Assembly: GCF_038751955.1 (NCBI RefSeq)
Contig: NZ_JBCEXH010000009.1
Coordinates: 1 to 64,000, forward strand
DNA from: Methanocalculus natronophilus
GTDB lineage: Archaea > Halobacteriota > Methanomicrobia > Methanomicrobiales > Methanocorpusculaceae
Direction: 5' to 3'
Length of the DNA stretch: 64,000 bases
Within the stretch, counting starts at the first letter, position 1. Every line of letters begins with the position of its first letter. The notes under the pieces are model-generated. The model was not told the DNA's origin. It saw only the letters and a list, made by a program, of their open reading frames with translations, and did no database searches. Of the stretch, positions 1 to 64,000 are shown piece after piece. The position numbers were made by a program, and so were the translations under genes.

Positions 1-248
1 GATCGATCCCCCAGTATAAAGTACTTTCGATGGGGAGGGGTTATTCGAAGTTCTCTCTACATTGGTCAGACAATAGCGAATTGAGACTATTCATGTATTA
101 TTATGACTTTTGGATAGTAATGGCCTTCAGAAATATAGGGAAGATCCATAAAAATATGGGCCTGCTCCATGGGATTGACCCGGTCAATAATTTCCAAACC
201 AGGAAGCTCTATTCGAAGATGAGACGGCTGAAAAACATTTGGAAGAAA
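1..248. other. Non-coding left edge
   Basis: This stretch lies downstream of the minus-strand epimerase gene. It is AT-rich, and the one 89-codon open frame crossing it (30-299, plus) has no recognisable protein features and runs into the antisense of the epimerase. I see no RNA gene, repeat or clear terminator here. Confidence 0.5.
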
Positions 249-1184
249 TCAGATCTCAGCCAGGCCAGCCAGAACAGCCTCCCTGACACTCTCTTGTGAT
301 CCGATCCCAGGCTGCCATCCAAGATTTTTGATCTTCTCTATTGAGAGCAGCATCTTTGGGACATCTCCCACCCAGCCGCGATCACCGCCGGAAAACCGAT
401 ACGCAACATCTGAGAGCCCCATCTCCCAAACAACAATATCCGCAATGGATATGACATCAATCCAGTCATCTGATCCGATGTTATAGACATTATAGAGGTC
501 GGGGCCACGCTCAGATGCATACATCATCCCATCCACGCATGCCTGCACAGAGAGATAGGACTTGGTCTGCTTTCCGTCACCCAGGATCTCAAGCTTCTGC
601 GGGTCCTGCCTGAGTTTCCTGATAAAATCAAATAGTACACCATGGTTGCTCCGGGCACCAATGATATTGGCAAACCGAAAGACTGACCCCTTCATCCCGT
701 AGGTATGGCAGTACGAGGCGATCATCGCTTCAGACGCAAGTTTGCTCGCCCCATAGACCGAGATCGGCTCCATCGGCGAATAATCCTCAGGTGTCGGGAT
801 CACTGATGCCTCGCCATAGACAGTCGAGGTGGAGGTAAAGACAATCTCCGGAACCTGATGCTCCCGCATCGCTTCCAGGAGAGAGACAGTTGCAGTCACG
901 TTATTCTCATACACTGAGAGTGGATGTGCGGCGCTCCCGCGGACATCGGGATCTGCTGCCAGGTGAAAGATCCGGTCTGCTCCCTCACACCTCGTCTGCC
1001 AGTTGTCATGTAAGAGATCAGCCTTCTGAAACTGAACTGTACCTGAGGCAATATGTTCTTCCAGATAGTGTGTACTGCCTGCAGCGAGCGAGTCGATGAC
1101 ACAGACATCATCACCTCGCGCCACCAGCGCGTCAACAAGATGAGACCCAATGAATCCGGCACCACCGGTCACAATACTGAACAT
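249..1184 (-). CDS. NAD-dependent epimerase/dehydratase (UDP-glucose 4-epimerase type)
   Basis: An extended short-chain dehydrogenase of 311 aa that probably interconverts nucleotide sugars (UDP-glucose/UDP-galactose type) in the cytoplasm. Visible features are the N-terminal Rossmann motif GGAGFIGSHL (residues 7-16), a D in the NAD-ribose position, the STSTVYG segment with the catalytic Ser/Thr, and the YGASK catalytic Tyr-Lys motif. Length is normal for the family. It is divergent from the marker 12 gene with only 39 bases between the start codons, so their promoters overlap. The exact sugar substrate cannot be read from the sequence; a role in surface glycan synthesis is an inference supported by the glycosylation genes further along the window. 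Confidence 0.85.
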   Translation of the reverse strand: MFSIVTGGAGFIGSHLVDALVARGDDVCVIDSLAAGSTHYLEEHIASGTVQFQKADLLHDNWQTRCEGADRIFHLAADPDVRGSAAHPLSVYENNVTATVSLLEAMREHQVPEIVFTSTSTVYGEASVIPTPEDYSPMEPISVYGASKLASEAMIASYCHTYGMKGSVFRFANIIGARSNHGVLFDFIRKLRQDPQKLEILGDGKQTKSYLSVQACVDGMMYASERGPDLYNVYNIGSDDWIDVISIADIVVWEMGLSDVAYRFSGGDRGWVGDVPKMLLSIEKIKNLGWQPGIGSQESVREAVLAGLAEI

Positions 1185-1223
1185 TATACACTAATAGGAG
1201 TGAACAGACAAGTAAGTACCGTC

Positions 1224-2096
1224 ATGTTCATCGGAATCGATCATGGAACAACCGCAATCAGGTTTGCATCAGCCACTGCTGAATTTAAAATGAGCCGCAG
1301 TGATGCACGAACCTTCACAATCCATGACCTGGAACGGCTCTGCCCGCTTGAAAAAATCGAGGGAATCGCGCTCTGCTATTCGATGGGCGATAATTTTACA
1401 GAGGTTACTGACATCACCCGGCTGACAAACCGGGGGGTCGTCACACGGGACGGGGCAGGAGAACATGTCGGGGGAGGAACCCGCGTCTTTGACGAGGTGT
1501 TCCAGTCAGGTATACCGGCAGTTGCAGTTCCCGGCATTCACCGGGGATCAAAGACCGATCCTCGGTTCAAGGTCTACTCCCACCAGGCAAGCCCGGAGAA
1601 GATCGGAATCGCCTACCTGGTATCAAAACACCTGGGTGATACGTTCATCGTCTCTGATGTCAGTTCAAATACCGTCACCCTCCTTGTCCAAAAAGGTCTG
1701 ATCACCGGGGCATTCGATGCCTGCATCTTCGCTCCCGGAACACGGCATGGAGCACTCGATGTGGATGCCATACGAAGAGTCGACGATGGACTTGAGTCTG
1801 CAAACGAGGCATTCATGCATGCGGGAGTATCAGATAACCTGCCTGAAGAATACCGGGTATCGGCAGTAGCGATGTTTGCTGCAATGGAGATTGCCGGACT
1901 GCTCCTCCTCGCTCCTGATGCCCCGGTTGCCCTTGCCGGCTCATCTGCACCCGCAGTTGCAGAAGAGGTCCGGGGACTCCTCAGACGCGATACAATAGTC
2001 TTTGATGAATGGTCTGCATCCCGGGGACTCTCCATGATCGCAGAGGATATTGCATCCGGAACAACCGAGATACTCGGCATTCCTGTGGATAATTGA
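1224..2096 (+). CDS. Methanogenesis marker protein 12 (UPF0285)
   Basis: A 290-aa protein starting MFIGIDHGTTAIRF, an actin/hexokinase-type nucleotide-binding (ASKHA) phosphate loop, with a later Gly/Ala-rich segment ALAGSSAPA typical of the adenosine loop. These match what I know of methanogenesis marker 12, a family found in methanogens and of unknown biochemical role. An open frame extends upstream to 1053, but that part is antisense to the epimerase, and the ATG at 1224 gives the family-like N-terminus, so I use it. The gene stands alone, with the por operon promoter following it. Confidence 0.85.
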   Translation: MFIGIDHGTTAIRFASATAEFKMSRSDARTFTIHDLERLCPLEKIEGIALCYSMGDNFTEVTDITRLTNRGVVTRDGAGEHVGGGTRVFDEVFQSGIPAVAVPGIHRGSKTDPRFKVYSHQASPEKIGIAYLVSKHLGDTFIVSDVSSNTVTLLVQKGLITGAFDACIFAPGTRHGALDVDAIRRVDDGLESANEAFMHAGVSDNLPEEYRVSAVAMFAAMEIAGLLLLAPDAPVALAGSSAPAVAEEVRGLLRRDTIVFDEWSASRGLSMIAEDIASGTTEILGIPVDN

Positions 2097-2139
2097 ACAA
2101 TCCAACAATATATGAGATAATTCCTACACCATTCCGTAA

Positions 2140-2149
2140 TTTTATATGA
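2140..2149 (+). promoter_or_regulatory. TATA box of the por operon
   Basis: TTTTATATGA lies in the 84-base gap before porC. A transcript start about 25 bases downstream falls near 2168-2172, leaving a leader of roughly ten bases before the TTG start at 2181. Confidence 0.55.
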
Positions 2150-2180
2150 TTAATCGTGTAAGATTATATGGGGTTTTTTC

Positions 2181-2726
2181 TTGAGAGAATTACGCATCCA
2201 TGGAAGAGGGGGGCAGGGCTCCGTCACGGCGGCAGAACTCATTGCAGTTGCCGCATTCAAAGGCGGAGTCTATTCCCAGGCCTTTCCCGCCTTTGGTGTC
2301 GAACGGCGTGGTGCCCCGGTGCAGGCGTTTGTTCGGTTCAGTGATGAGAAGATCAGGCTCAGAAGCCAGGTATATGAGCCGGACTACATCATCGTGCAGG
2401 ACAGCACCCTGATCAAGGATATCAATGTCTTTGCCGGGATGAAGCCGGGCGGCATTGCTATTGTCAACACCGAGCAGGCCAGCCGATACCCGGCACCGGA
2501 AGGGGTCTCGATGATTGCTCTTGACGCAACGAAGATTGCGCTTGAGGAGATTGGGCTTCCGATCACAAACACCGCACTGCTGGGTGCTTTTGCCGCTGCA
2601 ACCGGTGAGATCGACTTTTCCGCACTTGAAGAAGCAGTTCATGAACGCTTCGGCGGAAAACTCGCTGCTACAAACATCAAGGCCTCGCGCCGGGCATATG
2701 ACCTGGTGAAAGGAGGCGGTGCATAA
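2181..2726 (+). CDS. porC: Pyruvate:ferredoxin oxidoreductase, gamma subunit
   Basis: First gene of a four-gene set for the oxygen-sensitive enzyme that interconverts pyruvate, CoA and oxidised ferredoxin with acetyl-CoA, CO2 and reduced ferredoxin. In methanogens it mainly makes pyruvate from acetyl-CoA for biosynthesis. The N-terminus MRELRIHGRGGQGSVTA is the signature of the gamma domain, followed by the conserved FPAFGVERRGAPV segment (residues 35-47). At 181 aa it has the normal length for the separate subunit. Translation appears to start at a TTG; an ATG at 2168 is in another frame. It overlaps porD by one base. Confidence 0.93.
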   Translation: MRELRIHGRGGQGSVTAAELIAVAAFKGGVYSQAFPAFGVERRGAPVQAFVRFSDEKIRLRSQVYEPDYIIVQDSTLIKDINVFAGMKPGGIAIVNTEQASRYPAPEGVSMIALDATKIALEEIGLPITNTALLGAFAAATGEIDFSALEEAVHERFGGKLAATNIKASRRAYDLVKGGGA

Positions 2727-2986
2727 TGCCGTTAAATATCGGATGCTCGGCGAGACCCGGACGCGGACGTGACAACAAAACCGGATCGTGGCGGGTATTC
2801 TATCCGATCTTTGATATGGAGAAATGCACCGGGTGCGGCATCTGCCTGTTGATCTGTCCCGAGGGCTGTATCGAAGAGCGTGGTGAGAAGGACTATGTGC
2901 CCGACCTCGACTACTGCAAAGGCTGCGGCCTCTGCGCGGAAGAGTGTCCCGGCGAGGCGATCACCATGGAAAAGGAGGAGAAATAA
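2726..2986 (+). CDS. porD: Pyruvate:ferredoxin oxidoreductase, delta (ferredoxin-like) subunit
   Basis: An 86-aa subunit carrying two [4Fe-4S] clusters that pass electrons between the TPP site of PorB and external ferredoxin. Two motifs are visible, CTGCGICLLICP (from residue 34) and CKGCGLCAEECP. The basic N-terminal segment with GSWR is typical for Por/Vor delta chains. The stop codon shares its last A with the start of porA, and AAAGGAGG just upstream serves as the porA ribosome binding site. The order gamma-delta-alpha-beta is the usual archaeal arrangement. Confidence 0.93.
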   Translation: MPLNIGCSARPGRGRDNKTGSWRVFYPIFDMEKCTGCGICLLICPEGCIEERGEKDYVPDLDYCKGCGLCAEECPGEAITMEKEEK

Positions 2987-4140
2987 TGAAAGAGATACTT
3001 GAGGGATCCCATGCGGTTGCAGAGGCCGTCAGGCTCTGCCGTCCGCAGGTCATATCAGCCTACCCGATCACTCCCCAGACCCATATCGTTGAGGCGCTTG
3101 CCCAGATCGTTGCAGACTGCCGCCTGAAGGCAGATTATATCTGTGTCGAGAGCGAGTTCTCCGCTCTCTCCGCATGCCTTGGCGCTGCTGCCGCCGGTTC
3201 AAGAACCTACTCGGCAACAACCGCCCAGGGACTGGCGATGATGTATGAAGTCTGCTTCAATGTCGCAGGGATGCGCCAGCCGATCGTGATGACGATTGCA
3301 AACCGTGCCATGAGCGCACCGCTCTCCATCTGGAACGACCAGCAGGATTCGGTATCGCTCCGTGACTCAGGCTGGATACAGCTCTATGCCGAGGATAACC
3401 AGGAGGCACTTGACCTGCATATCCTTGCATACCGTGTCTGTGAGGATCACGAGATACTCCTGCCTGCAATGGTCTGTTTCGACGGTTTCATCCTCTCCCA
3501 TACCTATGAGCCCGTCGAGATGCCTGAACAGGAGGATGTGGACAGCTATCTTCCAGCACACAGACCCTACCAGATACTGGATTCAGCAGATCCGATCTCC
3601 TTTGGGATGTATGCAACCCCGGACTACTACATGGAGTTCCGCTACGAGAACCAGCGGGCCATGCTACGGGCAAAAGACGCCATTAAAAAGTATGGCGCGC
3701 TCTTTGGCGAGACATTCGGCCGCGACTACGCAGGCCTCATCGAGGGATACCATCTTGAGGATGCCGAGATTGCGCTTGTTGCCATGGGATCGATCTGCGG
3801 TACGGTCAAGGACGCAATTGATGAGATGCGTGCCGAAGGCCGAAAAGTCGGGCTCCTGAAGATCCGCTGTTACCGCCCGTTCCCGGATGAAGAGATTGCA
3901 GAAGCACTCTCCCATGTGAAGACCGTGGCAGTACTTGACAAGAACATCTCGCTTGGATCAAAAGGTGCTGTCGCACTTGAGATCAAAGACACGCTCTATG
4001 GGGCAGATATCGATGTCTTTGGCTACATCATCGGCCTCGGAGGCAGGGACATCAGGAAGAAGGATATCCGGGCAGTCGTTGACCTTGCAGAGAAGGGAAG
4101 CGGAGATATGTTCTATGGACTGCGCGAGGAGTTGTTGTAA
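2986..4140 (+). CDS. porA: Pyruvate:ferredoxin oxidoreductase, alpha subunit
   Basis: A 384-aa alpha subunit that contributes the pyrimidine-binding half of the thiamine diphosphate site and the pyruvate pocket. Visible signatures are GSHAVAEAVRLCRPQVISAYPITPQTHIVE near the N-terminus (given here as its shorter parts GSHAVAEA and YPITPQT) and ESEFSALSACLGAAAAGSR (notably ESEFSA and GAAAAG). The start at 2986 is fixed by the GGAGG at 2974-2978 and the TAATG overlap with porD; a longer frame from 2944 would run inside porD. The stop codon directly abuts the porB start. The 2-oxoacid could in principle be another keto acid, but the four-subunit set and motifs favour pyruvate. Confidence 0.92.
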   Translation: MKEILEGSHAVAEAVRLCRPQVISAYPITPQTHIVEALAQIVADCRLKADYICVESEFSALSACLGAAAAGSRTYSATTAQGLAMMYEVCFNVAGMRQPIVMTIANRAMSAPLSIWNDQQDSVSLRDSGWIQLYAEDNQEALDLHILAYRVCEDHEILLPAMVCFDGFILSHTYEPVEMPEQEDVDSYLPAHRPYQILDSADPISFGMYATPDYYMEFRYENQRAMLRAKDAIKKYGALFGETFGRDYAGLIEGYHLEDAEIALVAMGSICGTVKDAIDEMRAEGRKVGLLKIRCYRPFPDEEIAEALSHVKTVAVLDKNISLGSKGAVALEIKDTLYGADIDVFGYIIGLGGRDIRKKDIRAVVDLAEKGSGDMFYGLREELL

Positions 4141-5022
4141 ATGGTTGACAAAACAATAGAACATTTCGAGTGCGGCCACCGCGCCTGCGGCGGGTGCGGG
4201 GCGGCAACTGCAGTTCGCCTGATCTTAAAAGGTGCCGGAGAGGATGTCATCGTGGTCTCACCAACCGGGTGTCTTGAGGTCTTCTCAACACCATATCCAG
4301 AAACCGCATGGAAGGTTCCCTGGATTCATTCCCTCTTTGAGAATGCAGCAGCTGTTGCATCAGGAATCGAATCCGCGCTGAAACAGCAGGGGAGATCAGA
4401 AAAGGTGCTTGTGATCGGCGGTGACGGTGCGACTGTTGATATCGGCATGCTCTCCCTCTCGGGGGCATTTGAGCGTAACCACAACATCACCTACATCTGC
4501 TATGACAACGAGGCGTACATGAACACCGGCATCCAGCGGTCCGGTGCAACACCCTTTGATGCAAGCACCTCAACAAGTCCCGCCGGATCCTGTTCCATGG
4601 GGAACAAGCACCAGAAGAAGGACGTCCCGGCAATCCTCGCTGCACATGGATCACCCTATGTCGCAACAGCATCCATGTCGTATCCGGCCGATCTCATGAA
4701 GAAGGTCGAGACCGCAGTCAACACACCGGGCGCCTGCTATATCCAGGTGCATGCACCATGCTGCACCGGCTGGGGTTTTGAAGGCGAGAAGACCATCGCG
4801 GTTGGGAAACTTGCAGTTGAAACAGGGCTCTGGGTCAATTACGAGATGGTCAACGGTGTGCTGAAGAAAGCCAAAAAGGTGAAGAGAAAACCGGTTGAGG
4901 AGTACCTCTCCGTTCAGAAGCGGTTCCGCCATCTCTTCAAACCAGAGAAGAACGAGGCCGAGATCCAGAAGATCCAGGCTATCGCTGATGCAAATGCAGA
5001 AAAGTTTGGAATAGATATCTAA
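4141..5022 (+). CDS. porB: Pyruvate:ferredoxin oxidoreductase, beta subunit
   Basis: A 293-aa beta subunit holding the thiamine diphosphate pyrophosphate/Mg site and the proximal [4Fe-4S] cluster. It shows the N-terminal [12 protein letters not shown] cysteines, the TPP motif [10 protein letters not shown] around residue 97, the [11 protein letters not shown] segment that completes the Mg-binding motif, and the downstream CCTGW cysteines, all as expected for PorB. It follows porA without a gap and is the last gene of the operon, ending 21 bases before a convergent gene. Confidence 0.93.
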
Positions 5023-5033
5023 AATCCATCATC

Positions 5034-5039
5034 TTTTTT
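5034..5039 (+). terminator. U-tract terminator after porB
   Basis: A run of six T lies 12 bases after the porB stop codon in the 21-base gap to the convergent minus-strand gene. Archaeal RNA polymerase commonly stops at such U-rich tracts. Confidence 0.45.
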
Positions 5040-5043
5040 CCAC

Positions 5044-5673
5044 TCATTCAGGACGTTCTTCCTCTTTTGGCAGCCTCATCGCATAGTAGGTAAAGAGCAG
5101 GATTATCATCAGAGCAATCCAGATCGTCCCAAATGCATAGAGTGCAAGTTCACGGATATCATCATAGAACCTGATCTCCACAAACCGTGCCTCTTCCCAG
5201 GTAATGACAGTGCCAGTATCCCCATCAACCTCGGCGCTTCCCCCGCGGCTCACGTACCCAAGCAGGAGATTGGTGACTCCATATGCAGGAGGAAGAAAGA
5301 CCGTTACATTATGAGGTTCTGAGAAGACAGCAGAGAAGGAGTTCCCTTCGAGATCCCCTTCATAATAGAGAAGATAATCCCCTTTTGGAAAGGTAATCTC
5401 AGAGTCCCGGGGCTGCTCAAAATCAACAGATCCGGATTCATTCACAAGCCTGATATCACGGACCGTCATCGGCACGGCTTCACCAAGAAGACCCGGCCTG
5501 GCAAACTGGTAGCTCTCGCTCTCGATGATCCCGATCTCTGCGGAATACCCCGAACCATTCTCATAGATTTCAAAATCTGCATGCAGGGCAGAGCCGGGTG
5601 CTACCAGTATCAGAGCTGCAAGGCAGAGAGTAAGGCAGGCAATGATGCATCTATCTCTATTGGGGGACTGCAT
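5044..5673 (-). CDS. Membrane-anchored exported protein, DUF5803-like
   Basis: A 209-aa protein of unknown function. It has an N-terminal hydrophobic signal (about residues 9-28), an outside domain of about 140 residues rich in beta-strand-like segments, one transmembrane helix near residues 178-200 and a short charged tail (KEEERPE). The layout resembles a family I recall as DUF5803 in methanogens, but I could not check this. Its start codon lies 64 bases inside the end of thrC and I see no later in-frame Met that would keep the signal peptide, so the two genes overlap and are probably translationally coupled. Confidence 0.65.
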   Translation of the reverse strand: MQSPNRDRCIIACLTLCLAALILVAPGSALHADFEIYENGSGYSAEIGIIESESYQFARPGLLGEAVPMTVRDIRLVNESGSVDFEQPRDSEITFPKGDYLLYYEGDLEGNSFSAVFSEPHNVTVFLPPAYGVTNLLLGYVSRGGSAEVDGDTGTVITWEEARFVEIRFYDDIRELALYAFGTIWIALMIILLFTYYAMRLPKEEERPE

Positions 5674-6815
5674 TGATTTATCACCGTCTCGGGATCTTTC
5701 AGCAGGTGGCCGGTAACGACACAGACGATCCGTTCATCGGAATCGATCGCACCCATCTGGACAAGTTTCTTTATCCCGGCAACCGATGCGGCTGACGCCG
5801 GTTCAACACCAATCCCTTCCAGCCGGGCAAGATCACGTTGCATTGAGAGAATCTCCTCATCTGTCACCGATTCCGCACGTCCATTCGTCTGCCGGATCGC
5901 AGCAAGCGCCTTCTCACCATTCACGGGAGCACCTATCCGGATTGCGGTTGCCACGGTATCAGGCGAGTCTTCCGGGACAACTGCAGGCAATCCATCCCTG
6001 ATTGCCCTGACAACCGGGGCAGACCCTTCTGCCTGGATACCAGTCATCATCGGGAGTGTATCAATCCAGCCGAGCTGCTGCCATTCGGCAAGGCCTTTAT
6101 GAACCGCTGAGATGTTCCCTGCGTTGCCAACAGGCAGCACCAGCCGGTCAGGAACCAGGCCCAGCTGATCAATAACCTCATACCCGATGGTCTTCTGCCC
6201 TTCAAGCCTGTAGGGATTCACCGAGTTCAGGAGATAAATCCCATGCGAGAGGCAGAGCTCCTGCACCATCTCAAGCGTGCGGTCAAAGTTACCGGCAACC
6301 GAGAGGACCCGCGCTCCATGCATCAGTGCCTGCGCAACCTTGCCAAGCGCAACCTTGCCGGAAGGAAGGAGTACAACCGCAGGAACCCCAGCCCGTGACG
6401 CATATGCTGCAAGGCTTGCCGAGGTATTGCCGGTGCTCGCACAGGCAACCATCTTCATGCCGAGCTGCATCGCCATTGAGACACCAACAGTCATCCCCCT
6501 GTCCTTAAACGATCCTGTCGGGTTCATCCCTTCATGTTTTGCATAGAGATGCGGCAGGCCAAGCGACTCGCCAATCCGCTTCAGGTGATAGAGGGGGGTT
6601 CCCCCTTCATGGAGTGTCACCGGAGGGATGGTGATTGGGAGAAGTTCGCGGTACCGCCAGACCGAGATCGGCCGGGACGAAAAGACCGATCGGGAATGAG
6701 GCAGGGTCTCTGGATCATACACGACCGCAAGCAGATGGCCGCATGCGGAACAGGTATAGATCACCGAGTCCGGGGGATATGCCTGTTTGCAATGGATACA
6801 GGTGAGACGATGCAT
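5610..6815 (-). CDS. thrC: Threonine synthase
   Basis: A PLP enzyme of 401 aa converting O-phosphohomoserine to threonine. The N-terminal CxxC pairs at residues 6-9 and 22-25 form a small zinc-ribbon-like head seen in archaeal threonine synthases. The PLP lysine is K104 in NPTGSFKDRG, and the glycine-rich phosphate-binding loop VGNAGN follows later. There is no clear ribosome binding site, but TTATTATCT about 27 bases upstream suggests a leaderless transcript. The downstream membrane-protein gene overlaps its 3' end. Threonine also feeds the threonine-phosphate part of coenzyme B, though that link here is only pathway knowledge. Confidence 0.93.
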   Translation of the reverse strand: MHRLTCIHCKQAYPPDSVIYTCSACGHLLAVVYDPETLPHSRSVFSSRPISVWRYRELLPITIPPVTLHEGGTPLYHLKRIGESLGLPHLYAKHEGMNPTGSFKDRGMTVGVSMAMQLGMKMVACASTGNTSASLAAYASRAGVPAVVLLPSGKVALGKVAQALMHGARVLSVAGNFDRTLEMVQELCLSHGIYLLNSVNPYRLEGQKTIGYEVIDQLGLVPDRLVLPVGNAGNISAVHKGLAEWQQLGWIDTLPMMTGIQAEGSAPVVRAIRDGLPAVVPEDSPDTVATAIRIGAPVNGEKALAAIRQTNGRAESVTDEEILSMQRDLARLEGIGVEPASAASVAGIKKLVQMGAIDSDERIVCVVTGHLLKDPETVINQCSPPIEIDASLPALLSALQL

Positions 6816-6854
6816 GCCTACAGATTCGAGCCGAAAGATAATAAGAGAAGTGTA

Positions 6855-7628
6855 TCAGCCAAGGAGATCATACCGTGCATCCTCATGGAAAGGGAAGCGT
6901 TTCCGGACCGAATCAACATAACCAGCATCAACCTGTGCAATGATGCAGGTCTCTTCCTCACCTGCGCTGCAGAGGGTTTTGCCGAGAGGATCAACAATTG
7001 CTGATCGGCCACAGTACTGATCGACCTGGTTTGTGCCGACTGCCGAGGCTCCGGCAACATAATACTGGTTCTCGACAGCACGGGCATGGAGAAACAGGGT
7101 AAAGACATCAATCCGGCTGCAGGGCCATGCCGCCTGCACCAGCATGCAATCGACACCGAGATCAGCATACCGCCTGAAGAGTTCAGGAAATCTCAGGTCA
7201 TAGCAGATGGCAAGACCAACGGTGAGTCCGTCACAGGAGCAGACAGAAAGGCGATCTCCGGCTGTATAGTGCATATCCTCTTTTGCAAACCTGAAGAGGT
7301 GGGTCTTTGCATACCGGGCATGGACAGAGCCGTTGGGAGCGGCAAGAAGGGCAGTATTGTTGATACCGGCAGCTGACCGTGTCCGCTGCGACCCGGCTAT
7401 CCAGACACCATGCTCCTCTGCCATGCGGCACCAGGCACGCTCGATCGGGCCGCCTTCCTCCTCTGCAAAGGCGGTGGATTGCGGATCCCATCCGGTGGCA
7501 AACTGTTCGGGAAAGATGATGAGATCAGATCCACGATCAACCGCCTGCGAGATGGTCCCATCAGCCGCAGCAAGGCTTGCTTCCGGGTCTTGAAAGACAG
7601 ATTGCACCTGTGCACAGCAGATATTCAT
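6855..7628 (-). CDS. Carbon-nitrogen hydrolase (omega-amidase-like)
   Basis: A 257-aa nitrilase-superfamily amidase. The catalytic Glu-Lys-Cys triad can be seen as E41 (FPEQ), K108 (YAKTHLF) and C142 (ICYDLRFPE). The DLRFPELFR and RAVENQ segments resemble omega-amidase/Nit2, which hydrolyses 2-oxoglutaramate-type amides; the substrate here is an inference. Length is normal for a single-domain member. It sits between a small membrane-protein gene, which ends right where this starts, and thrC 39 bases downstream, so the genes may share a transcript. Confidence 0.88.
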   Translation of the reverse strand: MNICCAQVQSVFQDPEASLAAADGTISQAVDRGSDLIIFPEQFATGWDPQSTAFAEEEGGPIERAWCRMAEEHGVWIAGSQRTRSAAGINNTALLAAPNGSVHARYAKTHLFRFAKEDMHYTAGDRLSVCSCDGLTVGLAICYDLRFPELFRRYADLGVDCMLVQAAWPCSRIDVFTLFLHARAVENQYYVAGASAVGTNQVDQYCGRSAIVDPLGKTLCSAGEEETCIIAQVDAGYVDSVRKRFPFHEDARYDLLG

Positions 7629-7838
7629 CTAGTCCTCCTGCTCTTCTCTCTGCTTGACATATCCGGTGAGGATCACAACCACAGCCACCATGGAGATACA
7701 CATGGCTATTGCAAAGAGAATGATTGGTGCAAATTCAATCGAATATCCAAGCGTCATCAAACCGACAATGGCAGCACCGATGATCATGCATATGCCAAGA
7801 AAGAGAAAGAAGAGATCAAAGCTATTCAGGTGTCCCAT
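7629..7838 (-). CDS. Small two-helix membrane protein
   Basis: A 69-aa protein that is almost entirely two hydrophobic helices (about residues 8-29 and 37-59) followed by a charged tail KQREEQED. Function unknown. It starts immediately after the marC stop codon and ends immediately before the nitrilase start, which argues that it is a real gene in a tight operon rather than a chance frame. Confidence 0.65.
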   Translation of the reverse strand: MGHLNSFDLFFLFLGICMIIGAAIVGLMTLGYSIEFAPIILFAIAMCISMVAVVVILTGYVKQREEQED

Positions 7839-8489
7839 TCACAGACCTCCAACAAGAAACGGAAACGCCTTTTGGAGCCCTGTCAGCACGAACTGAACAG
7901 CAATTGCAAGAAGCATCATGCCCATCAGCCGTCCGATCACCCGGTACTCCCGCGGCCCGATATACTTTGTGATTAATTCAGCGTTCTTCATCATATAATA
8001 ATTCACCACAATCACCAGTATACAGAGGAGAGGAACAATTGCCATTGCCTCAAAACCGATATCTGATGCCTCGTTCATCAGGACAATAACTGTCGTTATC
8101 GTACCCGGCCCTGCGATCATCGGTATTGCAAGCGGGACAAGTCCGATATCATCGGCATCAATGCCTTCATACTTCTCTGTGGCAGTCATCTTCGTCCTTG
8201 ACGTCTTTGCATAGACCATCTCCATACCGATCCCAAAGAGGAGGATGCCGCCAGCAACCCGGAACGCCTCAAGTGATATGCCAAAGAGCTGCAGTATCGC
8301 GCCGCCCGCAATTGCAAAGAGCAGAATAACCAGAAGAGCTACCCGGTTTGCCTCATACACCACCATAAGCCTGGATTTTAGATCCATTCCTTCAGTCAGC
8401 GTGACGTAGATGAGTGTCACTGCAAGTGGATTGATGACAATGAAGATGGATGATGCCGACAGCAGCATGAAGGTGATGAAATCAGGCAT
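7839..8489 (-). CDS. MarC family membrane protein
   Basis: A 216-aa integral membrane protein with six hydrophobic segments. The N-terminus (FIVINPLAVTLIYVTLT) and the later PLAIPMIAGPGTITTV segment match the MarC/YhgN family, where a conserved N/D-P-x-G-type motif occurs in the first and fourth helices. The family's substrate is not established despite its historical link to antibiotic resistance. First gene of a minus-strand operon with the small membrane protein and the nitrilase. Confidence 0.85.
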   Translation of the reverse strand: MPDFITFMLLSASSIFIVINPLAVTLIYVTLTEGMDLKSRLMVVYEANRVALLVILLFAIAGGAILQLFGISLEAFRVAGGILLFGIGMEMVYAKTSRTKMTATEKYEGIDADDIGLVPLAIPMIAGPGTITTVIVLMNEASDIGFEAMAIVPLLCILVIVVNYYMMKNAELITKYIGPREYRVIGRLMGMMLLAIAVQFVLTGLQKAFPFLVGGL

Positions 8490-8540
8490 TATCTGAGATT
8501 AGAATGTCTAACCTTAAGGTATTTCTGATTTGGGAGAAGT

Positions 8541-8546
8541 AAAAAA
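8541..8546 (-). terminator. U-tract after ndk
   Basis: On the minus strand a TTTTTT run occurs about 25 bases after the ndk stop codon, in the gap before the marC promoter. A plausible end for the ribosomal protein operon transcript. Confidence 0.4.
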
Positions 8547-8569
8547 GAAGAGATGATGGAGATGATAGA

Positions 8570-9019
8570 CTATTCGTATATCATCTCTTCTGCGATTCCG
8601 GCATAGTCAACCAGGTCATCGCTTCTGAAATGAATTGCAATCTCACGGTCTGCAGACTCATTTGAATCAGACGCATGAATCACATTCCTTCCGATATCAA
8701 GGGCAAAATCGCCCCGGATCGTTCCGGGAAGTGCCTCTGCGGGGTTGGTTGCACCAACAAGCAGCCTGACAACAGGGACAACATTTTTACCTTTCCAGAC
8801 CATCAGAAAGACCGGACCGCTTGTGATATAGGCTTTCAGACCGGGGAAAAATGGTTTTTCAAGATGTTCCCGGTACTGTTCCTGCACACGTGCATCTGTC
8901 AGCTGCTCAAACCGTGCGGCTGCAAGCTTCAGGCCCTTCTTCTCGAATCTTCTGATGATCTCGCCGATGAGACCGCGCTGGACACCATCGGGCTTCACCA
9001 TCACAAAGGTGCGATCCAT
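8570..9019 (-). CDS. ndk: Nucleoside diphosphate kinase
   Basis: Transfers the gamma phosphate of ATP to nucleoside diphosphates. The ATG at 9019 gives a 149-aa protein beginning [20 protein letters not shown], the normal family N-terminus and length; the frame is open further upstream but that part lacks homologous features and overlaps the L24e gene. The phospho-histidine site is visible in NVIHASDS. It closes a four-gene unit with three ribosomal protein genes, a common archaeal arrangement (L7ae-S28e-L24e-Ndk). Confidence 0.95.
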
Positions 9020-9027
9020 TCGAACAA

Positions 9028-9219
9028 TCACTCCTTCCCACGTGCCTTCCGGCCGCTTGCTGTCCATTCGACACGGCGGGGCACCCTGCGAAGCCGGTAG
9101 TTGCTCTGGCATTTGGACGAGCAGAAGTAGAATATTGCTCCGTCTTTCCTGACGAAGAGCTTGCCTGTTCCTGGTTCAAGCTGATCTCCACAGAAACTGC
9201 ATGTATACTTCTCAACCAT
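9028..9219 (-). CDS. rpl24e: Ribosomal protein L24e
   Basis: A 63-aa zinc-ribbon protein of the large ribosomal subunit. It begins [11 protein letters not shown] and has the second cysteine pair in [12 protein letters not shown], giving the four zinc ligands of eL24. The ATG at 9219 is preferred over an in-frame GTG nine bases upstream because GGCGGTGAGG precedes it as ribosome binding site. It lies between the S28e and ndk genes with nearly no gaps. Confidence 0.95.
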
Positions 9220-9224
9220 CAGCC

Positions 9225-9434
9225 TCACCGCCTCGAGAGCTTCTTCGCCTCACGTTCCGTCTCAAGGAGCATCAGGATATCTCCCTCACGGATCGGCCCG
9301 AAGGTGTTCCGGGTGATGATCCGCCCCTTGTTTGGGCCATCAAGGATCCGGCACTTCACCTGGGATGCTTCTCCGTGCATCCCGGTGAGCCCGATCACTT
9401 CGATGACTTCCGCCGGCGTTCCATTATCTGCCAT
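9225..9434 (-). CDS. rps28e: Ribosomal protein S28e
   Basis: A 69-aa small-subunit ribosomal protein with an OB fold. It carries the conserved [16 protein letters not shown] and [18 protein letters not shown] segments (shown in parts: [14 protein letters not shown]) and ends in the typical basic tail KKLSRR. Position between L7Ae and L24e is the standard archaeal order. Confidence 0.96.
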
Positions 9435-9441
9435 AGAAGAC

Positions 9442-9810
9442 TCAGCCTCTCAGTGCGGCAACCTGTTTCACGAGCTCTTCAACGAGATCCTTGCCTTTTC
9501 CGGATTTCACAATGGCAACTGCAGCAGAGCCGACATCAAGGCCGCAGGCAGCGCCGATATCGGTCTGTTTGGAGATGAAGATGAACGGGATCTGCTTCTC
9601 AGCACAGAGGGGCGGAAGATGCATCACAATCTCTTCCGGCTCAACATCGCCGCCGATTAACACAATCTGGGCAATGCCACGTTCAATTGCTTTTGTTGCC
9701 TCATTGGATCCCTTCTTGATCTTTCCGGTGTCCCGTGCAAGTTCGAGAGCTTCAAGCGCATTATTCTGAAGCTCATCAGGGACTTCAAATTTCTGATACA
9801 TCTTTGACAT
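9442..9810 (-). CDS. rpl7ae: Ribosomal protein L7Ae
   Basis: A 122-aa RNA-binding protein that recognises kink-turns in 23S rRNA and in C/D and H/ACA guide RNAs, and is also part of archaeal RNase P. The signature [17 protein letters not shown] with its Asn-Glu-Lys RNA contact residues, and the [12 protein letters not shown] segment, are intact. First gene of the four-gene unit, with its own promoter upstream. Confidence 0.96.
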
Positions 9811-9882
9811 AACTCACCTCATTCAGGAGGGGGGAGCCTCCGTCATCACTCATCAGCGGTTCAAAAACCGATGCTGGCGTAA

Positions 9883-9893
9883 CCATATAATTT
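9883..9893 (-). promoter_or_regulatory. TATA box of the L7Ae operon
   Basis: On the minus strand, AAATTATATGG precedes the L7Ae start by about 75 bases, giving a leader of roughly 45 bases. The box touches the last base of the upstream DUF2298 gene. A GGAGG-like sequence lies in the leader. Confidence 0.5.
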
Positions 9894-11929
9894 CACAGAG
9901 AAGGGGGATAAAGGTTCTTCTCCGGGACCGGGTGCAGCACTTCGTATATGGTTGTACCACCTTCTGAAAAGACAGGTTTCAGGCCCTCTGAAGGAAGATT
10001 CACCAGATAGCGTTCCTTTTCAAAACTGCCGACAACAATATGCGTCACGCCATACTCCTGAAGGAGAATCGGGCTTTGATCCGGGTTTTCATAGATGATT
10101 CTGACATCCTGGATCCTTTTGTGGTACCAGCCATCCTCATCGCCGCGCCAGACCAGCTCATGGCCCGGCCATCCGAGGATCGTCGGGATACCGGTAAATG
10201 ACGATATCCTGGCAGCATAGGTATACCCTTCACCAACAGCTTCAACAACAACCAGGTCCCCATCAAGCGACCGAAGATACGAGATTGCCGCTGCATCTCC
10301 GGGGTGCCTGTCAAAGAGCCAGGCAGCGCCATCAAGTGTTCCGGAGCCATAGCCATATGTCAGTGGTACAGATGATGGAAGGAGCAGCAGTACAGTCACA
10401 ACCAGAACAGCTGCTCCCAGTTTCACAATTTCTGGGATTTTATACGGCCATTTTGCAGCAGAGAGCCATTTTCCGGCGATAACCAGTGCTGCAAGGCCCA
10501 TCATCACCCAGGCGCCGATGTATAATTTAAAGACGGTATTCATCCGGAAGAACACATCACCCATCCCATCCTGCAGGAAGATAAGTTCACAGGCGATGAT
10601 TGTGGCAAGCCCTGCAATTGCTATGATATCTTCTGGCCTTCCCAGGCGCTTCAGGCAGATCAGTATCAGGGCAAGGAGAGCAACTCCTGCTGCCAGGTAC
10701 CCGAAAAAGTAGGCAGCCAGCAAAATGGCAAGCAGCCAGGGGCGGCGGTACAGCTGATCTGCTCCATATGCAAAAAAGACAGCAAGGAAGAACCCATGGA
10801 CGAGGAGAAACGATACCAGGCTGCTCCCTTCTGGCACGATACCAATGCCGAGTATGCCTGCTCCTTCAATTGAGAGCAGAAGCGGGCCATAGAGGAGGAG
10901 AGAGAGCGGCGGCACGATCAGCAGGGGCATCCATTCAACGGGATCCCGCATCGCATGGCGGATACCGGTCCAAAGGGCGATCACACAATAGAGAGGGGCA
11001 TACAAGAGCACATCCCACGAATGCAGCCCCGGCATGGTGCCAAGCGAGAGTGCAAGAAGAGCAGCGAGCAGCAGCCGGGATCTGAGTGCAAGATCACCAT
11101 ACCTGAGGAGCAGCACAGCAGCAAGCGTGAGAAAGAGGATCTGGTTGAAGATACCCAGGATATGTGCATGGGGATCTCCCCAGAAGAATGAGAATATCGG
11201 ATATTCATTGATTGTCCCGGCAATAACCCGGGTACTCTCCCAGGGAATCGAGGCGACATCAGTTCCCGTGAGCAGATGCCATACGACTGCCGGGTTTGGG
11301 ATGAGAAGGATCAGGGCAGGCAGCCACCGGTATCGCGGGAGGAGAAGATACCCAAAGGCAACAGCAGCCACAACCGCCATACCGGCAACTGTTGGGAGCA
11401 TCAGGTTGAAGACCAGAAACGAGTCTGCTCCGATCACATGTCCAGGGGCACCGGACATCCAGTGTCCAAGATAATAGTAGATTGAGAGATCAGATCCTGC
11501 AAACCAGGGATCCAGCGGGGGAACAACGGGGTTGCGCATCACCGAGGCGAGGAATGCATGATCCATGAACTTCTCGGCAAACGAGATTGCAGGGTTATAA
11601 AACCGGATCAGAAGCAGATAGAGAAAGCCCGCGAGAAAGGCGATATCCCAGCCGATCTGCTGGCGAAATAGAGACAGGTTGTACTGCTTTTTCAGTACCA
11701 TGAAACAAAATAGACCAATAAAACAGACTGTTGCAAGAGCAACAGGGAGACGGAAGAACCCGCAATACCAGGTAATGAACGTAAAGAAGAGGAGCGATAC
11801 GGGATAGGAGAGAGGATAGGCAATATCTTCAAGCGTCTCCCTGAGAAGCGGGTAGATTGCAAGCTGGAGAAGCTTCAGAAGAGCCAGCCAGAGGATGACG
11901 GTGACAAGCTGCAGCTCAGCTTCAATCAA
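9893..11929 (-). CDS. DUF2298 (YYY-motif) multi-spanning membrane protein
   Basis: A 678-aa membrane protein with about 15 hydrophobic segments. It carries the hallmarks of the DUF2298/YYY family: EKFMDHAFL, PPLDPWFAGSDLSIYYYLGH (key YYY) and the FFWGDPHAHI loop with clustered His/Asp residues. The family resembles GT-C glycosyltransferases that use lipid-phosphate sugars on the outside of the membrane, but no activity has been shown to my knowledge. It overlaps the start of the flippase-like gene by four bases and closes a glycan gene cluster. Confidence 0.85.
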   Translation of the reverse strand: MIEAELQLVTVILWLALLKLLQLAIYPLLRETLEDIAYPLSYPVSLLFFTFITWYCGFFRLPVALATVCFIGLFCFMVLKKQYNLSLFRQQIGWDIAFLAGFLYLLLIRFYNPAISFAEKFMDHAFLASVMRNPVVPPLDPWFAGSDLSIYYYLGHWMSGAPGHVIGADSFLVFNLMLPTVAGMAVVAAVAFGYLLLPRYRWLPALILLIPNPAVVWHLLTGTDVASIPWESTRVIAGTINEYPIFSFFWGDPHAHILGIFNQILFLTLAAVLLLRYGDLALRSRLLLAALLALSLGTMPGLHSWDVLLYAPLYCVIALWTGIRHAMRDPVEWMPLLIVPPLSLLLYGPLLLSIEGAGILGIGIVPEGSSLVSFLLVHGFFLAVFFAYGADQLYRRPWLLAILLAAYFFGYLAAGVALLALILICLKRLGRPEDIIAIAGLATIIACELIFLQDGMGDVFFRMNTVFKLYIGAWVMMGLAALVIAGKWLSAAKWPYKIPEIVKLGAAVLVVTVLLLLPSSVPLTYGYGSGTLDGAAWLFDRHPGDAAAISYLRSLDGDLVVVEAVGEGYTYAARISSFTGIPTILGWPGHELVWRGDEDGWYHKRIQDVRIIYENPDQSPILLQEYGVTHIVVGSFEKERYLVNLPSEGLKPVFSEGGTTIYEVLHPVPEKNLYPPSL

Positions 11930-12888
11930 TGAATATCCCTCCTGAGATCACCTGAGAATGCCCGTTTGAGAAGTGTCACGGTCCAGTCTCCAAAATAGAA
12001 GATTGAGAGAACCCCGCCTGCCAGCGTCACCAGGTTCTTGATGAGATGATCAACAACAGCGATCAGGACAGCTGCTCCGGCAGAGACACCCGCAAGCTCA
12101 AACGTCATGGCAAGTGCCAGTTCATAGGTTCCAATCCCGCCTGGAGTGATCGGCACTGCCTTGACCAGGTTGCCAACCACGATCGCAAGGATCACAACCA
12201 TCACCGATACAGATTCACCAAACATCCAGACAACCATCAGGCAGACCAGGCAGTCGATCAGCCAGATAACAATCGAGGAGAGGAGGAGTGTGCCGAGTGC
12301 AGACGGGGTCAGGGAAACCGATCGGATCTGAGCAAGGATCTCAATTCCTTTTGCAATAAAACGGTTTTGCGAGGATAGTGAACCAGAATACCAGAGGAGG
12401 ATGAGAAAAAGGATGCCGCCGAGAAGAATGATGCCAATCACAATCGAAAACCATTCCTGGTGGCCGATGGCAAACGGCAGTGCCAGTGCCCCGATGAGTG
12501 CGATTGTCAGCAGATCGAAAACCCGCTCGGTCAGAACCGAGGAGAAGCCGGTTGTATACGTCGTCTCTTTCTCGTGCTTCAGGATCAGCAGGCGGATCAG
12601 ATCACCGAGGCGTGCCGGGACGATCAGGTTTGCTGTCTGGGAGACAAAGATGCAGGCAGTCGCAAAGATGCCTGTTGCCAGGACAGAAAGCCGCCCCAGG
12701 ATATACGAGTACCGCACCCCCCTCAGGTACCATGCAAGAAGGCAGATTGCAGCTGCTGCTGCCAGGTACCGTGGATCTGCTTCCTGGATAGTGATCAAAA
12801 GCTCGTCCCAGACACGGGAGAGCAGAAACGCGATGATACCTCCCGCAATTGCTGTCGAGAGAAGAAGGGTGCTAATCTTTCTCAGCAT
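11926..12888 (-). CDS. Flippase-like membrane protein (UPF0104/LPG synthase TM family)
   Basis: A 320-aa membrane protein with about eight helices. The segments SYILGRLSVLATGIFATACIF, PARLGDLIRLLIL, TERVFDLLTIALIG and PGGIGTYELALA (key motifs ARLGD, TERVFD, PGGIGTYE) mark the lysylphosphatidylglycerol synthase TM / UPF0104 family, present in many archaea beside glycosyltransferases. It overlaps the preceding GT2 gene by 17 bases. A role in moving or modifying a polyprenyl-linked sugar is inferred from context only. Confidence 0.85.
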   Translation of the reverse strand: MLRKISTLLLSTAIAGGIIAFLLSRVWDELLITIQEADPRYLAAAAAICLLAWYLRGVRYSYILGRLSVLATGIFATACIFVSQTANLIVPARLGDLIRLLILKHEKETTYTTGFSSVLTERVFDLLTIALIGALALPFAIGHQEWFSIVIGIILLGGILFLILLWYSGSLSSQNRFIAKGIEILAQIRSVSLTPSALGTLLLSSIVIWLIDCLVCLMVVWMFGESVSVMVVILAIVVGNLVKAVPITPGGIGTYELALAMTFELAGVSAGAAVLIAVVDHLIKNLVTLAGGVLSIFYFGDWTVTLLKRAFSGDLRRDIH

Positions 12889-13600
12889 GGAGGCGCCACC
12901 AGAGCCTGAGAATCTCAGATCCCATACCCGTTACATCAGAGAGCTGCACGGTTGTTCCTGCACCCTGCTGCCAGGTGACTGGAAACTCACAGACATGGTA
13001 TCCTCCCCGCTGTGCACGCACAAGCAGTTCGGTATCCCAGAACCAGTGTGGCGCACGGATCGCTGGCAGCAGGTCAAGGAGCAGGTTCCGCGAGAAGGCT
13101 TTGAACCCGCACTGGTGATCATAGAGGCGGCTGCCGAGGATGAACCTGACAAGCATGTTATATCCCCTGCTCGCAATCTCCCTTTTGCTGTCACGATCGA
13201 TCCGTGAATCCGGCATAAGCCGGGATCCTGTTGCGATATCAAAGCCTGATCGGATTGCCTGGATCAGATCCCCAAGATGAGACATGTCAGTTGCGAGATC
13301 AACATCATAATAACAGAAAATATCACCTTTTGATTCCCTGAAGGCACGGGTCAGCGCCCGTCCCCGACCCAGACGCTCATCGGCATGGAGTAGGCGGACG
13401 CGGGAGTCACGCTCTTCCCATCCGGCAACAAGCTCCGCACTGCCGTCATCAGATCCATCCTCGGCAACCAGCAGTTCAAAGGAACTGCAGATCTCCTCAA
13501 GATAGTGAAGTGATGCGGGTATAGCGTCTATAAGCGCAGCCCGGTCATTATAGACCGGAATAACTGCTGAAACCTCGCATGTATCTATCATTTCAGCCAC
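12872..13600 (-). CDS. Family 2 glycosyltransferase (dolichyl-phosphate sugar synthase type)
   Basis: A 242-aa GT-A fold enzyme that most likely transfers a sugar from a nucleotide donor to dolichyl phosphate, as ALG5/DPM1-type enzymes do. Visible features: AVIPVYND at the N-terminus, the AEDGSDDGS nucleotide-binding loop, CYYDVDLATD as the DxD metal motif, and HQCGFKAFSR with the conserved QCG(F/M)K element, then the WFWDTELL segment. No transmembrane anchor is visible. It overlaps both neighbours and belongs to the glycan cluster. Confidence 0.9.
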   Translation of the reverse strand: MAEMIDTCEVSAVIPVYNDRAALIDAIPASLHYLEEICSSFELLVAEDGSDDGSAELVAGWEERDSRVRLLHADERLGRGRALTRAFRESKGDIFCYYDVDLATDMSHLGDLIQAIRSGFDIATGSRLMPDSRIDRDSKREIASRGYNMLVRFILGSRLYDHQCGFKAFSRNLLLDLLPAIRAPHWFWDTELLVRAQRGGYHVCEFPVTWQQGAGTTVQLSDVTGMGSEILRLWWRLHAEKD

Positions 13601-14817
13601 TCCAGAACCTCATCTGCAATCCGCTCACCAGCCCTGACAGATCCTTCCATACTCCGTTCAGGATAGTTCTCCACTGAAAACATCCCTGCAAGAAAGAGGC
13701 CGGGTGCTGGCTGTGAATGTGGAATGTGTGCTCTGTATCCTGTCACATAGACCGGACCCGCATCAGGTTCGATACAGAGCGTATGCCAGTGAATCGCCTC
13801 CCGGGGAATGGAGAACCGTTTGCAGAAGTCCCTGATGAAATGCTCTTTGCAGTCTTTGGGCAGTTGATTCAAAAAATATGATGCAATATAGACGATATGT
13901 TCTCCGTACCGATCGAATGGCACAAAGTTTGTATGAACAATCACTGCGCCATAGGGGGCGGGATCTCCCATGTTTACCCAGTAGATCCCCGCTGCCGGAT
14001 CAATTGACATTCCAAGGGTGAGGCATGCAGCACCCTGGTAGGGGAGGGGCTGAAGCGGAACCGAACAGATACGGGCAGTCTCCTGTGGAGGGAGCGTGGA
14101 TATGAGGCAATCATACCGTTTGCCGTCAACGATCCAGCCACCATCTGCAAACCGGGCGCTTTCAACAGCATGGCCTTTCTGCAAGCAGCAGCCAGCGTCA
14201 TCCAGGCGGGCGGTGATTGCATCGATCAGCCCGACAAAACCTCCCCTGAGATAGCCGAGCCGCTCACCTTCCGGCCCACGGTTTGACCGGATAGCAATCC
14301 TGCTTACAAGCCATGCAGCAGAGACAGTTCCATGTGCATCTCCAAACTTCGACCTGAGCAATGGCTCAAAGAACGACGCATACACCCCTTCTCCCACATA
14401 ATCAATGCAATAGTCCTTTGCCGTGATATCATCCAGTTTGTCCGGGTCAGCAGAGCGGGAACGGAGTACAAAACGGGCAAGACGGATCTTTTCAAAGACT
14501 GAAAGGTGAGGGTAGCGAAGGATCTGGATGGGGGTTGTCAGTGGATGAATTGTTCCATTGACCATGTACCCGGTGCTCCCGTGAAGCCATTCAAGCTGGT
14601 CTGAGATTCCAAGCTCTTCAATCAGGCTGATAAGCCTTGAGTCACCGGAGAAGCAGTGATGGTAGAATGATTCGATTGCGTAACCCTGGCGCTGGTACGA
14701 GGAGAGACAACCCCCCGCTTCTTCACCCTTTTCATAAATGGTGACCTTGTGGGTTTTTGAGAGGCGAAGTGCCGCGAGAAGGCCGGTTAAACCACCACCA
14801 ATTACGCAAATATGCAT
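13588..14817 (-). CDS. FAD-dependent oxidoreductase (protoporphyrinogen/amine oxidase fold)
   Basis: A 409-aa flavoprotein. It starts with the dinucleotide-binding loop GGGLTGLLAALRLS and the EKGEEAGG segment, and ends with a second FAD-contacting stretch LFLAGMFSVENYPERSMEGS. The family includes desaturases, UDP-galactopyranose-mutase-like enzymes and protoporphyrinogen oxidases, so the substrate is open. As first gene of a cluster with a GT2 enzyme, a flippase-like protein and a YYY protein, a step in making or reducing a lipid-linked glycan or polyprenyl carrier is a reasonable inference. Confidence 0.85.
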   Translation of the reverse strand: MHICVIGGGLTGLLAALRLSKTHKVTIYEKGEEAGGCLSSYQRQGYAIESFYHHCFSGDSRLISLIEELGISDQLEWLHGSTGYMVNGTIHPLTTPIQILRYPHLSVFEKIRLARFVLRSRSADPDKLDDITAKDYCIDYVGEGVYASFFEPLLRSKFGDAHGTVSAAWLVSRIAIRSNRGPEGERLGYLRGGFVGLIDAITARLDDAGCCLQKGHAVESARFADGGWIVDGKRYDCLISTLPPQETARICSVPLQPLPYQGAACLTLGMSIDPAAGIYWVNMGDPAPYGAVIVHTNFVPFDRYGEHIVYIASYFLNQLPKDCKEHFIRDFCKRFSIPREAIHWHTLCIEPDAGPVYVTGYRAHIPHSQPAPGLFLAGMFSVENYPERSMEGSVRAGERIADEVLEWLK

Positions 14818-14883
14818 CCATCTATTGTGTTATTGAGGAACATAAGAAAGTTTTTGAATCATTCCACCCAAATCATTAAGAAA

Positions 14884-14893
14884 CCATATATAC
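14884..14893 (+). promoter_or_regulatory. TATA box of cetZ
   Basis: CCATATATAC in the 120-base gap between the divergent oxidoreductase and cetZ. It predicts a transcript start near 14915 and a short leader that contains a GAGGATGG ribosome binding site. Confidence 0.5.
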
Positions 14894-14937
14894 TGAGGAT
14901 ACCTATCGTAATCTATATTGAGGATGGTGTCAGCTAA

Positions 14938-16098
14938 ATGCGTGTATTTTTCATCGGATTCGGACAGGCCGGGGGGAAAATTGTCGATATGTTTCTTGCC
15001 CAGGATCGGAGACTTCAGCAGGGAAGTTTCCGCGGTATTGCTGTGAATACGGCAAGAACCGATTTAATGGGCCTAAAACACATAGACATGAAAGACAGGC
15101 TCTTAATCGGCCAGACGGTTGTGAAGGGCCACGGTGTTGGAACCGACAATGTCACCGGCGCAAAAATTGCCGCAGATGAGATCGACACCATCATCAACGC
15201 CATCGACACCAGGGGAACGCACGATATCGACGCATTTGTCGTGGTTGCAGGACTCGGTGGCGGCACCGGATCCGGAGGCACACCAGTCCTCTGCCGGCAT
15301 TTAAAGCGTATTTACCGTGAGCCTGTCTATGCACTCGGGATGATCCCGGCACCTGAGGAAGGACGTTTGTACTCATACAACTCCGCCCGCAGCCTTGCAA
15401 CACTTGTCCATGAGGCCGATAACACCTTCATCTTCGACAACAGTGCCTGGAAGAACGAAGGTGAGAGCGTAAAAAGTGCATATGAGCGGTTGAATGACGA
15501 GCTCGTCCGAAGGTTCGGCGTACTCTTCCGTGCTGGCGAAGTTGGAAAACTCGGTGTTGGAGAGATGGTTGTTGACTCCTCAGAAATCATCAACACCCTG
15601 CGTGGTGGAGGGATCTCAACCATCGGGTATGCCATCTCAGATGTGGTAACAAAATCAAAACAGAAAAAGGGTTTATTCTCCGGGTTTGGAAAGAAGGATA
15701 AGGCCGAGAGTGCACTGACTGGCGAAGACAAATCCGCAAAGATCATCGGTCTCGTCAGAAGGGCGATGCTCGGCCGCCTGACACTCCCCTGCGACTACAC
15801 CACAGCCGAACGTGCCCTGGTGCTGGTTGCAGGGCCTCCTGAAGAGATGGACAGAAAGGGTGTTGAAAAATCCAAGTCATGGGTGGAAGAAAACATTGCA
15901 GGGGTTGAGGTCCGGGGCGGTGATTACCCGCTTGAGTCCAATTATATCGCTGCAGTTGTTGTCCTTGCAACTATCGGCCATGCCCCCAGAATAGCTGAAC
16001 TCCTTGAAGTAGCAAAAGAGACGAAACAGGATGTTATCAAATCAAAAGACCGGAAGTCAACGATGTTTGAAGATGCAATTGATCCGCTCTTTGAGTGA
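14938..16098 (+). CDS. cetZ: Tubulin/FtsZ-like GTPase CetZ
   Basis: A 386-aa cytoskeletal GTPase. It begins MRVFFIGFGQAGGKIVDMF and carries the tubulin-superfamily signature loop GLGGGTGSGG (around residue 110), the EEGRLYSYNSARSL segment and the VVDSSEI stretch in the position of the T7 loop that completes the active site of the neighbouring subunit. These features, and the length, fit CetZ rather than canonical FtsZ. In haloarchaea CetZ proteins control cell shape and motility; the role in methanogens is less studied. The downstream secreted-protein gene starts 10 bases later. Confidence 0.92.
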   Translation: MRVFFIGFGQAGGKIVDMFLAQDRRLQQGSFRGIAVNTARTDLMGLKHIDMKDRLLIGQTVVKGHGVGTDNVTGAKIAADEIDTIINAIDTRGTHDIDAFVVVAGLGGGTGSGGTPVLCRHLKRIYREPVYALGMIPAPEEGRLYSYNSARSLATLVHEADNTFIFDNSAWKNEGESVKSAYERLNDELVRRFGVLFRAGEVGKLGVGEMVVDSSEIINTLRGGGISTIGYAISDVVTKSKQKKGLFSGFGKKDKAESALTGEDKSAKIIGLVRRAMLGRLTLPCDYTTAERALVLVAGPPEEMDRKGVEKSKSWVEENIAGVEVRGGDYPLESNYIAAVVVLATIGHAPRIAELLEVAKETKQDVIKSKDRKSTMFEDAIDPLFE

Positions 16099-16108
16099 GG
16101 GAAGAGAG

Positions 16109-17218
16109 ATGAAACGAATTATCCTACTACTACTGCTTGCCTGCTTTGCACTCTGTGCAGTTCCTGCCTGTGCAATTACCGTAACGCCCCCATCAGGTAT
16201 TCCAACAGGTGACCTGACACCGGGAACACGACTCTCAATAGAGACAACAGTTTCAGACTTTATTGGTGGATCAGGAACCACGTTCCCCATGTCAGATACC
16301 CTGCAGCTCTATACCGATCTTGACAGCCCAAGGTGGACCGTCACCATTGTCCTTGATGGGATAGACAACCCAAGGCCGGTCAGCTCCGCGCGAACCCACA
16401 GGATATCCGGATTTGAACTTGAATACCCTTCAAGCGTTGATCTTAAAGTAATCGTCAATCTTGAGGGAGAGGTGCCTGATGTCACCGCAACCGGAGATAA
16501 GGAGATAATCCGTATCCGGCAGATCGATTCAAGTGACCGGGTGCGATCAAATGGTGAGTTTGTCGTCACCAGAACTGTTCTAAACCCTGCGGAAGTCAAG
16601 ACCGCAATTACGTCCGCAAAAGGTAACCTGGAAGATTTCAGGACGAAGCTCGATGCTGCAAAGGATGACGGGGTTGACACCTCCGCTGTCGAAACCAAAT
16701 ATAATTCTGCAAGAAACGCACTTGAAAGTGCAACCGCAGCAGGAGATAATGTGGGTCTTGCACAGTCCTATCTTTCAACCGCACGAACCGCACTAACCGA
16801 GGGAGAGGAACTCCTTGAAGAAACAGTTGTCCAGCATGCAATCAGCAGTGCTGAGGATGTACTTGCCGATCTTGATGATACAATTGATTACTTCACAGCA
16901 AATCGGAGCATGGGATCAGACTCCCGTGTCGTCCTCATCTCCTCCAAGCGACAGAGCGTGAAGAACCAGATAGATACTGCCAAAGGAAACTATGATGCAG
17001 GTCATTATTCACTTGCAGAAAGGCAGGCAAATGATGCCCTGGATGAGGGAAAGAACGTTCTTGCCGAAGCCCGCGATCTCAGGGAGCAGGTTGAATCACT
17101 GCCGGTATTTGTTGATCCCGGCAAACCATATCTCTGGGTGGTGCTTGGAGCTGCTGTGATTGGTGCTGTTGGATTCGTCGTGATAAAGAAACGGCGAACC
17201 TGGGATGAACTGGGATAA
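16109..17218 (+). CDS. Exported helical protein with C-terminal membrane anchor
   Basis: A 369-aa protein of unknown function. The ATG at 16109, preceded by GAGGGAAGAG, gives a clear signal peptide (hydrophobic run IILLLLLACFALCAV, likely cut before ITV). An Ig-like beta region (about residues 25-155) is followed by about 180 residues of predicted helices rich in Ala, Glu and Lys with heptad-like spacing (for example SSAVETKYNSARNALE). One transmembrane helix and a basic tail KKRRTWDELG close it, so most of it faces outward. It lies 10 bases after cetZ and is probably co-transcribed, which raises the possibility of a shared role in cell envelope or shape. Confidence 0.75.
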   Translation: MKRIILLLLLACFALCAVPACAITVTPPSGIPTGDLTPGTRLSIETTVSDFIGGSGTTFPMSDTLQLYTDLDSPRWTVTIVLDGIDNPRPVSSARTHRISGFELEYPSSVDLKVIVNLEGEVPDVTATGDKEIIRIRQIDSSDRVRSNGEFVVTRTVLNPAEVKTAITSAKGNLEDFRTKLDAAKDDGVDTSAVETKYNSARNALESATAAGDNVGLAQSYLSTARTALTEGEELLEETVVQHAISSAEDVLADLDDTIDYFTANRSMGSDSRVVLISSKRQSVKNQIDTAKGNYDAGHYSLAERQANDALDEGKNVLAEARDLREQVESLPVFVDPGKPYLWVVLGAAVIGAVGFVVIKKRRTWDELG

Positions 17219-17250
17219 AAGAGGGCTTTTCCTCATCTTCCCCACCTGAC

Positions 17251-17267
17251 TTTTTTAGACTCTTTTT
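17251..17267 (+). terminator. U-tract terminator after the cetZ unit
   Basis: Two T-runs, TTTTTT at 17251-17256 and TTTTT at 17263-17267, follow the stop codon by 33 and 45 bases. They are typical of archaeal intrinsic termination. Confidence 0.5.
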
Positions 17268-17339
17268 AAAGAAGGGCCATAGTATTGATTATTTAGAAAA
17301 GCCCCAGAGTGCCCGCTTCTCCGCACCACACATGCTTCG

Positions 17340-17465
17340 CAAGGGAGGTTGAGTTCGGGTTACCGCAGATACTGGCGCGGAAGGGGCGGGAATGCTCCGG
17401 GTGCTCCTCTTTGGCCTGACCCCGCCCCCCCCGATACCCGCGCCGCACCTGCTTCACTCACTCAC
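17340..17465 (-). ncRNA. Candidate structured RNA (SRP-RNA-like hairpin)
   Basis: The region folds into a long rod. GGCGCGG (17374-17380) pairs perfectly with CCGCGCC (17438-17444), GGGGCGGG (17383-17390) with CCCGCCCC (17421-17428), and GCAGAT (17365-17370) with ACCTGC (17447-17452) allowing one G-U. Read on the minus strand, the tip is GGGGUCAGGCC, then AAAGA, then GGAGCACCC, which recalls helix 8 of SRP RNA (GGUCAGG opposite AGCAG). The last G of AGCAG is not present and I could not recognise an Alu domain, so the identity and even the strand are uncertain. Confidence 0.35.
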
Positions 17466-17596
17466 AAATGTTCCCGGTTGCTGCATCGGGATCGTTTCCC
17501 GCGTTCCGAAGAATTCAGGAAAAACAGAAGCGATCAGAATTTGGAGAAAGAGTCCAATTCATATCCCACTCACCAGCTGGTGTGTGAGACAGGGTT

Positions 17597-19270
17597 TCAC
17601 CCGGAGACCTGTGTAAAGAGATCATACCTGATGCTCCCAACAGGCGCCTGCCGGGTGAAGTAGTAGGGAATCAGTCTCTCGTTCACCTGATGATACCCGA
17701 GCCAGTAGCTGTGTCTCATGGTTGTTTTCTCATAGCCCGGCAGTTCTTCGAAACTATCCCGGTCATGGGCGATAATGAGGTCAAAGTCCCTGGCAAGGAG
17801 GATACCCGCATCTGGTTTTTCTCCATAATAGGTAAATTTCGACCACTGATCCCCGCGATAATACCAGGGAAGCGGCCAGAAGGTGCTGGTTGCAATGGCA
17901 ACATTATCAGATTCGTCTATTATGACCATCAGTTCCCTGAGTTCCTCAGAGTTCTGCACCTGCACAATCGGCTCAGAGATATCTGCCGGAGTAAAAGCAA
18001 CATGCATGGTCATCACGGCTAAGAAGAGAAGTGCCACGGCAAGAACCACTGCCTTGAGGTACTTCATTCCATCTTTTGTGCCATCGGTTGAGAAAAAGTA
18101 TGTTGCAACAAAGATCATCGGGAGCAGCTGGTGGAGAATCAGCCAGGGAACTTTCTCACCAATATATGCATAGACTGCAAGTGAGGCGATCATCCACCAG
18201 ATGCAGAACCTGATAAATTCGTGGCGGGGATCAAAGACCCTGCCTGCTTCAGGCCTCCTGAAGAAAGAAGAGAGCCGTTCTTTCAGGGAGAATTGAGGAG
18301 GGGAGGGGTGTGTACACGATATGTCATCTGGAGATGCGTCTCTTCTGGACCTGCATGCCTGAAGATGTGATCGCACGCTGCCGATAATTGGCCCTCCAAT
18401 GGTGAAACGGAGTATACCAACTGCTGCCAGTATCAGAATCGGCACTTCATACAGGACAAACAGAATCAGGTAATAGTACCATGGCCCTCCCAGCCGCTCA
18501 ATGCCATGCATCTCAGTCCAGTGAGAGATGGCCATCTGCCCGGCTCTCAGCACAATCTCAGGATGTGCACCAAATGACGAATAGAAGATGGCCATAATGC
18601 TGCCTCCGAGAAGGGCAGCAGACAAAATATCCCGTCTCCAGGTTTTTGGAAATATCAGCCGCCTGCTCTGAAGCGCGTATACAAGATAGGCACCAAAGAT
18701 TACCAGTACAATTGGCATATTCTCCTTGCTCGACATCCCTAATCCTGCTGCAAGGCCGGCAACAAGTGCAAACCTGGCTTTTCCTGACTGAAAATATGCC
18801 AGCGCCGCTACAACAAGCAGGAGAGAGAAGAACGCAATAAAGATGTCATTGCGGAGAAAGCGGGAGAAATATACCATATTTGGAGATATGGCAAGAAACA
18901 GGCCGGCAATTACCATCTGCCTGCCATCAATATATCCAAGCCTGTAGAGGGGATAGACGAGTGCGACAAGTGCGGTCCCAAGGATTGCCGGGAGCAACCT
19001 GCCGACGAGATCGGTATCACCAAATATCGAGAAGAGCCCTGCTGTTACATAGAAGAGGAATGGGCCATGGAATACCGGATCATAGATATAGGTACCTTCA
19101 GTCAGAAGCTTGTATGCAAACCAGGCATGCACCGCTTCATCATGGTGGTAGAGTTTGAGATCAAGAAAGGCAAACCGCAGGATAGCCGTTGTGAGCAGGA
19201 TACAAATGAGTATAGACTCCGGCTTGCGAAGCCGCTCAAAAAATGATAAAAAAACAGGTGCGGCTTTCAT
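17597..19270 (-). CDS. Multi-spanning glycosyltransferase-like protein (TIGR03663/Agl23 type)
   Basis: A 557-aa membrane protein with about 12 helices. The first outside loop has DLKLYHHDEAVHAWFAYKL with the acidic/His residues of GT-C enzymes (HHDEA), followed by YIYDPVFHGPFLFY; this pattern matches the TIGR03663 family, annotated in some archaea as flippase-associated Agl23. I use the ATG at 19270 because it lies after the S10 stop codon; an open frame continues 16 codons into the S10 gene. A function in protein or lipid glycosylation is inferred from family and from the glycan cluster nearby. Confidence 0.8.
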   Translation of the reverse strand: MKAAPVFLSFFERLRKPESILICILLTTAILRFAFLDLKLYHHDEAVHAWFAYKLLTEGTYIYDPVFHGPFLFYVTAGLFSIFGDTDLVGRLLPAILGTALVALVYPLYRLGYIDGRQMVIAGLFLAISPNMVYFSRFLRNDIFIAFFSLLLVVAALAYFQSGKARFALVAGLAAGLGMSSKENMPIVLVIFGAYLVYALQSRRLIFPKTWRRDILSAALLGGSIMAIFYSSFGAHPEIVLRAGQMAISHWTEMHGIERLGGPWYYYLILFVLYEVPILILAAVGILRFTIGGPIIGSVRSHLQACRSRRDASPDDISCTHPSPPQFSLKERLSSFFRRPEAGRVFDPRHEFIRFCIWWMIASLAVYAYIGEKVPWLILHQLLPMIFVATYFFSTDGTKDGMKYLKAVVLAVALLFLAVMTMHVAFTPADISEPIVQVQNSEELRELMVIIDESDNVAIATSTFWPLPWYYRGDQWSKFTYYGEKPDAGILLARDFDLIIAHDRDSFEELPGYEKTTMRHSYWLGYHQVNERLIPYYFTRQAPVGSIRYDLFTQVSG

Positions 19271-19289
19271 TGCCGCTATCACACGATGA

Positions 19290-19598
19290 TCAGCCCTCAA
19301 GGACGATCTCAATACCAATGTCCTTGGGCACCTGAATTCGCATCAACTGGCGGAGTGCACGCTCATCTGCATCAATGTCGATGAGACGCTTGTGAACACG
19401 CATCTGCCACCGATCCCATGTTGCAGTCCCTTCACCATCCGGACTCTTCCGGATAGGGACAACAAGACGCTTTGTCGGAAGCGATATCGGACCTGCAAGA
19501 TTGACACCGGTTCGCTCGGCGATCTCACGTATCCGGGAGCAGACCGATTCAAGTTTTTTATAATCTGTCCCGGTAAGGCGTATTCTGGCTTTCTGCAT
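19290..19598 (-). CDS. rps10: Ribosomal protein S10
   Basis: A 102-aa small-subunit protein beginning [20 protein letters not shown], with the conserved [20 protein letters not shown] core (key GPISLPT) and the RKS-WEMR-type segment here as [14 protein letters not shown]. Length is normal for archaeal uS10. It follows the EF-1alpha gene by 26 bases; this pair is the usual tail of the archaeal str operon. Confidence 0.96.
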
Positions 19599-19624
19599 AG
19601 GGAGTCACCGCAAAAGATGAGAAA

Positions 19625-20902
19625 TTATCTCATCTGCTTCGCTTTTGTGTCGAGGACAATACCTGCAGCGATGGTTGAGCCCATATCACGGACCGCGAAG
19701 CGGCCGAGCTGCGGAAGCTCTTTTGCCTTCTCAAGGACGAGCGGGCGGGTGGGGACGATCTTTACGATTGCAGCGTCGCCGGATTTCAGGAACGCCGGGT
19801 TCTCCTCTTTCACCTGGCCGCTCCTTGGGTCAAGCTTCTTCTGGAGCTCAAGGAAGGTACAGGCCACCTGGGCGGTGTGGCAGTGGAAAACCGGTGTGTA
19901 TCCGACAGAGAGGACGCTTGGGTGCTGGAGAACAACGACCTGGGCGGTAAATTCCTCAACAACGGTTGGAGGTTCATCGACAGGACCACAGACATCGCCA
20001 CGGCGGATATCGTTCTTTGCGATACCACGCACATTGAATCCGACGTTGTCGCCGGGGTATGCCTGCGAATGTTCTTCATGGTGCATCTCAATGGATTTGA
20101 CCTCACCCTCTTTGTTGGCAGGCATGAAGGAGACCTTCATTCCCTTCTTCAGGATACCGGTTTCAACACGGCCAACAGGCACAGTTCCGATACCGGAGAT
20201 GGTATAGACATCCTGGATCGGGAGACGGAGTGGCTTGTCAGTCGGTTTCTCCGGCTCTTTCAGGGTGTCAAGTGCCTCAACAAGTGATGGTCCCTTGTAC
20301 CAGGGAGTCTCCTCAGAGTTCTTTGCAACATTTGCCCCGGTAAATGAACTCATCGGGATGACGATTGTCTCATCAGGCTTGTACCCGACCATCTTGATGA
20401 GATCAAAGAGCTGTTTCTTGACCTCTTCAAACCGCTTCTCATCGTATTTCACTGCATCCATCTTGTTGACAGCGATGATCAGCTGGTTGATACCAAGTGT
20501 CCGTGAAAGGAAGACGTGCTCCTTGGTCTGCTCCATCGGGCCATCAGGTGCAGCAACGACAAGCACTGCTGCATCCGCCTGGGATGCGCCGGTGATCATG
20601 TTCTTGACAAAGTCCCGGTGGCCGGGGCAGTCGACGACGGTGAAGTAGTACTTCGCGGTGTCGAACCGCTTGTGAGCGATATCGATGGTGATACCACGGT
20701 CACGTTCTTCTTTGAGGCTGTCCATCACCCATGCAAATTCGAAGGAACCCTTACCTTTGGATTCGGCTTCCTTTCTGAATGAATCGATGATATGCTGGGC
20801 CACAGCTCCGGTCTCAAAGAGAAGGCGACCGACCGTGGTTGACTTTCCGTGGTCAATATGGCCGATAACGGCTAAATTCATGTGTGGCTTTTCTGCTGCC
20901 AT
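19625..20902 (-). CDS. tuf: Translation elongation factor EF-1alpha
   Basis: The GTPase that brings aminoacyl-tRNA to the ribosome, 425 aa. GTP-binding motifs are all visible: GHIDHGKST (G1), DCPGH (G3), NKMD (G4), and GITID in switch I; the EF-Tu beta-barrel domains follow. The ATG at 20902 is preferred over upstream in-frame codons because GGAGG lies seven bases before it. It has its own TATA box, so here the gene is detached from the rpsL-S7-EF2 part of the str operon. Confidence 0.97.
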
Positions 20903-20979
20903 TCTCAATCCTCCACTCTTAGAGAGACGGTAAAGCGTACAGTCTGTCCAATGCGAGTATAATAGATTGGAGAGGGAAC

Positions 20980-20991
20980 TATATAAAATAT
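20980..20991 (-). promoter_or_regulatory. TATA box of the tuf-rps10 unit
   Basis: On the minus strand TATTTTATATAG lies about 80 bases before the tuf start, predicting a leader of some 50 bases with a GGAGG ribosome binding site. Confidence 0.5.
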
Positions 20992-21034
20992 TTCACTTTT
21001 TGCAGCCAAATCCTCAAAGAAACGATACACTGAT

Positions 21035-21043
21035 GTTATATAC
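21035..21043 (+). promoter_or_regulatory. TATA box of the leaderless 101-aa gene
   Basis: GTTATATAC is centred about 22 bases before the ATG at 21061. With archaeal TATA-to-start spacing the transcript would begin at or next to the start codon. Confidence 0.5.
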
Positions 21044-21060
21044 GCACCTATGCTCATCAC

Positions 21061-21366
21061 ATGAAGACCTTGCCGTTCAATCGTGGGCCAAACGACCGGA
21101 TCACTGTCCAGTGCGCGACCGGAGAGGTGCCCGTCCATACACGCTGCGCCTATTGCAGGCACTGCGCGGGGATCAGGATCGGAAAGAGGGTAACGCCAAA
21201 CCCAATTACACAGACATATGGCAAAGTCAAACGCTCCATGTCTGTTGACGAGGAGCTGATTAATGCCGGTCTGATGTTCAACACCCTGGCAGCCGACCCC
21301 CGCGCAGAAGCAATCGAGTGTGCGGACGAGAAAGAAACGGGGTATGCACGGATTACGGCCCGATAG
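21061..21366 (+). CDS. Uncharacterised cysteine-motif protein
   Basis: A 101-aa protein that I do not recognise. It has four cysteines in a CxxCxxC-containing cluster, CAYCRHC (residues 29-35) plus C18, which could bind zinc or an iron-sulfur cluster, and a C-terminal helical part. A TATA box at leaderless spacing and a T-run terminator after the stop codon support a real single-gene transcript between tuf and cobS. Confidence 0.55.
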   Translation: MKTLPFNRGPNDRITVQCATGEVPVHTRCAYCRHCAGIRIGKRVTPNPITQTYGKVKRSMSVDEELINAGLMFNTLAADPRAEAIECADEKETGYARITAR

Positions 21367-21398
21367 AGCCGCTCAGCAGCCACTATTATCACCTTCTC

Positions 21399-21406
21399 TT
21401 TTTTTT
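21399..21406 (+). terminator. U-tract terminator
   Basis: Eight consecutive T follow the stop codon of the 101-aa protein gene by about 35 bases, in the convergent gap before cobS. Confidence 0.5.
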
Positions 21407-21430
21407 ACACCCATAGTGTGTCCACTCATC

Positions 21431-22174
21431 TCAGGCGCAGGCGCAGACCATCACCAGGAGACAGACGGCACGGATGATCTCATTTGCTGCACCCACAACA
21501 TCCCCGTTGATACCGCCAAACAGCCTGTCTGCTCCAAAGAGCAGGACCAGCGTGGCAACTGACGACCCAAAAAGCCCTGAGACGATGACAATCCAGGGTA
21601 TTGGAAGGAGAAAGAGGGGCAGGGTCAGCAGCCATGCAGCAGCCACAAACCAGGGGCGCCCCTGCCAGAAGAGAAAGCTATGGATTCCGTCACGAAACGG
21701 GCGGCCGGCAGCCGTGAGCGTTGCCATCGAAACCTTTGCCGACACCTCGGCAACCACGATTGCAAACGGAATGATTGCAAGTGACGTGAGAGAGCCAAAC
21801 GAGATGAGCGTGATCAGAAGTCCAAGGGCAACACCCCCGGCCCCAACCCGGCGATCAGTCAATGCCCTGATCCGGGTCTCACGGCTCCCGTGAGCCATCA
21901 GGCCGTCACCGAGATCCAGCAGACCGTCAAAATGGTTGCAACCGGATACAAGGAGGATCAGGCCCAGTGAAACAGCAGCAGCTGCCATCGGGCTCTGGAT
22001 CAGGATGAGAGGGAGCGCTGCGATTGCACCGATCAGGTATCCGGCAAGCGGGTACAGGTAGGATCGTTTCGCAAATGCCTCAAAATCTGCTGGTTTTCCA
22101 ACCGGCAGTATTGTTGTGAACTGCAGGAGTGCCCGGATTCCCTCTGCTATCGTCATCTGATTTTCAACCCGCAT
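21431..22174 (-). CDS. cobS: Adenosylcobinamide-GDP ribazoletransferase
   Basis: Joins adenosylcobinamide-GDP with alpha-ribazole (or its phosphate) to complete the corrinoid cofactor, which methanogens need for the Mtr methyltransferase. A 247-aa membrane protein with six or seven helices. The conserved acidic stretch GCNHFDGLLDLGDGLMAHGSRETRIRALTDRRVGAGG is present (key FDGLLDLGDG and DRRVGAGG). The start ATG directly follows the cobZ stop codon. Confidence 0.93.
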   Translation of the reverse strand: MRVENQMTIAEGIRALLQFTTILPVGKPADFEAFAKRSYLYPLAGYLIGAIAALPLILIQSPMAAAAVSLGLILLVSGCNHFDGLLDLGDGLMAHGSRETRIRALTDRRVGAGGVALGLLITLISFGSLTSLAIIPFAIVVAEVSAKVSMATLTAAGRPFRDGIHSFLFWQGRPWFVAAAWLLTLPLFLLPIPWIVIVSGLFGSSVATLVLLFGADRLFGGINGDVVGAANEIIRAVCLLVMVCACA

Positions 22175-22606
22175 TTAGCCTTCACTATACAGTTTCGAGG
22201 TGCATCCGGCAATGAGCCCGGCAACCGCATCATCAAGAAACGGGCCAAGCGTCCCGAGGATGCCTGGCTTCTTCTGGTCGTACCTGGTAAACTCAAACCG
22301 GGCATAGGTCCCGGCGATGATCTCGGCAATTGCCATGCCGATGATCTCATCAGCAAGGAGAAATACAGGATCATCAGCAATCTCTGAGTCCTCCCGTCTG
22401 GTGTAGAGTTCGTCTTCAAGCAGTAATGCCGAGAGAATGAGTGCCGAGACATTTGGATCCTGAAACGCACGCCTGATATTCTTCTCAAGGACCAGTCTCC
22501 CCTCATCTTCAGTCAGGCCATGAGGGACATAGAGTTCCATCCCGGCATCAAGCATTGCTTCCATTGAAACACCCTCTGCGGCGAGCCGCTCTTCAATCTC
22601 AAACAT
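22175..22606 (-). CDS. cobZ: Alpha-ribazole phosphatase CobZ (PgpA-like)
   Basis: A 143-aa protein of the phosphatidylglycerophosphatase-A-like fold. The C-terminal GILGTLGPFLDDAVAGLIAG motif (key GPFLDDAVAGL) is characteristic. In Methanosarcina a protein of this kind was shown to act as the alpha-ribazole-phosphate phosphatase, and the gene's position directly before cobS and divergent from cobT supports that role here. Only 40 bases separate its start from the cobT start on the other strand. Confidence 0.85.
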   Translation of the reverse strand: MFEIEERLAAEGVSMEAMLDAGMELYVPHGLTEDEGRLVLEKNIRRAFQDPNVSALILSALLLEDELYTRREDSEIADDPVFLLADEIIGMAIAEIIAGTYARFEFTRYDQKKPGILGTLGPFLDDAVAGLIAGCTSKLYSEG

Positions 22607-22646
22607 ACGTGATCATTATCTTTGCAAGGCGGCATACATAACCTCT
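22607..22646. promoter_or_regulatory. 40-base divergent promoter of cobZ and cobT
   Basis: The whole intergenic space between two divergent start codons is 40 bases. A possible TATA element for cobT (CATTATCTT, 22613-22621) and one for cobZ (GTTATGTATG on the minus strand, about 22628-22638) sit close to the leaderless distance from their genes and face each other. Confidence 0.4.
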
Positions 22647-23657
22647 ATGGCATTTCTCTCAGATGATCCGGCATATAAACCAGAAAGACCGGTCTTTGCA
22701 TCAATCCTGGCCAATACCGCACTCTCCGGGATACCGGGGATCTCAGGTGCCGGTGCAGGCCCGGAGATGACTTTTTATACGCCGATCCTCGATGCTGAAC
22801 TGATTGTAGAGGGTGCAATCACCAGCATGCCCATCAGGCCCGACACGCCAACAGGATGCCCAACACCTGCATCCATCACCCGCGCGATGATGGGTCTCAC
22901 CGGGCTTGCCCCGCTCTTTGTCAATGCCGGCCTCAGGCATCCACCGACAATACCCACCTATCACTTAAACGGGCATCCCGGAGCGGATCCACGAAACGGG
23001 GATGCCGTGCCTGATGCGGGAATACTCTATTCCAGGGGAGAGAGGCTGGGATCGTTTCTCTCCTGCCTCTCGGATATGCTTGTCATCGGAGAATGCGTTC
23101 CCGGCGGGACGACAACTGCGCTCTGTGTACTCCGCGCTCTCGGATACCCGGCACGGGTTTCAAGCAGCTTTGTCGACAACCCGCATTCAGAGAAAGAGGA
23201 GATTGCAGCAGCCGTTCTTCAGAACGTGCAGACCGGTGCAATAACCAGGCCACTGGATATTATCCGGGCAGCCGGGGATCCGATGATGGCAGCAGCAGCA
23301 GGCATGATCGCGGGGTTTTCAGGCAGGATCATCCTTGCAGGCGGCACCCAGATGCTTGCTGTTGCTTCTGTTGCAAAAGCACTTGATCTCAGGATGCCTG
23401 CAATCGCAACAACGGTGTATGTCCGTGACGACAGGTCTGCAAACTTCTCTGAGATTGCAAGGGATATCGGGATAGAGACGATATATGTCGATCCGGATTT
23501 TGGTGCACTGGCCCATGCAGGACTTGCCCGGTACTGTATCGGGGAAGTAAAGGAGGGGATGGGAGCTGGCGGCGCGATGTACCTTGCCCATGCTCTTGGG
23601 TATTCTCCGTCAGAGATTAAAGACGCAATATTCAGAACCATCTCCGCCTACTCCTGA
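22647..23657 (+). CDS. cobT: Nicotinate mononucleotide:lower-ligand phosphoribosyltransferase (archaeal CobT)
   Basis: Activates the lower-ligand base of cobamides by transfer of ribose phosphate from nicotinate mononucleotide. The 336-aa protein matches the archaeal CobT subgroup: ANTALSGIPGISGAGAG near the N-terminus, GECVPGGTTTALCVLRALG in the middle (key PGGTTTA) and a Gly/Ala-rich C-terminus GAGGAMYLAHALG. With cobS and cobZ it forms a lower-ligand assembly set. Confidence 0.9.
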   Translation: MAFLSDDPAYKPERPVFASILANTALSGIPGISGAGAGPEMTFYTPILDAELIVEGAITSMPIRPDTPTGCPTPASITRAMMGLTGLAPLFVNAGLRHPPTIPTYHLNGHPGADPRNGDAVPDAGILYSRGERLGSFLSCLSDMLVIGECVPGGTTTALCVLRALGYPARVSSSFVDNPHSEKEEIAAAVLQNVQTGAITRPLDIIRAAGDPMMAAAAGMIAGFSGRIILAGGTQMLAVASVAKALDLRMPAIATTVYVRDDRSANFSEIARDIGIETIYVDPDFGALAHAGLARYCIGEVKEGMGAGGAMYLAHALGYSPSEIKDAIFRTISAYS

Positions 23658-23681
23658 AATAATAAGACCAATAAACGCCAA

Positions 23682-24251
23682 ATGTACATCAAGGATATGC
23701 TGCCCCTGTATGTTGTCAATAATTATGGCCAGTTCAACCATCTCATCCACAGGATGATCCGTGATCTTGAAATCGAAGTCCGGATGATTCCAAATACAAC
23801 CCCGGCAAACGAGGTTCGCAACCAGTGCCGCGGAATCATCCTCGGCGGCGGCCCGAGCATGGAGCGTACCGGCAACTGTGCCGAATACCTTCATCTCGAC
23901 ATTCCTGTTCTTGGAATATGCCTTGGCCACCAGCTGATCGCGCTTGAATTCGGCGGGGAGATCGGACCGGGTACAGCCGGAGGATATGGCAGTGTCGATG
24001 TGGATATTCTCAGACACGGTCAGTTGCTCTCCGGATACCCGGAGAGAATCCATGTCTGGGCATCCCATGCTGACGAGGTGAAACACCTGCCTGATGGTTT
24101 TGAGATCCTGGCTGCCTCCTCCATCTGCCAGATCGAAGCGATTGCATCTGAAGATAAGCGGATGTACGGTCTCCAGTGGCATCCGGAAGTGAGCCACAGC
24201 AAAGACGGACACCTGATCTACGAGAACTTTAACCGCATATGTATGGAGTAG
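23682..24251 (+). CDS. guaAA: GMP synthase, glutamine amidotransferase subunit
   Basis: Supplies ammonia from glutamine to the ATP-pyrophosphatase subunit that makes GMP from XMP; archaea encode the two halves separately. Class I amidotransferase features: VVNNYGQFNHLI at the start, catalytic Cys in LGICLGHQL, and the His-Glu pair in QWHPEVSHS. At 189 aa the length is typical. An ATG at 23697 (MLPLYVVNNYGQF) is an alternative start closer to other archaeal proteins. It overlaps the next gene by 13 bases. Confidence 0.93.
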   Translation: MYIKDMLPLYVVNNYGQFNHLIHRMIRDLEIEVRMIPNTTPANEVRNQCRGIILGGGPSMERTGNCAEYLHLDIPVLGICLGHQLIALEFGGEIGPGTAGGYGSVDVDILRHGQLLSGYPERIHVWASHADEVKHLPDGFEILAASSICQIEAIASEDKRMYGLQWHPEVSHSKDGHLIYENFNRICME

Positions 24252-24781
24252 AAGAACTGGGCCGTGCTCTTCAGGCGATCGGCTTCTCATGCCGTATGTG
24301 CGGTGGGTGCTGCCGTGGAGAGGAGGATGAAGGCCGTGTCATCGTCTCACCAATTGAGATTGATGGTCTTGCCTCGGCTACCGGGATGGAGAGGGAAGAG
24401 ATGGTGAAACCCTATCCCGAATTCATTGAGTCCGGTGATGGCCATAGCTTCACCTTTGAATGGTGTATCAGACGATCTGGCAGTGGATGTATCTTCCATT
24501 CTGAGAACGGCAGCTGTTTGGTATATGCGGTGCGCCCCTGGATCTGCAGGACGTACCCGTTTGCACTCGACGGCGAGCAGTTAACCGTCTCAGAATGCCC
24601 TGGAACCGGAGGGGAGATGACAGAGGAGGCGGCTGGTGCGCTTGCCAATGCACTCATCCTGAGGAAGAGGGCAGAAGAGGAGGAAGAGGATGCGGTCTTA
24701 AAGCTATATGCAGCCGCGACACTGCCGGATGACGGCCCGGTGGTCTTTGACAGCAGGGGTATGTGGAGAATACATGGGTGA
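24239..24781 (+). CDS. YkgJ-like cysteine cluster protein
   Basis: A 180-aa member of the UPF0153/YkgJ group, thought to bind zinc or iron through a conserved cysteine set. Visible cysteines: CRMCGGCCRG near residue 20, C-x(n)-GCIFHSENGSCLVYAVRPWICRTYP with the diagnostic RPxxCRxYPF segment. Function unknown. It overlaps guaAA at the start and the TraB gene at the end (ATGGGTGA), so three genes form a tight unit. Confidence 0.8.
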   Translation: MYGVEELGRALQAIGFSCRMCGGCCRGEEDEGRVIVSPIEIDGLASATGMEREEMVKPYPEFIESGDGHSFTFEWCIRRSGSGCIFHSENGSCLVYAVRPWICRTYPFALDGEQLTVSECPGTGGEMTEEAAGALANALILRKRAEEEEEDAVLKLYAAATLPDDGPVVFDSRGMWRIHG

Positions 24782-25979
24782 ATTACAGATCGTCGGGACT
24801 GCGCATGTCTCACAGAAAAGTATCGATGATGTCACAGCAGCAATAGCGGAATTTCAACCCGATATTATTGCAGTTGAGCTTGATGCTCCCCGCTATGCCG
24901 CACTGAAACAGCAGGAGGAGAGTAGAGAGGGACCGGGAGTCTCTGAGATCCTGACATCCGGGAATATGACCCAGCTGCTGATCCAGTGGGTGCTTGCCTA
25001 TGTCCAGAGAAAGATCGGGATGAATGTCGGGATCGAGCCCGGAGCAGAGATGAAGGAAGCAATCCGGATCGCCGAAGCAGAAGGGATACGGATTGCCTTA
25101 ATTGATCGGGATATCCGTATCACGCTCTCCCGTTTCTGGACCATGATGACGCTTCGTGAGAAGTGCAGGATGCTCTATGCGCTTGCCGTCTCAGTCACCG
25201 GCGTATCCGGCGAGGAGATCGACATCGATTCCCTCACCGAACAGGACGTTGTCACGCTTGCTCTTGAGGAATTCAGAAAATTTGCCCCAAATGCAGCAAA
25301 GGCACTTATCGATGAGCGGGATGCCTATCTTGCCCATAACCTCATCCCGCTTTCCCGTGGAGACAACCGTGTCCTTGCAGTACTTGGAGCAGGTCATGTC
25401 AGGGGTGTATCTGCGTACCTGGAAGAGCCGGAGACGCTCCCTCCCATACACAGGCTCACAGAACAGGTCAAAAAGCCGCCATGGGGAAAAATTATCGGGT
25501 TTGGCGTTCTTGCGCTCTTTCTCACCCTGATTATTGCAATCCTCTTTTCAGGGGTTGGTTATGATGTACTGTTTGCCGCATTTCTCTGGTGGATAGCAAT
25601 CAATGGAACGCTTGCCGCACTCGCCACCCTCCTTGCCCGCGGCCATCCCATATCCGCAGGTGTTGCCTTTTCCTGTGCATGGCTCACCTCGCTGAACCCG
25701 ATGCTTGCTGCCGGGTGGTTTGCAGCAATAGCAGAGGCAAAGATAAGGAAGCCGGCAATTGCGGATATGAAGGCGATAAGCAGGGCTGACAGTTTCTCTG
25801 AGATGAGCAGAATTCCCCTCTTCCGGGTGGTGCTGGTTGCAGCGCTTGCAAATATCGGGAGTACGCTTGGAACGTTTCTCTACTTTATCTTCATCTTTCC
25901 GCTGCTTGGGATCGACCCGACGGTGCTGATCACTGACGGGTTTTCCAATATCGTCAATACCCTCTCAGGTATTGTATAG
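24774..25979 (+). CDS. TraB family membrane protein
   Basis: A 401-aa protein related to TraB/PrgY. The N-terminal domain has the conserved GTAHVSQKSI (GTxH) and a second His in GAGHVRG; the Glu of VAVELDAPRY-type is seen as IIAVELDAPRYAAL (key ELD). Four hydrophobic helices follow in the last 150 residues. In enterococci relatives interfere with pheromone signals; the archaeal role is unknown and the fold resembles metal-dependent erythromycin-esterase/EreA-like hydrolases. The ATG at 24774 is used because upstream codons lie in the YkgJ gene and lack homologous features. Confidence 0.8.
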   Translation: MGELQIVGTAHVSQKSIDDVTAAIAEFQPDIIAVELDAPRYAALKQQEESREGPGVSEILTSGNMTQLLIQWVLAYVQRKIGMNVGIEPGAEMKEAIRIAEAEGIRIALIDRDIRITLSRFWTMMTLREKCRMLYALAVSVTGVSGEEIDIDSLTEQDVVTLALEEFRKFAPNAAKALIDERDAYLAHNLIPLSRGDNRVLAVLGAGHVRGVSAYLEEPETLPPIHRLTEQVKKPPWGKIIGFGVLALFLTLIIAILFSGVGYDVLFAAFLWWIAINGTLAALATLLARGHPISAGVAFSCAWLTSLNPMLAAGWFAAIAEAKIRKPAIADMKAISRADSFSEMSRIPLFRVVLVAALANIGSTLGTFLYFIFIFPLLGIDPTVLITDGFSNIVNTLSGIV

Positions 25980-25990
25980 AGAGCATCCGG

Positions 25991-26031
25991 TCCGGTTGGT
26001 TTACCATAATTTCAAAAGGTGTTCAACCGGA
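25991..26031. repeat. Inverted repeat TCCGGTTG/CAACCGGA
   Basis: Perfect 8-base arms at 25991-25998 and 26024-26031 with a 25-base spacer, directly after the TraB stop codon and before the nitroreductase promoter. It could be a terminator stem or an operator. Confidence 0.4.
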
Positions 26032-26110
26032 AACAATACCTGCCAGGTATGTCGGCAGACAATTGCTGGTTGCGCAAAGAATAACCATATGGAAGACACT
26101 TCTATCTACC

Positions 26111-26644
26111 ATGATTCAGAACAAAAACATTGCCAACTTTGGCGTCACCATCATCCAGGCGCGCCACAGCATCAGGCATTTCAAGGACAGCCCCATTCCG
26201 GAGGAGATCATCAGAAAGGTGCTTGATTGTGCAAAATCCGCACCTTCGGCAAGGAATATCCAGCCATGGCTGTTTGGGATTATCACCGATGCCCGGACAC
26301 GGTCACAGATAGCTGACCTGACGGATCATGGGAAATTCATTGCTGAAGCACCGGTCTGCTTTGCCGTATTTGGTGAGCGCGACCAGCAGTATGTGGTTGA
26401 GGACTGCTGTGCCGCAACCGAGAACATCCTGATTGCCCTGACCGGGTATGGTATCGGGTCATGCTGGGTTGCAGGCCATGGAAAAGCGTATGCAGAACCG
26501 ATCCGGGAGATGCTGGGCGTCCCTGAGAAATATACCCTTATCTCGCTTATTGCTGCGGGAGAGGCAAAAACCGAGGGTTTTGTGCTTGCGAAAAAGAAGA
26601 GCCTTGATGAGATCACCTTCAAAGAGAGATTTGGATCCGAGTGA
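26111..26644 (+). CDS. Nitroreductase family protein
   Basis: A 177-aa FMN-dependent oxidoreductase. Characteristic segments are RHSIRHFKDSPIP (the RxSxRxF motif contacting FMN phosphate), SAPSARNIQPW, and GIGSCWVAG near the middle. The electron donor and natural substrate are unknown; F420 or NAD(P)H-linked reduction and reductive steps in cofactor metabolism are possible. The ATG at 26111 lies about 25 bases after AACCATATG, which suggests a leaderless transcript. Confidence 0.88.
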   Translation: MIQNKNIANFGVTIIQARHSIRHFKDSPIPEEIIRKVLDCAKSAPSARNIQPWLFGIITDARTRSQIADLTDHGKFIAEAPVCFAVFGERDQQYVVEDCCAATENILIALTGYGIGSCWVAGHGKAYAEPIREMLGVPEKYTLISLIAAGEAKTEGFVLAKKKSLDEITFKERFGSE

Positions 26645-26711
26645 ACCTCTTTCTCTCTCTTTTCAGCAAAACAAAGCACCCATACTGCTAAAACCCTGTA
26701 CGTGATCGCTT

Positions 26712-27998
26712 ATGACCCCTCCCATTCTGCAGGTCGCACTTGACATACCTGATCTCAGCCGCGCCTATGCAATAGCCGGGGAGACGCTGGCAGGCGGGGC
26801 AGACTGGATCGAGATCGGCACGCCGCTCATCAAGAGCGAGGGTATGCATGCCGTGAGGGAGATCCGGGCGCACCATCCGGATACACCCATCGTCGCAGAC
26901 ATGAAAACCAGCGATACCGGGGCGCTTGAGGTTGAGATGGCGGCAAAAGCCGGTGCAGGAATCGTCTGCATCCTTGCCGAATCCGATGACGCGGTCATCA
27001 GGGAGGCGGTGAAGGCAGCAGATCTCTATGGTGTGCAGCTGATGGGGGATATGATGAATGTCGGGGACCCCGTAACCCGTGCCCGTGAACTCGAGGAGAT
27101 GGGAGTCCATATCATCAATGCCCATGTCGGGATTGACCAGCAGATGATCGGGAAGGACTCCCTCGAACTCCTTGAACGGCTCACCGGCACAGTCTCTATC
27201 CCGATTGCCGCTGCCGGCGGCCTTGATGCTGCGCGGGCGGCTGAGGCAGTTGCCCATGGGGCAGAGATCGTCATCATCGGCGGGGCGATCATCCGATCCA
27301 GCGATGTCACCGCCTCCACCGCCCAGATCCGATCGGCTATCGATGCACCAAAGCCACGATCCCAGCAGAAGCGGGATCAGACGGAGGAGATCCGATCGAT
27401 GCTGGAAGAGGCGTCCTCATCAAACGTCTCCGATGCGATGCACCGGAAAGGGGCGATGAGCGGTCTGAAACGGTACTACGGAACCGGGAAGATGATCGGC
27501 CGTGCCATCACCGTCCAGACCTTCGCCGGAGACTGGGCCAAACCCGTCGAGGCGATTGATCTCGCAGCTCCCGGAGACGTGATCGTCATCAACAACAGCC
27601 GGGATACCACCATCGCTCCATGGGGGGAGCTTGCGACCCTCTCCTGCCAGAACAAGGGGGTTGCCGGTGTCATCATCGACGGAGCGGTCCGCGACCTTGA
27701 CGATATCCTCGAAATGACAATTCCACTCTATGCAACCGCAGCAGTTCCGAACGCCGGAGAGCCCAAGGGTTTTGGAGAGATCAATGCGGAGATTGTGTGC
27801 TGCGGCCAGCAGGTACGGCCGGGAGACTGGATCATCGGGGATGCAAGCGGTGTTGTCGTCCTCCCCAAAGAGCGGGCATATGAGATCAGCCGCCGCGCAG
27901 TTCTTGTTGCCCGGACCGAGGAGCGTCTTCGCGAGGAGATCAGAAGGGGATCCACCCTCTCGGTTGTGATGGAGCTTCTCCGCTGGGAGAAGCAGTAA
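26712..27998 (+). CDS. Bifunctional 3-hexulose-6-phosphate synthase / RraA-like protein
   Basis: A 428-aa fusion. Residues 1-210 are an orotidine-decarboxylase-fold hexulose-phosphate synthase (LQVALDIPD, ADMKTSDTGALEVEMA, AHVGIDQQ, AAAGGLDA). Residues about 230-428 are an RraA/methyltransferase-like domain (SSSNVSDAMHRKGAM, GVIIDGAVRDL, PGDWIIGDASGVVVLP). In archaea the synthase runs in reverse, releasing formaldehyde and ribulose-5-phosphate from fructose-6-phosphate-derived hexulose phosphate, to supply pentoses. The released formaldehyde can react with tetrahydromethanopterin. The role of the RraA-like half is unclear. Confidence 0.9.
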   Translation: MTPPILQVALDIPDLSRAYAIAGETLAGGADWIEIGTPLIKSEGMHAVREIRAHHPDTPIVADMKTSDTGALEVEMAAKAGAGIVCILAESDDAVIREAVKAADLYGVQLMGDMMNVGDPVTRARELEEMGVHIINAHVGIDQQMIGKDSLELLERLTGTVSIPIAAAGGLDAARAAEAVAHGAEIVIIGGAIIRSSDVTASTAQIRSAIDAPKPRSQQKRDQTEEIRSMLEEASSSNVSDAMHRKGAMSGLKRYYGTGKMIGRAITVQTFAGDWAKPVEAIDLAAPGDVIVINNSRDTTIAPWGELATLSCQNKGVAGVIIDGAVRDLDDILEMTIPLYATAAVPNAGEPKGFGEINAEIVCCGQQVRPGDWIIGDASGVVVLPKERAYEISRRAVLVARTEERLREEIRRGSTLSVVMELLRWEKQ

Positions 27999-28092
27999 TC
28001 AGGGGAAACGGGGCTGCCGGGATAGTTCCGGAGCAATAACTTTTCTTTTATCAGAACAATTAGTACCTAATCGGATCATGATCGCCAGCAGA

Positions 28093-28125
28093 AGGACGAT
28101 CAGGGATTCGTCCTCTCCGGTAGAG
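28093..28125 (+). promoter_or_regulatory. Hairpin(s) in the DUF1538 operon leader
   Basis: AGGACGA (28093-28099) pairs with TCGTCCT (28108-28114) around an 8-base loop; a small CTCT/AGAG stem follows at 28113-28125 and shares bases with the first. They lie about 30-60 bases before the ATG at 28156, so they would be in the untranslated leader. Confidence 0.35.
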
Positions 28126-28155
28126 AGAAGCAACTGAAGGAACGGAGTCACGCAG

Positions 28156-28848
28156 ATGTTACATGAGGCAAAAGAGACGCTGCGGGAGGTGATGCAGGCG
28201 GTCACTCCCATTGCTGTGATCGTATTTCTGGTATTACTCGTTCTGATCGGATCAGGCGCAGCAGAACTGATCGACTATATTCTCGGGGTCATGATGCTGA
28301 CAGCGGGAATCACGCTCTTCCTTATCGGGGTGAAGAGCGGGCTTCTCCCGATGGGGGAGGCGATCGGATCTGATCTCCCCAAACATGGATCTATCTATCT
28401 GGTGATCATCACCGCATTCCTGCTTGGATTCTTTGCAACCGTCGCCGAGCCTGATGTCAGGGTTCTGACAAATATGGTCGATCTCGTATCCAACGGAGAG
28501 ATTGCCCAGAACCCACTTGTCCTCTCAATTGCGATCGGAGTCGGATTCTTCGTGATGCTGGCGATGCTCCGCATCATCCTTGGCATCCCTATCACCTGGC
28601 TCTTTGCAGCAGGATACCTGGTTGTCATCATCCTCTCCTTCATTGCACCAGCTGATTACCTCCAGATCGCATACGACGGCGGGGGCGTCACCACCGGGCC
28701 GCTGACCGTCCCATTCATCCTTGCCCTCGGTATCGGTCTCAGCTCGGTACTTGCCGGAAGATCAGCGCTCACTGATGGCTTTGGGCTGATAGGTCTTGCA
28801 TCCATCGGCCCCATCATCGGAATCATGGTACTGGGGATACTCCTATGA
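28156..28848 (+). CDS. DUF1538 membrane protein, first copy
   Basis: A 230-aa polytopic membrane protein with about seven helices. The ATG at 28156 follows a leader but no strong ribosome binding site. Family motifs as I recall them for DUF1538 are visible: GSDLPKHGS, the ATVAEPDVRVL loop and YDGGGVTTGPLTVPFILALG (key DGGGVTTGP). A transport role is suspected for the family but the substrate is not known. It overlaps the second copy by four bases (ATGA), and a PII gene follows, so it is probably regulated by PII. Confidence 0.8.
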   Translation: MLHEAKETLREVMQAVTPIAVIVFLVLLVLIGSGAAELIDYILGVMMLTAGITLFLIGVKSGLLPMGEAIGSDLPKHGSIYLVIITAFLLGFFATVAEPDVRVLTNMVDLVSNGEIAQNPLVLSIAIGVGFFVMLAMLRIILGIPITWLFAAGYLVVIILSFIAPADYLQIAYDGGGVTTGPLTVPFILALGIGLSSVLAGRSALTDGFGLIGLASIGPIIGIMVLGILL

Positions 28849-29579
28849 TATCTGAGCTTGGAGTCCTGACCGGTATCAACCATGTCATCCTTGAAGCGAT
28901 CATCGCACTGATCCCGCTCTCGATCTTCTTCATTCTCTTTCAGATTACGTACCTGAAGCTCCCCATCGGGCATGTCATCAATCTCTTCAAAGGAATTGTC
29001 TTCACCCTGTTTGGAATGATCTTCTTCCTTCAGGGGGTGAAGGTCGCCTTTATCCCGGCAGGTGAGGCGATCGGATCCTTCTTTAGCGCAATCGGGAAAC
29101 CCTGGATCCTTATCCCCTTCGGTTTTCTCCTCGGGCTCCTTGCGACCTATGCAGAGCCGGCGGTACGGATTCTCTGTTACGAGATCGAGAACTCCTCAAG
29201 CGGATTCATCAGGGGAACCCTCATCCTCTACACACTCTCCCTCGGAGTCGGGATTGCCGTTGCACTCGGCATGGGGCGGATCGTCTATGGGTTCTCATTC
29301 CTCCCGATCATCATCACCGGGTACGTCATCGCCATCATCCTCCTCTGGTTTGCTGACCGCGACTTCGTCGGGATCGCCTTTGACTCAGGCGGGGTTGCAA
29401 CAGGTCCGATGGCGGTTACCTTCCTGATGGCACTCGCCGTTGGGGCGGCAGCAGGAATTGAGGGGCGCGATCCGGTGATCGACGGGTTCGGGCTGATCGC
29501 ACTCATTGCACTCGCACCGATCCTCTCAATCCTCATCCTTGGCATCTACTTCAAAAAGAAAAAGGTGAATACATCATGA
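28845..29579 (+). CDS. DUF1538 membrane protein, second copy
   Basis: A 244-aa paralogue of the preceding protein, with the matching loops ATYAEPAVRIL and FDSGGVATGPMAVTFLMALA (key DSGGVATGP). Both halves probably assemble as a heterodimer, since elsewhere DUF1538 units occur fused in one chain; this is inference. The C-terminus KKKKVNTS is basic and cytoplasmic by the positive-inside rule. It overlaps the PII gene start by four bases. Confidence 0.8.
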   Translation: MISELGVLTGINHVILEAIIALIPLSIFFILFQITYLKLPIGHVINLFKGIVFTLFGMIFFLQGVKVAFIPAGEAIGSFFSAIGKPWILIPFGFLLGLLATYAEPAVRILCYEIENSSSGFIRGTLILYTLSLGVGIAVALGMGRIVYGFSFLPIIITGYVIAIILLWFADRDFVGIAFDSGGVATGPMAVTFLMALAVGAAAGIEGRDPVIDGFGLIALIALAPILSILILGIYFKKKKVNTS

Positions 29580-29917
29580 TCTGTGAAGGTTGTAAAGTAC
29601 TGATTGTAACAATCGTCAAGAAAGGCTGGTCACAGCAGGTGATCGAGGCATCCCGTCAGGCGGGCGCATCGGGCGGCACGATTATTCCCGGCCGTGGAAC
29701 CGGGATCCATGAGATGCAGACACTCCTTGGTCTTCGGATCGAGCCAGAAAAGGAGATCATCCTCACCATCGTCAATCCTGAACAGGCTGATACAATTCTT
29801 GAAGCCATCGTTTCAGAGGCAGAGCTTGAGAAACCGGGCAACGGGATCGCCTTTGTCATCAGCCTGGATAAGGTCGCAGGCCGTGTCCATATGTTTACAA
29901 AAGAAGGAGAAGAGTAG
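29576..29917 (+). CDS. PII-family signalling protein
   Basis: A 113-aa protein with the PII ferredoxin-like fold: KVLIVTIVKKGWSQQVIEASRQAG, the glycine-rich ASGGTIIPGRGTG nucleotide-binding stretch, and a beta-strand pair with EKEIILTIVNPEQ. It is shorter in the T-loop than GlnB/GlnK and I do not see the uridylylated Tyr, so it belongs to the PII-like group placed next to membrane transporters. Translational coupling to the two DUF1538 genes indicates that it senses a nucleotide or small molecule and controls that membrane complex. Confidence 0.85.
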   Translation: MICEGCKVLIVTIVKKGWSQQVIEASRQAGASGGTIIPGRGTGIHEMQTLLGLRIEPEKEIILTIVNPEQADTILEAIVSEAELEKPGNGIAFVISLDKVAGRVHMFTKEGEE

Positions 29918-29919
29918 GA

Positions 29920-30351
29920 TCAGCCAAGGTCGCTCTCCCGGAGGAGGGAGCCGCCTGCAGCCTGAATCTTCGAGATTGCCTCACCAGCCTGGCTCACCCT
30001 CAGGATGAGCACCGCAGCATCCCTGCCGGAATATGCATATGCATACTCGATATTAATCCCGGCATCACCGAGGATCCGGGCAACCTCATGAAGACCACCA
30101 GGTTCATCCTTCATCCGGACCGCAATCACATCGGTGAACTGGACAGCAAATCCAAGATTCTCAAGAACCGATCGCGCAGTCCCGGGGTTATCGACAAGTG
30201 CACGAACAACACCGAAACTGCTCGCCTCTGCGATTGAGAAGGCAAAGATATTCACATTGCTCTTCTGGAGGGCTTCTGCAATCGCAGCAAGCCTCCCTGG
30301 TTTATTCTCCGAGAAGACGGAGATCTGTTTGATGATATACTCTTCCTGCAT
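29920..30351 (-). CDS. Tandem ACT-domain protein
   Basis: A 143-aa protein of two ACT domains: IIKQISVFSENKPGRLAAIAEAL (residues 6-28, key ENKPGRL) and FTDVIAVRMKDEPGGLHEVARIL (key DEPGGL), each the ligand-binding turn of an amino-acid sensor. It stops two bases after the convergent PII gene and overlaps by one base the phenylacetate-CoA ligase upstream. In methanogens such a protein commonly accompanies aryl-CoA ligases and may sense aromatic amino acids. Confidence 0.88.
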   Translation of the reverse strand: MQEEYIIKQISVFSENKPGRLAAIAEALQKSNVNIFAFSIAEASSFGVVRALVDNPGTARSVLENLGFAVQFTDVIAVRMKDEPGGLHEVARILGDAGINIEYAYAYSGRDAAVLILRVSQAGEAISKIQAAGGSLLRESDLG

Positions 30352-31652
30352 CAGATGACCCTCCGGTCGATGACACGTTTTGCTTTTCCCTCAAACCGGG
30401 GGAGTGATCCCGGTTCTGCAAGCTCCACAACGACAGCCACATTCAGGGCACTTTTAAGCGTATGTTCCACTTTCTTTTTGATGTTGATGAGATCATTGAT
30501 CCTATCACTGAACGCTTCAGGGGCAACCTCAACCCTGACGATCATATCATCAAGCGAGCCTTTCCGGTCAACCTCGATGATGAAATGGCCTGCAAGTTCA
30601 GGAATTCCAAGGAGTGCATGTTCAACTGCTGAGGGGAAGACGTTGATACCACGGATGATCAGCATGTCATCGACGCGGCCGGTGATCCGCTGGATCCGGG
30701 GATGTGTTCTGCCACATGCACAGGTCTCATCATCTATCCGGGTAATATCCCCGATACGGTACCGGATCATCGGAAGTGCCTCTTTCTGAAGGACGGTCAT
30801 AACCAGTTCGCCCGACTCCCCGGGTTCAAGCACCTCCCCGGTTACGGGATCGATGATCTCAGGATACGCGATATCCCCCCAGATATGGATACCCTGCTGG
30901 GCAGTGCATTCAGAGAACATCGGGCCGGATATCTCGCTTGTACCATAGATATTGTACGCCCTGACCCCCATCGTCTCATAAATACGCGTCCTCATCGATT
31001 CTGACCAGGGTTCGGCACCGATGATGGCAGAGCGGAGATCGGTATCGTTTTTGATAGAGATACCCATCCGTTCTGCCGCTTCACCGATATGGATCAGGTA
31101 TGATGGTGTACATGCGATGGCGGTCGCCTTCAGATCCTGCATCAGCTCGATCTGCCGCTCGGTGTTGCCGACGCTTGTCGGGAGGACGGCCGCACCGATC
31201 CGCTCAGCCCCATAATGGAGGCCAAGACCCCCGGTGAAGAGGCCATACCCATACGAGACCTGGATGACATCCCCCCGCCCAAGGCCACAGGAGGTGAGGG
31301 CACGTGCAAGCGATGTCGTCCAGAGATCGAGATCTCTTCGGGTGTACCCGACGACGGTCGGCTTCCCGGTCGTTCCGGACGAGACATGGTAGCGGACGAG
31401 CTCATCATGGGGTGCACAGAATAACCGGTCCGGATAGTTATCCCGGAGATCATGTTTATACATGAACGGGAGGAGGCGGATATCAGAAAGAGTCCTGATA
31501 TCATCCGGATGCACACCCGCCTCCTTCATTCGTCGATGATAGAAGTCTGAGAAACTGTACAGCCGGTAGACGAGTGTCTTGAGGAGCCTGTACTGAAGCC
31601 TTTCGAGATCGTCCTTTTGCATCGTCTCAATCCGTGGGTCCCAGCAATGCAT
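30351..31652 (-). CDS. paaK: Phenylacetate-CoA ligase family protein, second copy
   Basis: A 433-aa adenylate-forming enzyme. The P-loop-like YHVSSGTTGKPTVVGYT (SSGTTGKP), the YNIYGTSEISGP segment and the C-terminal ligase hinge RITGRVDDMLIIRGINVFPSA are intact. It should activate an arylacetic acid with ATP and CoA. In methanogens these ligases are thought to work with indolepyruvate ferredoxin oxidoreductase to recycle arylacetates into aromatic amino acids. Its neighbour upstream is a paralogue and overlaps it by one base. Confidence 0.9.
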   Translation of the reverse strand: MHCWDPRIETMQKDDLERLQYRLLKTLVYRLYSFSDFYHRRMKEAGVHPDDIRTLSDIRLLPFMYKHDLRDNYPDRLFCAPHDELVRYHVSSGTTGKPTVVGYTRRDLDLWTTSLARALTSCGLGRGDVIQVSYGYGLFTGGLGLHYGAERIGAAVLPTSVGNTERQIELMQDLKATAIACTPSYLIHIGEAAERMGISIKNDTDLRSAIIGAEPWSESMRTRIYETMGVRAYNIYGTSEISGPMFSECTAQQGIHIWGDIAYPEIIDPVTGEVLEPGESGELVMTVLQKEALPMIRYRIGDITRIDDETCACGRTHPRIQRITGRVDDMLIIRGINVFPSAVEHALLGIPELAGHFIIEVDRKGSLDDMIVRVEVAPEAFSDRINDLINIKKKVEHTLKSALNVAVVVELAEPGSLPRFEGKAKRVIDRRVI

Positions 31653-32947
31653 CAGAGATCACCCCTCCGGTCAATAACACGCTTCGCCTTCCCCTCAAAC
31701 CGTGGGAGTGAGCCGGGTTCGACAAGCCTGACGGTCGTCCTGAGGGTGAGGGCTTCCTGCAGTTTCTGCTGTATCTGCTTCTGCAGTCCGACAAGGTCGC
31801 CAAGTTCACCTGAGAAGGCAGAGCGGTTCATCTCAACATCAATCGTCATCTCATCAAGATGGTGTACCCGGTCGATATATACCATGAACTGATCCCCCAC
31901 CTCCGCAATGCCGAGGAGAACATGCTCAATCTGGGATGGGAAGACATTGATCCCCCGGATAACAAGCATATCATCACTCCTCCCCATAATACGTGCGATC
32001 CGCAGACCCCTACCGCATGGGCATTCATCCTCGATGAACATGGTGATATCACCTGTTCTATACCGGATCATCGGCATCGCCTCCTTTGACAGGGATGTGA
32101 TGACCAGCTCACCCTTCTCACCGGGGCCAAGCGTCTCGCCGGTCGCCGGATCGATGATCTCGGGGAGATAGCAGTCCTCCCAGATATGCAGACCATGCTT
32201 CTCGGTACATTCAAAGGCGACACCGGGGCCGTACATCTCGCTCATCCCGTAGCTGTCATAGGCATCGATGGCAAGGCGGGTCTCAAGCTCATGCCGCATC
32301 GTCTCAGACCATGCTTCCGCACCAAAACAGCCAATTCTCAGTGAATCAAGGGTCACACCCATCTCTTCAACGACTTCAGTGATATGGAGCGCGTATCCCG
32401 GTGTACAGTGAAGTGCCGTCACCCCGAAGTCCTGGATCATCTCGATCTGGCGCTTTGTATTTCCTGTCGCACTCGGAACGACCATCATCCCTGTACGTTC
32501 CGCCCCGTAATGGAATCCAAGACCTCCGGTGAAGAGGCCATAGTTCACTGCATTCTGGAATGTATCGTCTGCGGTCAGGCCGACCATCGTCAGGTTTCGT
32601 GCAATCAAATCCGACCAGGTATCAATATCATGCCGTGTATAGCCGACGACCGTTGGCTTCCCGGTTGTTCCGGAGGTCGTATGGACTCGCACAACTTCCC
32701 GGCGAGGAACCGCAAAGAAACCAAACGGATATCCCTCCCGGAGATCGGTCTTCTTTGTGAACGGAAGACGGGTGATATCATCCCGCTTTTGAATATCGCT
32801 ATTTGAGATCCCTGCCGCGCGAAGCCGCTCCTGGTAGAAGGGAATCTTTTCTGCCTGTGATAGTGTCCATTTTAACCGTTTTGTCTGGAGATCTTCGAGT
32901 TTTTTCCCCCGCAGAGTCTCCATCTCTTCATTCCAGAACATTGCCAT
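31652..32947 (-). CDS. paaK: Phenylacetate-CoA ligase family protein, first copy
   Basis: A 431-aa paralogue of the next gene, with VHTTSGTTGKPTVVGYTRHD (TSGTTGKP), YDSYGMSEMYGPG and RIMGRSDDMLVIRGINVFPSQ. The frame is open to 33067, but the first 40 codons look like promoter DNA, and family proteins begin near the MAMFWNEEMETL segment, so I start at 32947 (32941 is equally possible). The two copies differ throughout, suggesting different aryl acids rather than a recent duplication. Confidence 0.88.
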   Translation of the reverse strand: MAMFWNEEMETLRGKKLEDLQTKRLKWTLSQAEKIPFYQERLRAAGISNSDIQKRDDITRLPFTKKTDLREGYPFGFFAVPRREVVRVHTTSGTTGKPTVVGYTRHDIDTWSDLIARNLTMVGLTADDTFQNAVNYGLFTGGLGFHYGAERTGMMVVPSATGNTKRQIEMIQDFGVTALHCTPGYALHITEVVEEMGVTLDSLRIGCFGAEAWSETMRHELETRLAIDAYDSYGMSEMYGPGVAFECTEKHGLHIWEDCYLPEIIDPATGETLGPGEKGELVITSLSKEAMPMIRYRTGDITMFIEDECPCGRGLRIARIMGRSDDMLVIRGINVFPSQIEHVLLGIAEVGDQFMVYIDRVHHLDEMTIDVEMNRSAFSGELGDLVGLQKQIQQKLQEALTLRTTVRLVEPGSLPRFEGKAKRVIDRRGDL

Positions 32948-33082
32948 CCCTGTAGATTGATTCCTGTAATGTGTGTGGTATAATGCAATAGACTTTGTCA
33001 GATGATTGACAGGGAGCACGGAGAGGGTGCTGGCAGAAGAAATCTTAATAGTATAGAATGAATCCATAGAAACTGAGTTACT

Positions 33083-33265
33083 ATGGTAGACAAAGCAGGA
33101 CTTGGAAGCTTTCTGTTTGGGATTATCCTCATTGTGCTTGGAGGATACGGCATATATCTCTACATCCCGGAAGTCATTGCCGTTTTGAAAGGATCGCTTG
33201 GGATTATTGCCGTTTTGATCGGGTTATTCCTTGCCGTGATTGGATTTTTCATCATGAAAGAGTGA
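33083..33265 (+). CDS. Small two-helix membrane protein
   Basis: A 60-aa protein composed of two hydrophobic helices (about residues 8-27 and 33-56) separated by a short loop with one Lys. Function unknown. It is divergent from the phenylacetate-CoA ligase gene. The composition is typical of real small membrane proteins, but nothing else supports it. Confidence 0.5.
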   Translation: MVDKAGLGSFLFGIILIVLGGYGIYLYIPEVIAVLKGSLGIIAVLIGLFLAVIGFFIMKE

Positions 33266-33279
33266 GCCGGGGGTGAGAA

Positions 33280-33876
33280 TCACCTCACCGGCCAGAAATA
33301 CCGCTCCTCAGCCTCGAATACCGGACCATGGGGCATCGTGGCCTTCACGTCAATTCTGCCGATGCCCCGGTCAAGGCTTTTGAGATCGATATCGCTATAG
33401 GGTATCCAGATACCGCGGAGCTGATAGTTATCTTCGGGGAGTGACCGGTGAATCGTATAGAATCCACGGTAAAGCCGTCTTGGCGTAACCGGATTATTCC
33501 TGCGATCAGTCTCCGGAGAATAGATTGACACCTCCATGGAGATGGATGTCCGCTCAAATGAAACCGGACGGTTCATTGAATCGAAGAACCGGTACTTGAT
33601 GATCAATCCGTCCATATCATGGAATCCACCAAAATCCATCGTTTCTGCCCAGATCTCCATTCTGGCAACTGATGTCACCCCCCTGGCAGAAACCTGGGTT
33701 GCAGGCTGGTCGGTTGAGACAGGCTGTGGCGTTTCATCCGGAGGGTGGAATACTGCCTGGTCATGCTCTTTGTTCTCCTCTGCTTCTTCTGCGAGTCCCG
33801 GAAGGGTATACGTACACCCGGCAGTGACAAGCAGCAGGGTGAGGGAAAGGAGGAGTAAAATACGTGTATATGCCAT
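33280..33876 (-). CDS. Putative lipoprotein
   Basis: A 198-aa exported protein. The signal peptide ends in a lipobox-like LVTAGC (Cys at residue 21), so the mature protein is probably lipid-anchored outside the cell. A Glu/Gln-rich linker (about residues 29-60) is followed by a beta-rich domain with ARMEIWAETMDFGGF and YRGFYTIHRSLPEDNYQLRGIW. I do not recognise the family. It is convergent with the 60-aa gene and divergent from the large methyltransferase-like gene. Confidence 0.7.
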   Translation of the reverse strand: MAYTRILLLLSLTLLLVTAGCTYTLPGLAEEAEENKEHDQAVFHPPDETPQPVSTDQPATQVSARGVTSVARMEIWAETMDFGGFHDMDGLIIKYRFFDSMNRPVSFERTSISMEVSIYSPETDRRNNPVTPRRLYRGFYTIHRSLPEDNYQLRGIWIPYSDIDLKSLDRGIGRIDVKATMPHGPVFEAEERYFWPVR

Positions 33877-33952
33877 ATTGCCAGAATATGCAGTACCAAC
33901 AGATAATTATTCTCTTTCAACCGATCCAGAATGGAGGAATGGATCGATCACT

Positions 33953-36061
33953 ATGAAACAGCACCAGGTTCCCGGTTGTATTATAGATTTTATTTCCCTG
34001 TATTGTGCTGGAAAAAGCTACCGGACAGTACTCTACCCCTGGATTGACAATCCAGACATACTGCCGGATCTATGGCTGGACATCCCTTTTGAGCAGCGGG
34101 TTGCCATCACAAACGATGATTATGCAGACGCACCTGATGGAGTCAGGCTTATCCGTGGCGACTCCATCCAAACCCTTGCCGGGTGTTCGCAGTTCTTTGA
34201 TCTGATCCTCTGTTTCCCTCCACGTGAAACAGGTGTTATCTCAGGTACGCTTATTGCAGAAGATACAAGCCCCATAGACATTCATGATGCTGCATACACT
34301 ATCGTCATCTTCAGTGCCGCACTTCGCCTCCAGCCCAAAGGAGCCTTATTTGCAGTTGTCTATCCCTCATTCCTCACCAATGGAAAACATATACATCTGC
34401 TGAACCGGCTCGGGCTCTTCTGTGAAGCAGCACTCTCCATCCCACAGGACGGCATCCCCAGAGAGATGGGAAAACTGCCCCTGCTCCTCATCATCAGAAA
34501 AGGAGCGTGTGATCAGCTGATGGCAGGGGAACTTGGACCTGATCGGTTTCGGCAGGAGATACTCCTTGGAAACCTGGCGACACGTACCAATGGAAAGAAA
34601 CCGGAACTCGGCATATTCGTCCCTTCCACGAGCTTCAGGAGCCTTGAGGAGATACGGCTCGATGAGACGATCAGGAGGCTCGCAGAAGAGCATGGCACCG
34701 CTCCTGTGCCCTTCTCGGGCATCACAAAGTCCATCTCCATCGGTGCATGCGGGACACTGCAGGATGCTGGCAGGAGGCTCTACCTTCCCCTCTCTCCGGA
34801 TGACCCACCAGTCACAACAGCAGACGATCTCACTGGTATGCCTGATGAAGCAGCATGCATTCTTCTCAGGCAATCTGTTGCAGATCCCGCCTACCTCTGC
34901 CATTTCTTTGATACGGAACTCGGCCGGGCGATCAGAAGGCGCATCATGATGAGAGCAGATGCAGACAGCGATATCCGGGAGCTGTTAGCCGAAACAGAGA
35001 TCTATCTGCCTCCTCCCCAGGTTCAGGCAGAGGTCATCAGAATCGACACGCTGATAGACACCATCATGAGCCGGCTGTCAGATATCAGAAAAGACCTTCT
35101 GGAACACCCCTATTCCACACAAAAAGCACTTGAACGGCTTGAGCAGCTGAAAGGAGATGATTCGGTTGCTGACTGGATAGAGGAGCTGCCGTTCCCGCTT
35201 GCATCAATTCTCTGGGCATATATCGCAGAGAGCAGCCCATCAAAGAAGGTTGCCCATCTCTTCCATTTCTTTGAGGCAGCAGCAGAACTGAACTCAGGCA
35301 TCCTCCTCTCCATGCTTGAGCCTTCTGCAAGGTCCGGAAACGTGGATCTCCTGGATGATAATCCAGCCTATCGTGGGATATACCTGAATGCGACCTTCAG
35401 AAGCTGGATTATCCTCTCAAGGCGTGCCGCACGGCTGATCAGAAGAGAGTCGGAGTCCCTTTGGAGAGGTGATGGGGAATTGTCATTTCTCATCAGGGCA
35501 AACCGTGACTTTCTCAGTATGGTGACGAGCAAGAGGCTCTTTGCCCTCCTTGATGAGGTTGCTGACCTCAGAAACGACTGGAAAGGGCATGGGGGCATCG
35601 TCGGTGAGAAAGGGTATGAAGAGCGGCTTGGAACACTTGAAATCTACCTGAACCGCTGCAGAAGTATTCTCCGGGATCGTTTCAGGGATACTGTCCTGAT
35701 CCAGCCGGGTGCAGGAACCTACCGTGATGGCATATTCACCTACCAGGTGCAGGTACTCACCGGATCACGACACCGGTTTCGGCGGATGACCATCAGCACA
35801 CTCATGCCCCTTGATACAGAAAAGCTGTACCTCTATCCACGGGAAGGCGGAAATCCCCTTGAACTGCTCCCATTCTTCAGACTGATCATCCACCCCGAAA
35901 CCAGAAACCCTGCATGGTACTTCTATAACCGGATGGATGGAAGAGATGTGCGGTGGGTGTCGTACCATTATGAGGCGCAACCAGAGTTTACAGAAGAAAA
36001 TGAAGAGGTATATACTGCAATGAAGACGTTTGGCCTGATCCTGGAGGAAGCACCCCGGTGA
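33953..36061 (+). CDS. Degenerate N6-DNA-methylase-like protein with HEPN-type motif
   Basis: A 702-aa protein that I cannot assign to a named family. Residues 1-180 resemble a type I/IIG adenine methylase core, but the SAM loop is replaced by LYPWIDNP (27-34) and the catalytic NPPY by FPPR (88-91), so methyl transfer is unlikely. YLPPPQVQAE (351-360) resembles the PLPPLxxQ start of specificity-domain helices and is followed by a coiled segment. In an all-helical region, R540-N541-x4-H546 matches the R-phi-x4-H signature of HEPN ribonucleases and related proteins. A beta-rich tail (about 575-690) closes it. The ATG at 33953 is the first in-frame start past the promoter. The stop overlaps the OGG1 gene (GTGA). 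Confidence 0.7.
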   Translation: MKQHQVPGCIIDFISLYCAGKSYRTVLYPWIDNPDILPDLWLDIPFEQRVAITNDDYADAPDGVRLIRGDSIQTLAGCSQFFDLILCFPPRETGVISGTLIAEDTSPIDIHDAAYTIVIFSAALRLQPKGALFAVVYPSFLTNGKHIHLLNRLGLFCEAALSIPQDGIPREMGKLPLLLIIRKGACDQLMAGELGPDRFRQEILLGNLATRTNGKKPELGIFVPSTSFRSLEEIRLDETIRRLAEEHGTAPVPFSGITKSISIGACGTLQDAGRRLYLPLSPDDPPVTTADDLTGMPDEAACILLRQSVADPAYLCHFFDTELGRAIRRRIMMRADADSDIRELLAETEIYLPPPQVQAEVIRIDTLIDTIMSRLSDIRKDLLEHPYSTQKALERLEQLKGDDSVADWIEELPFPLASILWAYIAESSPSKKVAHLFHFFEAAAELNSGILLSMLEPSARSGNVDLLDDNPAYRGIYLNATFRSWIILSRRAARLIRRESESLWRGDGELSFLIRANRDFLSMVTSKRLFALLDEVADLRNDWKGHGGIVGEKGYEERLGTLEIYLNRCRSILRDRFRDTVLIQPGAGTYRDGIFTYQVQVLTGSRHRFRRMTISTLMPLDTEKLYLYPREGGNPLELLPFFRLIIHPETRNPAWYFYNRMDGRDVRWVSYHYEAQPEFTEENEEVYTAMKTFGLILEEAPR

Positions 36062-36897
36062 GCTACAGAAGCCTCCTGCTTGAAGGGGACGCGCTTCCAT
36101 TCAATCTCGATAGAACGCTTCTCTGCGGACAGGTTTTCAGGTGGGAGAAGACCGGGCAGTGGTGGACTGGCATCCTGGCAGACAACGTCGTCCACATCAG
36201 GCAGGATGGAAGAGAGCTTCATTTCACAGGCACAACGGGGGAAGAGATCACCAGGTACTTCGATCTGGATCGGGATCTTGAAGCGATACTTGCTAGTTTT
36301 CCGGATCACCCAATCCTGAACCTGGCAGTTGACCATGCACGGGGACTCCGTGTTATCAGGCAGCCTGCCTGGGAATGCACAGCCTCCTATATCGTCGCCA
36401 CGTTTGCAAACATACCGGGAATACAGACACGTATCAGGCTTCTCTGTGAGCGGTTCGGAGATGAGGTTGCACCCGGCAGGCATGCCTTCCCTTCACCACG
36501 CTCCCTTGCAGCGTCACCGCTCTGTGACATCAGGGATTGTCGTGTCGGGTACAGGGACCGGTATCTCTGCAACACTGCCATGATGATTACAGAAAACCCG
36601 GCATGGGAGAGAGAGATATGGGATCTTCCCTACCAGGAAGCCCGCAAAAAACTCCTCGCCTATCCGGGTGTCGGGAAGAAGGTGGCAGACTGTATCCTCC
36701 TCTTTGCATTCCACCACTTCGAGGCAGTGCCGGTTGATGTCTGGATTGAACGGATCATGCAACAACACTTTCTCACCCGGGATCTGCGCCTTCCATATGA
36801 CAGAATCGCAGATGCTGCAAGAGATATCTTTGGACCATATGCCGGGTATGCCCAGGAGTATCTCTTTGCAGCACGGGATATCATCCCAAAAAAGTAG
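36058..36897 (+). CDS. ogg: 8-oxoguanine DNA glycosylase/AP lyase (OGG1 type)
   Basis: Removes 8-oxoguanine from DNA and nicks the resulting abasic site. A 279-aa protein with the OGG1 N-terminal domain (FNLDRTLLCGQVFRW, residues 15-29) and the helix-hairpin-helix motif YPGVGKKVADCILLFAFHHFEAVPVD. Catalytic K208 and D227 are in place by alignment to LPGVGTKVADC and VPVD of the human enzyme. Start is the GTG at 36058 overlapping the stop of the methylase-like gene, so the two genes are translationally coupled. Confidence 0.92.
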   Translation: MSYRSLLLEGDALPFNLDRTLLCGQVFRWEKTGQWWTGILADNVVHIRQDGRELHFTGTTGEEITRYFDLDRDLEAILASFPDHPILNLAVDHARGLRVIRQPAWECTASYIVATFANIPGIQTRIRLLCERFGDEVAPGRHAFPSPRSLAASPLCDIRDCRVGYRDRYLCNTAMMITENPAWEREIWDLPYQEARKKLLAYPGVGKKVADCILLFAFHHFEAVPVDVWIERIMQQHFLTRDLRLPYDRIADAARDIFGPYAGYAQEYLFAARDIIPKK

Positions 36898-36919
36898 GGA
36901 CGGGGAGACAGGCAAAATT

Positions 36920-38143
36920 TCAGGTGCCGACATCCCATGAGGACATATATTCCTGCTGTTCTTCGTTCATGGTATCGATTCTGCACCCAAGTGAAGACAG
37001 CTTCAGCATTGCAATCTGTTCATCAATTGCGGTTGGCACCTCGTGAACACCGGGTTTGAGTTCCCTCCCGCTTTTGACCATATATTCGGTTGAGAGTGCC
37101 TGGACGGCAAAGGAGAGATCCATCACCTCAATCGGATGGCCCATTCCCTTTGGAACAGCCAGGTTTACGAGACGGCCTTCTGCCAGCACATGGATTGTCC
37201 TGTCACCGAAGGTATACGAATCGATACCATCACGGCGCCGGATCATATCTGCATTCGTCTCAAGCCAGCCGATATCGATCTCGACATTGAAGTGTCCCGC
37301 ATTACAGAGGATAGCGCCATCCCGCATACAGGCAAAGTCTTCGCTTGTCAGCACACCAATGTTGCCGGTTGCCGTGATGAAGAGTTCGCCAACCGATGCC
37401 GCCTCACGCATCGTCATCAGTTCAAACCCGTCAAAGTGAGCCTGAAGTGCACGCCTTGGATCGATCTCGGTGACGATCACCCGTGCGCCGAGCGCACGTG
37501 CCTTTGTTGCAAGTCCGCGGCCGCAGTACCCATATCCCGCAACGACCACGTACTTGCCTGCGATCAGGGTATTGGTTGTTGCCATAATCGCTGTCAGCGC
37601 ACTCTCCCCGGTACCATGGACATTATCGAAGAAATGTTTCATCGGGGTGTCATTCACGGCAATAACCGGGAATCTGAGTTTTCCTTCCCTCGTCATTGCC
37701 CTGAGACGATGGATGCCGGTGGTTGTCTCTTCGCAACCCCCGATGACAGAGTCCAGCATATCCCGCCGTCCCCGATGAAGACGGTGGATCAGATCCATCC
37801 CGTCATCAATGGTAATCACAGGAGCCGCATCAAGCACACGGTCAATTGCAGCATAGTATTCCTCAAGTGTGCATGCTCTCTTTGCATGACAGCGGACGTT
37901 GGAATTCCTGAGCGCTTCAGCCACATCATCCTGCGTCGAGAGGGGATTGCATCCGGTGATATGGACATCAGCACCACCCGCCATAAGCGTCCTGACGAGG
38001 ACTGCGGTCTTTGCCTCAACATGGAGGGCCATGCCGATGACTATGCCTGCAAGCGGCTGCTCATCTGCAAACCTCTCCCTGATCTCCCTCAGGACCGGCA
38101 TATACTGCTCAGCCCAGAGGATCTTTGCTTCTCCTGTCTGCAT
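36920..38143 (-). CDS. ahcY: S-adenosyl/S-inosylhomocysteine hydrolase
   Basis: A 407-aa NAD-dependent hydrolase that removes the product inhibitor of methyl transfer. It shows the ligand and catalytic segments ETTTGIHRL, VNDTPMKHFFDNVHGTGES (given for its core NVHGTGES), the NAD loop VVAGYGYCGRG and the C-terminal LAEGRLVNLAVPKGMGHP (key GRLVNL). In Methanocaldococcus the homologue prefers S-inosylhomocysteine, formed after deamination of S-adenosylhomocysteine; the same may hold here. The ATG at 38143 follows AGGGGAG by a few bases, better than the upstream frame extension. It lacks the long C-terminal Lys-Tyr tail of bacterial enzymes. Confidence 0.92.
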   Translation of the reverse strand: MQTGEAKILWAEQYMPVLREIRERFADEQPLAGIVIGMALHVEAKTAVLVRTLMAGGADVHITGCNPLSTQDDVAEALRNSNVRCHAKRACTLEEYYAAIDRVLDAAPVITIDDGMDLIHRLHRGRRDMLDSVIGGCEETTTGIHRLRAMTREGKLRFPVIAVNDTPMKHFFDNVHGTGESALTAIMATTNTLIAGKYVVVAGYGYCGRGLATKARALGARVIVTEIDPRRALQAHFDGFELMTMREAASVGELFITATGNIGVLTSEDFACMRDGAILCNAGHFNVEIDIGWLETNADMIRRRDGIDSYTFGDRTIHVLAEGRLVNLAVPKGMGHPIEVMDLSFAVQALSTEYMVKSGRELKPGVHEVPTAIDEQIAMLKLSSLGCRIDTMNEEQQEYMSSWDVGT

Positions 38144-38160
38144 GATACTCCCCTGGTAAG

Positions 38161-38196
38161 TGATTACTTGCATCTCTGATTACTTAATAAATCCCA
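38161..38196 (-). promoter_or_regulatory. ahcY promoter with direct repeat
   Basis: On the minus strand GGATTTATTAAG (about 38185-38196) is a fitting TATA element for ahcY. TGATTACTT occurs twice on the plus strand, at 38161-38169 and 38177-38185, spaced 16 bases centre to centre and overlapping the expected transcript start, as an operator would. Confidence 0.4.
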
Positions 38197-38259
38197 AACA
38201 TCCCGGCTCACCCGATCTGATCAGACGCTTGATTACCGGGTACAACACATAGTGAGCCA

Positions 38260-39066
38260 ATGGGACTGACACGGAGGATCATACCCTGCCTTGATCTGAA
38301 AGAGGGGCGGGTTGTCAAAGGAACACATTTTGAGGATCTCAGGGATGCTGGCGACCCAATCGAGCTTGCCGCCAGGTATAACAGCCAGGGTGCAGATGAA
38401 GTCGTCTTCCTGGATATCAGCGCTTCAAAGGAGAAGAGAAGGACGATGGTTGATCTCATCTCGCGGGCAGCAGATGAACTCTTCCTCCCGCTTACCGTCG
38501 GCGGGGGTATCAGCACAAAAGAAGATATCACAGCCATCCTCCACGCTGGTGCAGACAAAGTATCCATCAACACTGCGGCTGTTCAAAACCCCGCCATCAT
38601 ATCCGAGTCTGCGCATGCATTCGGGACACAGTGCATCGTCCTTGCAATGGATGTCCAAAGAAACCATAGGGAGAAGGAGAATACCACCCGGATAGAGCTG
38701 CCTGATGGCACGGACTGCTGGTATGAGGTGGTGACACATGGAGGAAGCAGGCCAACCGGCATTGATGCAATTCAGTGGGCAAAGGAGGCCGAAGAGCGGG
38801 GTGCCGGAGAGATACTGCTCACCTCAATGGAGACTGATGGTACAAAAGAGGGGTTTGACCTCCCGATAACAGCGGCAGTCTCACGGGAGACGAGTATCCC
38901 CGTTGTTGCATCAGGCGGTGTCGGGACACTGGATCATTTTTATGAAGGGTTTGTGATCGGGAAGGCTGATGCCTGCCTCGCCGCATCGGTCTTTCACTTT
39001 GGCGAGTTTACCATCAGGGATGTAAAAGAGTTTTTAGCCGCAAGGGGAGTCCCGGTACGGCTCTGA
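38260..39066 (+). CDS. hisF: Imidazole glycerol phosphate synthase, cyclase subunit
   Basis: Uses ammonia from HisH to turn PRFAR into imidazole glycerol phosphate and AICAR in histidine synthesis. A 268-aa TIM barrel starting [21 protein letters not shown], with catalytic Asp in IPCLDL and Asp in LAMDVQRN, and the phosphate loops TVGGGIST and VASGGVGT. It is monocistronic here, convergent with pheT (4-base gap); no other his gene is in the window. Confidence 0.95.
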
Positions 39067-39070
39067 CAAT

Positions 39071-40687
39071 TCATACAAAGGGTCTCAGATCAATCTCAAA
39101 CCCGATCACTGGATGTTCGAGATCGAAGGCAACAATCACATCCGGATGTACTTCACCGAAGCATCCAATCTTTTGCGAGGCATGCATAATCGCACCCTGC
39201 CTGCCGGGGAGGAACGCAGGATCATCTGATCCGGCAATAGTTATGGATTCTCCTCCCAGTTCCCTCATGAATGCATCAACCGTCGCATACACCTCTGAGA
39301 AATCTGCTGCCGGATGAATCGCCACACCTGCTGCTTTCTGGTAGGTGAGTACTCCGGCATTGACATCCCCGACAGAAAAGATCCGCTGGGGCAGTTCCCG
39401 GTGCGTATTCAGCTGGAGGATCTCAAGGAGGGACGGTATGAGATCGGTTCTGATCATGGTGTTTTCTATTGAGATTGGATGGAGCACCTTCAGGGCATGA
39501 TCTGAACGCGGTCTCTGCATCTGGTCATAGCTGACCCGTTCATTGGTCAGGGTAAACGGCATCACTTCGGTATACCCAAGACCAATTGCAATCTCAGAAA
39601 CGATGCGGGCAAGCCGGGCTGCAGGATCCTCAGCTCCGATCGTGAAGGATGGTGGCAGGGTGGCCGGGAAGGCGGTGAAGCCAAAGGCGATGGCGACATC
39701 TTCGAAGATATCCCAGTCATGCATGATGTCGGCCCGGTAACAGGGAACAGAAACCCGCACCTTTGACCCTTCAAGCAGCTCTGCTCCAAACCGCATCTTC
39801 TCCAGCAGGGGGATGATCGAATCCGGTGTGAGATCCAGCCCAAGCAGCCGGGAACAGTCATAAACATCGATTGTCCGCTCAGCCGGGGCGAGTGTGGGGG
39901 TCTGTACCCCGTCAATTGAGACCGATTCTATTGTTCCACCGGCTTCAGCAAACGCGCAGCAGATGATCGCAACCGTGTTCTGCACAGCGCGTTCGTCTGT
40001 GCCGGTGACATCAAGAAGGATATCTGTCGTCTCCCCCGTAACCCTGGTCAGTTCCCCATTGATAATCGGTGGAAACGAAAGTACCTGGTCATTGGAATCA
40101 ACGATGAGGGGAAACCGATCAAAATGCCCGACAATACCGGCATATTCCTTTCCTTTCGGATGTTTGATGAGGATCTCATCCATAGTCATCGGTTCTGAAT
40201 AGTCGAGGGGGACAAACTGCCGATCACGGGGAGATGCGATATATGAAAAGGGCGGGGTTAGCATCGAGAGATCATGCACCCCGATAGCAACCTTGGAACG
40301 CCCCCGCCCGATTGCCCAGTGGAGTGCCTCCTGGAGAGCCATCAGCGACTCGATTGAGGCATCGTCAAAGGAAAGGTTCCGGATCACCGCTGATCCGAGG
40401 ACCGGGCGGATGGTGGCAAGAGCCGGATCGACGGTGAAGGTGATTGCGGATTCCCTGACCCTGTACTGCGGCAGACCGGTCTCAATACCAAGGAAACCAC
40501 GCATTGCACGTGCCACCCCTTCAACAGAGTACAAATCGGTTCTGTCAGGGAAGAACTCGACATCCGCATGATCCTCTTCGATCCGTTCGATGTCAGATCC
40601 GATCATCGGGAGCGCTGCAAGAACGGTATCTTTGTCAGTTTTGCAGAGCCGTTCAAGATACTCATAATTCAGTGTAATAATCGCCAT
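39071..40687 (-). CDS. pheT: Phenylalanine-tRNA ligase, beta subunit
   Basis: A 538-aa subunit of the archaeal (alpha beta)2 enzyme, with B3/B4-type editing region, B5 domain and the C-terminal catalytic-like module. It starts [14 protein letters not shown] at the ATG at 40687, preceded by GGGAGG; an extension of five codons upstream is not needed. B5 signatures include [25 protein letters not shown] (short key LLGLDLTPD) and later [16 protein letters not shown]. It overlaps the end of pheS. No tRNA-binding EMAP domain is seen, as is usual for archaeal PheT. Confidence 0.95.
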
Positions 40688-40688
40688 C

Positions 40689-42128
40689 TCATGCCCTCCC
40701 ATATGAGGGGTGGTTCCGTATCCAGTCGATATCGCTTTTATAGAGCTGGCGGAGATCCGTTAAGCCAAGCCTGAGCATCGCCACACGGGAGATGCCAAGG
40801 CCCCATGCAAGCACCGGATACCTGATCCCAAACGGCGAGGTCACCTCTTCACGGAAGATACCGGCACCGCCAAGCTCCACCCAGCCAAGGCCATCCACCC
40901 AGACCTCAGGCTCTACCGAGGGTTCGGTATAGGGGAAGTATGCCGGTCTGAACCGCACATCTGAGAATCCCATCCTGAGATAAAACTCTTTTAAGAAACC
41001 AAGGAGGTGGCTGAAGGTGACACCCTCATCCATGACGATACCTTCAAGCTGTTCAAACTCCGCAAGGTGTGTTGGATCGATAGACTCCCGCCGATAGACC
41101 CGGGAGAGTGAGAATGCCTTTACAGGAGGGTTTGGATGGGCTGCAAGGTACTGGATGGAGAGCGCCGTTGAGTGCGTCCTGAGAACCGATTGTTCTGCTT
41201 TTGCGACATCCCAGGTGCCGCCCCATCCTGTCGATGAGGTGTCGCCGCCATGCTCATGCATAGCACGTATCTTCTCCCAGCCGTCCGGCAGAGGCAGGGG
41301 GGAGTCGAGATAGAAGGTATCCTGCATTTCACGGGCGGGATGATCCTGTGGCTGGAAGAGGGCATCGAAGTTCCAGAACGCACTCTGGACAATGTCTCCT
41401 GAGAATTCAGTAAAGCCCATCTCAAGGAGAAGTGAGCGGACGTCATCAAGGATCCTGCGGTATGGGTGGGCCTTGCCGGGATAGATCCTTCTTGGCGGTG
41501 TGGCAAGGCTGTATGTGCGGAGGGATTCGTTTCGCCATGAGCCAGAGATGATCTGCTCGCGGGTTAAGGTTCCGACTTCAGGCCGGAGATCAAGGCCCTG
41601 CTCCACCTGGCTGGCACCTGCCTCTGTCAGAGAGATGATCCACTGCACTTCTTCAGAGACAGTGACGAGCCCCCGTGCCTTCAGTTCGCCGATATCCGCG
41701 ATGTCAGGATCGCCTGATGCAATCTGCGCAAGCGCTGTCTCATCGGTGGAAGGGGTGATACCAGCTGCTTTTCGTGCAATGCCCCCCTCTATAGTAATCC
41801 ATCCGTTCTTCCGCATCCACCCGATGGCCACCTTTGCCAGGGGATGCCGTGAAAGTTCAGCCATCTGGATCTCATCGTCAATTGAATCGATCACCTGCCG
41901 TTCAGGGAGGCCGTCTGCTGCGTACCTGCGGCCCTCTTCGGTAAGGTGGTATTCTAAGCAGACATCACGCCTGATCTGAACGAGCCCTCGTCCTGATGCA
42001 AGGTGTGCCCACTGGACAACCGCACCCTCATCGGTTGAGAGATCCTCTGCAAGAAGAGAGGCATCAGCAGATCCATACCGGGCAAGTGCTTTGAGGAGTC
42101 GTTTCTCATTTGCCGTCATTTCGGTCAA
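40689..42128 (-). CDS. pheS: Phenylalanine-tRNA ligase, alpha subunit
   Basis: A 479-aa class II synthetase catalytic subunit. The N-terminal 200 residues are winged-helix modules of archaeal type ([23 protein letters not shown]). The catalytic core shows motif 1 ([21 protein letters not shown]), motif 2 around [25 protein letters not shown] (key VYRRES and HLAEFEQ) and motif 3 in [12 protein letters not shown] (GLGISR). It follows trpS directly and overlaps pheT, giving a synthetase operon. Confidence 0.96.
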
Positions 42129-43382
42129 CTAACCCACCACCATATGCGAGACTGCATCCCGTCGATCCTTAAAGTCCGAGAGGAACTCTTTCACCCGTTC
42201 AAATGTCGCCTTCTTGCATGATCCGCAGAGAAGAGAGCCGCTCATGCAGGCGGATCGGATCTCAAGGAGAAGGGTGTCGTCTTCGACCATGTGGAAACGA
42301 TTCAGGAGATAGACCGGACAGGTATCAGGCTCACCACCAAACCGTACCTGCTCCTCTTTTGTCATTCTTCCTCCGGTGAGGGCCGACATCACCTTTTTCC
42401 GTACACTATCCAGAGGCTCATCGAACCAGAACAGGCTCTCTTCCACACTGCTTGACATCTTTCCCCCCTGAAGCCCCTCCATAAAAGTATGGTAGGTGGA
42501 TGAGGGGGTAAAGAAGCCGTATCCGCCTTCTGCAACCTCGATTGACCGGACCTGTTCTGAGACAGCGAGGCAGTCCGCACCAGAAACATCTATATGACCT
42601 TCATAGCGTTTTGCTCCCGGAAACGCAGATTCAACCGCATCCATAGCATGTACAGGAGCATTTTTCGACCTGATGCTGATGTGATCACCACGATCAAGCA
42701 CCGTGAACCAGCGCATCTTGTGTGCCACATCACGGGTGAGCCTGAGATGGGGATCCTGATCAATTCCAACCGGCACAACTGTGGGTGCAGGCCCGTCAAT
42801 GTACTGCGGGTAGAGGATGTCTGCAACCTGTGTGGCAACCGAATCGGCGTGGGCAAGCGCAGTCTCCTGGGAAAAACCATAGATTGCTGAAAGATCCGAG
42901 AACTTAATCTTTATTGCAGTTTCAAACGCGAGATCCTTCAGCTGCTCGTTTCTGCTCTGGTAATATGCTGTTCCTGAAAAACCAAGTGCATAAAGGCACT
43001 CAAGGTATTCACGACCATACATCTGGCATGCGTCCCAGGAAAGGCCGCGAACCGCATGGGCTTCACGATCAGCAATTGCAATATAGCCTCTCCCGCCATG
43101 TTCGACATGCCAGACCACCTCCCGCATCACCATCAGGTGGCCGAGGTGGGGATGGCCTGAAGGCATGAACCCGGTCATCACATTAAATTTCGACCCGGAA
43201 TTAATTGCATCAACAATCGGCCCGTAATCCCGGTGGCCGACCACGATGTTTCTTCTGAAGAATGCCGGCGGATCAGCAAGGCGTGCTGCCTCGTCTTCAA
43301 CAGGCGCTATCCCAAATTCGGCAAAAAGCCGGTTAACGTCGACACTCTGGTTGTTCGACCATGGATTAATCCCGGTTTCCAT
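42129..43382 (-). CDS. trpS: Tryptophan-tRNA ligase
   Basis: A class I synthetase of 417 aa. The HIGH motif appears as SGHPHLGH and KMSKS as GKMSSS; the GIDQDPHLRLTRDVA segment (key IDQDPH) is conserved in archaeal and eukaryotic TrpRS. The ATG at 43382 is preferred over the GTG at 43397, which would overlap endA by four bases; either start implies close coupling with endA. Archaeal tRNA-Trp is commonly intron-containing, which gives the endA linkage a possible meaning. Confidence 0.95.
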   Translation of the reverse strand: METGINPWSNNQSVDVNRLFAEFGIAPVEDEAARLADPPAFFRRNIVVGHRDYGPIVDAINSGSKFNVMTGFMPSGHPHLGHLMVMREVVWHVEHGGRGYIAIADREAHAVRGLSWDACQMYGREYLECLYALGFSGTAYYQSRNEQLKDLAFETAIKIKFSDLSAIYGFSQETALAHADSVATQVADILYPQYIDGPAPTVVPVGIDQDPHLRLTRDVAHKMRWFTVLDRGDHISIRSKNAPVHAMDAVESAFPGAKRYEGHIDVSGADCLAVSEQVRSIEVAEGGYGFFTPSSTYHTFMEGLQGGKMSSSVEESLFWFDEPLDSVRKKVMSALTGGRMTKEEQVRFGGEPDTCPVYLLNRFHMVEDDTLLLEIRSACMSGSLLCGSCKKATFERVKEFLSDFKDRRDAVSHMVVG

Positions 43383-43393
43383 AGAAGTAACTC

Positions 43394-44407
43394 TCACAAT
43401 TTTATGCGTGCAAACTCGATGTACACGATCTCTGTATTCTGTACACAGGCAAACAACATCTTCTTTTTCACGCTATGCGCCATCCTGACAGATCGTGAGA
43501 TGGTGGAGATGGGTAGTATTGTCTCTGCTGGTATCGCATGAACAAGCATCTCGGAATGCGAATCGCTGCTTGTATATACCCTGAAATGATGGCCGAATTT
43601 ATATCCGGTCCGGGGCGTATAGCCAAGCTGTCTGAGTGCGGTATAGAGGGTGAGTTTTTCCGGGAGTTCGGTATCTTCTGCAACCGCAGATGCTTCAAAT
43701 GCACCTCGATCAATTGAGCCGGGTGAGAATGTGAGGAGACCCTGGTTCAGCAGATAGAGAACTTCCGGGGGAGAGAGGATGAGGTGGTCCGGATCAAGCC
43801 GTGTTCCAAACCACGCTGCTTCAAGAGAGAGCGTATCATCGCCTGAGACAACAGCAGACGCACCCACCGGGACAGCAGTGATATCCCCGGATGATGAGAA
43901 GAGCTCGCGTGCAACCGGCCTGTGAAACCTGATATCATAGTAGGTGAGTTCTTCCTCATCATCAACAACAGCCAGGATGTAGTTCTTTCTCATATTCTCC
44001 GCTGTTGCCACCTCGCTAATCAGGTTTGGAAAGGTGATTGGGTCACGCTCAGAGAGTACCCTGACCAGGTACTGGGTTGTTCCTTTCCCGGGCCTCTGGC
44101 CCCGCCTGAATACCCGGAAGTCATGCGGTCCGGTCTGGACTGCGTATCCCCGCTCCCTGATATCACGGTACACTATAAAAGACCTGAGAAAGTTCCTGCC
44201 GCTTTCGCTTTCCCCGGCAAAACGGGTCAGGAGTGAATGAAAAGTATAACCCTTCATCTCGATTTTTCCTCTCTGGATGAGATAGAGGGCTTCTTCGGGT
44301 GAAAGAAGGAGCCCGGACTCTACCGGGCGTCCGTATCCCCCCTGATCGTAGAGGGTACGCCCTGCTTCCCCAATCCGGATTGTCGTGCCGTCTAGTATAG
44401 CCTTCAC
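43394..44407 (-). CDS. endA: tRNA-splicing endonuclease, two-unit type
   Basis: Cuts bulge-helix-bulge motifs in pre-tRNA and pre-rRNA. About 337 aa from a GTG at 44407 (MKAILDGTTIRIG), consisting of two tandem EndA units. The C-terminal unit has the catalytic set: Tyr in GYKFGHHFRVY, His in HSEMLVHAIP and Lys in SVKKKML. The N-terminal unit has the matching HDFRVFRRGQRPGKGTTQYLVRVL but lacks the catalytic His, so it is structural, as in other dimeric archaeal enzymes. The open frame extends to 44494 and a longer protein cannot be excluded. Confidence 0.92.
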   Translation of the reverse strand: MKAILDGTTIRIGEAGRTLYDQGGYGRPVESGLLLSPEEALYLIQRGKIEMKGYTFHSLLTRFAGESESGRNFLRSFIVYRDIRERGYAVQTGPHDFRVFRRGQRPGKGTTQYLVRVLSERDPITFPNLISEVATAENMRKNYILAVVDDEEELTYYDIRFHRPVARELFSSSGDITAVPVGASAVVSGDDTLSLEAAWFGTRLDPDHLILSPPEVLYLLNQGLLTFSPGSIDRGAFEASAVAEDTELPEKLTLYTALRQLGYTPRTGYKFGHHFRVYTSSDSHSEMLVHAIPAETILPISTISRSVRMAHSVKKKMLFACVQNTEIVYIEFARIKL

Positions 44408-44507
44408 TGCCTCTCGTATTGGTGGTGATCCAAGATAAACGCATTTGGAACAAGAAACGCTTTGAAGGGGAGATGCACATAAAATTATACACAAATGGTG
44501 TGATTCT

Positions 44508-45749
44508 ATGAAGACTGAGCCGTTACACAGCTACCTACAACTTGCACTTCTGTTTGCCATATGCCTGGTTCTTATTCCCCAGGCAGTTACTGCAGCAGAA
44601 TTCTTTGATCATGAAACAATGGATCAGACCTACGCAATGGGTATGTATACCGATATACATGCAATTGAAGAAGCAAGGGATGGAGGATATATCCTTGGCG
44701 GGTATGTCTACAAAGACGGAATCGGATCATCACTTCTCATACGAACAGATAAAACAGGAGAGGTACGCTGGTCAGAGACATATCCGGGAGACTGGATAGT
44801 CTCTCTAAAGGAAGCAGAAGATGAAACCATCTATTTCACAGCCCTTACCTGGATTCAGGAGAGTAAGGATCCCCAGAAGATGAAAGGATCCGGCTATCTT
44901 GCATCCACTGACAGGGAGGGAGCACTCCTGTGGAAACAGGAGCTTGAGAACCATTCACCTGCCACCATTACGCTGACAGACAATGAGCTCCTGCTTGTTG
45001 GCTGGAGATGGACATCTGTTGACCAGCCGGACATTTCCGGATTCTTCAGCAGGTACGGGTGGGACGGAACCCTTCTTGGAGAGGAAGAGTATCCCGGCCT
45101 CCTGGTTCATGACATCCTCCCGGATGAGGGATCCTACCTCCTGTTTGGGGGCAGCAGTGCCATCAATGAAGACGATAGCGTTTCATATGCACATATTACC
45201 AGTATCGACACAACAGGAGAGGTTCTGTGGTCAAACACAATTGATGATCTCATCATCTACTCGGCAGCTGCAATGGATGAGGGGTATGTCATGAGCGGGA
45301 GTACACACCATTACTGGACATCACTTGGCCAGGCACAGGCTATCGGGGCAACTGATGAGGGCAACCTCCTCTGGAAGAGCGATCTGCCCGGATATGCCGG
45401 ATATGCCATTGCACGGTATGGCGATGATTTCCTTGTTGCCGGTGGAACAGGACCAAACCATCCTTTCATTGCTTCGATTACCGCTGATGGGGATATTGCT
45501 GATTCAGTGCGGCTGACGGATGCAGACGGCAGGTTCACCTCCGCAGAAACCCTCTCTTCGGCTTCTGTTGCAGTGGCCGGCTGGTCACGCCATACCGGGG
45601 AAGTAGAAGGATGGCTTCGTATCTTCGATCCCACTGAGCCAGGACCTGGTGAGCCGGAGCCTGCGGAAACTCCAGGTTTTGGCTTGATCGCAGCTGTTAT
45701 TGGATGTATCGCGGCAGCAGTAATGTTTGGATCGAGAAGGAGAGCTTAG
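44508..45749 (+). CDS. Secreted beta-propeller-like protein with PGF-CTERM-type sorting signal
   Basis: A 413-aa surface protein of unknown function. An N-terminal signal peptide (LALLFAICLVLIPQAVTA) is followed by about six repeats with the pattern of PQQ/Kelch-like blades: GGYILGGYVYKDG, EVRWSE, GALLWKQE, GEVLWSNT, GNLLWKSD. The C-terminus is a Pro/Glu linker, then PGFGLIAAVIGCIAAAVMFGSRRRA, that is PGF, a hydrophobic helix and a basic end, the plan of archaeosortase A substrates. It should be cut and anchored to lipid or S-layer. The stop codon shares bases with that of the convergent nfo. Confidence 0.85.
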   Translation: MKTEPLHSYLQLALLFAICLVLIPQAVTAAEFFDHETMDQTYAMGMYTDIHAIEEARDGGYILGGYVYKDGIGSSLLIRTDKTGEVRWSETYPGDWIVSLKEAEDETIYFTALTWIQESKDPQKMKGSGYLASTDREGALLWKQELENHSPATITLTDNELLLVGWRWTSVDQPDISGFFSRYGWDGTLLGEEEYPGLLVHDILPDEGSYLLFGGSSAINEDDSVSYAHITSIDTTGEVLWSNTIDDLIIYSAAAMDEGYVMSGSTHHYWTSLGQAQAIGATDEGNLLWKSDLPGYAGYAIARYGDDFLVAGGTGPNHPFIASITADGDIADSVRLTDADGRFTSAETLSSASVAVAGWSRHTGEVEGWLRIFDPTEPGPGEPEPAETPGFGLIAAVIGCIAAAVMFGSRRRA

Positions 45750-46588
45750 ATGGCAAGCTCCCTGACTTTTTTGATATTGCCATAATCATCCCGGCGTTCA
45801 TCCTCCGGTGTCTCCATGATGAATGGGAGATGCCGGAGCCGGGGATGCCGGAGAACTGAACGGATACCCTCCTCACCGATTGTGCCAAGGCCGATATGCT
45901 CATGCCGGTCAAGGCCTGAGCCAAGAGCCCCTTTTGCATCGTTTAGATGTATGATCGTCAGCATATCAAGCCCGATATGATCATTGAAGAGGTCAAAGAC
46001 CTCCCCGACTGCTTCCTCAGTCCTGAGATCATAGCCTGCGGCAAATGCATGGCAGGTATCAAAGCAGACCCGGATTCGTTTTGGATCATCAACCGCGCCG
46101 AGAATCGCTGCAATGTCGAGGAGATCAGATCCAACCGAGTTCTTCTCACCGGCAGTATTTTCCATAACCAGAAATACCCCTTCCGGTGCACCTGCGGTTG
46201 CTGCATTGATTGCACGGGCAACCCGCTTCTGCCCTTCAGCCTTCCCGGAGGGGCCGTGGTGTCCAAGGTGTGTGACGAGATGAGGGATGTTTAAGTCGGC
46301 ACACCTGAAGAGTTCGTCCCTGAGGCTTGCAACAGATCGGGAATATACCTCCTCCTTTTCAGATGCAAGGTTTGGGAGATACGGCATATGCACAACAGCA
46401 GGTTCGAGCTCTGCCTCATTCACCGCCTCGATAAAGGCAGCTGCTACATCCGGGGGGATCGGTTTATACTTCCAGCCTCGGGGGTTCCTTGAGAAGATCT
46501 GGAAGGTATCGCATCCCCGTTCCATTGCCCTGGATACGGCACGGTCAATTGATCCTGCGATCGAGACATGGACTCCGACAGTCACCAT
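45746..46588 (-). CDS. nfo: Endonuclease IV (AP endonuclease)
   Basis: A 280-aa TIM-barrel metal enzyme that cuts DNA next to abasic sites in base excision repair. Zinc-binding motifs are visible: VHMPYLPNLAS, VTHLGHHG, VMENTAGE, VCFDTCHAFAAGYD, TIIHLNDAKGALGSGLDRHEHIGLG (short key HLNDAK and DRHEHIG), and METPEDER at the end. It is the last gene in the long minus-strand series, 50 bases after aksF. Whether it belongs to the same transcript is open; there is no functional link to coenzyme B. Confidence 0.95.
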   Translation of the reverse strand: MVTVGVHVSIAGSIDRAVSRAMERGCDTFQIFSRNPRGWKYKPIPPDVAAAFIEAVNEAELEPAVVHMPYLPNLASEKEEVYSRSVASLRDELFRCADLNIPHLVTHLGHHGPSGKAEGQKRVARAINAATAGAPEGVFLVMENTAGEKNSVGSDLLDIAAILGAVDDPKRIRVCFDTCHAFAAGYDLRTEEAVGEVFDLFNDHIGLDMLTIIHLNDAKGALGSGLDRHEHIGLGTIGEEGIRSVLRHPRLRHLPFIMETPEDERRDDYGNIKKVRELAI

Positions 46589-46638
46589 ACCCTGTATGAT
46601 GCCATCTTCGATGATGAAAGGATATGGATGCTGGCAAG

Positions 46639-47613
46639 TCAGGATTCTTCGGTTACCTCAAGTTCGGCTCTGACTGCTTCTCCAAACTGCTGCGTGGATG
46701 CGGAACCGCCGAGATCGGGTGTCTGTATGCCGCGGGAAGAGACACGTTGTATCGCATCTTCAATCCGTACCGCATCATCTGGGTATCCGAGATGATCCAG
46801 CATCATTGCTCCGCTCCTGAGGGCGGCTATCGGATTTGCAATACCAAGCCCTGCGATGTCTGGTGCAGAGCCATGAACCGGCTCAAAGAGCGCATGGGAA
46901 TCGCCGATATTTGCAGACGGAAGCATACCAAGCCCCCCGACAAGGTAGCCTGCGACATCTGAGAGGATATCACCGAAGATGTTTGTTGTCACGATCACGC
47001 CATAGTGGGCGGGATGGAGCAGAATGTCAAGTGCGAGCGAGTCGATATAGCAGGTTTCAAAGCGGATACCGGCGTTTGAAGCCTCTTCACAGCAGATGTC
47101 CCGGAAGAGATGATCGGATTGTATGACATTTGCCTTGTTGCCGATTGTCAGCAGGCAGTTGCGTGTTTCTGCAAGACGGACGGCAACCTTTGCTATCCGC
47201 CTGCTTCCCGCAACCGAGACGACCCGTACTGTGCATGCACGATCCTTCTCACGCCACTCGATCCCAGAATACAGCCCTTCGGAATTCTCCCGCACGATCA
47301 TGATATCGAAGCCTGCGCCTTGCACAGGACGGAGGTTTGCATAGAGATCAAGTGCCTGCCGGATGCCAAGAATCACCGACTGGTAACAGGGATCCGGCGG
47401 TGTCGTCACTGCGCCAAAGAGGATTGCATCCGCATCTTTCATCATGTGCATATCCTCCCCGGTGCAGGCAACGCCGCTCTCCTGCCACCTGGTGTACCCG
47501 ACATCAATTGGGACATACTCAAATTCCGGGTGAAGCGCGGCGATGACATCCCATGCAACGGGGATCACCTCCCTGCCGATCCCGTCACCCGGAACGACTG
47601 CTATCCTGACCAT
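46639..47613 (-). CDS. aksF: Homoisocitrate dehydrogenase-type oxidative decarboxylase AksF
   Basis: A 324-aa isocitrate/isopropylmalate dehydrogenase family enzyme. It starts MVRIAVVPGDGIGREVI at the ATG at 47613, preceded by GGAGGAGACGA, and shows YANLRPVQG, VRENSEGLYSG, the KANVIQSDHLF Lys (catalytic) and DILSDVAGYLVGGLG. In methanogens AksF oxidises homoisocitrate and its longer homologues to 2-oxoadipate, 2-oxopimelate and 2-oxosuberate. Isopropylmalate dehydrogenase activity (LeuB) is the alternative; the neighbouring aksA, aksD and aksE with a homoaconitase-type loop favour AksF. It overlaps the uncharacterised gene upstream by 29 bases. Confidence 0.8.
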   Translation of the reverse strand: MVRIAVVPGDGIGREVIPVAWDVIAALHPEFEYVPIDVGYTRWQESGVACTGEDMHMMKDADAILFGAVTTPPDPCYQSVILGIRQALDLYANLRPVQGAGFDIMIVRENSEGLYSGIEWREKDRACTVRVVSVAGSRRIAKVAVRLAETRNCLLTIGNKANVIQSDHLFRDICCEEASNAGIRFETCYIDSLALDILLHPAHYGVIVTTNIFGDILSDVAGYLVGGLGMLPSANIGDSHALFEPVHGSAPDIAGLGIANPIAALRSGAMMLDHLGYPDDAVRIEDAIQRVSSRGIQTPDLGGSASTQQFGEAVRAELEVTEES

Positions 47614-48412
47614 TTCGTCTCCTCCATTCTTCCACAACCAGATAGACCGCGTCAAGCACGGTCTTTGGTGATGCACCCCAATGGACAACAGCACCAAAGA
47701 AACCATTATACAATCCTATCCCGCTCCTCTCCTTTCTGCAGCATCTGGCAACAAACGGTTCCTCTGAAACAGAGGAGAGCGGGCATATCTCGATCAGCGA
47801 GAAGTCCGGGCCATAACATTCCTGGTACAGCTGCTGTCCCGTGAGGCATCCTGCGATCCGTTCCCCTCCTTTCATCCTGTCCATGTCAAGGGTTTTGGCA
47901 AAGCCGCCTGCCCTGCAGGGGTAGACATCGGCATCGATCATGGAGATATCCCGGACATGGTGTTCAAAGACACAGTTCAAATCTCCAAGAAGCCCCTGCT
48001 CCTCCAGTATCTCGATGGTAACCGAGAGGTTTGCACGGGGAGGGCGTATATCATAGACATGCACGGTTTCAAATTCAGAGAGATCGGGATCAAGGACGAA
48101 GTTTATATGCTCATCCATCGCCCCGAAGATGGTGCAGCGTTTCCCTGTTTTGAGGGCAAGCCGGACCATGCCTGCACGATCATGCTGGTTTACCCGCCCG
48201 GAATACATGACAGTCTCCTCAGCTGTTGCAAGCACTTCTTCATGGAGGATATCCCGCATCATGCCGCTACCTTCCGGATCCGGCGTCACCCTGAGGAGTT
48301 CAAATCCATCCGGAACCCGCCTGACGAGGTATTCGGAGAGGAAATACACTTTGTCTCCAACCGGTTTCTCATAGGCATGGCCGACCACCTTACATTCAGG
48401 AGGAAAGATCAT
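47585..48412 (-). CDS. Uncharacterised protein inside the aks cluster
   Basis: A 275-aa soluble protein that I do not recognise with certainty (possibly the family I recall as DUF7714). It has a beta-rich start (KVVGHAYEKPVGDKVYFLSEYLVR, key VGHAYEKPVG) and many cysteines in the second half: YPCRAGGF, IAGCLTGQQLYQECYG, EICPLSSVSEEPFVARCCRKERSG, the last with adjacent Cys. No signal peptide or helix is seen. The start overlaps the aksE stop by four bases and its end overlaps aksF by 29 bases, so it is made together with the 2-oxosuberate enzymes. Confidence 0.75.
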   Translation of the reverse strand: MIFPPECKVVGHAYEKPVGDKVYFLSEYLVRRVPDGFELLRVTPDPEGSGMMRDILHEEVLATAEETVMYSGRVNQHDRAGMVRLALKTGKRCTIFGAMDEHINFVLDPDLSEFETVHVYDIRPPRANLSVTIEILEEQGLLGDLNCVFEHHVRDISMIDADVYPCRAGGFAKTLDMDRMKGGERIAGCLTGQQLYQECYGPDFSLIEICPLSSVSEEPFVARCCRKERSGIGLYNGFFGAVVHWGASPKTVLDAVYLVVEEWRRRNGQDSSRSG

Positions 48413-48879
48413 TGTTTCGCCCTCCAGTAGGGTACAAGCCCGCCTGCATGGATGATAGCCAGCATGCGGGGAGAGAGCGGGGTGAATGTATACCGGGTAC
48501 CGGCAGCCTCAAGCCACCCTCCATCAAGGTTGAGGACGATATGATCTCCATCCCTGCATGCAGGGATCTCCGCTTCAATGACGGGGAGACCGACATTGAT
48601 GGCGTTCCTGAAGAAGATCCGGGCAAACAGGGGGGAGATTACCGCAACCACACCCGCCTCCTTCAGTGCGACCGGCGCCTGTTCACGTGAGGAGCCGCAG
48701 CCGAAATTCCTGCCTGCCACGATGATTGAACCCTTGAGCCGGTTTGAAAGAGCAGGATCGAGATCCTCAAAGACATGGGTAGCCCAGACCGACCGGTCTT
48801 TTGTCCTGAGGTATCGTCCGGCGATAACAAGATCGGTGTCGATATCAGATCCCAGGCAGACGGCTTTTCCCTCACGCAT
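48409..48879 (-). CDS. aksE: Homoaconitase small subunit AksE
   Basis: A 156-aa small subunit of an isopropylmalate isomerase/homoaconitase. The start at 48879 gives the normal archaeal length; upstream codons belong to aksD. It shows GSDIDTDLVIAGRYLRT and GRNFGCGSSREQAP (substrate-binding GSSRE). The loop reads Y23-L24-R25-T26; published work on the Methanocaldococcus enzymes linked YLRT to homoaconitase and YLVY to isopropylmalate isomerase, as I recall. This supports a role in coenzyme B synthesis rather than leucine synthesis. It overlaps aksD by eight bases. Confidence 0.85.
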   Translation of the reverse strand: MREGKAVCLGSDIDTDLVIAGRYLRTKDRSVWATHVFEDLDPALSNRLKGSIIVAGRNFGCGSSREQAPVALKEAGVVAVISPLFARIFFRNAINVGLPVIEAEIPACRDGDHIVLNLDGGWLEAAGTRYTFTPLSPRMLAIIHAGGLVPYWRAKQ

Positions 48880-50092
48880 AATGCACCTCAGGATCGGCGA
48901 TGCACCCTTCAAGGGCGGTGGCAGCCGCAGTTGCTGGTGAGGCAAGATAGATGGTGCCGCCGACACCCATCCTGTTTTTGAAGTTCCGGTTGGCTGTGGA
49001 GAGGCAGACGTCGCCATCGCCAAGAACACCGCTATGCATACCAAGGCAGGGGCCGCAGCCGGGGGAGACGATGATACATCCGGCTTCGATCAGGTCGCTG
49101 ATGATGCCATCACGGGAAGCCTGCAGGAGAACCGCTTTTGAGGCGGGGACAACAATCGTTCTGACACGAACACGTTTCCCCCTGACAAGACGGGAGAATC
49201 TGAGAAGATCGCTATACCTGCCGTTTGTGCATGTCCCAAGCAGAACCTGATCCACCTCGATCCCGGTACACTCTGTGACAGGACTGATGGTATCAACCCG
49301 GTGGGGAAGAGCAACAACCGGGACAATGTCATCGAGGTCGAGCACGATCTCCTCCCGATACCCGCAGTCTTCTGGGATCTGTGGGGCGATGCGGTGTCCG
49401 AACTGCCCCAGGTAGGTGCGGCAGATATCGTCGGCATAGAAGATGGCATTCTTTGCACCGGTTTCAATACCCATATTGCAGATGCAGAGCCTGCTCTCCA
49501 TATCAAGCGAAGGTACACCGTCTCCGGTATACTCAAGTGCACAGTAGGTTGCACCCTCCATACCGAGTCGTGCAGCAACTGAAAGGGCAATATCCTTTGC
49601 CTCGGCAGCACCCCTGAGTGACCTGTTGAGCGAGATGCCAATCGTCTCCGGTACCCGAAACCAGGTCTCTCCTGAAGCCCAGATTGCAGCCATATCGGTT
49701 GCACCGACACCTGTTGCAAACGCACCAAAGGCCCCGCCTGTGCAGGAGTGCGAGTCGGCACCCACCACAACCTCACCGGGGAGGATACATCCCTCGCTCA
49801 TGACCTGATGACAGATGCCGCCGCCGCAGTCAGAAAACGGGATTGATTGTTCCTTTGCAAACGATCTGAGTTCTTTCTGGAGATCCGCAGTCAGTCCGGT
49901 ATTTGCAGGACAGATATGATCATAGAGAACGGCGATGCGTGATACATCAATTCCCAGGGGAACACCCATCTCCTTGAATGCCTGGAGCGTGAGGACGCCT
50001 GTACCATCATGGACATATGCCCGGTCAACAGAACGGTCAACATACTCACCAGCAGTTCCGCCGAGGATTTGTTCGGTCAGGGTGCGGCTCAT
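48872..50092 (-). CDS. aksD: Homoaconitase large subunit AksD
   Basis: A 406-aa aconitase-superfamily subunit that isomerises (R)-homocitrate and its homologues through cis-homoaconitate. It carries the [4Fe-4S] ligands as GTCTNGRYSD and GCGPCLGMHSG, substrate contact segments GADSHSCTGGAFGAF (key DSHSCTGG) and YDHICPANTG. Length fits archaeal LeuC/AksD proteins. The first codons overlap the aksA stop by four bases. Leucine isopropylmalate isomerase is the alternative, judged less likely from the partner's YLRT loop. Confidence 0.85.
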   Translation of the reverse strand: MSRTLTEQILGGTAGEYVDRSVDRAYVHDGTGVLTLQAFKEMGVPLGIDVSRIAVLYDHICPANTGLTADLQKELRSFAKEQSIPFSDCGGGICHQVMSEGCILPGEVVVGADSHSCTGGAFGAFATGVGATDMAAIWASGETWFRVPETIGISLNRSLRGAAEAKDIALSVAARLGMEGATYCALEYTGDGVPSLDMESRLCICNMGIETGAKNAIFYADDICRTYLGQFGHRIAPQIPEDCGYREEIVLDLDDIVPVVALPHRVDTISPVTECTGIEVDQVLLGTCTNGRYSDLLRFSRLVRGKRVRVRTIVVPASKAVLLQASRDGIISDLIEAGCIIVSPGCGPCLGMHSGVLGDGDVCLSTANRNFKNRMGVGGTIYLASPATAAATALEGCIADPEVHYA

Positions 50093-51219
50093 TCCTTCAC
50101 CTCTGCCTCAGCCTGGCGGATGAGCGAGAGGAGGAGATCATGCGTGATACTGCATTTGCTCTCACCCCGTTCCTTGACCTGATCGAGGATCCAGCAGATC
50201 CGATCTTCAGAGAGATCATGGCCGATTGACTGAAGAATATGGATTATGGCTTTCTTGCCGGTATGTTTGCCAAGTATGTAGTGCCGCTCCCCACCAACCA
50301 GGGCAGGATGGATGTACTCGTAGGTTGCAGAATCCTCAATGAGTGCGGCGATATGGATCCCTGATTCATGGGCAAACGCATGCTCCCCGACGATGGCTTT
50401 CGTCTTTGGCACGGGAATGCCTGATGCGTCTGCCACCGCCCTGCTCAGGGTGAGCAGGTGCGAGAGATCATAGCGGTCAATGCCTCCCTTGAACCGGAGG
50501 GCGCATGCAACCTCTTCAAGGGATGCATTCCCTGCCCGCTCCCCGATCCCGTTCGCGGTTGTATGAAGCTGGTAGGCACCCCGTTCTGCTGCCGTGATGG
50601 TATTGGCAACAGCACACCCCATATCATCATGGCAGTGGACACAGAGGGGGATTGGGAGATCAATAACCAGCTGATCGATGACAGATGCCATCTCAAGTGG
50701 TGTCAGGCAGCCGACGGTGTCGGCAAACGAGACATAGTCTGCACCATATTCTGCTCCCCTGAGATACATCTCACGAAGAAAGGAGATATCGGTTCGTGAG
50801 GCGTCTTCTGCCGCAAAACGAACCTGTATCCCATGATCGTGGGCATATTCGACCATCGAGAGGGCCTGTTCAAGCACTTCGTGGCGGGGTTTTCGGTATT
50901 TTATCTTCATATGCAGATCAGAGGTGGCAATGAAGATGCTGACCATATCGACATCACACTGGAGCGCACAGTCCAGATCAGACTGTAAGGCCCGCGACAG
51001 GCAGCATATCCGGGCATCCAGACCCATATGTGAGATTGCACTGACACACCCTGCTTCAGTATGGGAGACGATTGGAAAACCGGCTTCGATGACATCAACC
51101 CCGACACTATCAAGGAGGTTTGCAATCCTGCACTTCTCTTCATTCGAGAACGACACACCCGGGGTCTGTTCACCATCCCGGAGGGTTACATCACAGATCT
51201 CAACATTCCACTTTTTCAT
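50089..51219 (-). CDS. aksA: Homocitrate synthase family protein AksA
   Basis: A 376-aa Claisen-condensing enzyme adding acetyl-CoA to 2-oxoglutarate, 2-oxoadipate and 2-oxopimelate for chain elongation. The ATG at 51219 follows GGAGG by nine bases. Signatures: DVTLRDGEQTPGVSF (metal Asp, catalytic Arg), HCHDDMGCAVANT with metal-binding HxH-type residues, GIGERAGNASLEEV and HESGIHIAALI. The length, without a LeuA regulatory domain, fits AksA or citramalate synthase-like proteins; the context decides for AksA. It overlaps the end of the TPP enzyme gene by 20 bases. Confidence 0.85.
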   Translation of the reverse strand: MKKWNVEICDVTLRDGEQTPGVSFSNEEKCRIANLLDSVGVDVIEAGFPIVSHTEAGCVSAISHMGLDARICCLSRALQSDLDCALQCDVDMVSIFIATSDLHMKIKYRKPRHEVLEQALSMVEYAHDHGIQVRFAAEDASRTDISFLREMYLRGAEYGADYVSFADTVGCLTPLEMASVIDQLVIDLPIPLCVHCHDDMGCAVANTITAAERGAYQLHTTANGIGERAGNASLEEVACALRFKGGIDRYDLSHLLTLSRAVADASGIPVPKTKAIVGEHAFAHESGIHIAALIEDSATYEYIHPALVGGERHYILGKHTGKKAIIHILQSIGHDLSEDRICWILDQVKERGESKCSITHDLLLSLIRQAEAEVKE

Positions 51220-52471
51220 ATGCTGCATCCTCCGGGCATCTTCCCTGGATGATCAGGACCTTCTGTCCTTCTTCTGGTACAGAGAGTACGTCTTCGAGGG
51301 TTTTGGTATCTTCTGCAGGGATGACCAGGGGCTCTGCCCATTCCAGGTACTGGCAGATGTCAGAGACGGGCTGGCCACCGGTCATTGCCATTCTCTGGTT
51401 TGCAAGGACAATCACAAGGAGTGGGTATCCCTTTGCATGACAGTCGATGAGGCTGGTCAGTCCTGAGTGGAGGAGTGCTCCGTCCCCAATCAATGCTATG
51501 CATGTGCTTCTGGCTGCAACTGCAACTGAAGAGCCAAGGCAGTAGGAAGCCACCCCGATTGAATACGGGGGATTCATGGAGAGAAGAGCACAGCCGATAT
51601 CCGGAATAACCTTCATCTTTTTTGCTTTCAGGAGTGAGAGGAGAGGTGTATAGGGACAGTCAGGGCAGCATGTTCTATAGAAACCCCTGTCTGAGAAGCG
51701 CTCAGAAGAACGCCCCACTGCAGGCGGGAGAAGCTGATGGTGCTCCCTGAGAAACGGCCGCCCGATCTCGATGATCCGGCTTCCGGGAGGTAATTGTGGC
51801 GGGGGATAGGGTATGATAACCTGTGAGTCGCCTTTTGCCATGCCGACTCCGATGTCACCTCCACGAAGCTGGTTCAGAGGTGACTGCTTCGTCCAGGCAA
51901 AGAGTCCGGCAGTTCCTTTTTCGGCTCTTGTCACCCTGCCGGCAATCGTCAGATCAGTATCTGCAAGCCGTCCGTTCCTGAGTACCTGGACGGTATCCTC
52001 GAATGCAACCTCAGATTTGAGAAGGGATGGGGTGAGGCGTACGATGGCAATCCGTGAAAAGCGCTCAGATGCCTCAAATGCAGCTGAAAATCCGGTAAAA
52101 ATTGTTTTTTCATCAGGCTCCACCACCGGAGCCATGGCCAGTTCCCCATAATACCGGGAATCCTGGGCATTCTGTGAGAAGAGGGCTTCCGGATCATCTC
52201 CCGCGACAACCACAACACCGGATATGAGCCCCTGCGTGGTTGCGTTGATGAGGGGATCAGCAAGGGCATTCATCCCGACGTTTTTAACGAGAACTGCGGA
52301 ACGCCTGCCTGATAGCGAGTCTCCAAGTGCATATTCAAGAGCGGTCTTCTCATTGACGACTGTTTCCACACGCAGGAGATCGCCAATCTCCGTCACCGGA
52401 TACCCGGGTACGGTATAGATGGTATCTGCACTGTTTTTGAGTGCCCATGCTACTGCTTCAAAACCCTTCAT
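51200..52471 (-). CDS. IorA-like thiamine diphosphate enzyme without ferredoxin domain
   Basis: A 423-aa protein related to the alpha chain of indolepyruvate:ferredoxin oxidoreductase. The pyrimidine domain starts FEAVAWALKNSADTIYTVPGYPVTEIG (key VPGYPVTE) with catalytic-type E42 (NEKTALEYA). The pyrophosphate domain has GDGALLHSG (329-337), N358 and AMTGG (362-366), which form the Mg/TPP site. CCPDCP (268-273) matches the linker of IorA. The chain ends at the point where IorA continues into two [4Fe-4S] domains, and no IorB gene is nearby. A non-oxidative 2-oxoacid decarboxylase is a good guess; 2-oxosuberate is the likely substrate from context. GGGAGGG precedes the ATG, which overlaps the preceding stop (ATGA). 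Confidence 0.8.
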   Translation of the reverse strand: MKGFEAVAWALKNSADTIYTVPGYPVTEIGDLLRVETVVNEKTALEYALGDSLSGRRSAVLVKNVGMNALADPLINATTQGLISGVVVVAGDDPEALFSQNAQDSRYYGELAMAPVVEPDEKTIFTGFSAAFEASERFSRIAIVRLTPSLLKSEVAFEDTVQVLRNGRLADTDLTIAGRVTRAEKGTAGLFAWTKQSPLNQLRGGDIGVGMAKGDSQVIIPYPPPQLPPGSRIIEIGRPFLREHHQLLPPAVGRSSERFSDRGFYRTCCPDCPYTPLLSLLKAKKMKVIPDIGCALLSMNPPYSIGVASYCLGSSVAVAARSTCIALIGDGALLHSGLTSLIDCHAKGYPLLVIVLANQRMAMTGGQPVSDICQYLEWAEPLVIPAEDTKTLEDVLSVPEEGQKVLIIQGRCPEDAAYEKVEC

Positions 52472-53439
52472 GTACAATCCCTCCCGGGAACGATGTCACA
52501 GCCGGTGCAAAACGTGCACATCGTCTCTGCATTGTGTGTGTCCAGACCAGCGTCCTGCAATGCCCGTTTATGAATGCCTGCAATTTTCAGAAGGCGATCC
52601 GCCTGTGGCACCGGATACCCTGCCAGTTCTGCTGCCGGAGTGAGCGGGCGAAGTACCGGGATAACACCCCTTTCCGTCAGGAGACGGATGCAATCCTCCA
52701 TCTCGGCATCTGTCTCCCCAAGCCCGATGATCACATTCGAAAAGACGTTGCCTCTGCCAAAGAGTGCAACGGACTGGTCAAGGGCATACAGTACCGCCTC
52801 CCAGGACATCTCCGGGCACATCTCCCTGCAGAGTGCGGGTGTTGCAGCTTCCAGATTGAATTTGACTTCCGCAACACCTGCATCATACAGGGTTTTTGGC
52901 GTCTCCGGGCCAGGATAGATCGAGACCCCGACCGGAACGTCTGAAGGCATAATCCGCCTCAGTACTGCCAGAACCCTCTCCTCCTCCTCTTCGATTGATC
53001 CAACAATACCGCTTGTGACTGAGATGGCATCGATTCTGTCTGCAACAGTTGCTATCAGCGCAGCTATCTCATCAGGCGTCTTCACCCGGCCTTCTGTAAG
53101 CGGCACCGGACAGTACCTGCAGGAGTAGATACACTGCCCTGAAACCGTGATATAAGCCTGGCGTGGGCAGTGGAGAGCTGGAGGCTCAAGGATTCCGGTA
53201 CACTCCAGTGACCCGAACCTGAGGATGCAGGCTCCGTCTCCGGTATGATGCAGCTCGACTGGAGAGTTTTTTGATATTGCCAGCCGTACCCTTCTTCCCT
53301 GTTTTGCGAAGAAGACCGAGCCTGCCCCTCCTGCACCTGGTCCGGCAGCTGACTGCGCGACAAAACCTGATGCATCTGATCCAGTGAGACGGCATGTGCC
53401 AGCAGCAAGGAGTTCTGCCTTCAGTCTGTGCCATCGCAT
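52468..53439 (-). CDS. Radical SAM protein of the aks cluster
   Basis: A 323-aa radical SAM enzyme. The cluster motif is C103-x3-C107-x2-C110 (CIYSCRYC), preceded by AYITVSGQ, with VTSGIVGSIEEEEERV as the SAM-contacting beta-3 part and VKFNLEAATPALCREMCPEMSW similar to biotin/lipoyl synthase-type enzymes. A C-terminal cysteine group C308, C311, C314 and C322 could hold an auxiliary iron-sulfur cluster or provide sulfur. Function unknown. It overlaps the TPP enzyme by four bases and the marker 11 gene by 19 bases. Confidence 0.85.
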   Translation of the reverse strand: MRWHRLKAELLAAGTCRLTGSDASGFVAQSAAGPGAGGAGSVFFAKQGRRVRLAISKNSPVELHHTGDGACILRFGSLECTGILEPPALHCPRQAYITVSGQCIYSCRYCPVPLTEGRVKTPDEIAALIATVADRIDAISVTSGIVGSIEEEEERVLAVLRRIMPSDVPVGVSIYPGPETPKTLYDAGVAEVKFNLEAATPALCREMCPEMSWEAVLYALDQSVALFGRGNVFSNVIIGLGETDAEMEDCIRLLTERGVIPVLRPLTPAAELAGYPVPQADRLLKIAGIHKRALQDAGLDTHNAETMCTFCTGCDIVPGRDCT

Positions 53440-54311
53440 AATTGCAGTGCCTCCTCAAACCGGGTCACAAACGGGATTGCAGCAACAGCGCCGATCAATC
53501 CCCTGCCCGAGATCCTGATATCAAGGAGAGGGCGAACCGTATCCAGTGCCGACCAGCTGACCTCGCCCCGTTTCACCTTCCACCCATAGCTCTCCAGCGC
53601 CGAGGGATCGAAGCCGGTGAATGCCGCCATCCCGGTCTCGTCAGAGAGCGTATGCTGCTTCACGAGTGCCTCGAAGCGACGAATGCAGGAGGCAGGGTCG
53701 GTTGTCGCAAATTCACAGGCGACAGCCACACAGTTCTTTGTCCGGTAGGCGACCGGGTAGAGCTGTACAATGGTATGGGAGAGATACCGGGTCGATTCAT
53801 CTTCAATTGATCGGGCAATATTATGACAGAGCGTCCAGGTGGCACCCGCTTCCGGCGTATCGGTGTCATCCACACCGATGATGACCCGATGGCGGCGGGG
53901 AAGAACGATACGCGAACCTGCAACCATGCCGCCGCCGCACGGATCAGATTCGGATCGGATCACCCCGGTGGCGTGTGCCCGGCAGACAGAAGCACCAACG
54001 CCGCCGCCGCCCATCCCGATATAGGTAATCCCGATCTCGGGGCCTTTCACTGCCACACGGGCAATCCCTGCAGGGAAACGGGATCCGATCAGGTCAAGAT
54101 CGACTGCGCCTGGTGAGAGCATATACCGGGTTGTCTGGCCAACAGTTCGTGCAGAGCGAACGAGGGGGCTTTTGCTGTAGTGGTGTTTTACCCACATCGC
54201 ACCCCCGATACAGTCAAACCGCTCTATCAGTTCCACTGCTTGTTCATCTTCTGATGCTATCGCGAGGATCTCAGGATAGGTTATGACATAGGGATCTGCT
54301 GTATGCTTCAT
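53421..54311 (-). CDS. Methanogenesis marker protein 11
   Basis: A 296-aa protein matching the methanogen-specific marker 11 family: PEILAIASEDEQAVELIERFDCIGGAMWVKHHY (key GGAMWVKHHY), a Gly-rich GMGGGGVGASVCRA and IIGVDDTDTPEAGATWTLCHNIA (key GVDDTDT), the last shared with TiaS/DUF1743-type ATP-binding proteins that modify tRNA. Biochemical role unknown. Start is the ATG at 54311; a GTG at 54329 is possible. It leads the long operon with the radical SAM, TPP and aks genes. Confidence 0.88.
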   Translation of the reverse strand: MKHTADPYVITYPEILAIASEDEQAVELIERFDCIGGAMWVKHHYSKSPLVRSARTVGQTTRYMLSPGAVDLDLIGSRFPAGIARVAVKGPEIGITYIGMGGGGVGASVCRAHATGVIRSESDPCGGGMVAGSRIVLPRRHRVIIGVDDTDTPEAGATWTLCHNIARSIEDESTRYLSHTIVQLYPVAYRTKNCVAVACEFATTDPASCIRRFEALVKQHTLSDETGMAAFTGFDPSALESYGWKVKRGEVSWSALDTVRPLLDIRISGRGLIGAVAAIPFVTRFEEALQLCDGTD

Positions 54312-54359
54312 AGCGGCCTGCCATCGCACCCGGTACAGAAGGAGAGAGGAATTTCCAGA

Positions 54360-54397
54360 TTTTCAGTTTATTTCAGCCTGAAAAGGATGATAAAACC
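54360..54397 (-). promoter_or_regulatory. Promoter and inverted repeat upstream of marker 11
   Basis: On the minus strand GGTTTTATCATCC (54385-54397) is a TATA-like element. Just downstream of it, TTTTCAG (54360-54366) and CTGAAAA (54378-54384) form a perfect 7-base inverted repeat with an 11-base spacer, at the predicted transcript start. It could be a repressor site for the marker 11-aks operon. Confidence 0.4.
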
Positions 54398-54473
54398 CCG
54401 GATCGTTCTGTAGCCGAAATTTTCGTTAACAGAATAATCGTTTGCAGGATAATATAAGGTGATCGATCTGATC

Positions 54474-54482
54474 AAAAAAAAA
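54474..54482 (-). terminator. U-tract terminator of ftr
   Basis: Nine A on the plus strand (a U-run in the minus-strand transcript) directly follow the ftr stop codon at 54485-54487. Typical archaeal terminator. Confidence 0.6.
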
Positions 54483-54484
54483 GG

Positions 54485-55366
54485 TTAGAAGAGTTCGTGA
54501 AGCTGGAACTTGAAGGGACCAAGTGATCCTCCGTAGTTGCCTGCCGAGATCTTCACAATGCCCGGAACCATGCATGAAGCTTTGACACCTGCTGCCATGG
54601 CAGCTTTTACTGCTGGCTCGTCTACACCGTCAATGACGATCTCATAGATAGCACCAACACCTTCCGGAACCTCTGTTGAGTCCACCTTCTCACGAATTGT
54701 TGGACAGAATGCTTCGTTTGTGGAAGCTCCCATAAACTTGTACTTGTTGCTTCCGACTTTTGAGCCACTTGATACAACACCGCCAGGGAACGGGGTGATG
54801 ACACCGGGAACGTCTGCAATCGCATCGACTGCTGCCTCGGCTGCAACAAGTGCACTCATCTGGTTCTCGCCCATGATCAGGAAGTTGCCACCTGCAACAC
54901 CCTTCACTGCTCCATACTCCTCCTCGATGATGAAGTCCCCGCCCATGATCGGAATGGAATAGCATTCACGGCCACCAACATCCACCTTTGATTCGAAACC
55001 GTCACCAAAGAAGTGAAGTTTGACAGGGAGCTTCTCTTCGGCATCAAGCCCGTTGAATGCTGCAGTCGTCGGTGCGGTCAGCACACATTCGGCGATACGC
55101 TCGACAAGCTGCTCTTTGAGTTTCTTCTTGCCGACACAGATCAGGATGGCATAGCCTGGCCTTCCGTCCGGTGTTTCACTGGCCGGAACAAAGCGCTCGA
55201 TGCCTGCTTCTGCCGGGCATCCGATCGTTGATGTGGCAAAGCCTGTTGCTTCAACCGCTGATTTGTATGCCCATTCCCTGGTGACTGCTGTTATAATAAC
55301 ACGGGATACCCAGGTTGGGAATCCTTCTGCATAGGTATTGTCAATGACGACTCCGTTGTACTCCAT
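54485..55366 (-). CDS. ftr: Formylmethanofuran:tetrahydromethanopterin formyltransferase
   Basis: Second step of methanogenesis from CO2: moves the formyl group from methanofuran to tetrahydromethanopterin in the cytoplasm. The 293-aa protein starts [17 protein letters not shown] and ends [14 protein letters not shown], both diagnostic; the acidic [15 protein letters not shown] (key HFFGDGFE) and [15 protein letters not shown] segments are in place. It is monocistronic with its own promoter and U-tract terminator, and is divergent from the fwd-hdr operon. Confidence 0.97.
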
Positions 55367-55911
55367 AATGAGACACCTTCTTTACGAGTATATGTGGGAG
55401 GCTTGATAAAAGAAGATTTCTTTTTATTCCGCATATCCTGATATACGATTTTTTGAGACTGTTTTAACGTAAATTGTTCCCGGATGAATGATGTTGTACA
55501 GACCCGTCCGGGCAGGTGTACCTGATCTTCTGTTGATTTCTCATCCAATACCTGTATGCCTGGTCCTTTGCCAAAAGCCGGAGAAATACCATTTTTTTCA
55601 TCTGGATCATTCAAAAATCGATTATTAAATAAATACCAATATACCGGATTTACTGCTCTTTTTAAACATTTCAAACAGTAATCACCAATATAGTAAAAAT
55701 ACTATACAATTCATCCAAAAAGCGCATAGAGAATGGAGGAAACAGACTGTACCACTACTAGCGGGCACAGAATATTAACCGAGATCCTTTAATATACACA
55801 CAATATCAGGAAGATATACAGTCTAATTAATTAAGAAAGTTTATCTATCTTATCTAACAACCATTTCAGTAATCGATTTTCATATCGATACAAAGGCTGG
55901 TGCATGATAGC
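55367..55911. other. Long AT-rich intergenic region between ftr and the fwd-hdr operon
   Basis: A 545-base gap, the longest in the window, between two strongly expressed divergent methanogenesis transcripts. For ftr, CTTTTATCA on the minus strand (around 55407-55415) is a possible TATA box. For the fwd-hdr operon TTTAATATAC at 55788-55797 fits. Between them lie many short T- and A-runs and the palindrome TTAATTAA at about 55828. A minus-strand frame from 55674 overlaps ftr and looks accidental. I find no RNA gene. Confidence 0.5.
55788..55797 (+). promoter_or_regulatory. TATA box of the fwd-hdr operon
   Basis: TTTAATATAC predicts a transcript start near 55820 and thus an untranslated leader of about 90 bases before the first gene, long for this genome and room for regulation. 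Confidence 0.5.
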
Positions 55912-56193
55912 ATGGCATTTGCAATGCATATCAACATGGAGCGTTGTACTGGTTGTAACAATTGTGTTGTTGCATGCCCGGTAAACGCATTAGAGCTGTA
56001 TACGACTGATCCTGTCACCATTGACAAGATCTACAGTGTACGGGACGGCAAGGCAGTAATTCTTGACGTCAACAACGAGCTCTGCGCCGGATGCGGCGTA
56101 TGCGTCGAGGCATGTCCTTACGTTGTTATCAGACTGGTAGGACCGTGGGAGACTGTCCGGGCCCCTGTTGGGCGTGCCGGAGTCAACCACTAA
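55912..56193 (+). CDS. Two-cluster ferredoxin of the formylmethanofuran dehydrogenase operon
   Basis: A 93-aa protein (from the ATG at 55912; GTG at 55900 is an alternative) with two [4Fe-4S] motifs, CTGCNNCVVACPVNA and CAGCGVCVEACPY. Small ferredoxins of this kind (FwdG/FwdH) are subunits or partners of the tungsten or molybdenum formylmethanofuran dehydrogenase and pass low-potential electrons toward the active site. First gene of the nine-gene unit, 27 bases before fwdF. Whether it equals FwdG or FwdH I cannot decide from the sequence. Confidence 0.85.
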   Translation: MAFAMHINMERCTGCNNCVVACPVNALELYTTDPVTIDKIYSVRDGKAVILDVNNELCAGCGVCVEACPYVVIRLVGPWETVRAPVGRAGVNH

Positions 56194-56220
56194 ATTGGAG
56201 GAGAAGAGAGGGATTCATCA

Positions 56221-57399
56221 ATGGCTATGAGCAATTTGTTTCCAAAATTCTCCAGGACAAGAGATGGTGTCAATGTTGTGATGGAGCAGAAGCTCCTCCA
56301 GCAGACAAGCAACCTGATCTTAAACAGCGAAACCTGTACGGGATGCGGCATATGTGTCGAGGCCTGTCCGGAAGAGGCAATCTCTCTTGGGCTGGTCGGG
56401 GCGGTTCGCAGAGGGGCAGTATCACCTGTTGACGACGCACCAGTAAGCGTTGATGCAGAGACCTGTTCCTACTGTGGCGTCTGCGTCATTATGTGTCCAT
56501 TCCAGGCGCTGAACCTGGAGATCGACGGGGAGGAGAAACTCCCGATTCTCGAGAACGAAGGATTCCCGGAATACGACATGGTGACCACTATCGATGACGA
56601 GAAGTGTGTCCGGTGTACGATCTGTGATGAGATCTGTCCGCGTGACGCGATTGACCGCGATGTCCCGGCCTATGAAGGTGCCGAGGACGGAGGGGTTGGC
56701 CGCCAGAAAGCGATCACCGCAAAGACCGAGTTTATCGTCGATGATGAGAAATGCAACTATTGTGGTATCTGCGGTGCGATCTGCCCTGCAATAGATGTAA
56801 AACACAAGCCTTTCACCGCTGAAACCGGCACGGTTGACGGTGAAGTGGTCTGGGACGAGGACCTCTGCGATGCCTGTACGGTATGTGTGGAAGCCTGTCC
56901 GGAAGAGGCAATAAAGGTTGAGCGGACAGTTGAGTCAAAGAAACTGCCCGGAACAGTAGCGATCACCGAAGAGTGCTGTACCTGCACGTGGTGTTCGAAG
57001 AACTGCCCCGAGGAAGCGATCACTGTCGAGAAGATCTTTGAAGGTGAGATCACGTTCCATGCAGAGAAGTGCCCCTCAGGATGTTCAACCTGTGTCGAGG
57101 TCTGCCCCTGCAATGCGATCTATCTCCCGACACCCAAGCCTGCAAAGGAACTGAAGCGGGAGCTTGAACCGGTCATTGCCGTGAACAAGGACTTCTGCAT
57201 GTTCTGTGGAGCATGTGTCAACGCCTGTCCGGGCGAGGATATCATTGTCCTGAAGCGGACCGGCATCAGGGTCAAAGGCAAAGAGACCGATCTCTTCAAC
57301 AAGATTAAAGCGAAGCTTCTGACTCCACGAACCTCGCAGGTACGGGAAGACCCCGGCGAAGTCGGGAAAGTCCAGCTGAAGGCTCTGGAGACGGCGTGA
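56221..57399 (+). CDS. fwdF: Polyferredoxin FwdF
   Basis: A 392-aa polyferredoxin that wires the formylmethanofuran dehydrogenase to its electron source. Eight tetra-cysteine motifs can be counted: CTGCGIC, CSYCGVC, CVRCTIC, CNYCGIC, CDACTVC, CCTCTWC, a variant CPSGCSTC with one extra residue, and CMFCGAC, each followed by a CP. In the known FwdABCDFG crystal structure this subunit forms a long iron-sulfur chain between two catalytic cores. It follows the small ferredoxin and precedes hdrC by nine bases. Confidence 0.95.
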   Translation: MAMSNLFPKFSRTRDGVNVVMEQKLLQQTSNLILNSETCTGCGICVEACPEEAISLGLVGAVRRGAVSPVDDAPVSVDAETCSYCGVCVIMCPFQALNLEIDGEEKLPILENEGFPEYDMVTTIDDEKCVRCTICDEICPRDAIDRDVPAYEGAEDGGVGRQKAITAKTEFIVDDEKCNYCGICGAICPAIDVKHKPFTAETGTVDGEVVWDEDLCDACTVCVEACPEEAIKVERTVESKKLPGTVAITEECCTCTWCSKNCPEEAITVEKIFEGEITFHAEKCPSGCSTCVEVCPCNAIYLPTPKPAKELKRELEPVIAVNKDFCMFCGACVNACPGEDIIVLKRTGIRVKGKETDLFNKIKAKLLTPRTSQVREDPGEVGKVQLKALETA

Positions 57400-57408
57400 G
57401 GTTTCATT

Positions 57409-57990
57409 ATGGCTAAAACAAAGGGTTACTCTGATGAAACCCTGTCTGTCCGACTGGCAGACAGGTACTACCGCACAGAAGATGCAGTGCCTGATTTCCT
57501 TGAGAAGGTTGAGAAGATCGGGATGACGATCGCCCATATGTGCTACCAGTGCGGCACCTGCACAGGCTCGTGTCCCTCAGCACCCAGGAGTTCGTATCGC
57601 ATCCGGAAATTTGTCCGCCGGGCCGTTCTCGGGCTCGCAGACGATGCACTCACTGACCCGGATCTCTGGCTCTGTACAACCTGTTACTCGTGTACAGACC
57701 GTTGTCCCCGTGATATCGCCCCGACAGATATTATCATGGCGATGAGGAATCTGGCTTTCACACGTGAGATTGTGCCAAAGAACTTCTTAAATACCGTCCA
57801 GTTTATTTACAAAACCGGCCACGGTGTCCCGAATAATGATGTAAACCGTGCTGCACGTGTCAGACTCGGACTTGAGGCTGAACCTGAAACAACGGCGAAA
57901 TATAGTGACTTTATTCCGGGCATCCAGAAGATCCTTGATCACTACGGGCTCAAAGACAAGGCAGATGAAATTCTGGCGGAGGATCAGTAA
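57409..57990 (+). CDS. hdrC: Heterodisulfide reductase subunit C
   Basis: A 193-aa subunit carrying two [4Fe-4S] clusters that conduct electrons from HdrA to HdrB. Motifs: CYQCGTCTGSCPSA and CTTCYSCTDRCPRDI. The start ATG follows GAGG. The stop codon TAA shares its last A with the hdrB ATG. Cytoplasmic type, without membrane helices, as in hydrogenotrophic methanogens. Confidence 0.96.
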   Translation: MAKTKGYSDETLSVRLADRYYRTEDAVPDFLEKVEKIGMTIAHMCYQCGTCTGSCPSAPRSSYRIRKFVRRAVLGLADDALTDPDLWLCTTCYSCTDRCPRDIAPTDIIMAMRNLAFTREIVPKNFLNTVQFIYKTGHGVPNNDVNRAARVRLGLEAEPETTAKYSDFIPGIQKILDHYGLKDKADEILAEDQ

Positions 57991-58907
57991 TGTCAGGAAA
58001 TACGCACAAGTATGCTTTCTTCCTTGGATGTATCGCGCCAAACCGGTATCCCGGTATTGAGGCTGCGGCAATCAAGACCAGTAAAAACCTCGGGATCGAT
58101 CTTCTTCCCCTGAAAGGAGCTTCCTGCTGCCCCGCACCCGGAGCATTCGGGTCAATTGACCTGAAGGTCTGGATGTCGATGGCGGCACGCAACCTTGTCC
58201 TTGCAGAGCAGATGAATATGGATATCGCTCTCATCTGCAATGGTTGCTATAAGTCAATCTGGGAAGTAAACCACAAACTCAAACACCACGATGAGCTTCG
58301 CGATGATGTCAACGAAGTCTTAAAAGAGATCGACATGGAGTTCAAGGGCACAATCGATGTCCGCCACCTTGCCGAAATCTATTATGATGAGAACATCTGC
58401 GGCGTTGCAAAAGTCGCTGACAGTGTCAACACACCCTTAAAGGGCGTCAAGGTCGCTGTTCACTATGGGTGCCACCTGCTGAAGCCACGGAAAGACCGTG
58501 AGTTTGAGGTGGAAGCCGTCGGTGATACCGAGAGCCCGATGTGGATGGAAGAGCTTGTTGGCGCACTTGGTGCAGAGCCTGTCCAGTATCGCCAGAAGAT
58601 GCAGTGCTGCGGCGCGGGCGGCGGTGTCCGTGGCTATGATATCGCACATGCACTTGACATCACAAACGAGAAGCTCATCAACATGAGCGAGGTGGGAGCA
58701 GATGCCATCACCGATGTCTGTCCATTCTGCCAGCTCCAGTTTGACCGCGGGCAGATCGAGATCGGTGAGAAGTTCGGTGTCAAGTGGGCAATTCCGGTTC
58801 TGCACTTTTCCGAACTGCTTGGCCTTGCACAGGGGATGAGCCCGCAGGACCTCGCACTTGATCTGCACGGGATCTCCTGCGAGCCGTTCCTGAACAAACT
58901 CCAGTGA
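57990..58907 (+). CDS. hdrB: Heterodisulfide reductase subunit B
   Basis: The 305-aa catalytic subunit that reduces the CoM-S-S-CoB heterodisulfide at two noncubane [4Fe-4S] clusters. Two CCG-type domains supply the ligands: CIAP at the start with GASCCPAPGAFG, and HYGCHLL with MQCCGAGGGVRG followed by VCPFCQLQFD. All cysteines expected are present. Its product coenzyme B is made by the aks genes found upstream in this window. Confidence 0.96.
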   Translation: MSGNTHKYAFFLGCIAPNRYPGIEAAAIKTSKNLGIDLLPLKGASCCPAPGAFGSIDLKVWMSMAARNLVLAEQMNMDIALICNGCYKSIWEVNHKLKHHDELRDDVNEVLKEIDMEFKGTIDVRHLAEIYYDENICGVAKVADSVNTPLKGVKVAVHYGCHLLKPRKDREFEVEAVGDTESPMWMEELVGALGAEPVQYRQKMQCCGAGGGVRGYDIAHALDITNEKLINMSEVGADAITDVCPFCQLQFDRGQIEIGEKFGVKWAIPVLHFSELLGLAQGMSPQDLALDLHGISCEPFLNKLQ

Positions 58908-58917
58908 GGTGTGTACT

Positions 58918-60942
58918 ATGGCTGATGAAAAGAAACCACAAGAACCAAGAGTTGGTGTGTATATCTGCCACTGTGGTACCAATATCGCTGGTTCCATCGA
59001 TATCAAGGAACTGCAGGATTATGCACGTACCATTGCAGACGTCGTTGTATCAGACGAATATCAGTATGTCTGTTCAACGCCGGGACAGACTATGATCGAA
59101 GAAGCCATCAAAGAGCATAAACTCACTGGCCTTGTCGTGGCGGCATGTTCCCCACGTCTCCATGAACCGACGTTCAGGAGAGCATCCCAGGAAGGTGGAA
59201 TGAACCAGTTCAGGTTCGAGATGGCAAACATCCGCGAGCAGAACTCGTGGGTCCACATGCATGACCGCGAAGGGGCAACAGAGAAGGCAAAAGATGCCGT
59301 CAGGATGGCGGTAGCAAAGGCACGGCTCCTTGAGGATCTGCATCCAAAGTCGGTGCCGGTTGAACATGCCGCAATGGTCGTCGGCGCAGGTGTCGGCGGT
59401 ATCCAGGCAGCACTTGATCTGGCAAGTTCAGGTATCAAGACCTATCTCGTCGAGAAGTCACCGACAATCGGCGGCAGGATGTCGCAGCTTGACAAGACGT
59501 TCCCGACACTTGACTGTTCACAGTGTATCCTGACACCCAAGATGGTGGATGTATTACGACACCCCAATATCGAGCTGATGTCCTATACCGAGGTTGAAAG
59601 TGTCGAAGGATATATCGGAAACTTCGATGTCACCCTCAGGAAGAAGGCAAACGGCGTCCTCACCATGGAACAGGCAGAGGCACGCGGGATTGTCGGCGGA
59701 GGATGTAACGGGTGCGGCGACTGTGAGCCGGTCTGCCCGGTTATCAAGCCAAACCCGTTCGAGCTCGGGATGGCACCGCGCAAGGCGATCTATATCTATC
59801 ACCCGCAGGTTGTGCCCCTTCTCTACACAATCGACTTTGACTCCTGTGTGAAATGTGGTCTCTGCGAGGAAGTATGCGGGGATAAGAAGGCAATTGATCT
59901 TGAGATGCAGGACGAACTGGTCACCGTCAAGGTCGGTACTGCGATCCTTGCCGTCGGGTATGAAGTATTCCCGATCGAGAAGAAGACCGAGTGGGGATAC
60001 AAGCGTTACGACAACGTTGTCTCATCACTTGAATTTGAGCGGCTGATCTGTGCGTCAGGTCCGACCGGAGGAAAGATGATCCGGCCAAGCGATGGAGAAG
60101 TCCCGAAGAAGATCGGGTTTGTTCTCTGTGCAGGGTCACGTGACAATACCGGGATCGGCAAGCCATACTGCAGCAGGTTCTGCTGTATGTATTCCCTGAA
60201 ACACGCCCACCAGCTCTACGAGAAGATTCCAGGGGCACAGTCCTACATATTCTATATGGATATCCGGTCATTCGGTAAGATGTACGAGGAGTTCTATTAC
60301 CGTATCCAGGATGAGGGTGCGAAGTTCATCCGTGGCCGTGTGGCAAAGATCGAAGAAGATCCAATCACAAAGAACCTCTATGTCACCACCGAAGATACGC
60401 TCCTCGGCCAGCCGGTGAATATCGAGCTTGATATGGTTGTGCTTGCTTCGGCAGTTGTACCAACAGAAGAGACAAATTCTGTCAGGAAACTCTTCGGCGT
60501 ATCCCAGTCGATGGATGGATGGCTCCTTGAAGCCCACCCGAAACTGAACCCATGCGGGACAACAACAGCAGGTGTCTTCCTCGCTGGTGTCTGCCAGGGA
60601 CCAAAGGATATCCCCGATACTGTTGCCCAGGCAGAAGGTGCAGCAGCAGCAGCATCTATCCCGATTCATGTCGGTGAAGTCGAGCTCGAACCATACTTTG
60701 CCATGTGTATCGAAGAGAAGTGTGCGGGATGCGGAATGTGCCTTGACCTCTGCCCGTATGCAGCACTTGACCTTGGGAAGAGCGAAGACGGACGCACCGT
60801 CATGAAGGTGACTGAAGCAAAATGCAAGGGATGCGGTACCTGCGGAGGGTTCTGCCCCGGTGGCGCCATCTGGATGCAGCACTTCACCACACCACAGATT
60901 GTCGCTCAGATTGATGCCTTCCTCCTTGGAGGTGAGCAGTAA
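58918..60942 (+). CDS. hdrA: Heterodisulfide reductase subunit A
   Basis: A 674-aa flavoprotein that splits electron pairs between heterodisulfide and ferredoxin. It has the N-terminal GVYICHCGTNIAG iron-sulfur segment, the FAD loop VVGAGVGGIQAALDLA (key GAGVGG), CNGCGDCEPVCPV and CVKCGLCEEVCG, the PYCSRFCCMYSLKHA cysteines (Cys, not selenocysteine), and two C-terminal ferredoxin motifs CAGCGMCLDLCP and CKGCGTCGGFCP. ATG at 58918. It overlaps mvhD by one base. Confidence 0.96.
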   Translation: MADEKKPQEPRVGVYICHCGTNIAGSIDIKELQDYARTIADVVVSDEYQYVCSTPGQTMIEEAIKEHKLTGLVVAACSPRLHEPTFRRASQEGGMNQFRFEMANIREQNSWVHMHDREGATEKAKDAVRMAVAKARLLEDLHPKSVPVEHAAMVVGAGVGGIQAALDLASSGIKTYLVEKSPTIGGRMSQLDKTFPTLDCSQCILTPKMVDVLRHPNIELMSYTEVESVEGYIGNFDVTLRKKANGVLTMEQAEARGIVGGGCNGCGDCEPVCPVIKPNPFELGMAPRKAIYIYHPQVVPLLYTIDFDSCVKCGLCEEVCGDKKAIDLEMQDELVTVKVGTAILAVGYEVFPIEKKTEWGYKRYDNVVSSLEFERLICASGPTGGKMIRPSDGEVPKKIGFVLCAGSRDNTGIGKPYCSRFCCMYSLKHAHQLYEKIPGAQSYIFYMDIRSFGKMYEEFYYRIQDEGAKFIRGRVAKIEEDPITKNLYVTTEDTLLGQPVNIELDMVVLASAVVPTEETNSVRKLFGVSQSMDGWLLEAHPKLNPCGTTTAGVFLAGVCQGPKDIPDTVAQAEGAAAAASIPIHVGEVELEPYFAMCIEEKCAGCGMCLDLCPYAALDLGKSEDGRTVMKVTEAKCKGCGTCGGFCPGGAIWMQHFTTPQIVAQIDAFLLGGEQ

Positions 60943-61364
60943 TGTCTGACGAATGGAAGCCAAAGATCCTCGGCATCATCTGCAACTGGTGCTCCTATGC
61001 AGGAGCAGATCTTGCAGGGAGTGCACGAACCCAGTACCCGCCGGGTATCAGGACTGTCCGTGTCATGTGTACCGGACGTGTTGATACCCTCTTCATCATG
61101 AAGGCATTTGCAAGCGGTGCAGACGGGGTGCTCGTCTCAGGATGCCACTTCGGTGACTGCCACTACCTTGAAGGCAACTACAAGGCGGCAAAGAGGATGT
61201 TCCTCATGAAGAGTGTCCTGAAGAATATGGGTATCGAAGACAAGAGATTCAGGATGACATTTGTCTCTGCATCCGAGGGTGCAAAGTGGGCAAAAGTCGT
61301 TGAGGATGTCGTGAATACCGTCACCGAACTCGGGCCAAGCCCGCTTAAGGAGCTGGAGCAGTAG
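60942..61364 (+). CDS. mvhD: MvhD-type iron-sulfur subunit (electron entry to Hdr)
   Basis: A 140-aa protein with a single [2Fe-2S]-type cysteine set: ICNWCSYAGAD, VMCTGRVD and SGCHFGDCHYLEGN. It links HdrA to its electron donor, a hydrogenase (MvhAG) or formate dehydrogenase. Neither MvhA nor MvhG nor Fdh is in the window; Methanomicrobiales often lack MvhAG and use FdhAB or Frh-type partners, so the donor is presumably encoded elsewhere. Confidence 0.95.
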   Translation: MSDEWKPKILGIICNWCSYAGADLAGSARTQYPPGIRTVRVMCTGRVDTLFIMKAFASGADGVLVSGCHFGDCHYLEGNYKAAKRMFLMKSVLKNMGIEDKRFRMTFVSASEGAKWAKVVEDVVNTVTELGPSPLKELEQ

Positions 61365-61379
61365 GCGGAGGTTGTGAAC

Positions 61380-61778
61380 GTGACAAAGATTTCACTGAAC
61401 CTGATCACAGGACGCACCATTCAGCAGGGCGTATCGATGGAAGGCGGCAAAGAGAAGAAAGCCTATACAAAGGCATGCGGCATCATCGAGATGAATCCCT
61501 CTGACATGAAGAAACTGAATGTCTGGAAGAACACCAATGTCCGCGTTACAAGCAAGTTCGGAAGTGTCATTGTGAAGGCTGTGGAGGCAACCGAGGGTCT
61601 GACCCCCGGAGATGCCTATATCCCGATGGGGCCATGGGCAAACTCAGTCGTTGACCCGACTACTGACGGAACCGGCATGCCGAGCTTCAAAGGCGTCCCC
61701 ATTGACGTTGAAGTGGCAATCAACGAGACTATCCTGGATTCACAGGAGCTTGTCCGGAAAGCATGCGGACTTCCATAG
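61380..61778 (+). CDS. fwdD: Formylmethanofuran dehydrogenase subunit D
   Basis: A 132-aa subunit related to the C-terminal molybdopterin-binding domain of formate dehydrogenases; it helps hold the tungsto/molybdopterin cofactor on FwdB. Visible are the LNLITGRTIQQGVSMEGGK start (key LNLITGRT) and YIPMGPWANSVVDP with the GPWAN segment that contacts the cofactor. The GTG at 61380 is chosen because GGAGG lies eight bases upstream; the GTG at 61374 would be only two bases from it. Confidence 0.93.
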   Translation: MTKISLNLITGRTIQQGVSMEGGKEKKAYTKACGIIEMNPSDMKKLNVWKNTNVRVTSKFGSVIVKAVEATEGLTPGDAYIPMGPWANSVVDPTTDGTGMPSFKGVPIDVEVAINETILDSQELVRKACGLP

Positions 61779-61792
61779 AGAGAGGTACAGGA

Positions 61793-63106
61793 ATGGCAAA
61801 TATCGTATCAGATATCACATGCCCCTTCTGCGGGACACTCTGTGACGACCTTGAGGTCGAACTGAGTGACGACGGCAAGAAGATCCTTGAGGTCTATCAT
61901 GCCTGTGCAATCGGTGCCGAGAAGATCCTCCACTCCCAGGCAGAGGACCGGCTCACCCGGCCCCGGATGCAGGCAGAGGACGGCACCTGGAAAGAGGTAT
62001 CCTATGATGAAGCGGCAAAATACACCGCAAAGATCCTCTGTGACGCAAAGAAACCCCTGATGTATGGATGGAGTTCGACCTCCTGCGAAGCGCAGAGTGT
62101 CGGCCACGAGATTGCAGAAGCTGTCGGCGGTATGGTCGACAACACAGCTACCGTCTGCCATGGCCCCTCACTCATCGCTGTCCAGGATGTCGGCCTGCCC
62201 ACCTGTACGCTGGGTGAAGCCATGAACCGGGCGGATGTTGTTGTATTCTGGGCCTGCAACCCGGCACACGCCCACCCCCGGCACATGTCACGATACTCGA
62301 TCTATCCCCGTGGATTCTTCACCGGGAAGGGAGCAAAAAGCCGGAAAGTGGTCGTCATCGATCCGAGGAAGACCGATACCGCGTCACTTGCGGATGCCCA
62401 TCTCCAGATTGAGCAGGGCAGGGATTACGAACTCCTCTCGGCACTCCGTATCGCGTTCCGTGGCGAGAAACTGCCCGACTCTGTTGCAGGCATCCCAAAA
62501 GACCAGATCTACGGCGCCGCCGAGCTCCTGAAGAGCGCCCGGTTCGTGATCATCTACTTCGGGATGGGTGTGACCCAGTCACGTGGCAAGAACCACAACA
62601 TCGACATTGCGATCGCGGTGACCCGTGACTTAAACGACTACACCAAGGCGAGCATCATGCCGATGCGGGGCCACTACAATGTCACCGGCTCCGGCGAGGT
62701 GCTTGGCTGGCAGTTCGGGTACCCGTTCTGCGTGGATCTCTCCCGCGGGTTTGCCCGGTACAACCCCGGCGAAACCAGTTCGAACGACCTGCTCATACGT
62801 GACGAAGTAGATGCAGCATTCATTATCGGGTCTGACCCCGGCGCACACTTCCCGATGAGCTCTGTCCAGAAGATCGCACAGCTCCCGTCTGTTGCCATCG
62901 ACCCCCACCTCACCCCGACGACCGCGGTCTGCAAACTCCATGTTCCGGTCGCCTTTGTCGGTGTCGAGGTCGGTGGATCCGCCTACCGGATGGACAATGT
63001 CCCGGTCGAGACAAGGAAGATCGTTGACCCGCCCGAAGGTGTGCTCACCGACCAGGAATTCCTTGAGAAAGTGCTGGCTGAAGTCAGGAAATGCAAGGGA
63101 GTGTAG
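61793..63106 (+). CDS. fwdB: Formylmethanofuran dehydrogenase subunit B
   Basis: The 437-aa catalytic subunit that reduces CO2 to formate at a molybdopterin center. The [4Fe-4S] ligands are in CPFCGTLCDD near the N-terminus. C122 in ATVCHGPS aligns with the selenocysteine of FdhH (UHGPS) and is the metal ligand; it is Cys here. Further cofactor-contacting segments are FWACNPAHAHPRH and GSDPGAHFP. The stop codon precedes fwdA by six bases. The W or Mo form cannot be told from the sequence. Confidence 0.95.
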   Translation: MANIVSDITCPFCGTLCDDLEVELSDDGKKILEVYHACAIGAEKILHSQAEDRLTRPRMQAEDGTWKEVSYDEAAKYTAKILCDAKKPLMYGWSSTSCEAQSVGHEIAEAVGGMVDNTATVCHGPSLIAVQDVGLPTCTLGEAMNRADVVVFWACNPAHAHPRHMSRYSIYPRGFFTGKGAKSRKVVVIDPRKTDTASLADAHLQIEQGRDYELLSALRIAFRGEKLPDSVAGIPKDQIYGAAELLKSARFVIIYFGMGVTQSRGKNHNIDIAIAVTRDLNDYTKASIMPMRGHYNVTGSGEVLGWQFGYPFCVDLSRGFARYNPGETSSNDLLIRDEVDAAFIIGSDPGAHFPMSSVQKIAQLPSVAIDPHLTPTTAVCKLHVPVAFVGVEVGGSAYRMDNVPVETRKIVDPPEGVLTDQEFLEKVLAEVRKCKGV

Positions 63107-63112
63107 ACCACA

Positions 63113-64000
63113 ATGGCAGAATACCTTATTAAAAACGGTTTTGTCTTCGACCCTGTCCAGGGGATTGACGGAGACAAAAAGGACATCGCCATCAAAGACG
63201 GCAAGATCGTCGAGAAGGTCGGGTCAGGTGCAAAGGAGATCGATGCATCCGGCAAGACCGTGATGGCGGGTGGTGTGGATATCCACTCACATGTTGCCGG
63301 TCCCAAGGTGAATGTCGGCAGGATCTTCCGGCCGGAAGACAAGAACCTCGCTCCCTGGGATGTTGCCCGGGGTGTCCGGAGGATGGCTGGCGGGTTCTCG
63401 ATCCCGACAACCTTCCGGACAGGGTACAAGTATGCCGAGATGGGGTATACGACCGTGATGGAAGCGGCGATGCCCCCGTTCTTTGCCCGGCACACCCATG
63501 AAGAGATGCGGGATACCCCGATCCTTGACCAGGGTGCGTATCCGGTATTCGGGAACAACTGGTTTGTGCTTGAATACCTGAAGAACCAGGAGATCGAGAA
63601 TACAGCCGCCTATATTGCATGGCTGCTCAGGATGTCCAAGGGTTTTGCGATCAAGAACGTGAACCCCGGCGGTACCGAGGCATGGAGCTGGGGTCTGAAC
63701 TGTACAACCATTCACGACCCGGTTCCGTATTTCGATATCACTCCTGCAGAGATCGTGAAAGGGTTAATCGAGGCGAACGAATACCTCAAACTCCCGCACT
63801 GCATGCATGTGCACAGCAACAATCTCGGGAACCCCGGGAACTACGAGACCACCCTCGATACCCTGAAACTGGCATCCGGCTATACCGCGAAGAACGACTT
63901 TGGCCGTGACCAGGTGCTGCACCACACGCATATCCAGTTCCACTCCTATGGCGGGACATCCTGGGGCAGTTTCGAGTCGAAGGGAACAGAGGTTGCCGAG
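63113..64000 (+). CDS. fwdA: Formylmethanofuran dehydrogenase subunit A (cut by window end)
   Basis: The amidohydrolase subunit that condenses the formate produced by FwdB with methanofuran. Only 296 residues lie in the window, with no stop codon before 64000. The binuclear metal site is visible as DIHSHVAGPK (HxH) and histidines in HCMHVHSNN and HHTHIQFH; FAIKNVNPGG may hold the carboxylated lysine. fwdC is expected after the window end but is not seen. Confidence 0.94.
   Translation, partial: MAEYLIKNGFVFDPVQGIDGDKKDIAIKDGKIVEKVGSGAKEIDASGKTVMAGGVDIHSHVAGPKVNVGRIFRPEDKNLAPWDVARGVRRMAGGFSIPTTFRTGYKYAEMGYTTVMEAAMPPFFARHTHEEMRDTPILDQGAYPVFGNNWFVLEYLKNQEIENTAAYIAWLLRMSKGFAIKNVNPGGTEAWSWGLNCTTIHDPVPYFDITPAEIVKGLIEANEYLKLPHCMHVHSNNLGNPGNYETTLDTLKLASGYTAKNDFGRDQVLHHTHIQFHSYGGTSWGSFESKGTEVAE

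Follow-up and report, generated by a model that had tools for sequence, protein, structure and literature searches.

The best-described counterparts of the protein analysed here are RNases encoded with type I restriction-modification (R-M) systems. PrrC is a HEPN-type RNase whose gene lies within the hsd operon of the type Ic system EcoprrI; it is silenced by EcoprrI and released by the phage product Stp, and release upon disabled restriction has been proposed (PMC2610378). RloC, a HEPN RNase likewise linked to type I R-M, also occurs as orphan copies, and an hsdR relic adjoins one rloC copy (PMC2610378). In the DUF499-HEPN proteins of R-M or BREX-related (Hma) systems, a Swt1-like HEPN domain with an RNxWAH motif shares its chain with an AAA+ ATPase, the methylase of these systems being a separate protein (PMC12839542). 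A 2013 HEPN survey states that in R-M systems HEPN domains are joined to nucleases, helicases and ATPases "but not to the methylases", although a table in the same survey records a few HEPN-M domains fused with methylase domains for nucleic acids (PMC3710099).

The 702-aa protein X of Methanocalculus natronophilus, encoded in a window of 64,000 nucleotides (the whole stretch of DNA analysed), belongs to a family that shares features with each of these. Like PrrC and RloC, its family places a gene with a HEPN-like domain beside or within type I R-M genes and also has orphan copies; X differs from them in joining a dead methylase, a target recognition domain (TRD) and a C-terminal beta domain, and it carries neither the ABC ATPase of PrrC nor the Rad50-like ABC ATPase with zinc hook of RloC (searches found no ATPase family match). 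The Swt1-like domain of the DUF499-HEPN proteins is its best profile match. Type IIG enzymes such as BpuSI, as well as M.TaqI, resemble X in having a methylase fold and TRD in one chain, but in X motifs I and IV are lost, and a HEPN-like domain is found where no DNA endonuclease domain could be recognised. The MADS methylase mad2 and HsdM show sequence similarity to the methylase part of some X relatives, though not of X itself; both are named as active methylases, and neither has the HEPN-like or the beta domain. The earlier note on this locus knew of no described system with such a layout. A literature search of open-access PMC likewise found no published description of the family; what that note missed is that complete type I R-M operons house bacterial members of the family, which makes PrrC/EcoprrI the closest known layout.

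Anatomy of X

The 702-aa reading frame, the GTGA in which its stop codon overlaps the GTG start of an OGG1-type glycosylase gene (36058-36061), and every motif named in the earlier note lie exactly where that note had put them (Table 1). A longer reading from an in-frame start at 33536 was rejected, as it overlaps the oppositely oriented gene at 33280-33876 and is unsupported by homologues. Direct searches of Pfam, NCBIfam, PADLOC and PDB sequences with X gave no useful match. The domains follow each other in the order methylase, TRD, HEPN-like domain and beta domain; the AlphaFold model of X has a pLDDT of 88.3.

Table 1. Features of the X locus, with positions in the window.
Feature	Position	Strand	Basis
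X, pseudo-methylase/TRD/HEPN-like/beta-domain protein	33953..36061	+	ORF, homologue alignment, AlphaFold model
Methylase-like domain of X, residues 1-195, gamma-class N6-adenine methylase fold	33953..34537	+	Foldseek, dN/dS
Degenerate SAM loop PWIDNP, residues 29-34	34037..34054	+	alignment column
Degenerate motif IV FPPR, residues 88-91	34214..34225	+	alignment column
TRD-like region and long helix, residues 196-404	34538..35164	+	secondary structure, weak Specificity_I profile
All-helical HEPN-like domain, residues 405-580	35165..35692	+	model, dN/dS, hhalign to HEPN_Swt1
E441, nearly invariant acidic residue, first long helix	35273..35275	+	alignment
R540-N-D-W-K-G-H546-G-G motif	35570..35596	+	R540 and H546 invariant in 41 sequences
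C-terminal beta domain, YFYNR...VSYH, residues 581-702	35693..36058	+	alignment, secondary structure
OGG1-type 8-oxoguanine DNA glycosylase, 279 aa, conserved K208 and D227	36058..36897	+	OGG_N, TIGR00588, alignment
Adenosylhomocysteinase, convergent ancestral neighbour of the glycosylase gene	36920..38173	-	neighbourhood comparison
Lipoprotein-like gene starting MAYTRILLLLSLTLLLVTAGC (product probably a lipoprotein), divergent to X	33280-33876	opposite to X	kept in Methanocalculus at this locus

The view that the N-terminus is a dead methylase of type I/IIG character is borne out both by its fold and by its motifs. Foldseek aligns it with M.TaqI (E 1.1e-8, prob 1.00, methylase fold with TRD), CamA, HsdM (2okc) and the type IIG enzyme BpuSI. 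X relatives match PF02384 N6_Mtase, and the Lokiarchaeal relative additionally matches HsdM_N. The canonical motif IV, [DNS]PP[YFW], is absent from 36 of the 37 relatives whose alignment covers these columns, being FPPR in X and FPPF, IPPI, EIPY, VLPF and other variants elsewhere. The SAM-binding motif I is lost throughout Methanocalculus, and a DPxxGxG-like loop is partly kept in Methanomicrobiaceae and several bacterial relatives. Since motif IV is gone nearly everywhere and motif I is gone in Methanocalculus, the loss of motif IV seems to be old and the decay of motif I later. The one canonical motif IV belongs to a distant member (L050, 674-2738) with an intact core (DPACGSG, NPPF) and an RNETIGHGG motif; its reading frame is broken near the C-terminus, perhaps because it is a relic or through an assembly error. 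The specificity-like helix entered at PPPQVQAE (residues 353-360) is supported by a Specificity_I profile match that is weak in X and stronger in relatives.

The helical domain carries the strongest conservation. The 41-sequence family alignment has just two invariant columns, R540 and H546; the residue after R is N in at least 90%, and among 12 aligned copies from Methanomicrobiales R540, N541, W543, K544, H546, G547 and G548 are all invariant. The earlier note had proposed an R-N-x4-H signature in an all-helical region, and both elements stand: R540-N541-D542-W543-K544-G545-H546 occupies 35570-35590, and residues 404-582 are modelled as all helical (pLDDT 87.6, pTM 0.87). The Rx5H spacing falls inside the Rx4-6H range of HEPN domains, with N as the polar residue after R, and an upstream acidic residue comparable to E441 has also been described (PMC3710099). 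The motif is not a chance occurrence, given the presence of X in 13 genomes and the invariance of these two residues alone across the family alignment. Nor is its conservation merely a search effect: one of the two patterns used to collect genome contigs contains the motif, but all 10 relatives matching the other, motif-independent pattern keep R and H (five of them miss the motif pattern), as do the copies found by whole-protein search. Simple Nei-Gojobori counts in three pairs of moderately diverged genomes place the strongest purifying selection within X on this domain (dN/dS 0.06-0.11), followed by the beta domain (0.10-0.14), the methylase part being the fastest-evolving (0.28-0.37). In a fourth pair, of very similar genomes (L007/L010), the HEPN-like, TRD and beta parts cannot be told apart in this way. 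One family member in a metagenome-assembled genome of the same phylum (L048, 8435-10747) has a divergent R-x4-H site, YRRACAHDP, and may have lost its RNase site.

Is the helical domain a HEPN domain? An hhalign comparison with HEPN_Swt1, using a Swt1-like alignment built from genomes of the phylum of X, gives 62% (score 34.5, P 7.5e-5), while reversed, 60 column-permuted and other-domain controls reach at most 0.8% and a score of 17.0. Masking residues 540-548 abolishes this match, so the similarity is driven by the motif. No Pfam HEPN model scores above threshold, assignment through DUF4145 is unsupported (hhalign 0.3%), and Foldseek searches of the domain found nothing significant among viral models and no HEPN among the 50 PDB matches listed (best E 0.82), the method being weak for small helical bundles. 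The identification put forward earlier holds for motif, spacing and the all-helical model, and is likely as a whole. The domain is named HEPN-like here because the profile match depends on the motif and Foldseek listed no HEPN structure; it is quite probably a true HEPN RNase. Swt1-like HEPN domains are also fused in methanogen proteins of about 1,200 aa (L128 on contig C1 of G003, and L130 in G050), which probably belong to DUF499-type R-M/BREX-related systems. The C-terminal beta domain is kept family-wide, has no Pfam match and is possibly a ligand- or RNA-binding module.

Distribution and restriction neighbours

X was found in 13 genomes of Methanomicrobiales: seven of the Methanocalculus group (one copy cut by a contig end), with M. 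chunghsingensis and M. taiwanensis among the genus-mates compared, five of the Methanomicrobiaceae group in two genera with the same neighbour gene, and one further genus with a divergent copy (G033). A pattern search of genome contigs yielded 34 loci, including ones from Methanomicrobiales, Candidatus Kuenenia, Dehalococcoidia, Deltaproteobacteria, Aminicenantes, Bacteroidota, Sinobaca, Streptomyces, Nocardiopsis, Planctomycetota, Lachnospiraceae, a cyanobacterial bin and Lokiarchaeota. The family is thus sparse and patchy across many bacterial phyla and Lokiarchaeota. Direct tblastn added relatives on Streptomyces and Gordonia plasmids annotated as "N-6 DNA methylase". A phage origin was considered and dropped, as no phage record and only one viral contig matched.

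Outside the clade linked to ogg1, 11 of about 29 X loci sit within or beside type I R-M genes; for a random gene about 1% would be expected, as a rough estimate and not a calculated value. The neighbours were grouped into HsdM, HsdS and HsdR clusters by all-against-all comparison, with longest-ORF gene calls in unannotated contigs, and confirmed by Pfam (HsdM_N, N6_Mtase, Methylase_S, HSDR_N, EcoEI_R_C) and, in Gordonia, by RefSeq names. The gene order is M-S-X-R at L058 (Kuenenia, 4-nt overlap of S and X) and L061 (Aminicenantes), the same with extra genes between at L073 and L059 (overlap of X and R), M-S-R-X at L045, L068, L074 and L086 (overlap of R and X), and R-M-S-X at L070; at L076 and L083 the R-M genes are nearby on the other strand. 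The divergent G033 copy (L049) is preceded, with a 4-nt overlap, by an HsdS-like ORF of 124 aa, a remnant without Pfam match. Counting this case, 12 of the 33 rows of the family tree are linked, and linkage is scattered, requiring at least eight changes. The earlier note had held that homologues combining an intact methylase core with regular restriction partners would speak against its reading; the partners are there in these 11 loci, and the intact core in only 1 of 37 relatives. About 18 of the 29 relatives have no adjoining R-M genes.

X itself is not encoded with hsdM, hsdS or hsdR, and a mobile defence island around it was ruled out, as the window holds housekeeping genes. Its genome has one type I R-M system, on another contig, so X could act in trans. 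That operon (L184, 4246-14543, contig C5 of G000) reads HsdM-HsdS-(DUF262-like)-(Schlafen/AlbA-like)-HsdR, the two inserted accessory genes being named by eye, and contains no X-like gene. HsdS matches occur in seven of the eight genomes of the genus, one of them a weak fragment. G001, a 93% complete Methanocalculus genome that has X, has no detected HsdS, so an R-M system in trans is not obligatory for X.

The ogg1 locus

The gene downstream of X encodes an OGG1-type glycosylase with OGG_N (1.9e-18) and HhH-GPD features and a TIGR00588 match (8e-51) below the strict cut-off of that model. K208 and D227, invariant in the alignment, are presumably the catalytic Lys and Asp positions known from human OGG1. 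X lies directly upstream of ogg1 in all 10 loci examined for spacing, from an overlap to a gap of 6 nt, and these loci span three genera in two families.

The earlier note took X and OGG1 to form one unit of recognition and base excision. This did not survive comparison: ogg1 was found in 134 of the 135 good genomes of this order, and in most of the order it faces the adenosylhomocysteinase gene in convergent orientation without X being there. OGG1 was therefore rejected as a dedicated partner, since nearly every genome of the order has it and it occupied the locus before X. In two genomes of the sister genus (L112, L119) a phenylacetate-CoA-ligase gene stands divergent to ogg1, with no X between them. 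All X copies next to ogg1 fall into a single clade (SH-aLRT 100), and no X relative outside that clade has ogg1 nearby. X was thus gained once at an existing ogg1 locus and then co-inherited, perhaps with later losses.

A candidate guard of restriction

Because bacterial relatives sit inside ordinary restriction systems, these observations suggest that the family consists of little-known last-resort antiviral guard proteins. The reading we favour, at a probability of roughly 0.5, is that X is an orphaned member of a type I R-M guard family that pairs a decoy methylase/specificity part with a HEPN-type RNase. The family would have arisen from an HsdM/HsdS-like one-chain methylase and target-recognition protein whose catalytic motifs decayed, with a HEPN-type RNase domain taking the place of an endonuclease. 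A sensor or decoy role fits a methylase part that is nearly always dead. The ligand of this part may be DNA itself, the complex of HsdM and HsdS or a DNA mimic that counters restriction; at rest, the part would keep the RNase inhibited. Disabled restriction, for instance through an anti-restriction protein of a phage, would free the R540/H546 site to cut RNA, perhaps tRNA, so that translation stops and infection is aborted, much as proposed for PrrC with EcoprrI. Observed are the anatomy, the loss and conservation of motifs, the R-M linkage of relatives and the single clade beside ogg1; what we infer is RNase activity, its inhibition and release, the antiviral role and any cooperation in trans with the R-M system elsewhere in this genome. 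In Methanocalculus and some Methanomicrobiaceae, X would have lost its R-M neighbours and settled once upstream of the housekeeping gene ogg1, with which it is probably co-translated, and would owe its retention to strong selection on its RNase-like domain. A narrower version makes X specifically a decoy for phage DNA mimics of the Ocr/ArdA kind, whose binding would free the built-in RNase, with one archaeal branch domesticated beside ogg1; we regard it as doubtful.

Could X work without any restriction partner? It might be a self-contained abortive-infection protein whose TRD and dead methylase directly recognise DNA that is foreign or unmodified and then activate the RNase, R-M genes being merely convenient neighbours. 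The lack of an adjoining R-M gene for X itself and for most Bacteroidota and most Streptomyces copies would agree with this, as would the patchy spread over phyla; however, in several distant lineages the gene sits within an hsd operon with 4-nt overlaps, and an HsdS remnant precedes an orphan copy, which points to co-function with type I R-M and makes full independence unlikely. A model that keeps the R-M connection and gives up the RNase, in which X is a pseudo-methylase/specificity subunit regulating or titrating type I R-M and the R..H and GG turn serve structure or oligomerisation, draws on the absence of Foldseek and Pfam HEPN matches and on a profile similarity confined to the motif. 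Set against it are the invariance of R and H alone over 41 diverse proteins in HEPN order and spacing with N after R (PMC3710099), and the strongest selection falling on the helical domain while the DNA-handling part decays, and we hold it to be distinctly unlikely. The tight X-ogg1 spacing over ten loci in three genera and two families could instead mean that X was re-used with OGG1 in Methanomicrobiales, the dead methylase sensing oxidised or modified DNA and the RNase pausing growth during repair. Such a role is very improbable, since ogg1 and adenosylhomocysteinase are an older pair that does without X in most of the order, relatives outside the clade are never near ogg1, and one vertically inherited insertion (clade support 100) can explain the adjacency.

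The guard reading offers a directly testable model of how cells sense disabled restriction, and the decoy mechanism, if true, would define a new class of R-M guard toxin, a HEPN effector with a methylase-fold sensor. The family is in any case a HEPN-like/methylase fusion found in many lineages, its methylase nearly always dead. The "N-6 DNA methylase" annotation, where visible, keeps it out of sight of defence surveys, and none of the PADLOC models is dedicated to it. A further neighbourhood may concern SAM metabolism: one Deltaproteobacterial relative (L060, 4851-9890) lies directly downstream of metK-like and adenosylhomocysteinase genes, and the proximity of adenosylhomocysteinase to X both there and in Methanocalculus, with ogg1 between, is possibly a coincidence or a link to SAM/SAH metabolism.

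Follow-up and report, generated by a model that had tools for sequence, protein, structure and literature searches.

Coenzyme B is required in the final step of biological methane formation. Its biosynthetic pathway is called still unknown in a 2025 paper, which also carries the proposal of the COG1900 members MMP16 and L-ASST as enzymes of the sulfur step (PMC12068725). The published route leads from 2-oxosuberate to the semialdehyde and so calls for a decarboxylase, the gene for which is not named in section 14.5 of PMC3087415. In the accessible text of another paper, 2-oxosuberate is mentioned solely among the substrates of enzymes of the DHTKD1 type (PMC12655727), and a literature search by title, with most subscription papers outside its coverage, recognized no 2-oxosuberate decarboxylase gene. 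A comparable chemistry is that of ComDE in coenzyme M synthesis, where a TPP-dependent decarboxylation to an aldehyde precedes thiol formation (PMC12713407).

Here, we describe one small candidate protein for the missing coenzyme B step, encoded by Methanocalculus natronophilus. From its sequence and its gene context we infer a substrate, a product and a chemistry: with a probability of roughly three in four, this TPP protein is a non-oxidative decarboxylase that would convert 2-oxosuberate to 7-oxoheptanoate (pimelate semialdehyde) and CO2.

Gene content of the cluster

The window analyzed comprises the first 64,000 nucleotides of contig NZ_JBCEXH010000009.1. The minus-strand cluster of eight genes described in the original prediction is borne out by the ORF list; each gene overlaps its neighbor, and the cluster spans 46639-54329 in the following order.

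53421-54329, minus strand: marker 11 (TIGR03280), with a GTG start and an alternative ATG at 54311
52468-53439, minus strand: radical SAM protein, called from the ORF list and family scans
51200-52477, minus strand: IorA-like TPP enzyme without ferredoxin domain, candidate 2-oxosuberate decarboxylase
50089-51228, minus strand: aksA-like 2-oxoacid chain-elongation synthase (isopropylmalate/homocitrate synthase family)
48872-50092, minus strand: aksD-like homoaconitase large subunit, above cut-off for TIGR02086 and TIGR01343
48409-48879, minus strand: aksE-like homoaconitase small subunit, start inferred (ORF 48409-49044), above cut-off for TIGR02087
47585-48412, minus strand: DUF7714 protein (PF24830, E 1e-81), a distant XcbA relative with five invariant Cys
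46639-47613, minus strand: aksF-like homoisocitrate dehydrogenase, start inferred (ORF 46639-47706)

The TPP protein has 425 residues when read from a TTG and 423 from the ATG at 52471. Its stop overlaps aksA by the 20 bases first reported if the second Met of aksA (51219) is taken as the start, and by 29 bases if the first is. In the family scan, marker 11 exceeded the TIGR03280 cut-off (316.6 bits, cut-off 255.8). The aks gene names given earlier stand in part: the AksD/LeuC- and AksE/LeuD-type subfamily models were above cut-off, but none of the Aks equivalog models NF040615, NF040625 and NF040626 was reached in the window (415.7/550, 164.3/230 and 306.2/540, respectively). The name "aks" is therefore based on subfamily, on context and on the separate Leu-type genes of relatives.

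The TPP protein as a candidate decarboxylase

The TPP protein scored 151.5 bits against the IorA model TIGR03336, below the cut-off of 650.9; the source genome's own IorA, which lies elsewhere together with IorB, scored 800.7. In a Pfam scan, the C-terminal TPP domain PF02775 was above cut-off (37.2 vs 21.9), while the N-terminal TPP domain PF02776 fell just below it (25.3 vs 26.8). The TPP site is retained as predicted, with E43, G331 and D332 found in 29/29 relatives and N360 in 28/29, in an alignment that excludes the G223 protein; the same four residues are common to 14/14 IorA proteins. The TPP domains, the catalytic Glu and the GDG...N motif would place the protein in the class of TPP-dependent non-oxidative 2-oxoacid decarboxylases. 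The reported absence of a ferredoxin domain was also confirmed, since no CxxCxxC motif occurs in the window protein or in the 20 relatives listed, and a ferredoxin motif is present in 14/14 IorA proteins. In a phylogenetic tree, the TPP proteins form a branch separate from IorA (support 100/100). The ferredoxin-less protein of G223 was considered as a further member and set aside, as it groups on the IorA side of the tree; this genome showed no AksA-type match, and the 11 kb fetched from it contained no aks match.

We propose that AksA/D/E/F would deliver 2-oxosuberate as their end product and that this would be the substrate of the TPP enzyme, a putative offshoot of the IorA lineage lacking both the C-terminal ferredoxin domain and an IorB partner. 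Because both are missing, the TPP carbanion-enamine would be protonated and the aldehyde released rather than oxidized. A later enzyme would then turn the aldehyde into 7-mercaptoheptanoate.

A structure model of the TPP protein (pLDDT 92.5) matched acetolactate synthase and 2-oxoacid decarboxylases, with Z of 25.7-27.8 among the 50 matches listed. Decarboxylases were tied with acetolactate synthase and other carboligases, and the two classes were not separated; phmmer and a profile search of the sequences of solved structures revealed no relative of the TPP protein. This tie, and the fact that co-occurrence with aks leaves the substrate unnamed, would suit a carboligase or a decarboxylase acting on 2-oxoadipate or 2-oxopimelate in a side or proof-reading reaction. 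We consider this improbable, because the published route to the semialdehyde needs a decarboxylase (PMC3087415) and because the BioW cluster of one genome, G212, calls for a C7 dicarboxylate.

G212 is a probable haloarchaeon that carries an aksA-D-E-F-TPP operon, with the TPP gene last, and a biotin cluster with BioB, BioW, a BioU-like protein, BioF and BioD. Such biotin genes would offer a use for the C7 aldehyde once oxidized to pimelate, so that the aks operon together with a pimelate-using biotin cluster fits, and does not contradict, 2-oxosuberate decarboxylation. The BioW cluster is an independent hint, from a single genome, of a C7 product, and it suggests an archaeal source of pimelate. 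No MCR match was found in G212: the expected restriction of the TPP gene to coenzyme B users is contradicted in part, by this one genome.

The absence of an IorB partner bears on whether 2-oxosuberate would be decarboxylated oxidatively. Were the TPP protein a subunit of a 2-oxoacid:ferredoxin oxidoreductase, with IorB and ferredoxin encoded elsewhere, the product would be an acyl-CoA. IorA is indeed the nearest named family and shares the active-site residues, but this explanation is highly unlikely given the ferredoxin-type Cys missing from all listed relatives and the position of the IorB genes. As predicted, no strong IorB match (E<=1e-49) adjoins the TPP gene in the nine genomes searched, seven of which encode the TPP protein; the strong IorB matches of G000, G025, G036 and G216 adjoin IorA, and G212, with its TPP gene, has no IorB match in the genome.

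Co-occurrence with the aks genes

Marker 11, radical SAM, TPP protein, AksA and AksD are encoded one after another in this sequence in each of the 30 loci of the order that match best, one of which lies in the window, and the radical SAM gene adjoins the TPP gene in all of them; this recurrence indicates that the arrangement is not due to chance. The TPP protein is less conserved than its neighbor, often ~54% where AksA is ~64%. In several families of the phylum, the search outlined in the original prediction found the TPP gene in the company of aks genes or of marker 11. It lies at most 1.3 kb from aksA in 3/3 f14/f7 regions and 2/2 f30 regions, and in f25 it closes an aksA-D-E-F operon. In the 15 f8/f22 regions fetched it is next to marker 11 (15/15), and in f8 and f22 it stands apart from aksE-DUF7714-aksF.

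The TPP gene is present in 62/62 named loci that have four aks genes and a contig reaching more than 2.9 kb upstream of DUF7714, and in 0/7 named loci without aks. Across 294 genomes of this one phylum, a sample outside which the class I methanogens (Methanococcales, Methanobacteriales) fall, a TPP match was found in 117/120 genomes with DUF7714 vs 1/174 without it, at E<=1e-65, a line chosen after seeing the gap in the results of a search whose profile (A1) contained sequences from this order and from f14 and f7. The idea that the TPP protein serves marker 11 and radical SAM in another cofactor pathway, its aks link being operon hitch-hiking, agrees with the f8/f22 arrangement but is the least probable explanation, as in 69 informative named loci (62 with aks, 7 without) the TPP gene never occurs without aks, marker 11 and radical SAM stay in 4/7 loci lacking aks, and the 10.3 kb fetched from G212, where the gene belongs to an aks operon, gave no marker 11 match.

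The joint absences point the same way, toward 2-oxosuberate decarboxylation. Among the seven loci without aks is that of Methanomicrobium mobile BP (G087, NZ_JOMF01000006.1), in which AksA, AksD, AksE and AksF all went unmatched and the TPP search found only IorA; a table in a review lists coenzyme B among the requirements of this strain (PMC10658910). In Methanocorpusculum petauri MG (G018), the TPP, AksD, AksE and AksF matches were no better than IorA or Leu level, and a single AksA-level gene (56%) adjoins a gene read as nifH. Four f10/f12 genomes without the TPP gene had no AksA-type match either, and MCR was present in both of those tested (2/2). One exception is G270 (assembly 95% complete, 230 contigs), where DUF7714, MCR and an AksA-like gene (48%) are all present, yet the TPP match is only at IorA level.

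Since the TPP enzyme travels with aks and is absent with aks in the methanogens examined, it is probably the 2-oxosuberate decarboxylase. This interpretation is supported, short of proof, by the linkage to aks or marker 11, the joint absence with aks, the lack of an adjoining IorB and the missing ferredoxin domain. The natural absences of the TPP gene in gut methanogens may explain why some of them depend on others for coenzyme B.

The DUF7714 protein

Judged by its sequence, DUF7714 is a distant relative of XcbA, a bacterial coenzyme M biosynthesis protein, and a second candidate, for the sulfur step, where the COG1900 enzymes MMP16 and L-ASST are its rivals. It scored below the XcbA cut-off of 150 bits (NF052538) in the window (47.6), in the f8 protein L040 (77.9) and in M. 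mobile (63.8). When L040 was searched against 72,556 plasmid records, three matched at E<=1, those of X. autotrophicus Py2, M. chubuense NBB4 and Nocardioides JS614. C166, C189, C210, C224 and C225 are invariant in 10/10 alignment rows, two of which are XcbA (Xanthobacter, Nocardioides). No structure matched DUF7714 in Foldseek at E<=0.001, and the best VIA-align Z was 6.9, which is no proof of a new fold.

DUF7714 is also kept where aks is missing, in M. mobile and elsewhere, which weakens the idea of an enzyme for coenzyme B only. Several genomes that lack both aks and the TPP gene still encode marker 11, the radical SAM protein and DUF7714, so that the cluster does not form a single inseparable pathway. 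A missing MMP16 was considered as the reason for DUF7714 in M. mobile and was not borne out, an MMP16-like gene being present (289.6 of 363.95, below cut-off).

A broader reading, which we regard as tentative and rather unlikely in its entirety, is that the cluster covers all steps from 2-oxoglutarate to 7-mercaptoheptanoate, with AksA/D/E/F and the TPP decarboxylase followed by DUF7714, a cysteine-rich enzyme of XcbA type that would make the thiol from the aldehyde, and that aks plus decarboxylase form a general archaeal C7 route, serving coenzyme B in methanogens and pimelate/biotin in G212. If so, DUF7714 in M. mobile and other aks-less genomes would reflect precursor salvage, or an additional function connected with coenzyme M.

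Comparison with known systems

DUF7714 shares its five invariant Cys with XcbA, whereas identity to the window protein is only 22-25%, scores stay under the model's cut-off, and the gene sits with aks genes rather than with phosphosulfolactate synthase. The TPP protein resembles IorA in its TPP domains, conserved Asn-Glu-Lys, GD...N motif and paired cysteines; it differs in having neither a C-terminal ferredoxin domain nor an IorB neighbor, in its separate branch, and in a middle region that is shortened in Methanomicrobiales. The match to the acetolactate synthase, benzoylformate decarboxylase and pyruvate decarboxylase fold covers the whole chain, but identity is 11-17% and the TPP protein is ~100 residues shorter, its middle region being reduced. 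As for ComDE sulfopyruvate decarboxylase, the TPP protein did not match the models TIGR03845/TIGR03846 at E<=0.01, was weak against the phosphonopyruvate decarboxylase model TIGR03297 (18.6 of 312.5 bits), and occurs in a genome that encodes its own ComDE separately, at L008; yet the reaction proposed for the TPP enzyme would, by analogy, resemble that of ComDE.

The coenzyme B cluster and its gene families

The route to coenzyme B passes through 2-oxosuberate and suberate semialdehyde, and the text that describes it gives gene names for the elongation enzymes only (PMC3087415 section 14.5). An excerpt of PMC12068725 describes the pathway as still unknown and suggests that COG1900 proteins may participate. 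No literature title was recognised as naming the decarboxylase gene, most subscription journals being outside the scope of the search. The eight overlapping genes of the original prediction were all recovered by an ORF check, on the minus strand throughout:

46639-54329 (-), cluster: marker 11, radical SAM, TPP protein, aksA, aksD, aksE, DUF7714, aksF
51200-52477 (-), TPP protein, candidate 2-oxosuberate decarboxylase
47585-48412 (-), DUF7714 gene between aksE and aksF

In family scans, the marker 11 gene scored above its cut-off, aksA was an AksA/LeuA-type synthase, aksF an AksF-type dehydrogenase and the gene of unknown function a DUF7714 member, while aksD and aksE passed the homoaconitase subunit subfamily models and not the equivalog models. 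The radical SAM protein fell under every named cut-off listed. In two other loci the radical SAM gene is apparently truncated, with 77-100 N-terminal residues left immediately before DUF7714 (L111 1205-1507 in G094; L113 1274-1507 in G090). Among the named relatives aligned, the DUF7714 of the window is nearest to those of two Methanocalculus loci, L214 and L220 (85% and 81%), so the stretch probably comes from a Methanocalculus-like organism of the Methanomicrobiales.

Distribution of the TPP protein

Among 100 Methanomicrobiales genomes the search results, as read here, show TPP matches, some of them fragments, clearly beyond the IorA level in 89 (E no higher than 3.4e-45 for the best match of each). 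The predicted association with aks genes is borne out by the order mk11-rSAM-TPP-aksA-aksD, shared by every one of the 30 best loci. No match above the IorA level was found in the remaining 11 genomes (G018, G042, G050, G067, G086, G087, G090, G091, G094, G095, G098; best E ~3.5e-18 to 9.8e-23), of which G050, G067, G095 and G098 are 62-85% complete and weak evidence. All 11 were searched with a chimeric query alongside three TPP-bearing controls, in which Leu-type genes gave 43-44% and AksD 57-61%. G086 has aks genes on a contig that stops at aksA; in the other ten, the best AksD match was at the Leu-type level (<=46%), and only G018 (M. petauri MG) had an AksA-level match (56%). This gene adjoins an apparent nifH, identified by reading the sequence, in a genome that has no other part of the aks cluster; it was probably kept as a homocitrate synthase for nitrogenase. 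Nif genes are reported for M. petauri (PMC10035134).

Named genomes were scanned with the Methanomicrobiales DUF7714 alignment, and the best 80 of 125 relatives were analysed. Four aks genes plus TPP occur in 62 of these loci (a few at a contig end); four aks genes in 4 loci and three in 4 more lie on contigs too short to reveal TPP. Neither aks nor TPP was found in 10 loci, 7 of them with enough contig, so that TPP is missing in 7/7 aks-less loci of sufficient length: M. mobile BP, two Methanomicrobium MAGs of rumen or abomasum type, Candidatus Methanocorpusculum faecipullorum, a Methanocalculaceae MAG, M. petauri MG and Candidatus Methanorbis basalitermitum. M. mobile retains ftr, a marker 11 paralogue, DUF7714, an aldehyde dehydrogenase and nfo together, the remainder of the cluster being lost.

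Table. Genes at loci discussed in the text
L158 8879-9832, second marker-11-like protein, M. mobile, adjoins ftr (197; TIGR03280 cut-off 255.8 not reached)
L088 2018-2971, second marker-11-like protein, M. petauri, adjoins marker 11 (207; same cut-off not reached)
L158 10728-12245, aldehyde dehydrogenase, M. mobile, after DUF7714
L259 738-2081, aldehyde dehydrogenase, M. mobile relative G025, after aksF; similar by eye to that of M. mobile
L094 1498-2616, AksA-like gene, M. petauri
L155 4991-10241, aksA-aksD-aksE-aksF-TPP, G212
L258 54-4667, BioB-BioW-BioU-BioF-BioD, G212, elsewhere in the genome

An MMP16-like protein of M. mobile (G087:C4:326034-327275) scored 289.6, under the cut-off of 363.95 that 7/13 genomes searched reached. 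In a review (PMC10658910), coenzyme B is a requirement of M. mobile in a table, a title in the reference list says that 7-mercaptoheptanoylthreonine phosphate replaces its growth factor, and an incomplete sentence uses the word 'remains' about what the factor is. M. petauri was cultured in BRN-RF10 medium (PMC10035134); we read RF as rumen fluid.

Across the phylum (family labels are those of the genome searches), DUF7714 is present in 120/294 genomes. The TPP family at E<=1e-65, a line chosen after the gap was seen, with the lists compared by eye, occurs in 117 of these (missing: G018, G042, G270) and in 1/174 without DUF7714 (G223). The TPP protein of G212, a probable haloarchaeon (f25), lies below that line at 1.2e-47, yet is linked to aks. 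In the 20 regions fetched around TPP, marker 11 adjoins TPP in 10/10 f8 and 5/5 f22 regions (from context, Methanosarcinaceae and Methanotrichaceae), aksA and aksD do so in 2/2 f30 regions, and the f25 region (G212) carries TPP with an aks operon; neither marker 11 nor aks was found in the DNA fetched for f31 and f26. In three more regions, two in f14 and one in f7, aksA lies <=1.3 kb from TPP, with aksD, aksE, aksF and DUF7714 beyond.

Two MCR-positive genomes, G103 (f10) and G105 (f12), are without DUF7714 and have TPP at the IorA level only. No AksA-type match was found in these or in G130 and G123 (best 42-45%, Leu-sized; for comparison, 61, 55, 56 and 52% in G168, G216, G257 and G278); TPP and AksA are therefore jointly absent there. 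G270 is an exception, with an AksA-like gene (48%) and no TPP above the IorA level. It and G278 (both f31), with two McrA matches each, encode divergent DUF7714 proteins (L085, L086, L087; two in G278), and no aks match was found in the 8-14 kb fetched around these genes.

An aks-TPP operon and separate biotin genes in one genome

G212, which has no MCR match and no MMP16 match above cut-off, carries both an aks-TPP operon and a biotin cluster (table). Its BioW reaches 227.9 against a cut-off of 226 bits; the BioU-like protein is under cut-off. Among 59 genomes of its class, the other 58 being presumably haloarchaea too, only G212 matches its TPP protein or BioW in the matches listed (<=8 candidates scored per genome, weak ones not shown). 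Pimelate is the substrate of BioW and corresponds to oxidised 7-oxoheptanoate, so in this one genome pimelate for biotin may come from the aks route via the same decarboxylase. The biotin genes are an independent hint at the TPP product.

DUF7714 and XcbA

In f8, aksE adjoins DUF7714 in 29/29 loci, with aksF on the opposite side in 24/29, and in f22 DUF7714 lies between the two (3/3). Five cysteines are invariant in an alignment of DUF7714 proteins with two XcbA (10/10 rows). At E<=1, an f8 DUF7714 protein (L040) matched 3/72,556 plasmid records, from Xanthobacter autotrophicus Py2, Mycolicibacterium chubuense NBB4 and Nocardioides JS614. Phosphosulfolactate synthase adjoins the DUF7714-like gene in both records examined, and these two genes score 464 and 423 bits for the NCBI XcbA family. 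XcbA is the Py2 analogue of sulfoacetaldehyde dehydrogenase in coenzyme M synthesis, as stated in a section of PMC11507031. A role of DUF7714 in forming the thiol is attractive and is a lead only, because DUF7714 persists in M. mobile and other aks-less genomes.

The TPP protein compared with IorA

The nearest family of the TPP protein is IorA (151.5 against a cut-off of 650.9). A separate IorA (800.7 bits) is encoded elsewhere in the genome, with the sole strong IorB match after it; ComDE is also encoded away from the cluster. The predicted structure (pLDDT 92.5, pTM 0.93) matches acetolactate synthase, benzoylformate decarboxylase and pyruvate decarboxylase over its full length. Because carboligase and decarboxylase structures score closely, fold alone cannot fix the reaction. 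The 2-oxosuberate decarboxylase reading is the best supported, and we would put its probability at roughly 0.77.

The original view of an enzyme that keeps the TPP site and lacks the ferredoxin domain agrees with both residues and tree. Numbered from the TTG at 52477, E43, G331 and D332 are kept in 29/29 relatives (the protein of G223 excluded) and N360 in 28/29; all four are also found in 14/14 IorA. Of 13 relatives printed, 11 carry 56-80 residues beyond the final TPP-site motif detected and the remaining two 47 and 209, against 133-137 in the four IorA printed. The C-terminal ferredoxin cysteines of 14/14 IorA fetched have no counterpart in 20/20 relatives listed. In a tree of 44 proteins, a 100/100 branch splits the 14 IorA from 30 ferredoxin-less proteins, among which that of G223 is nearest to IorA. 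If the reading is true, an IorA-family offshoot without the ferredoxin domain would fill a gap in a known pathway.
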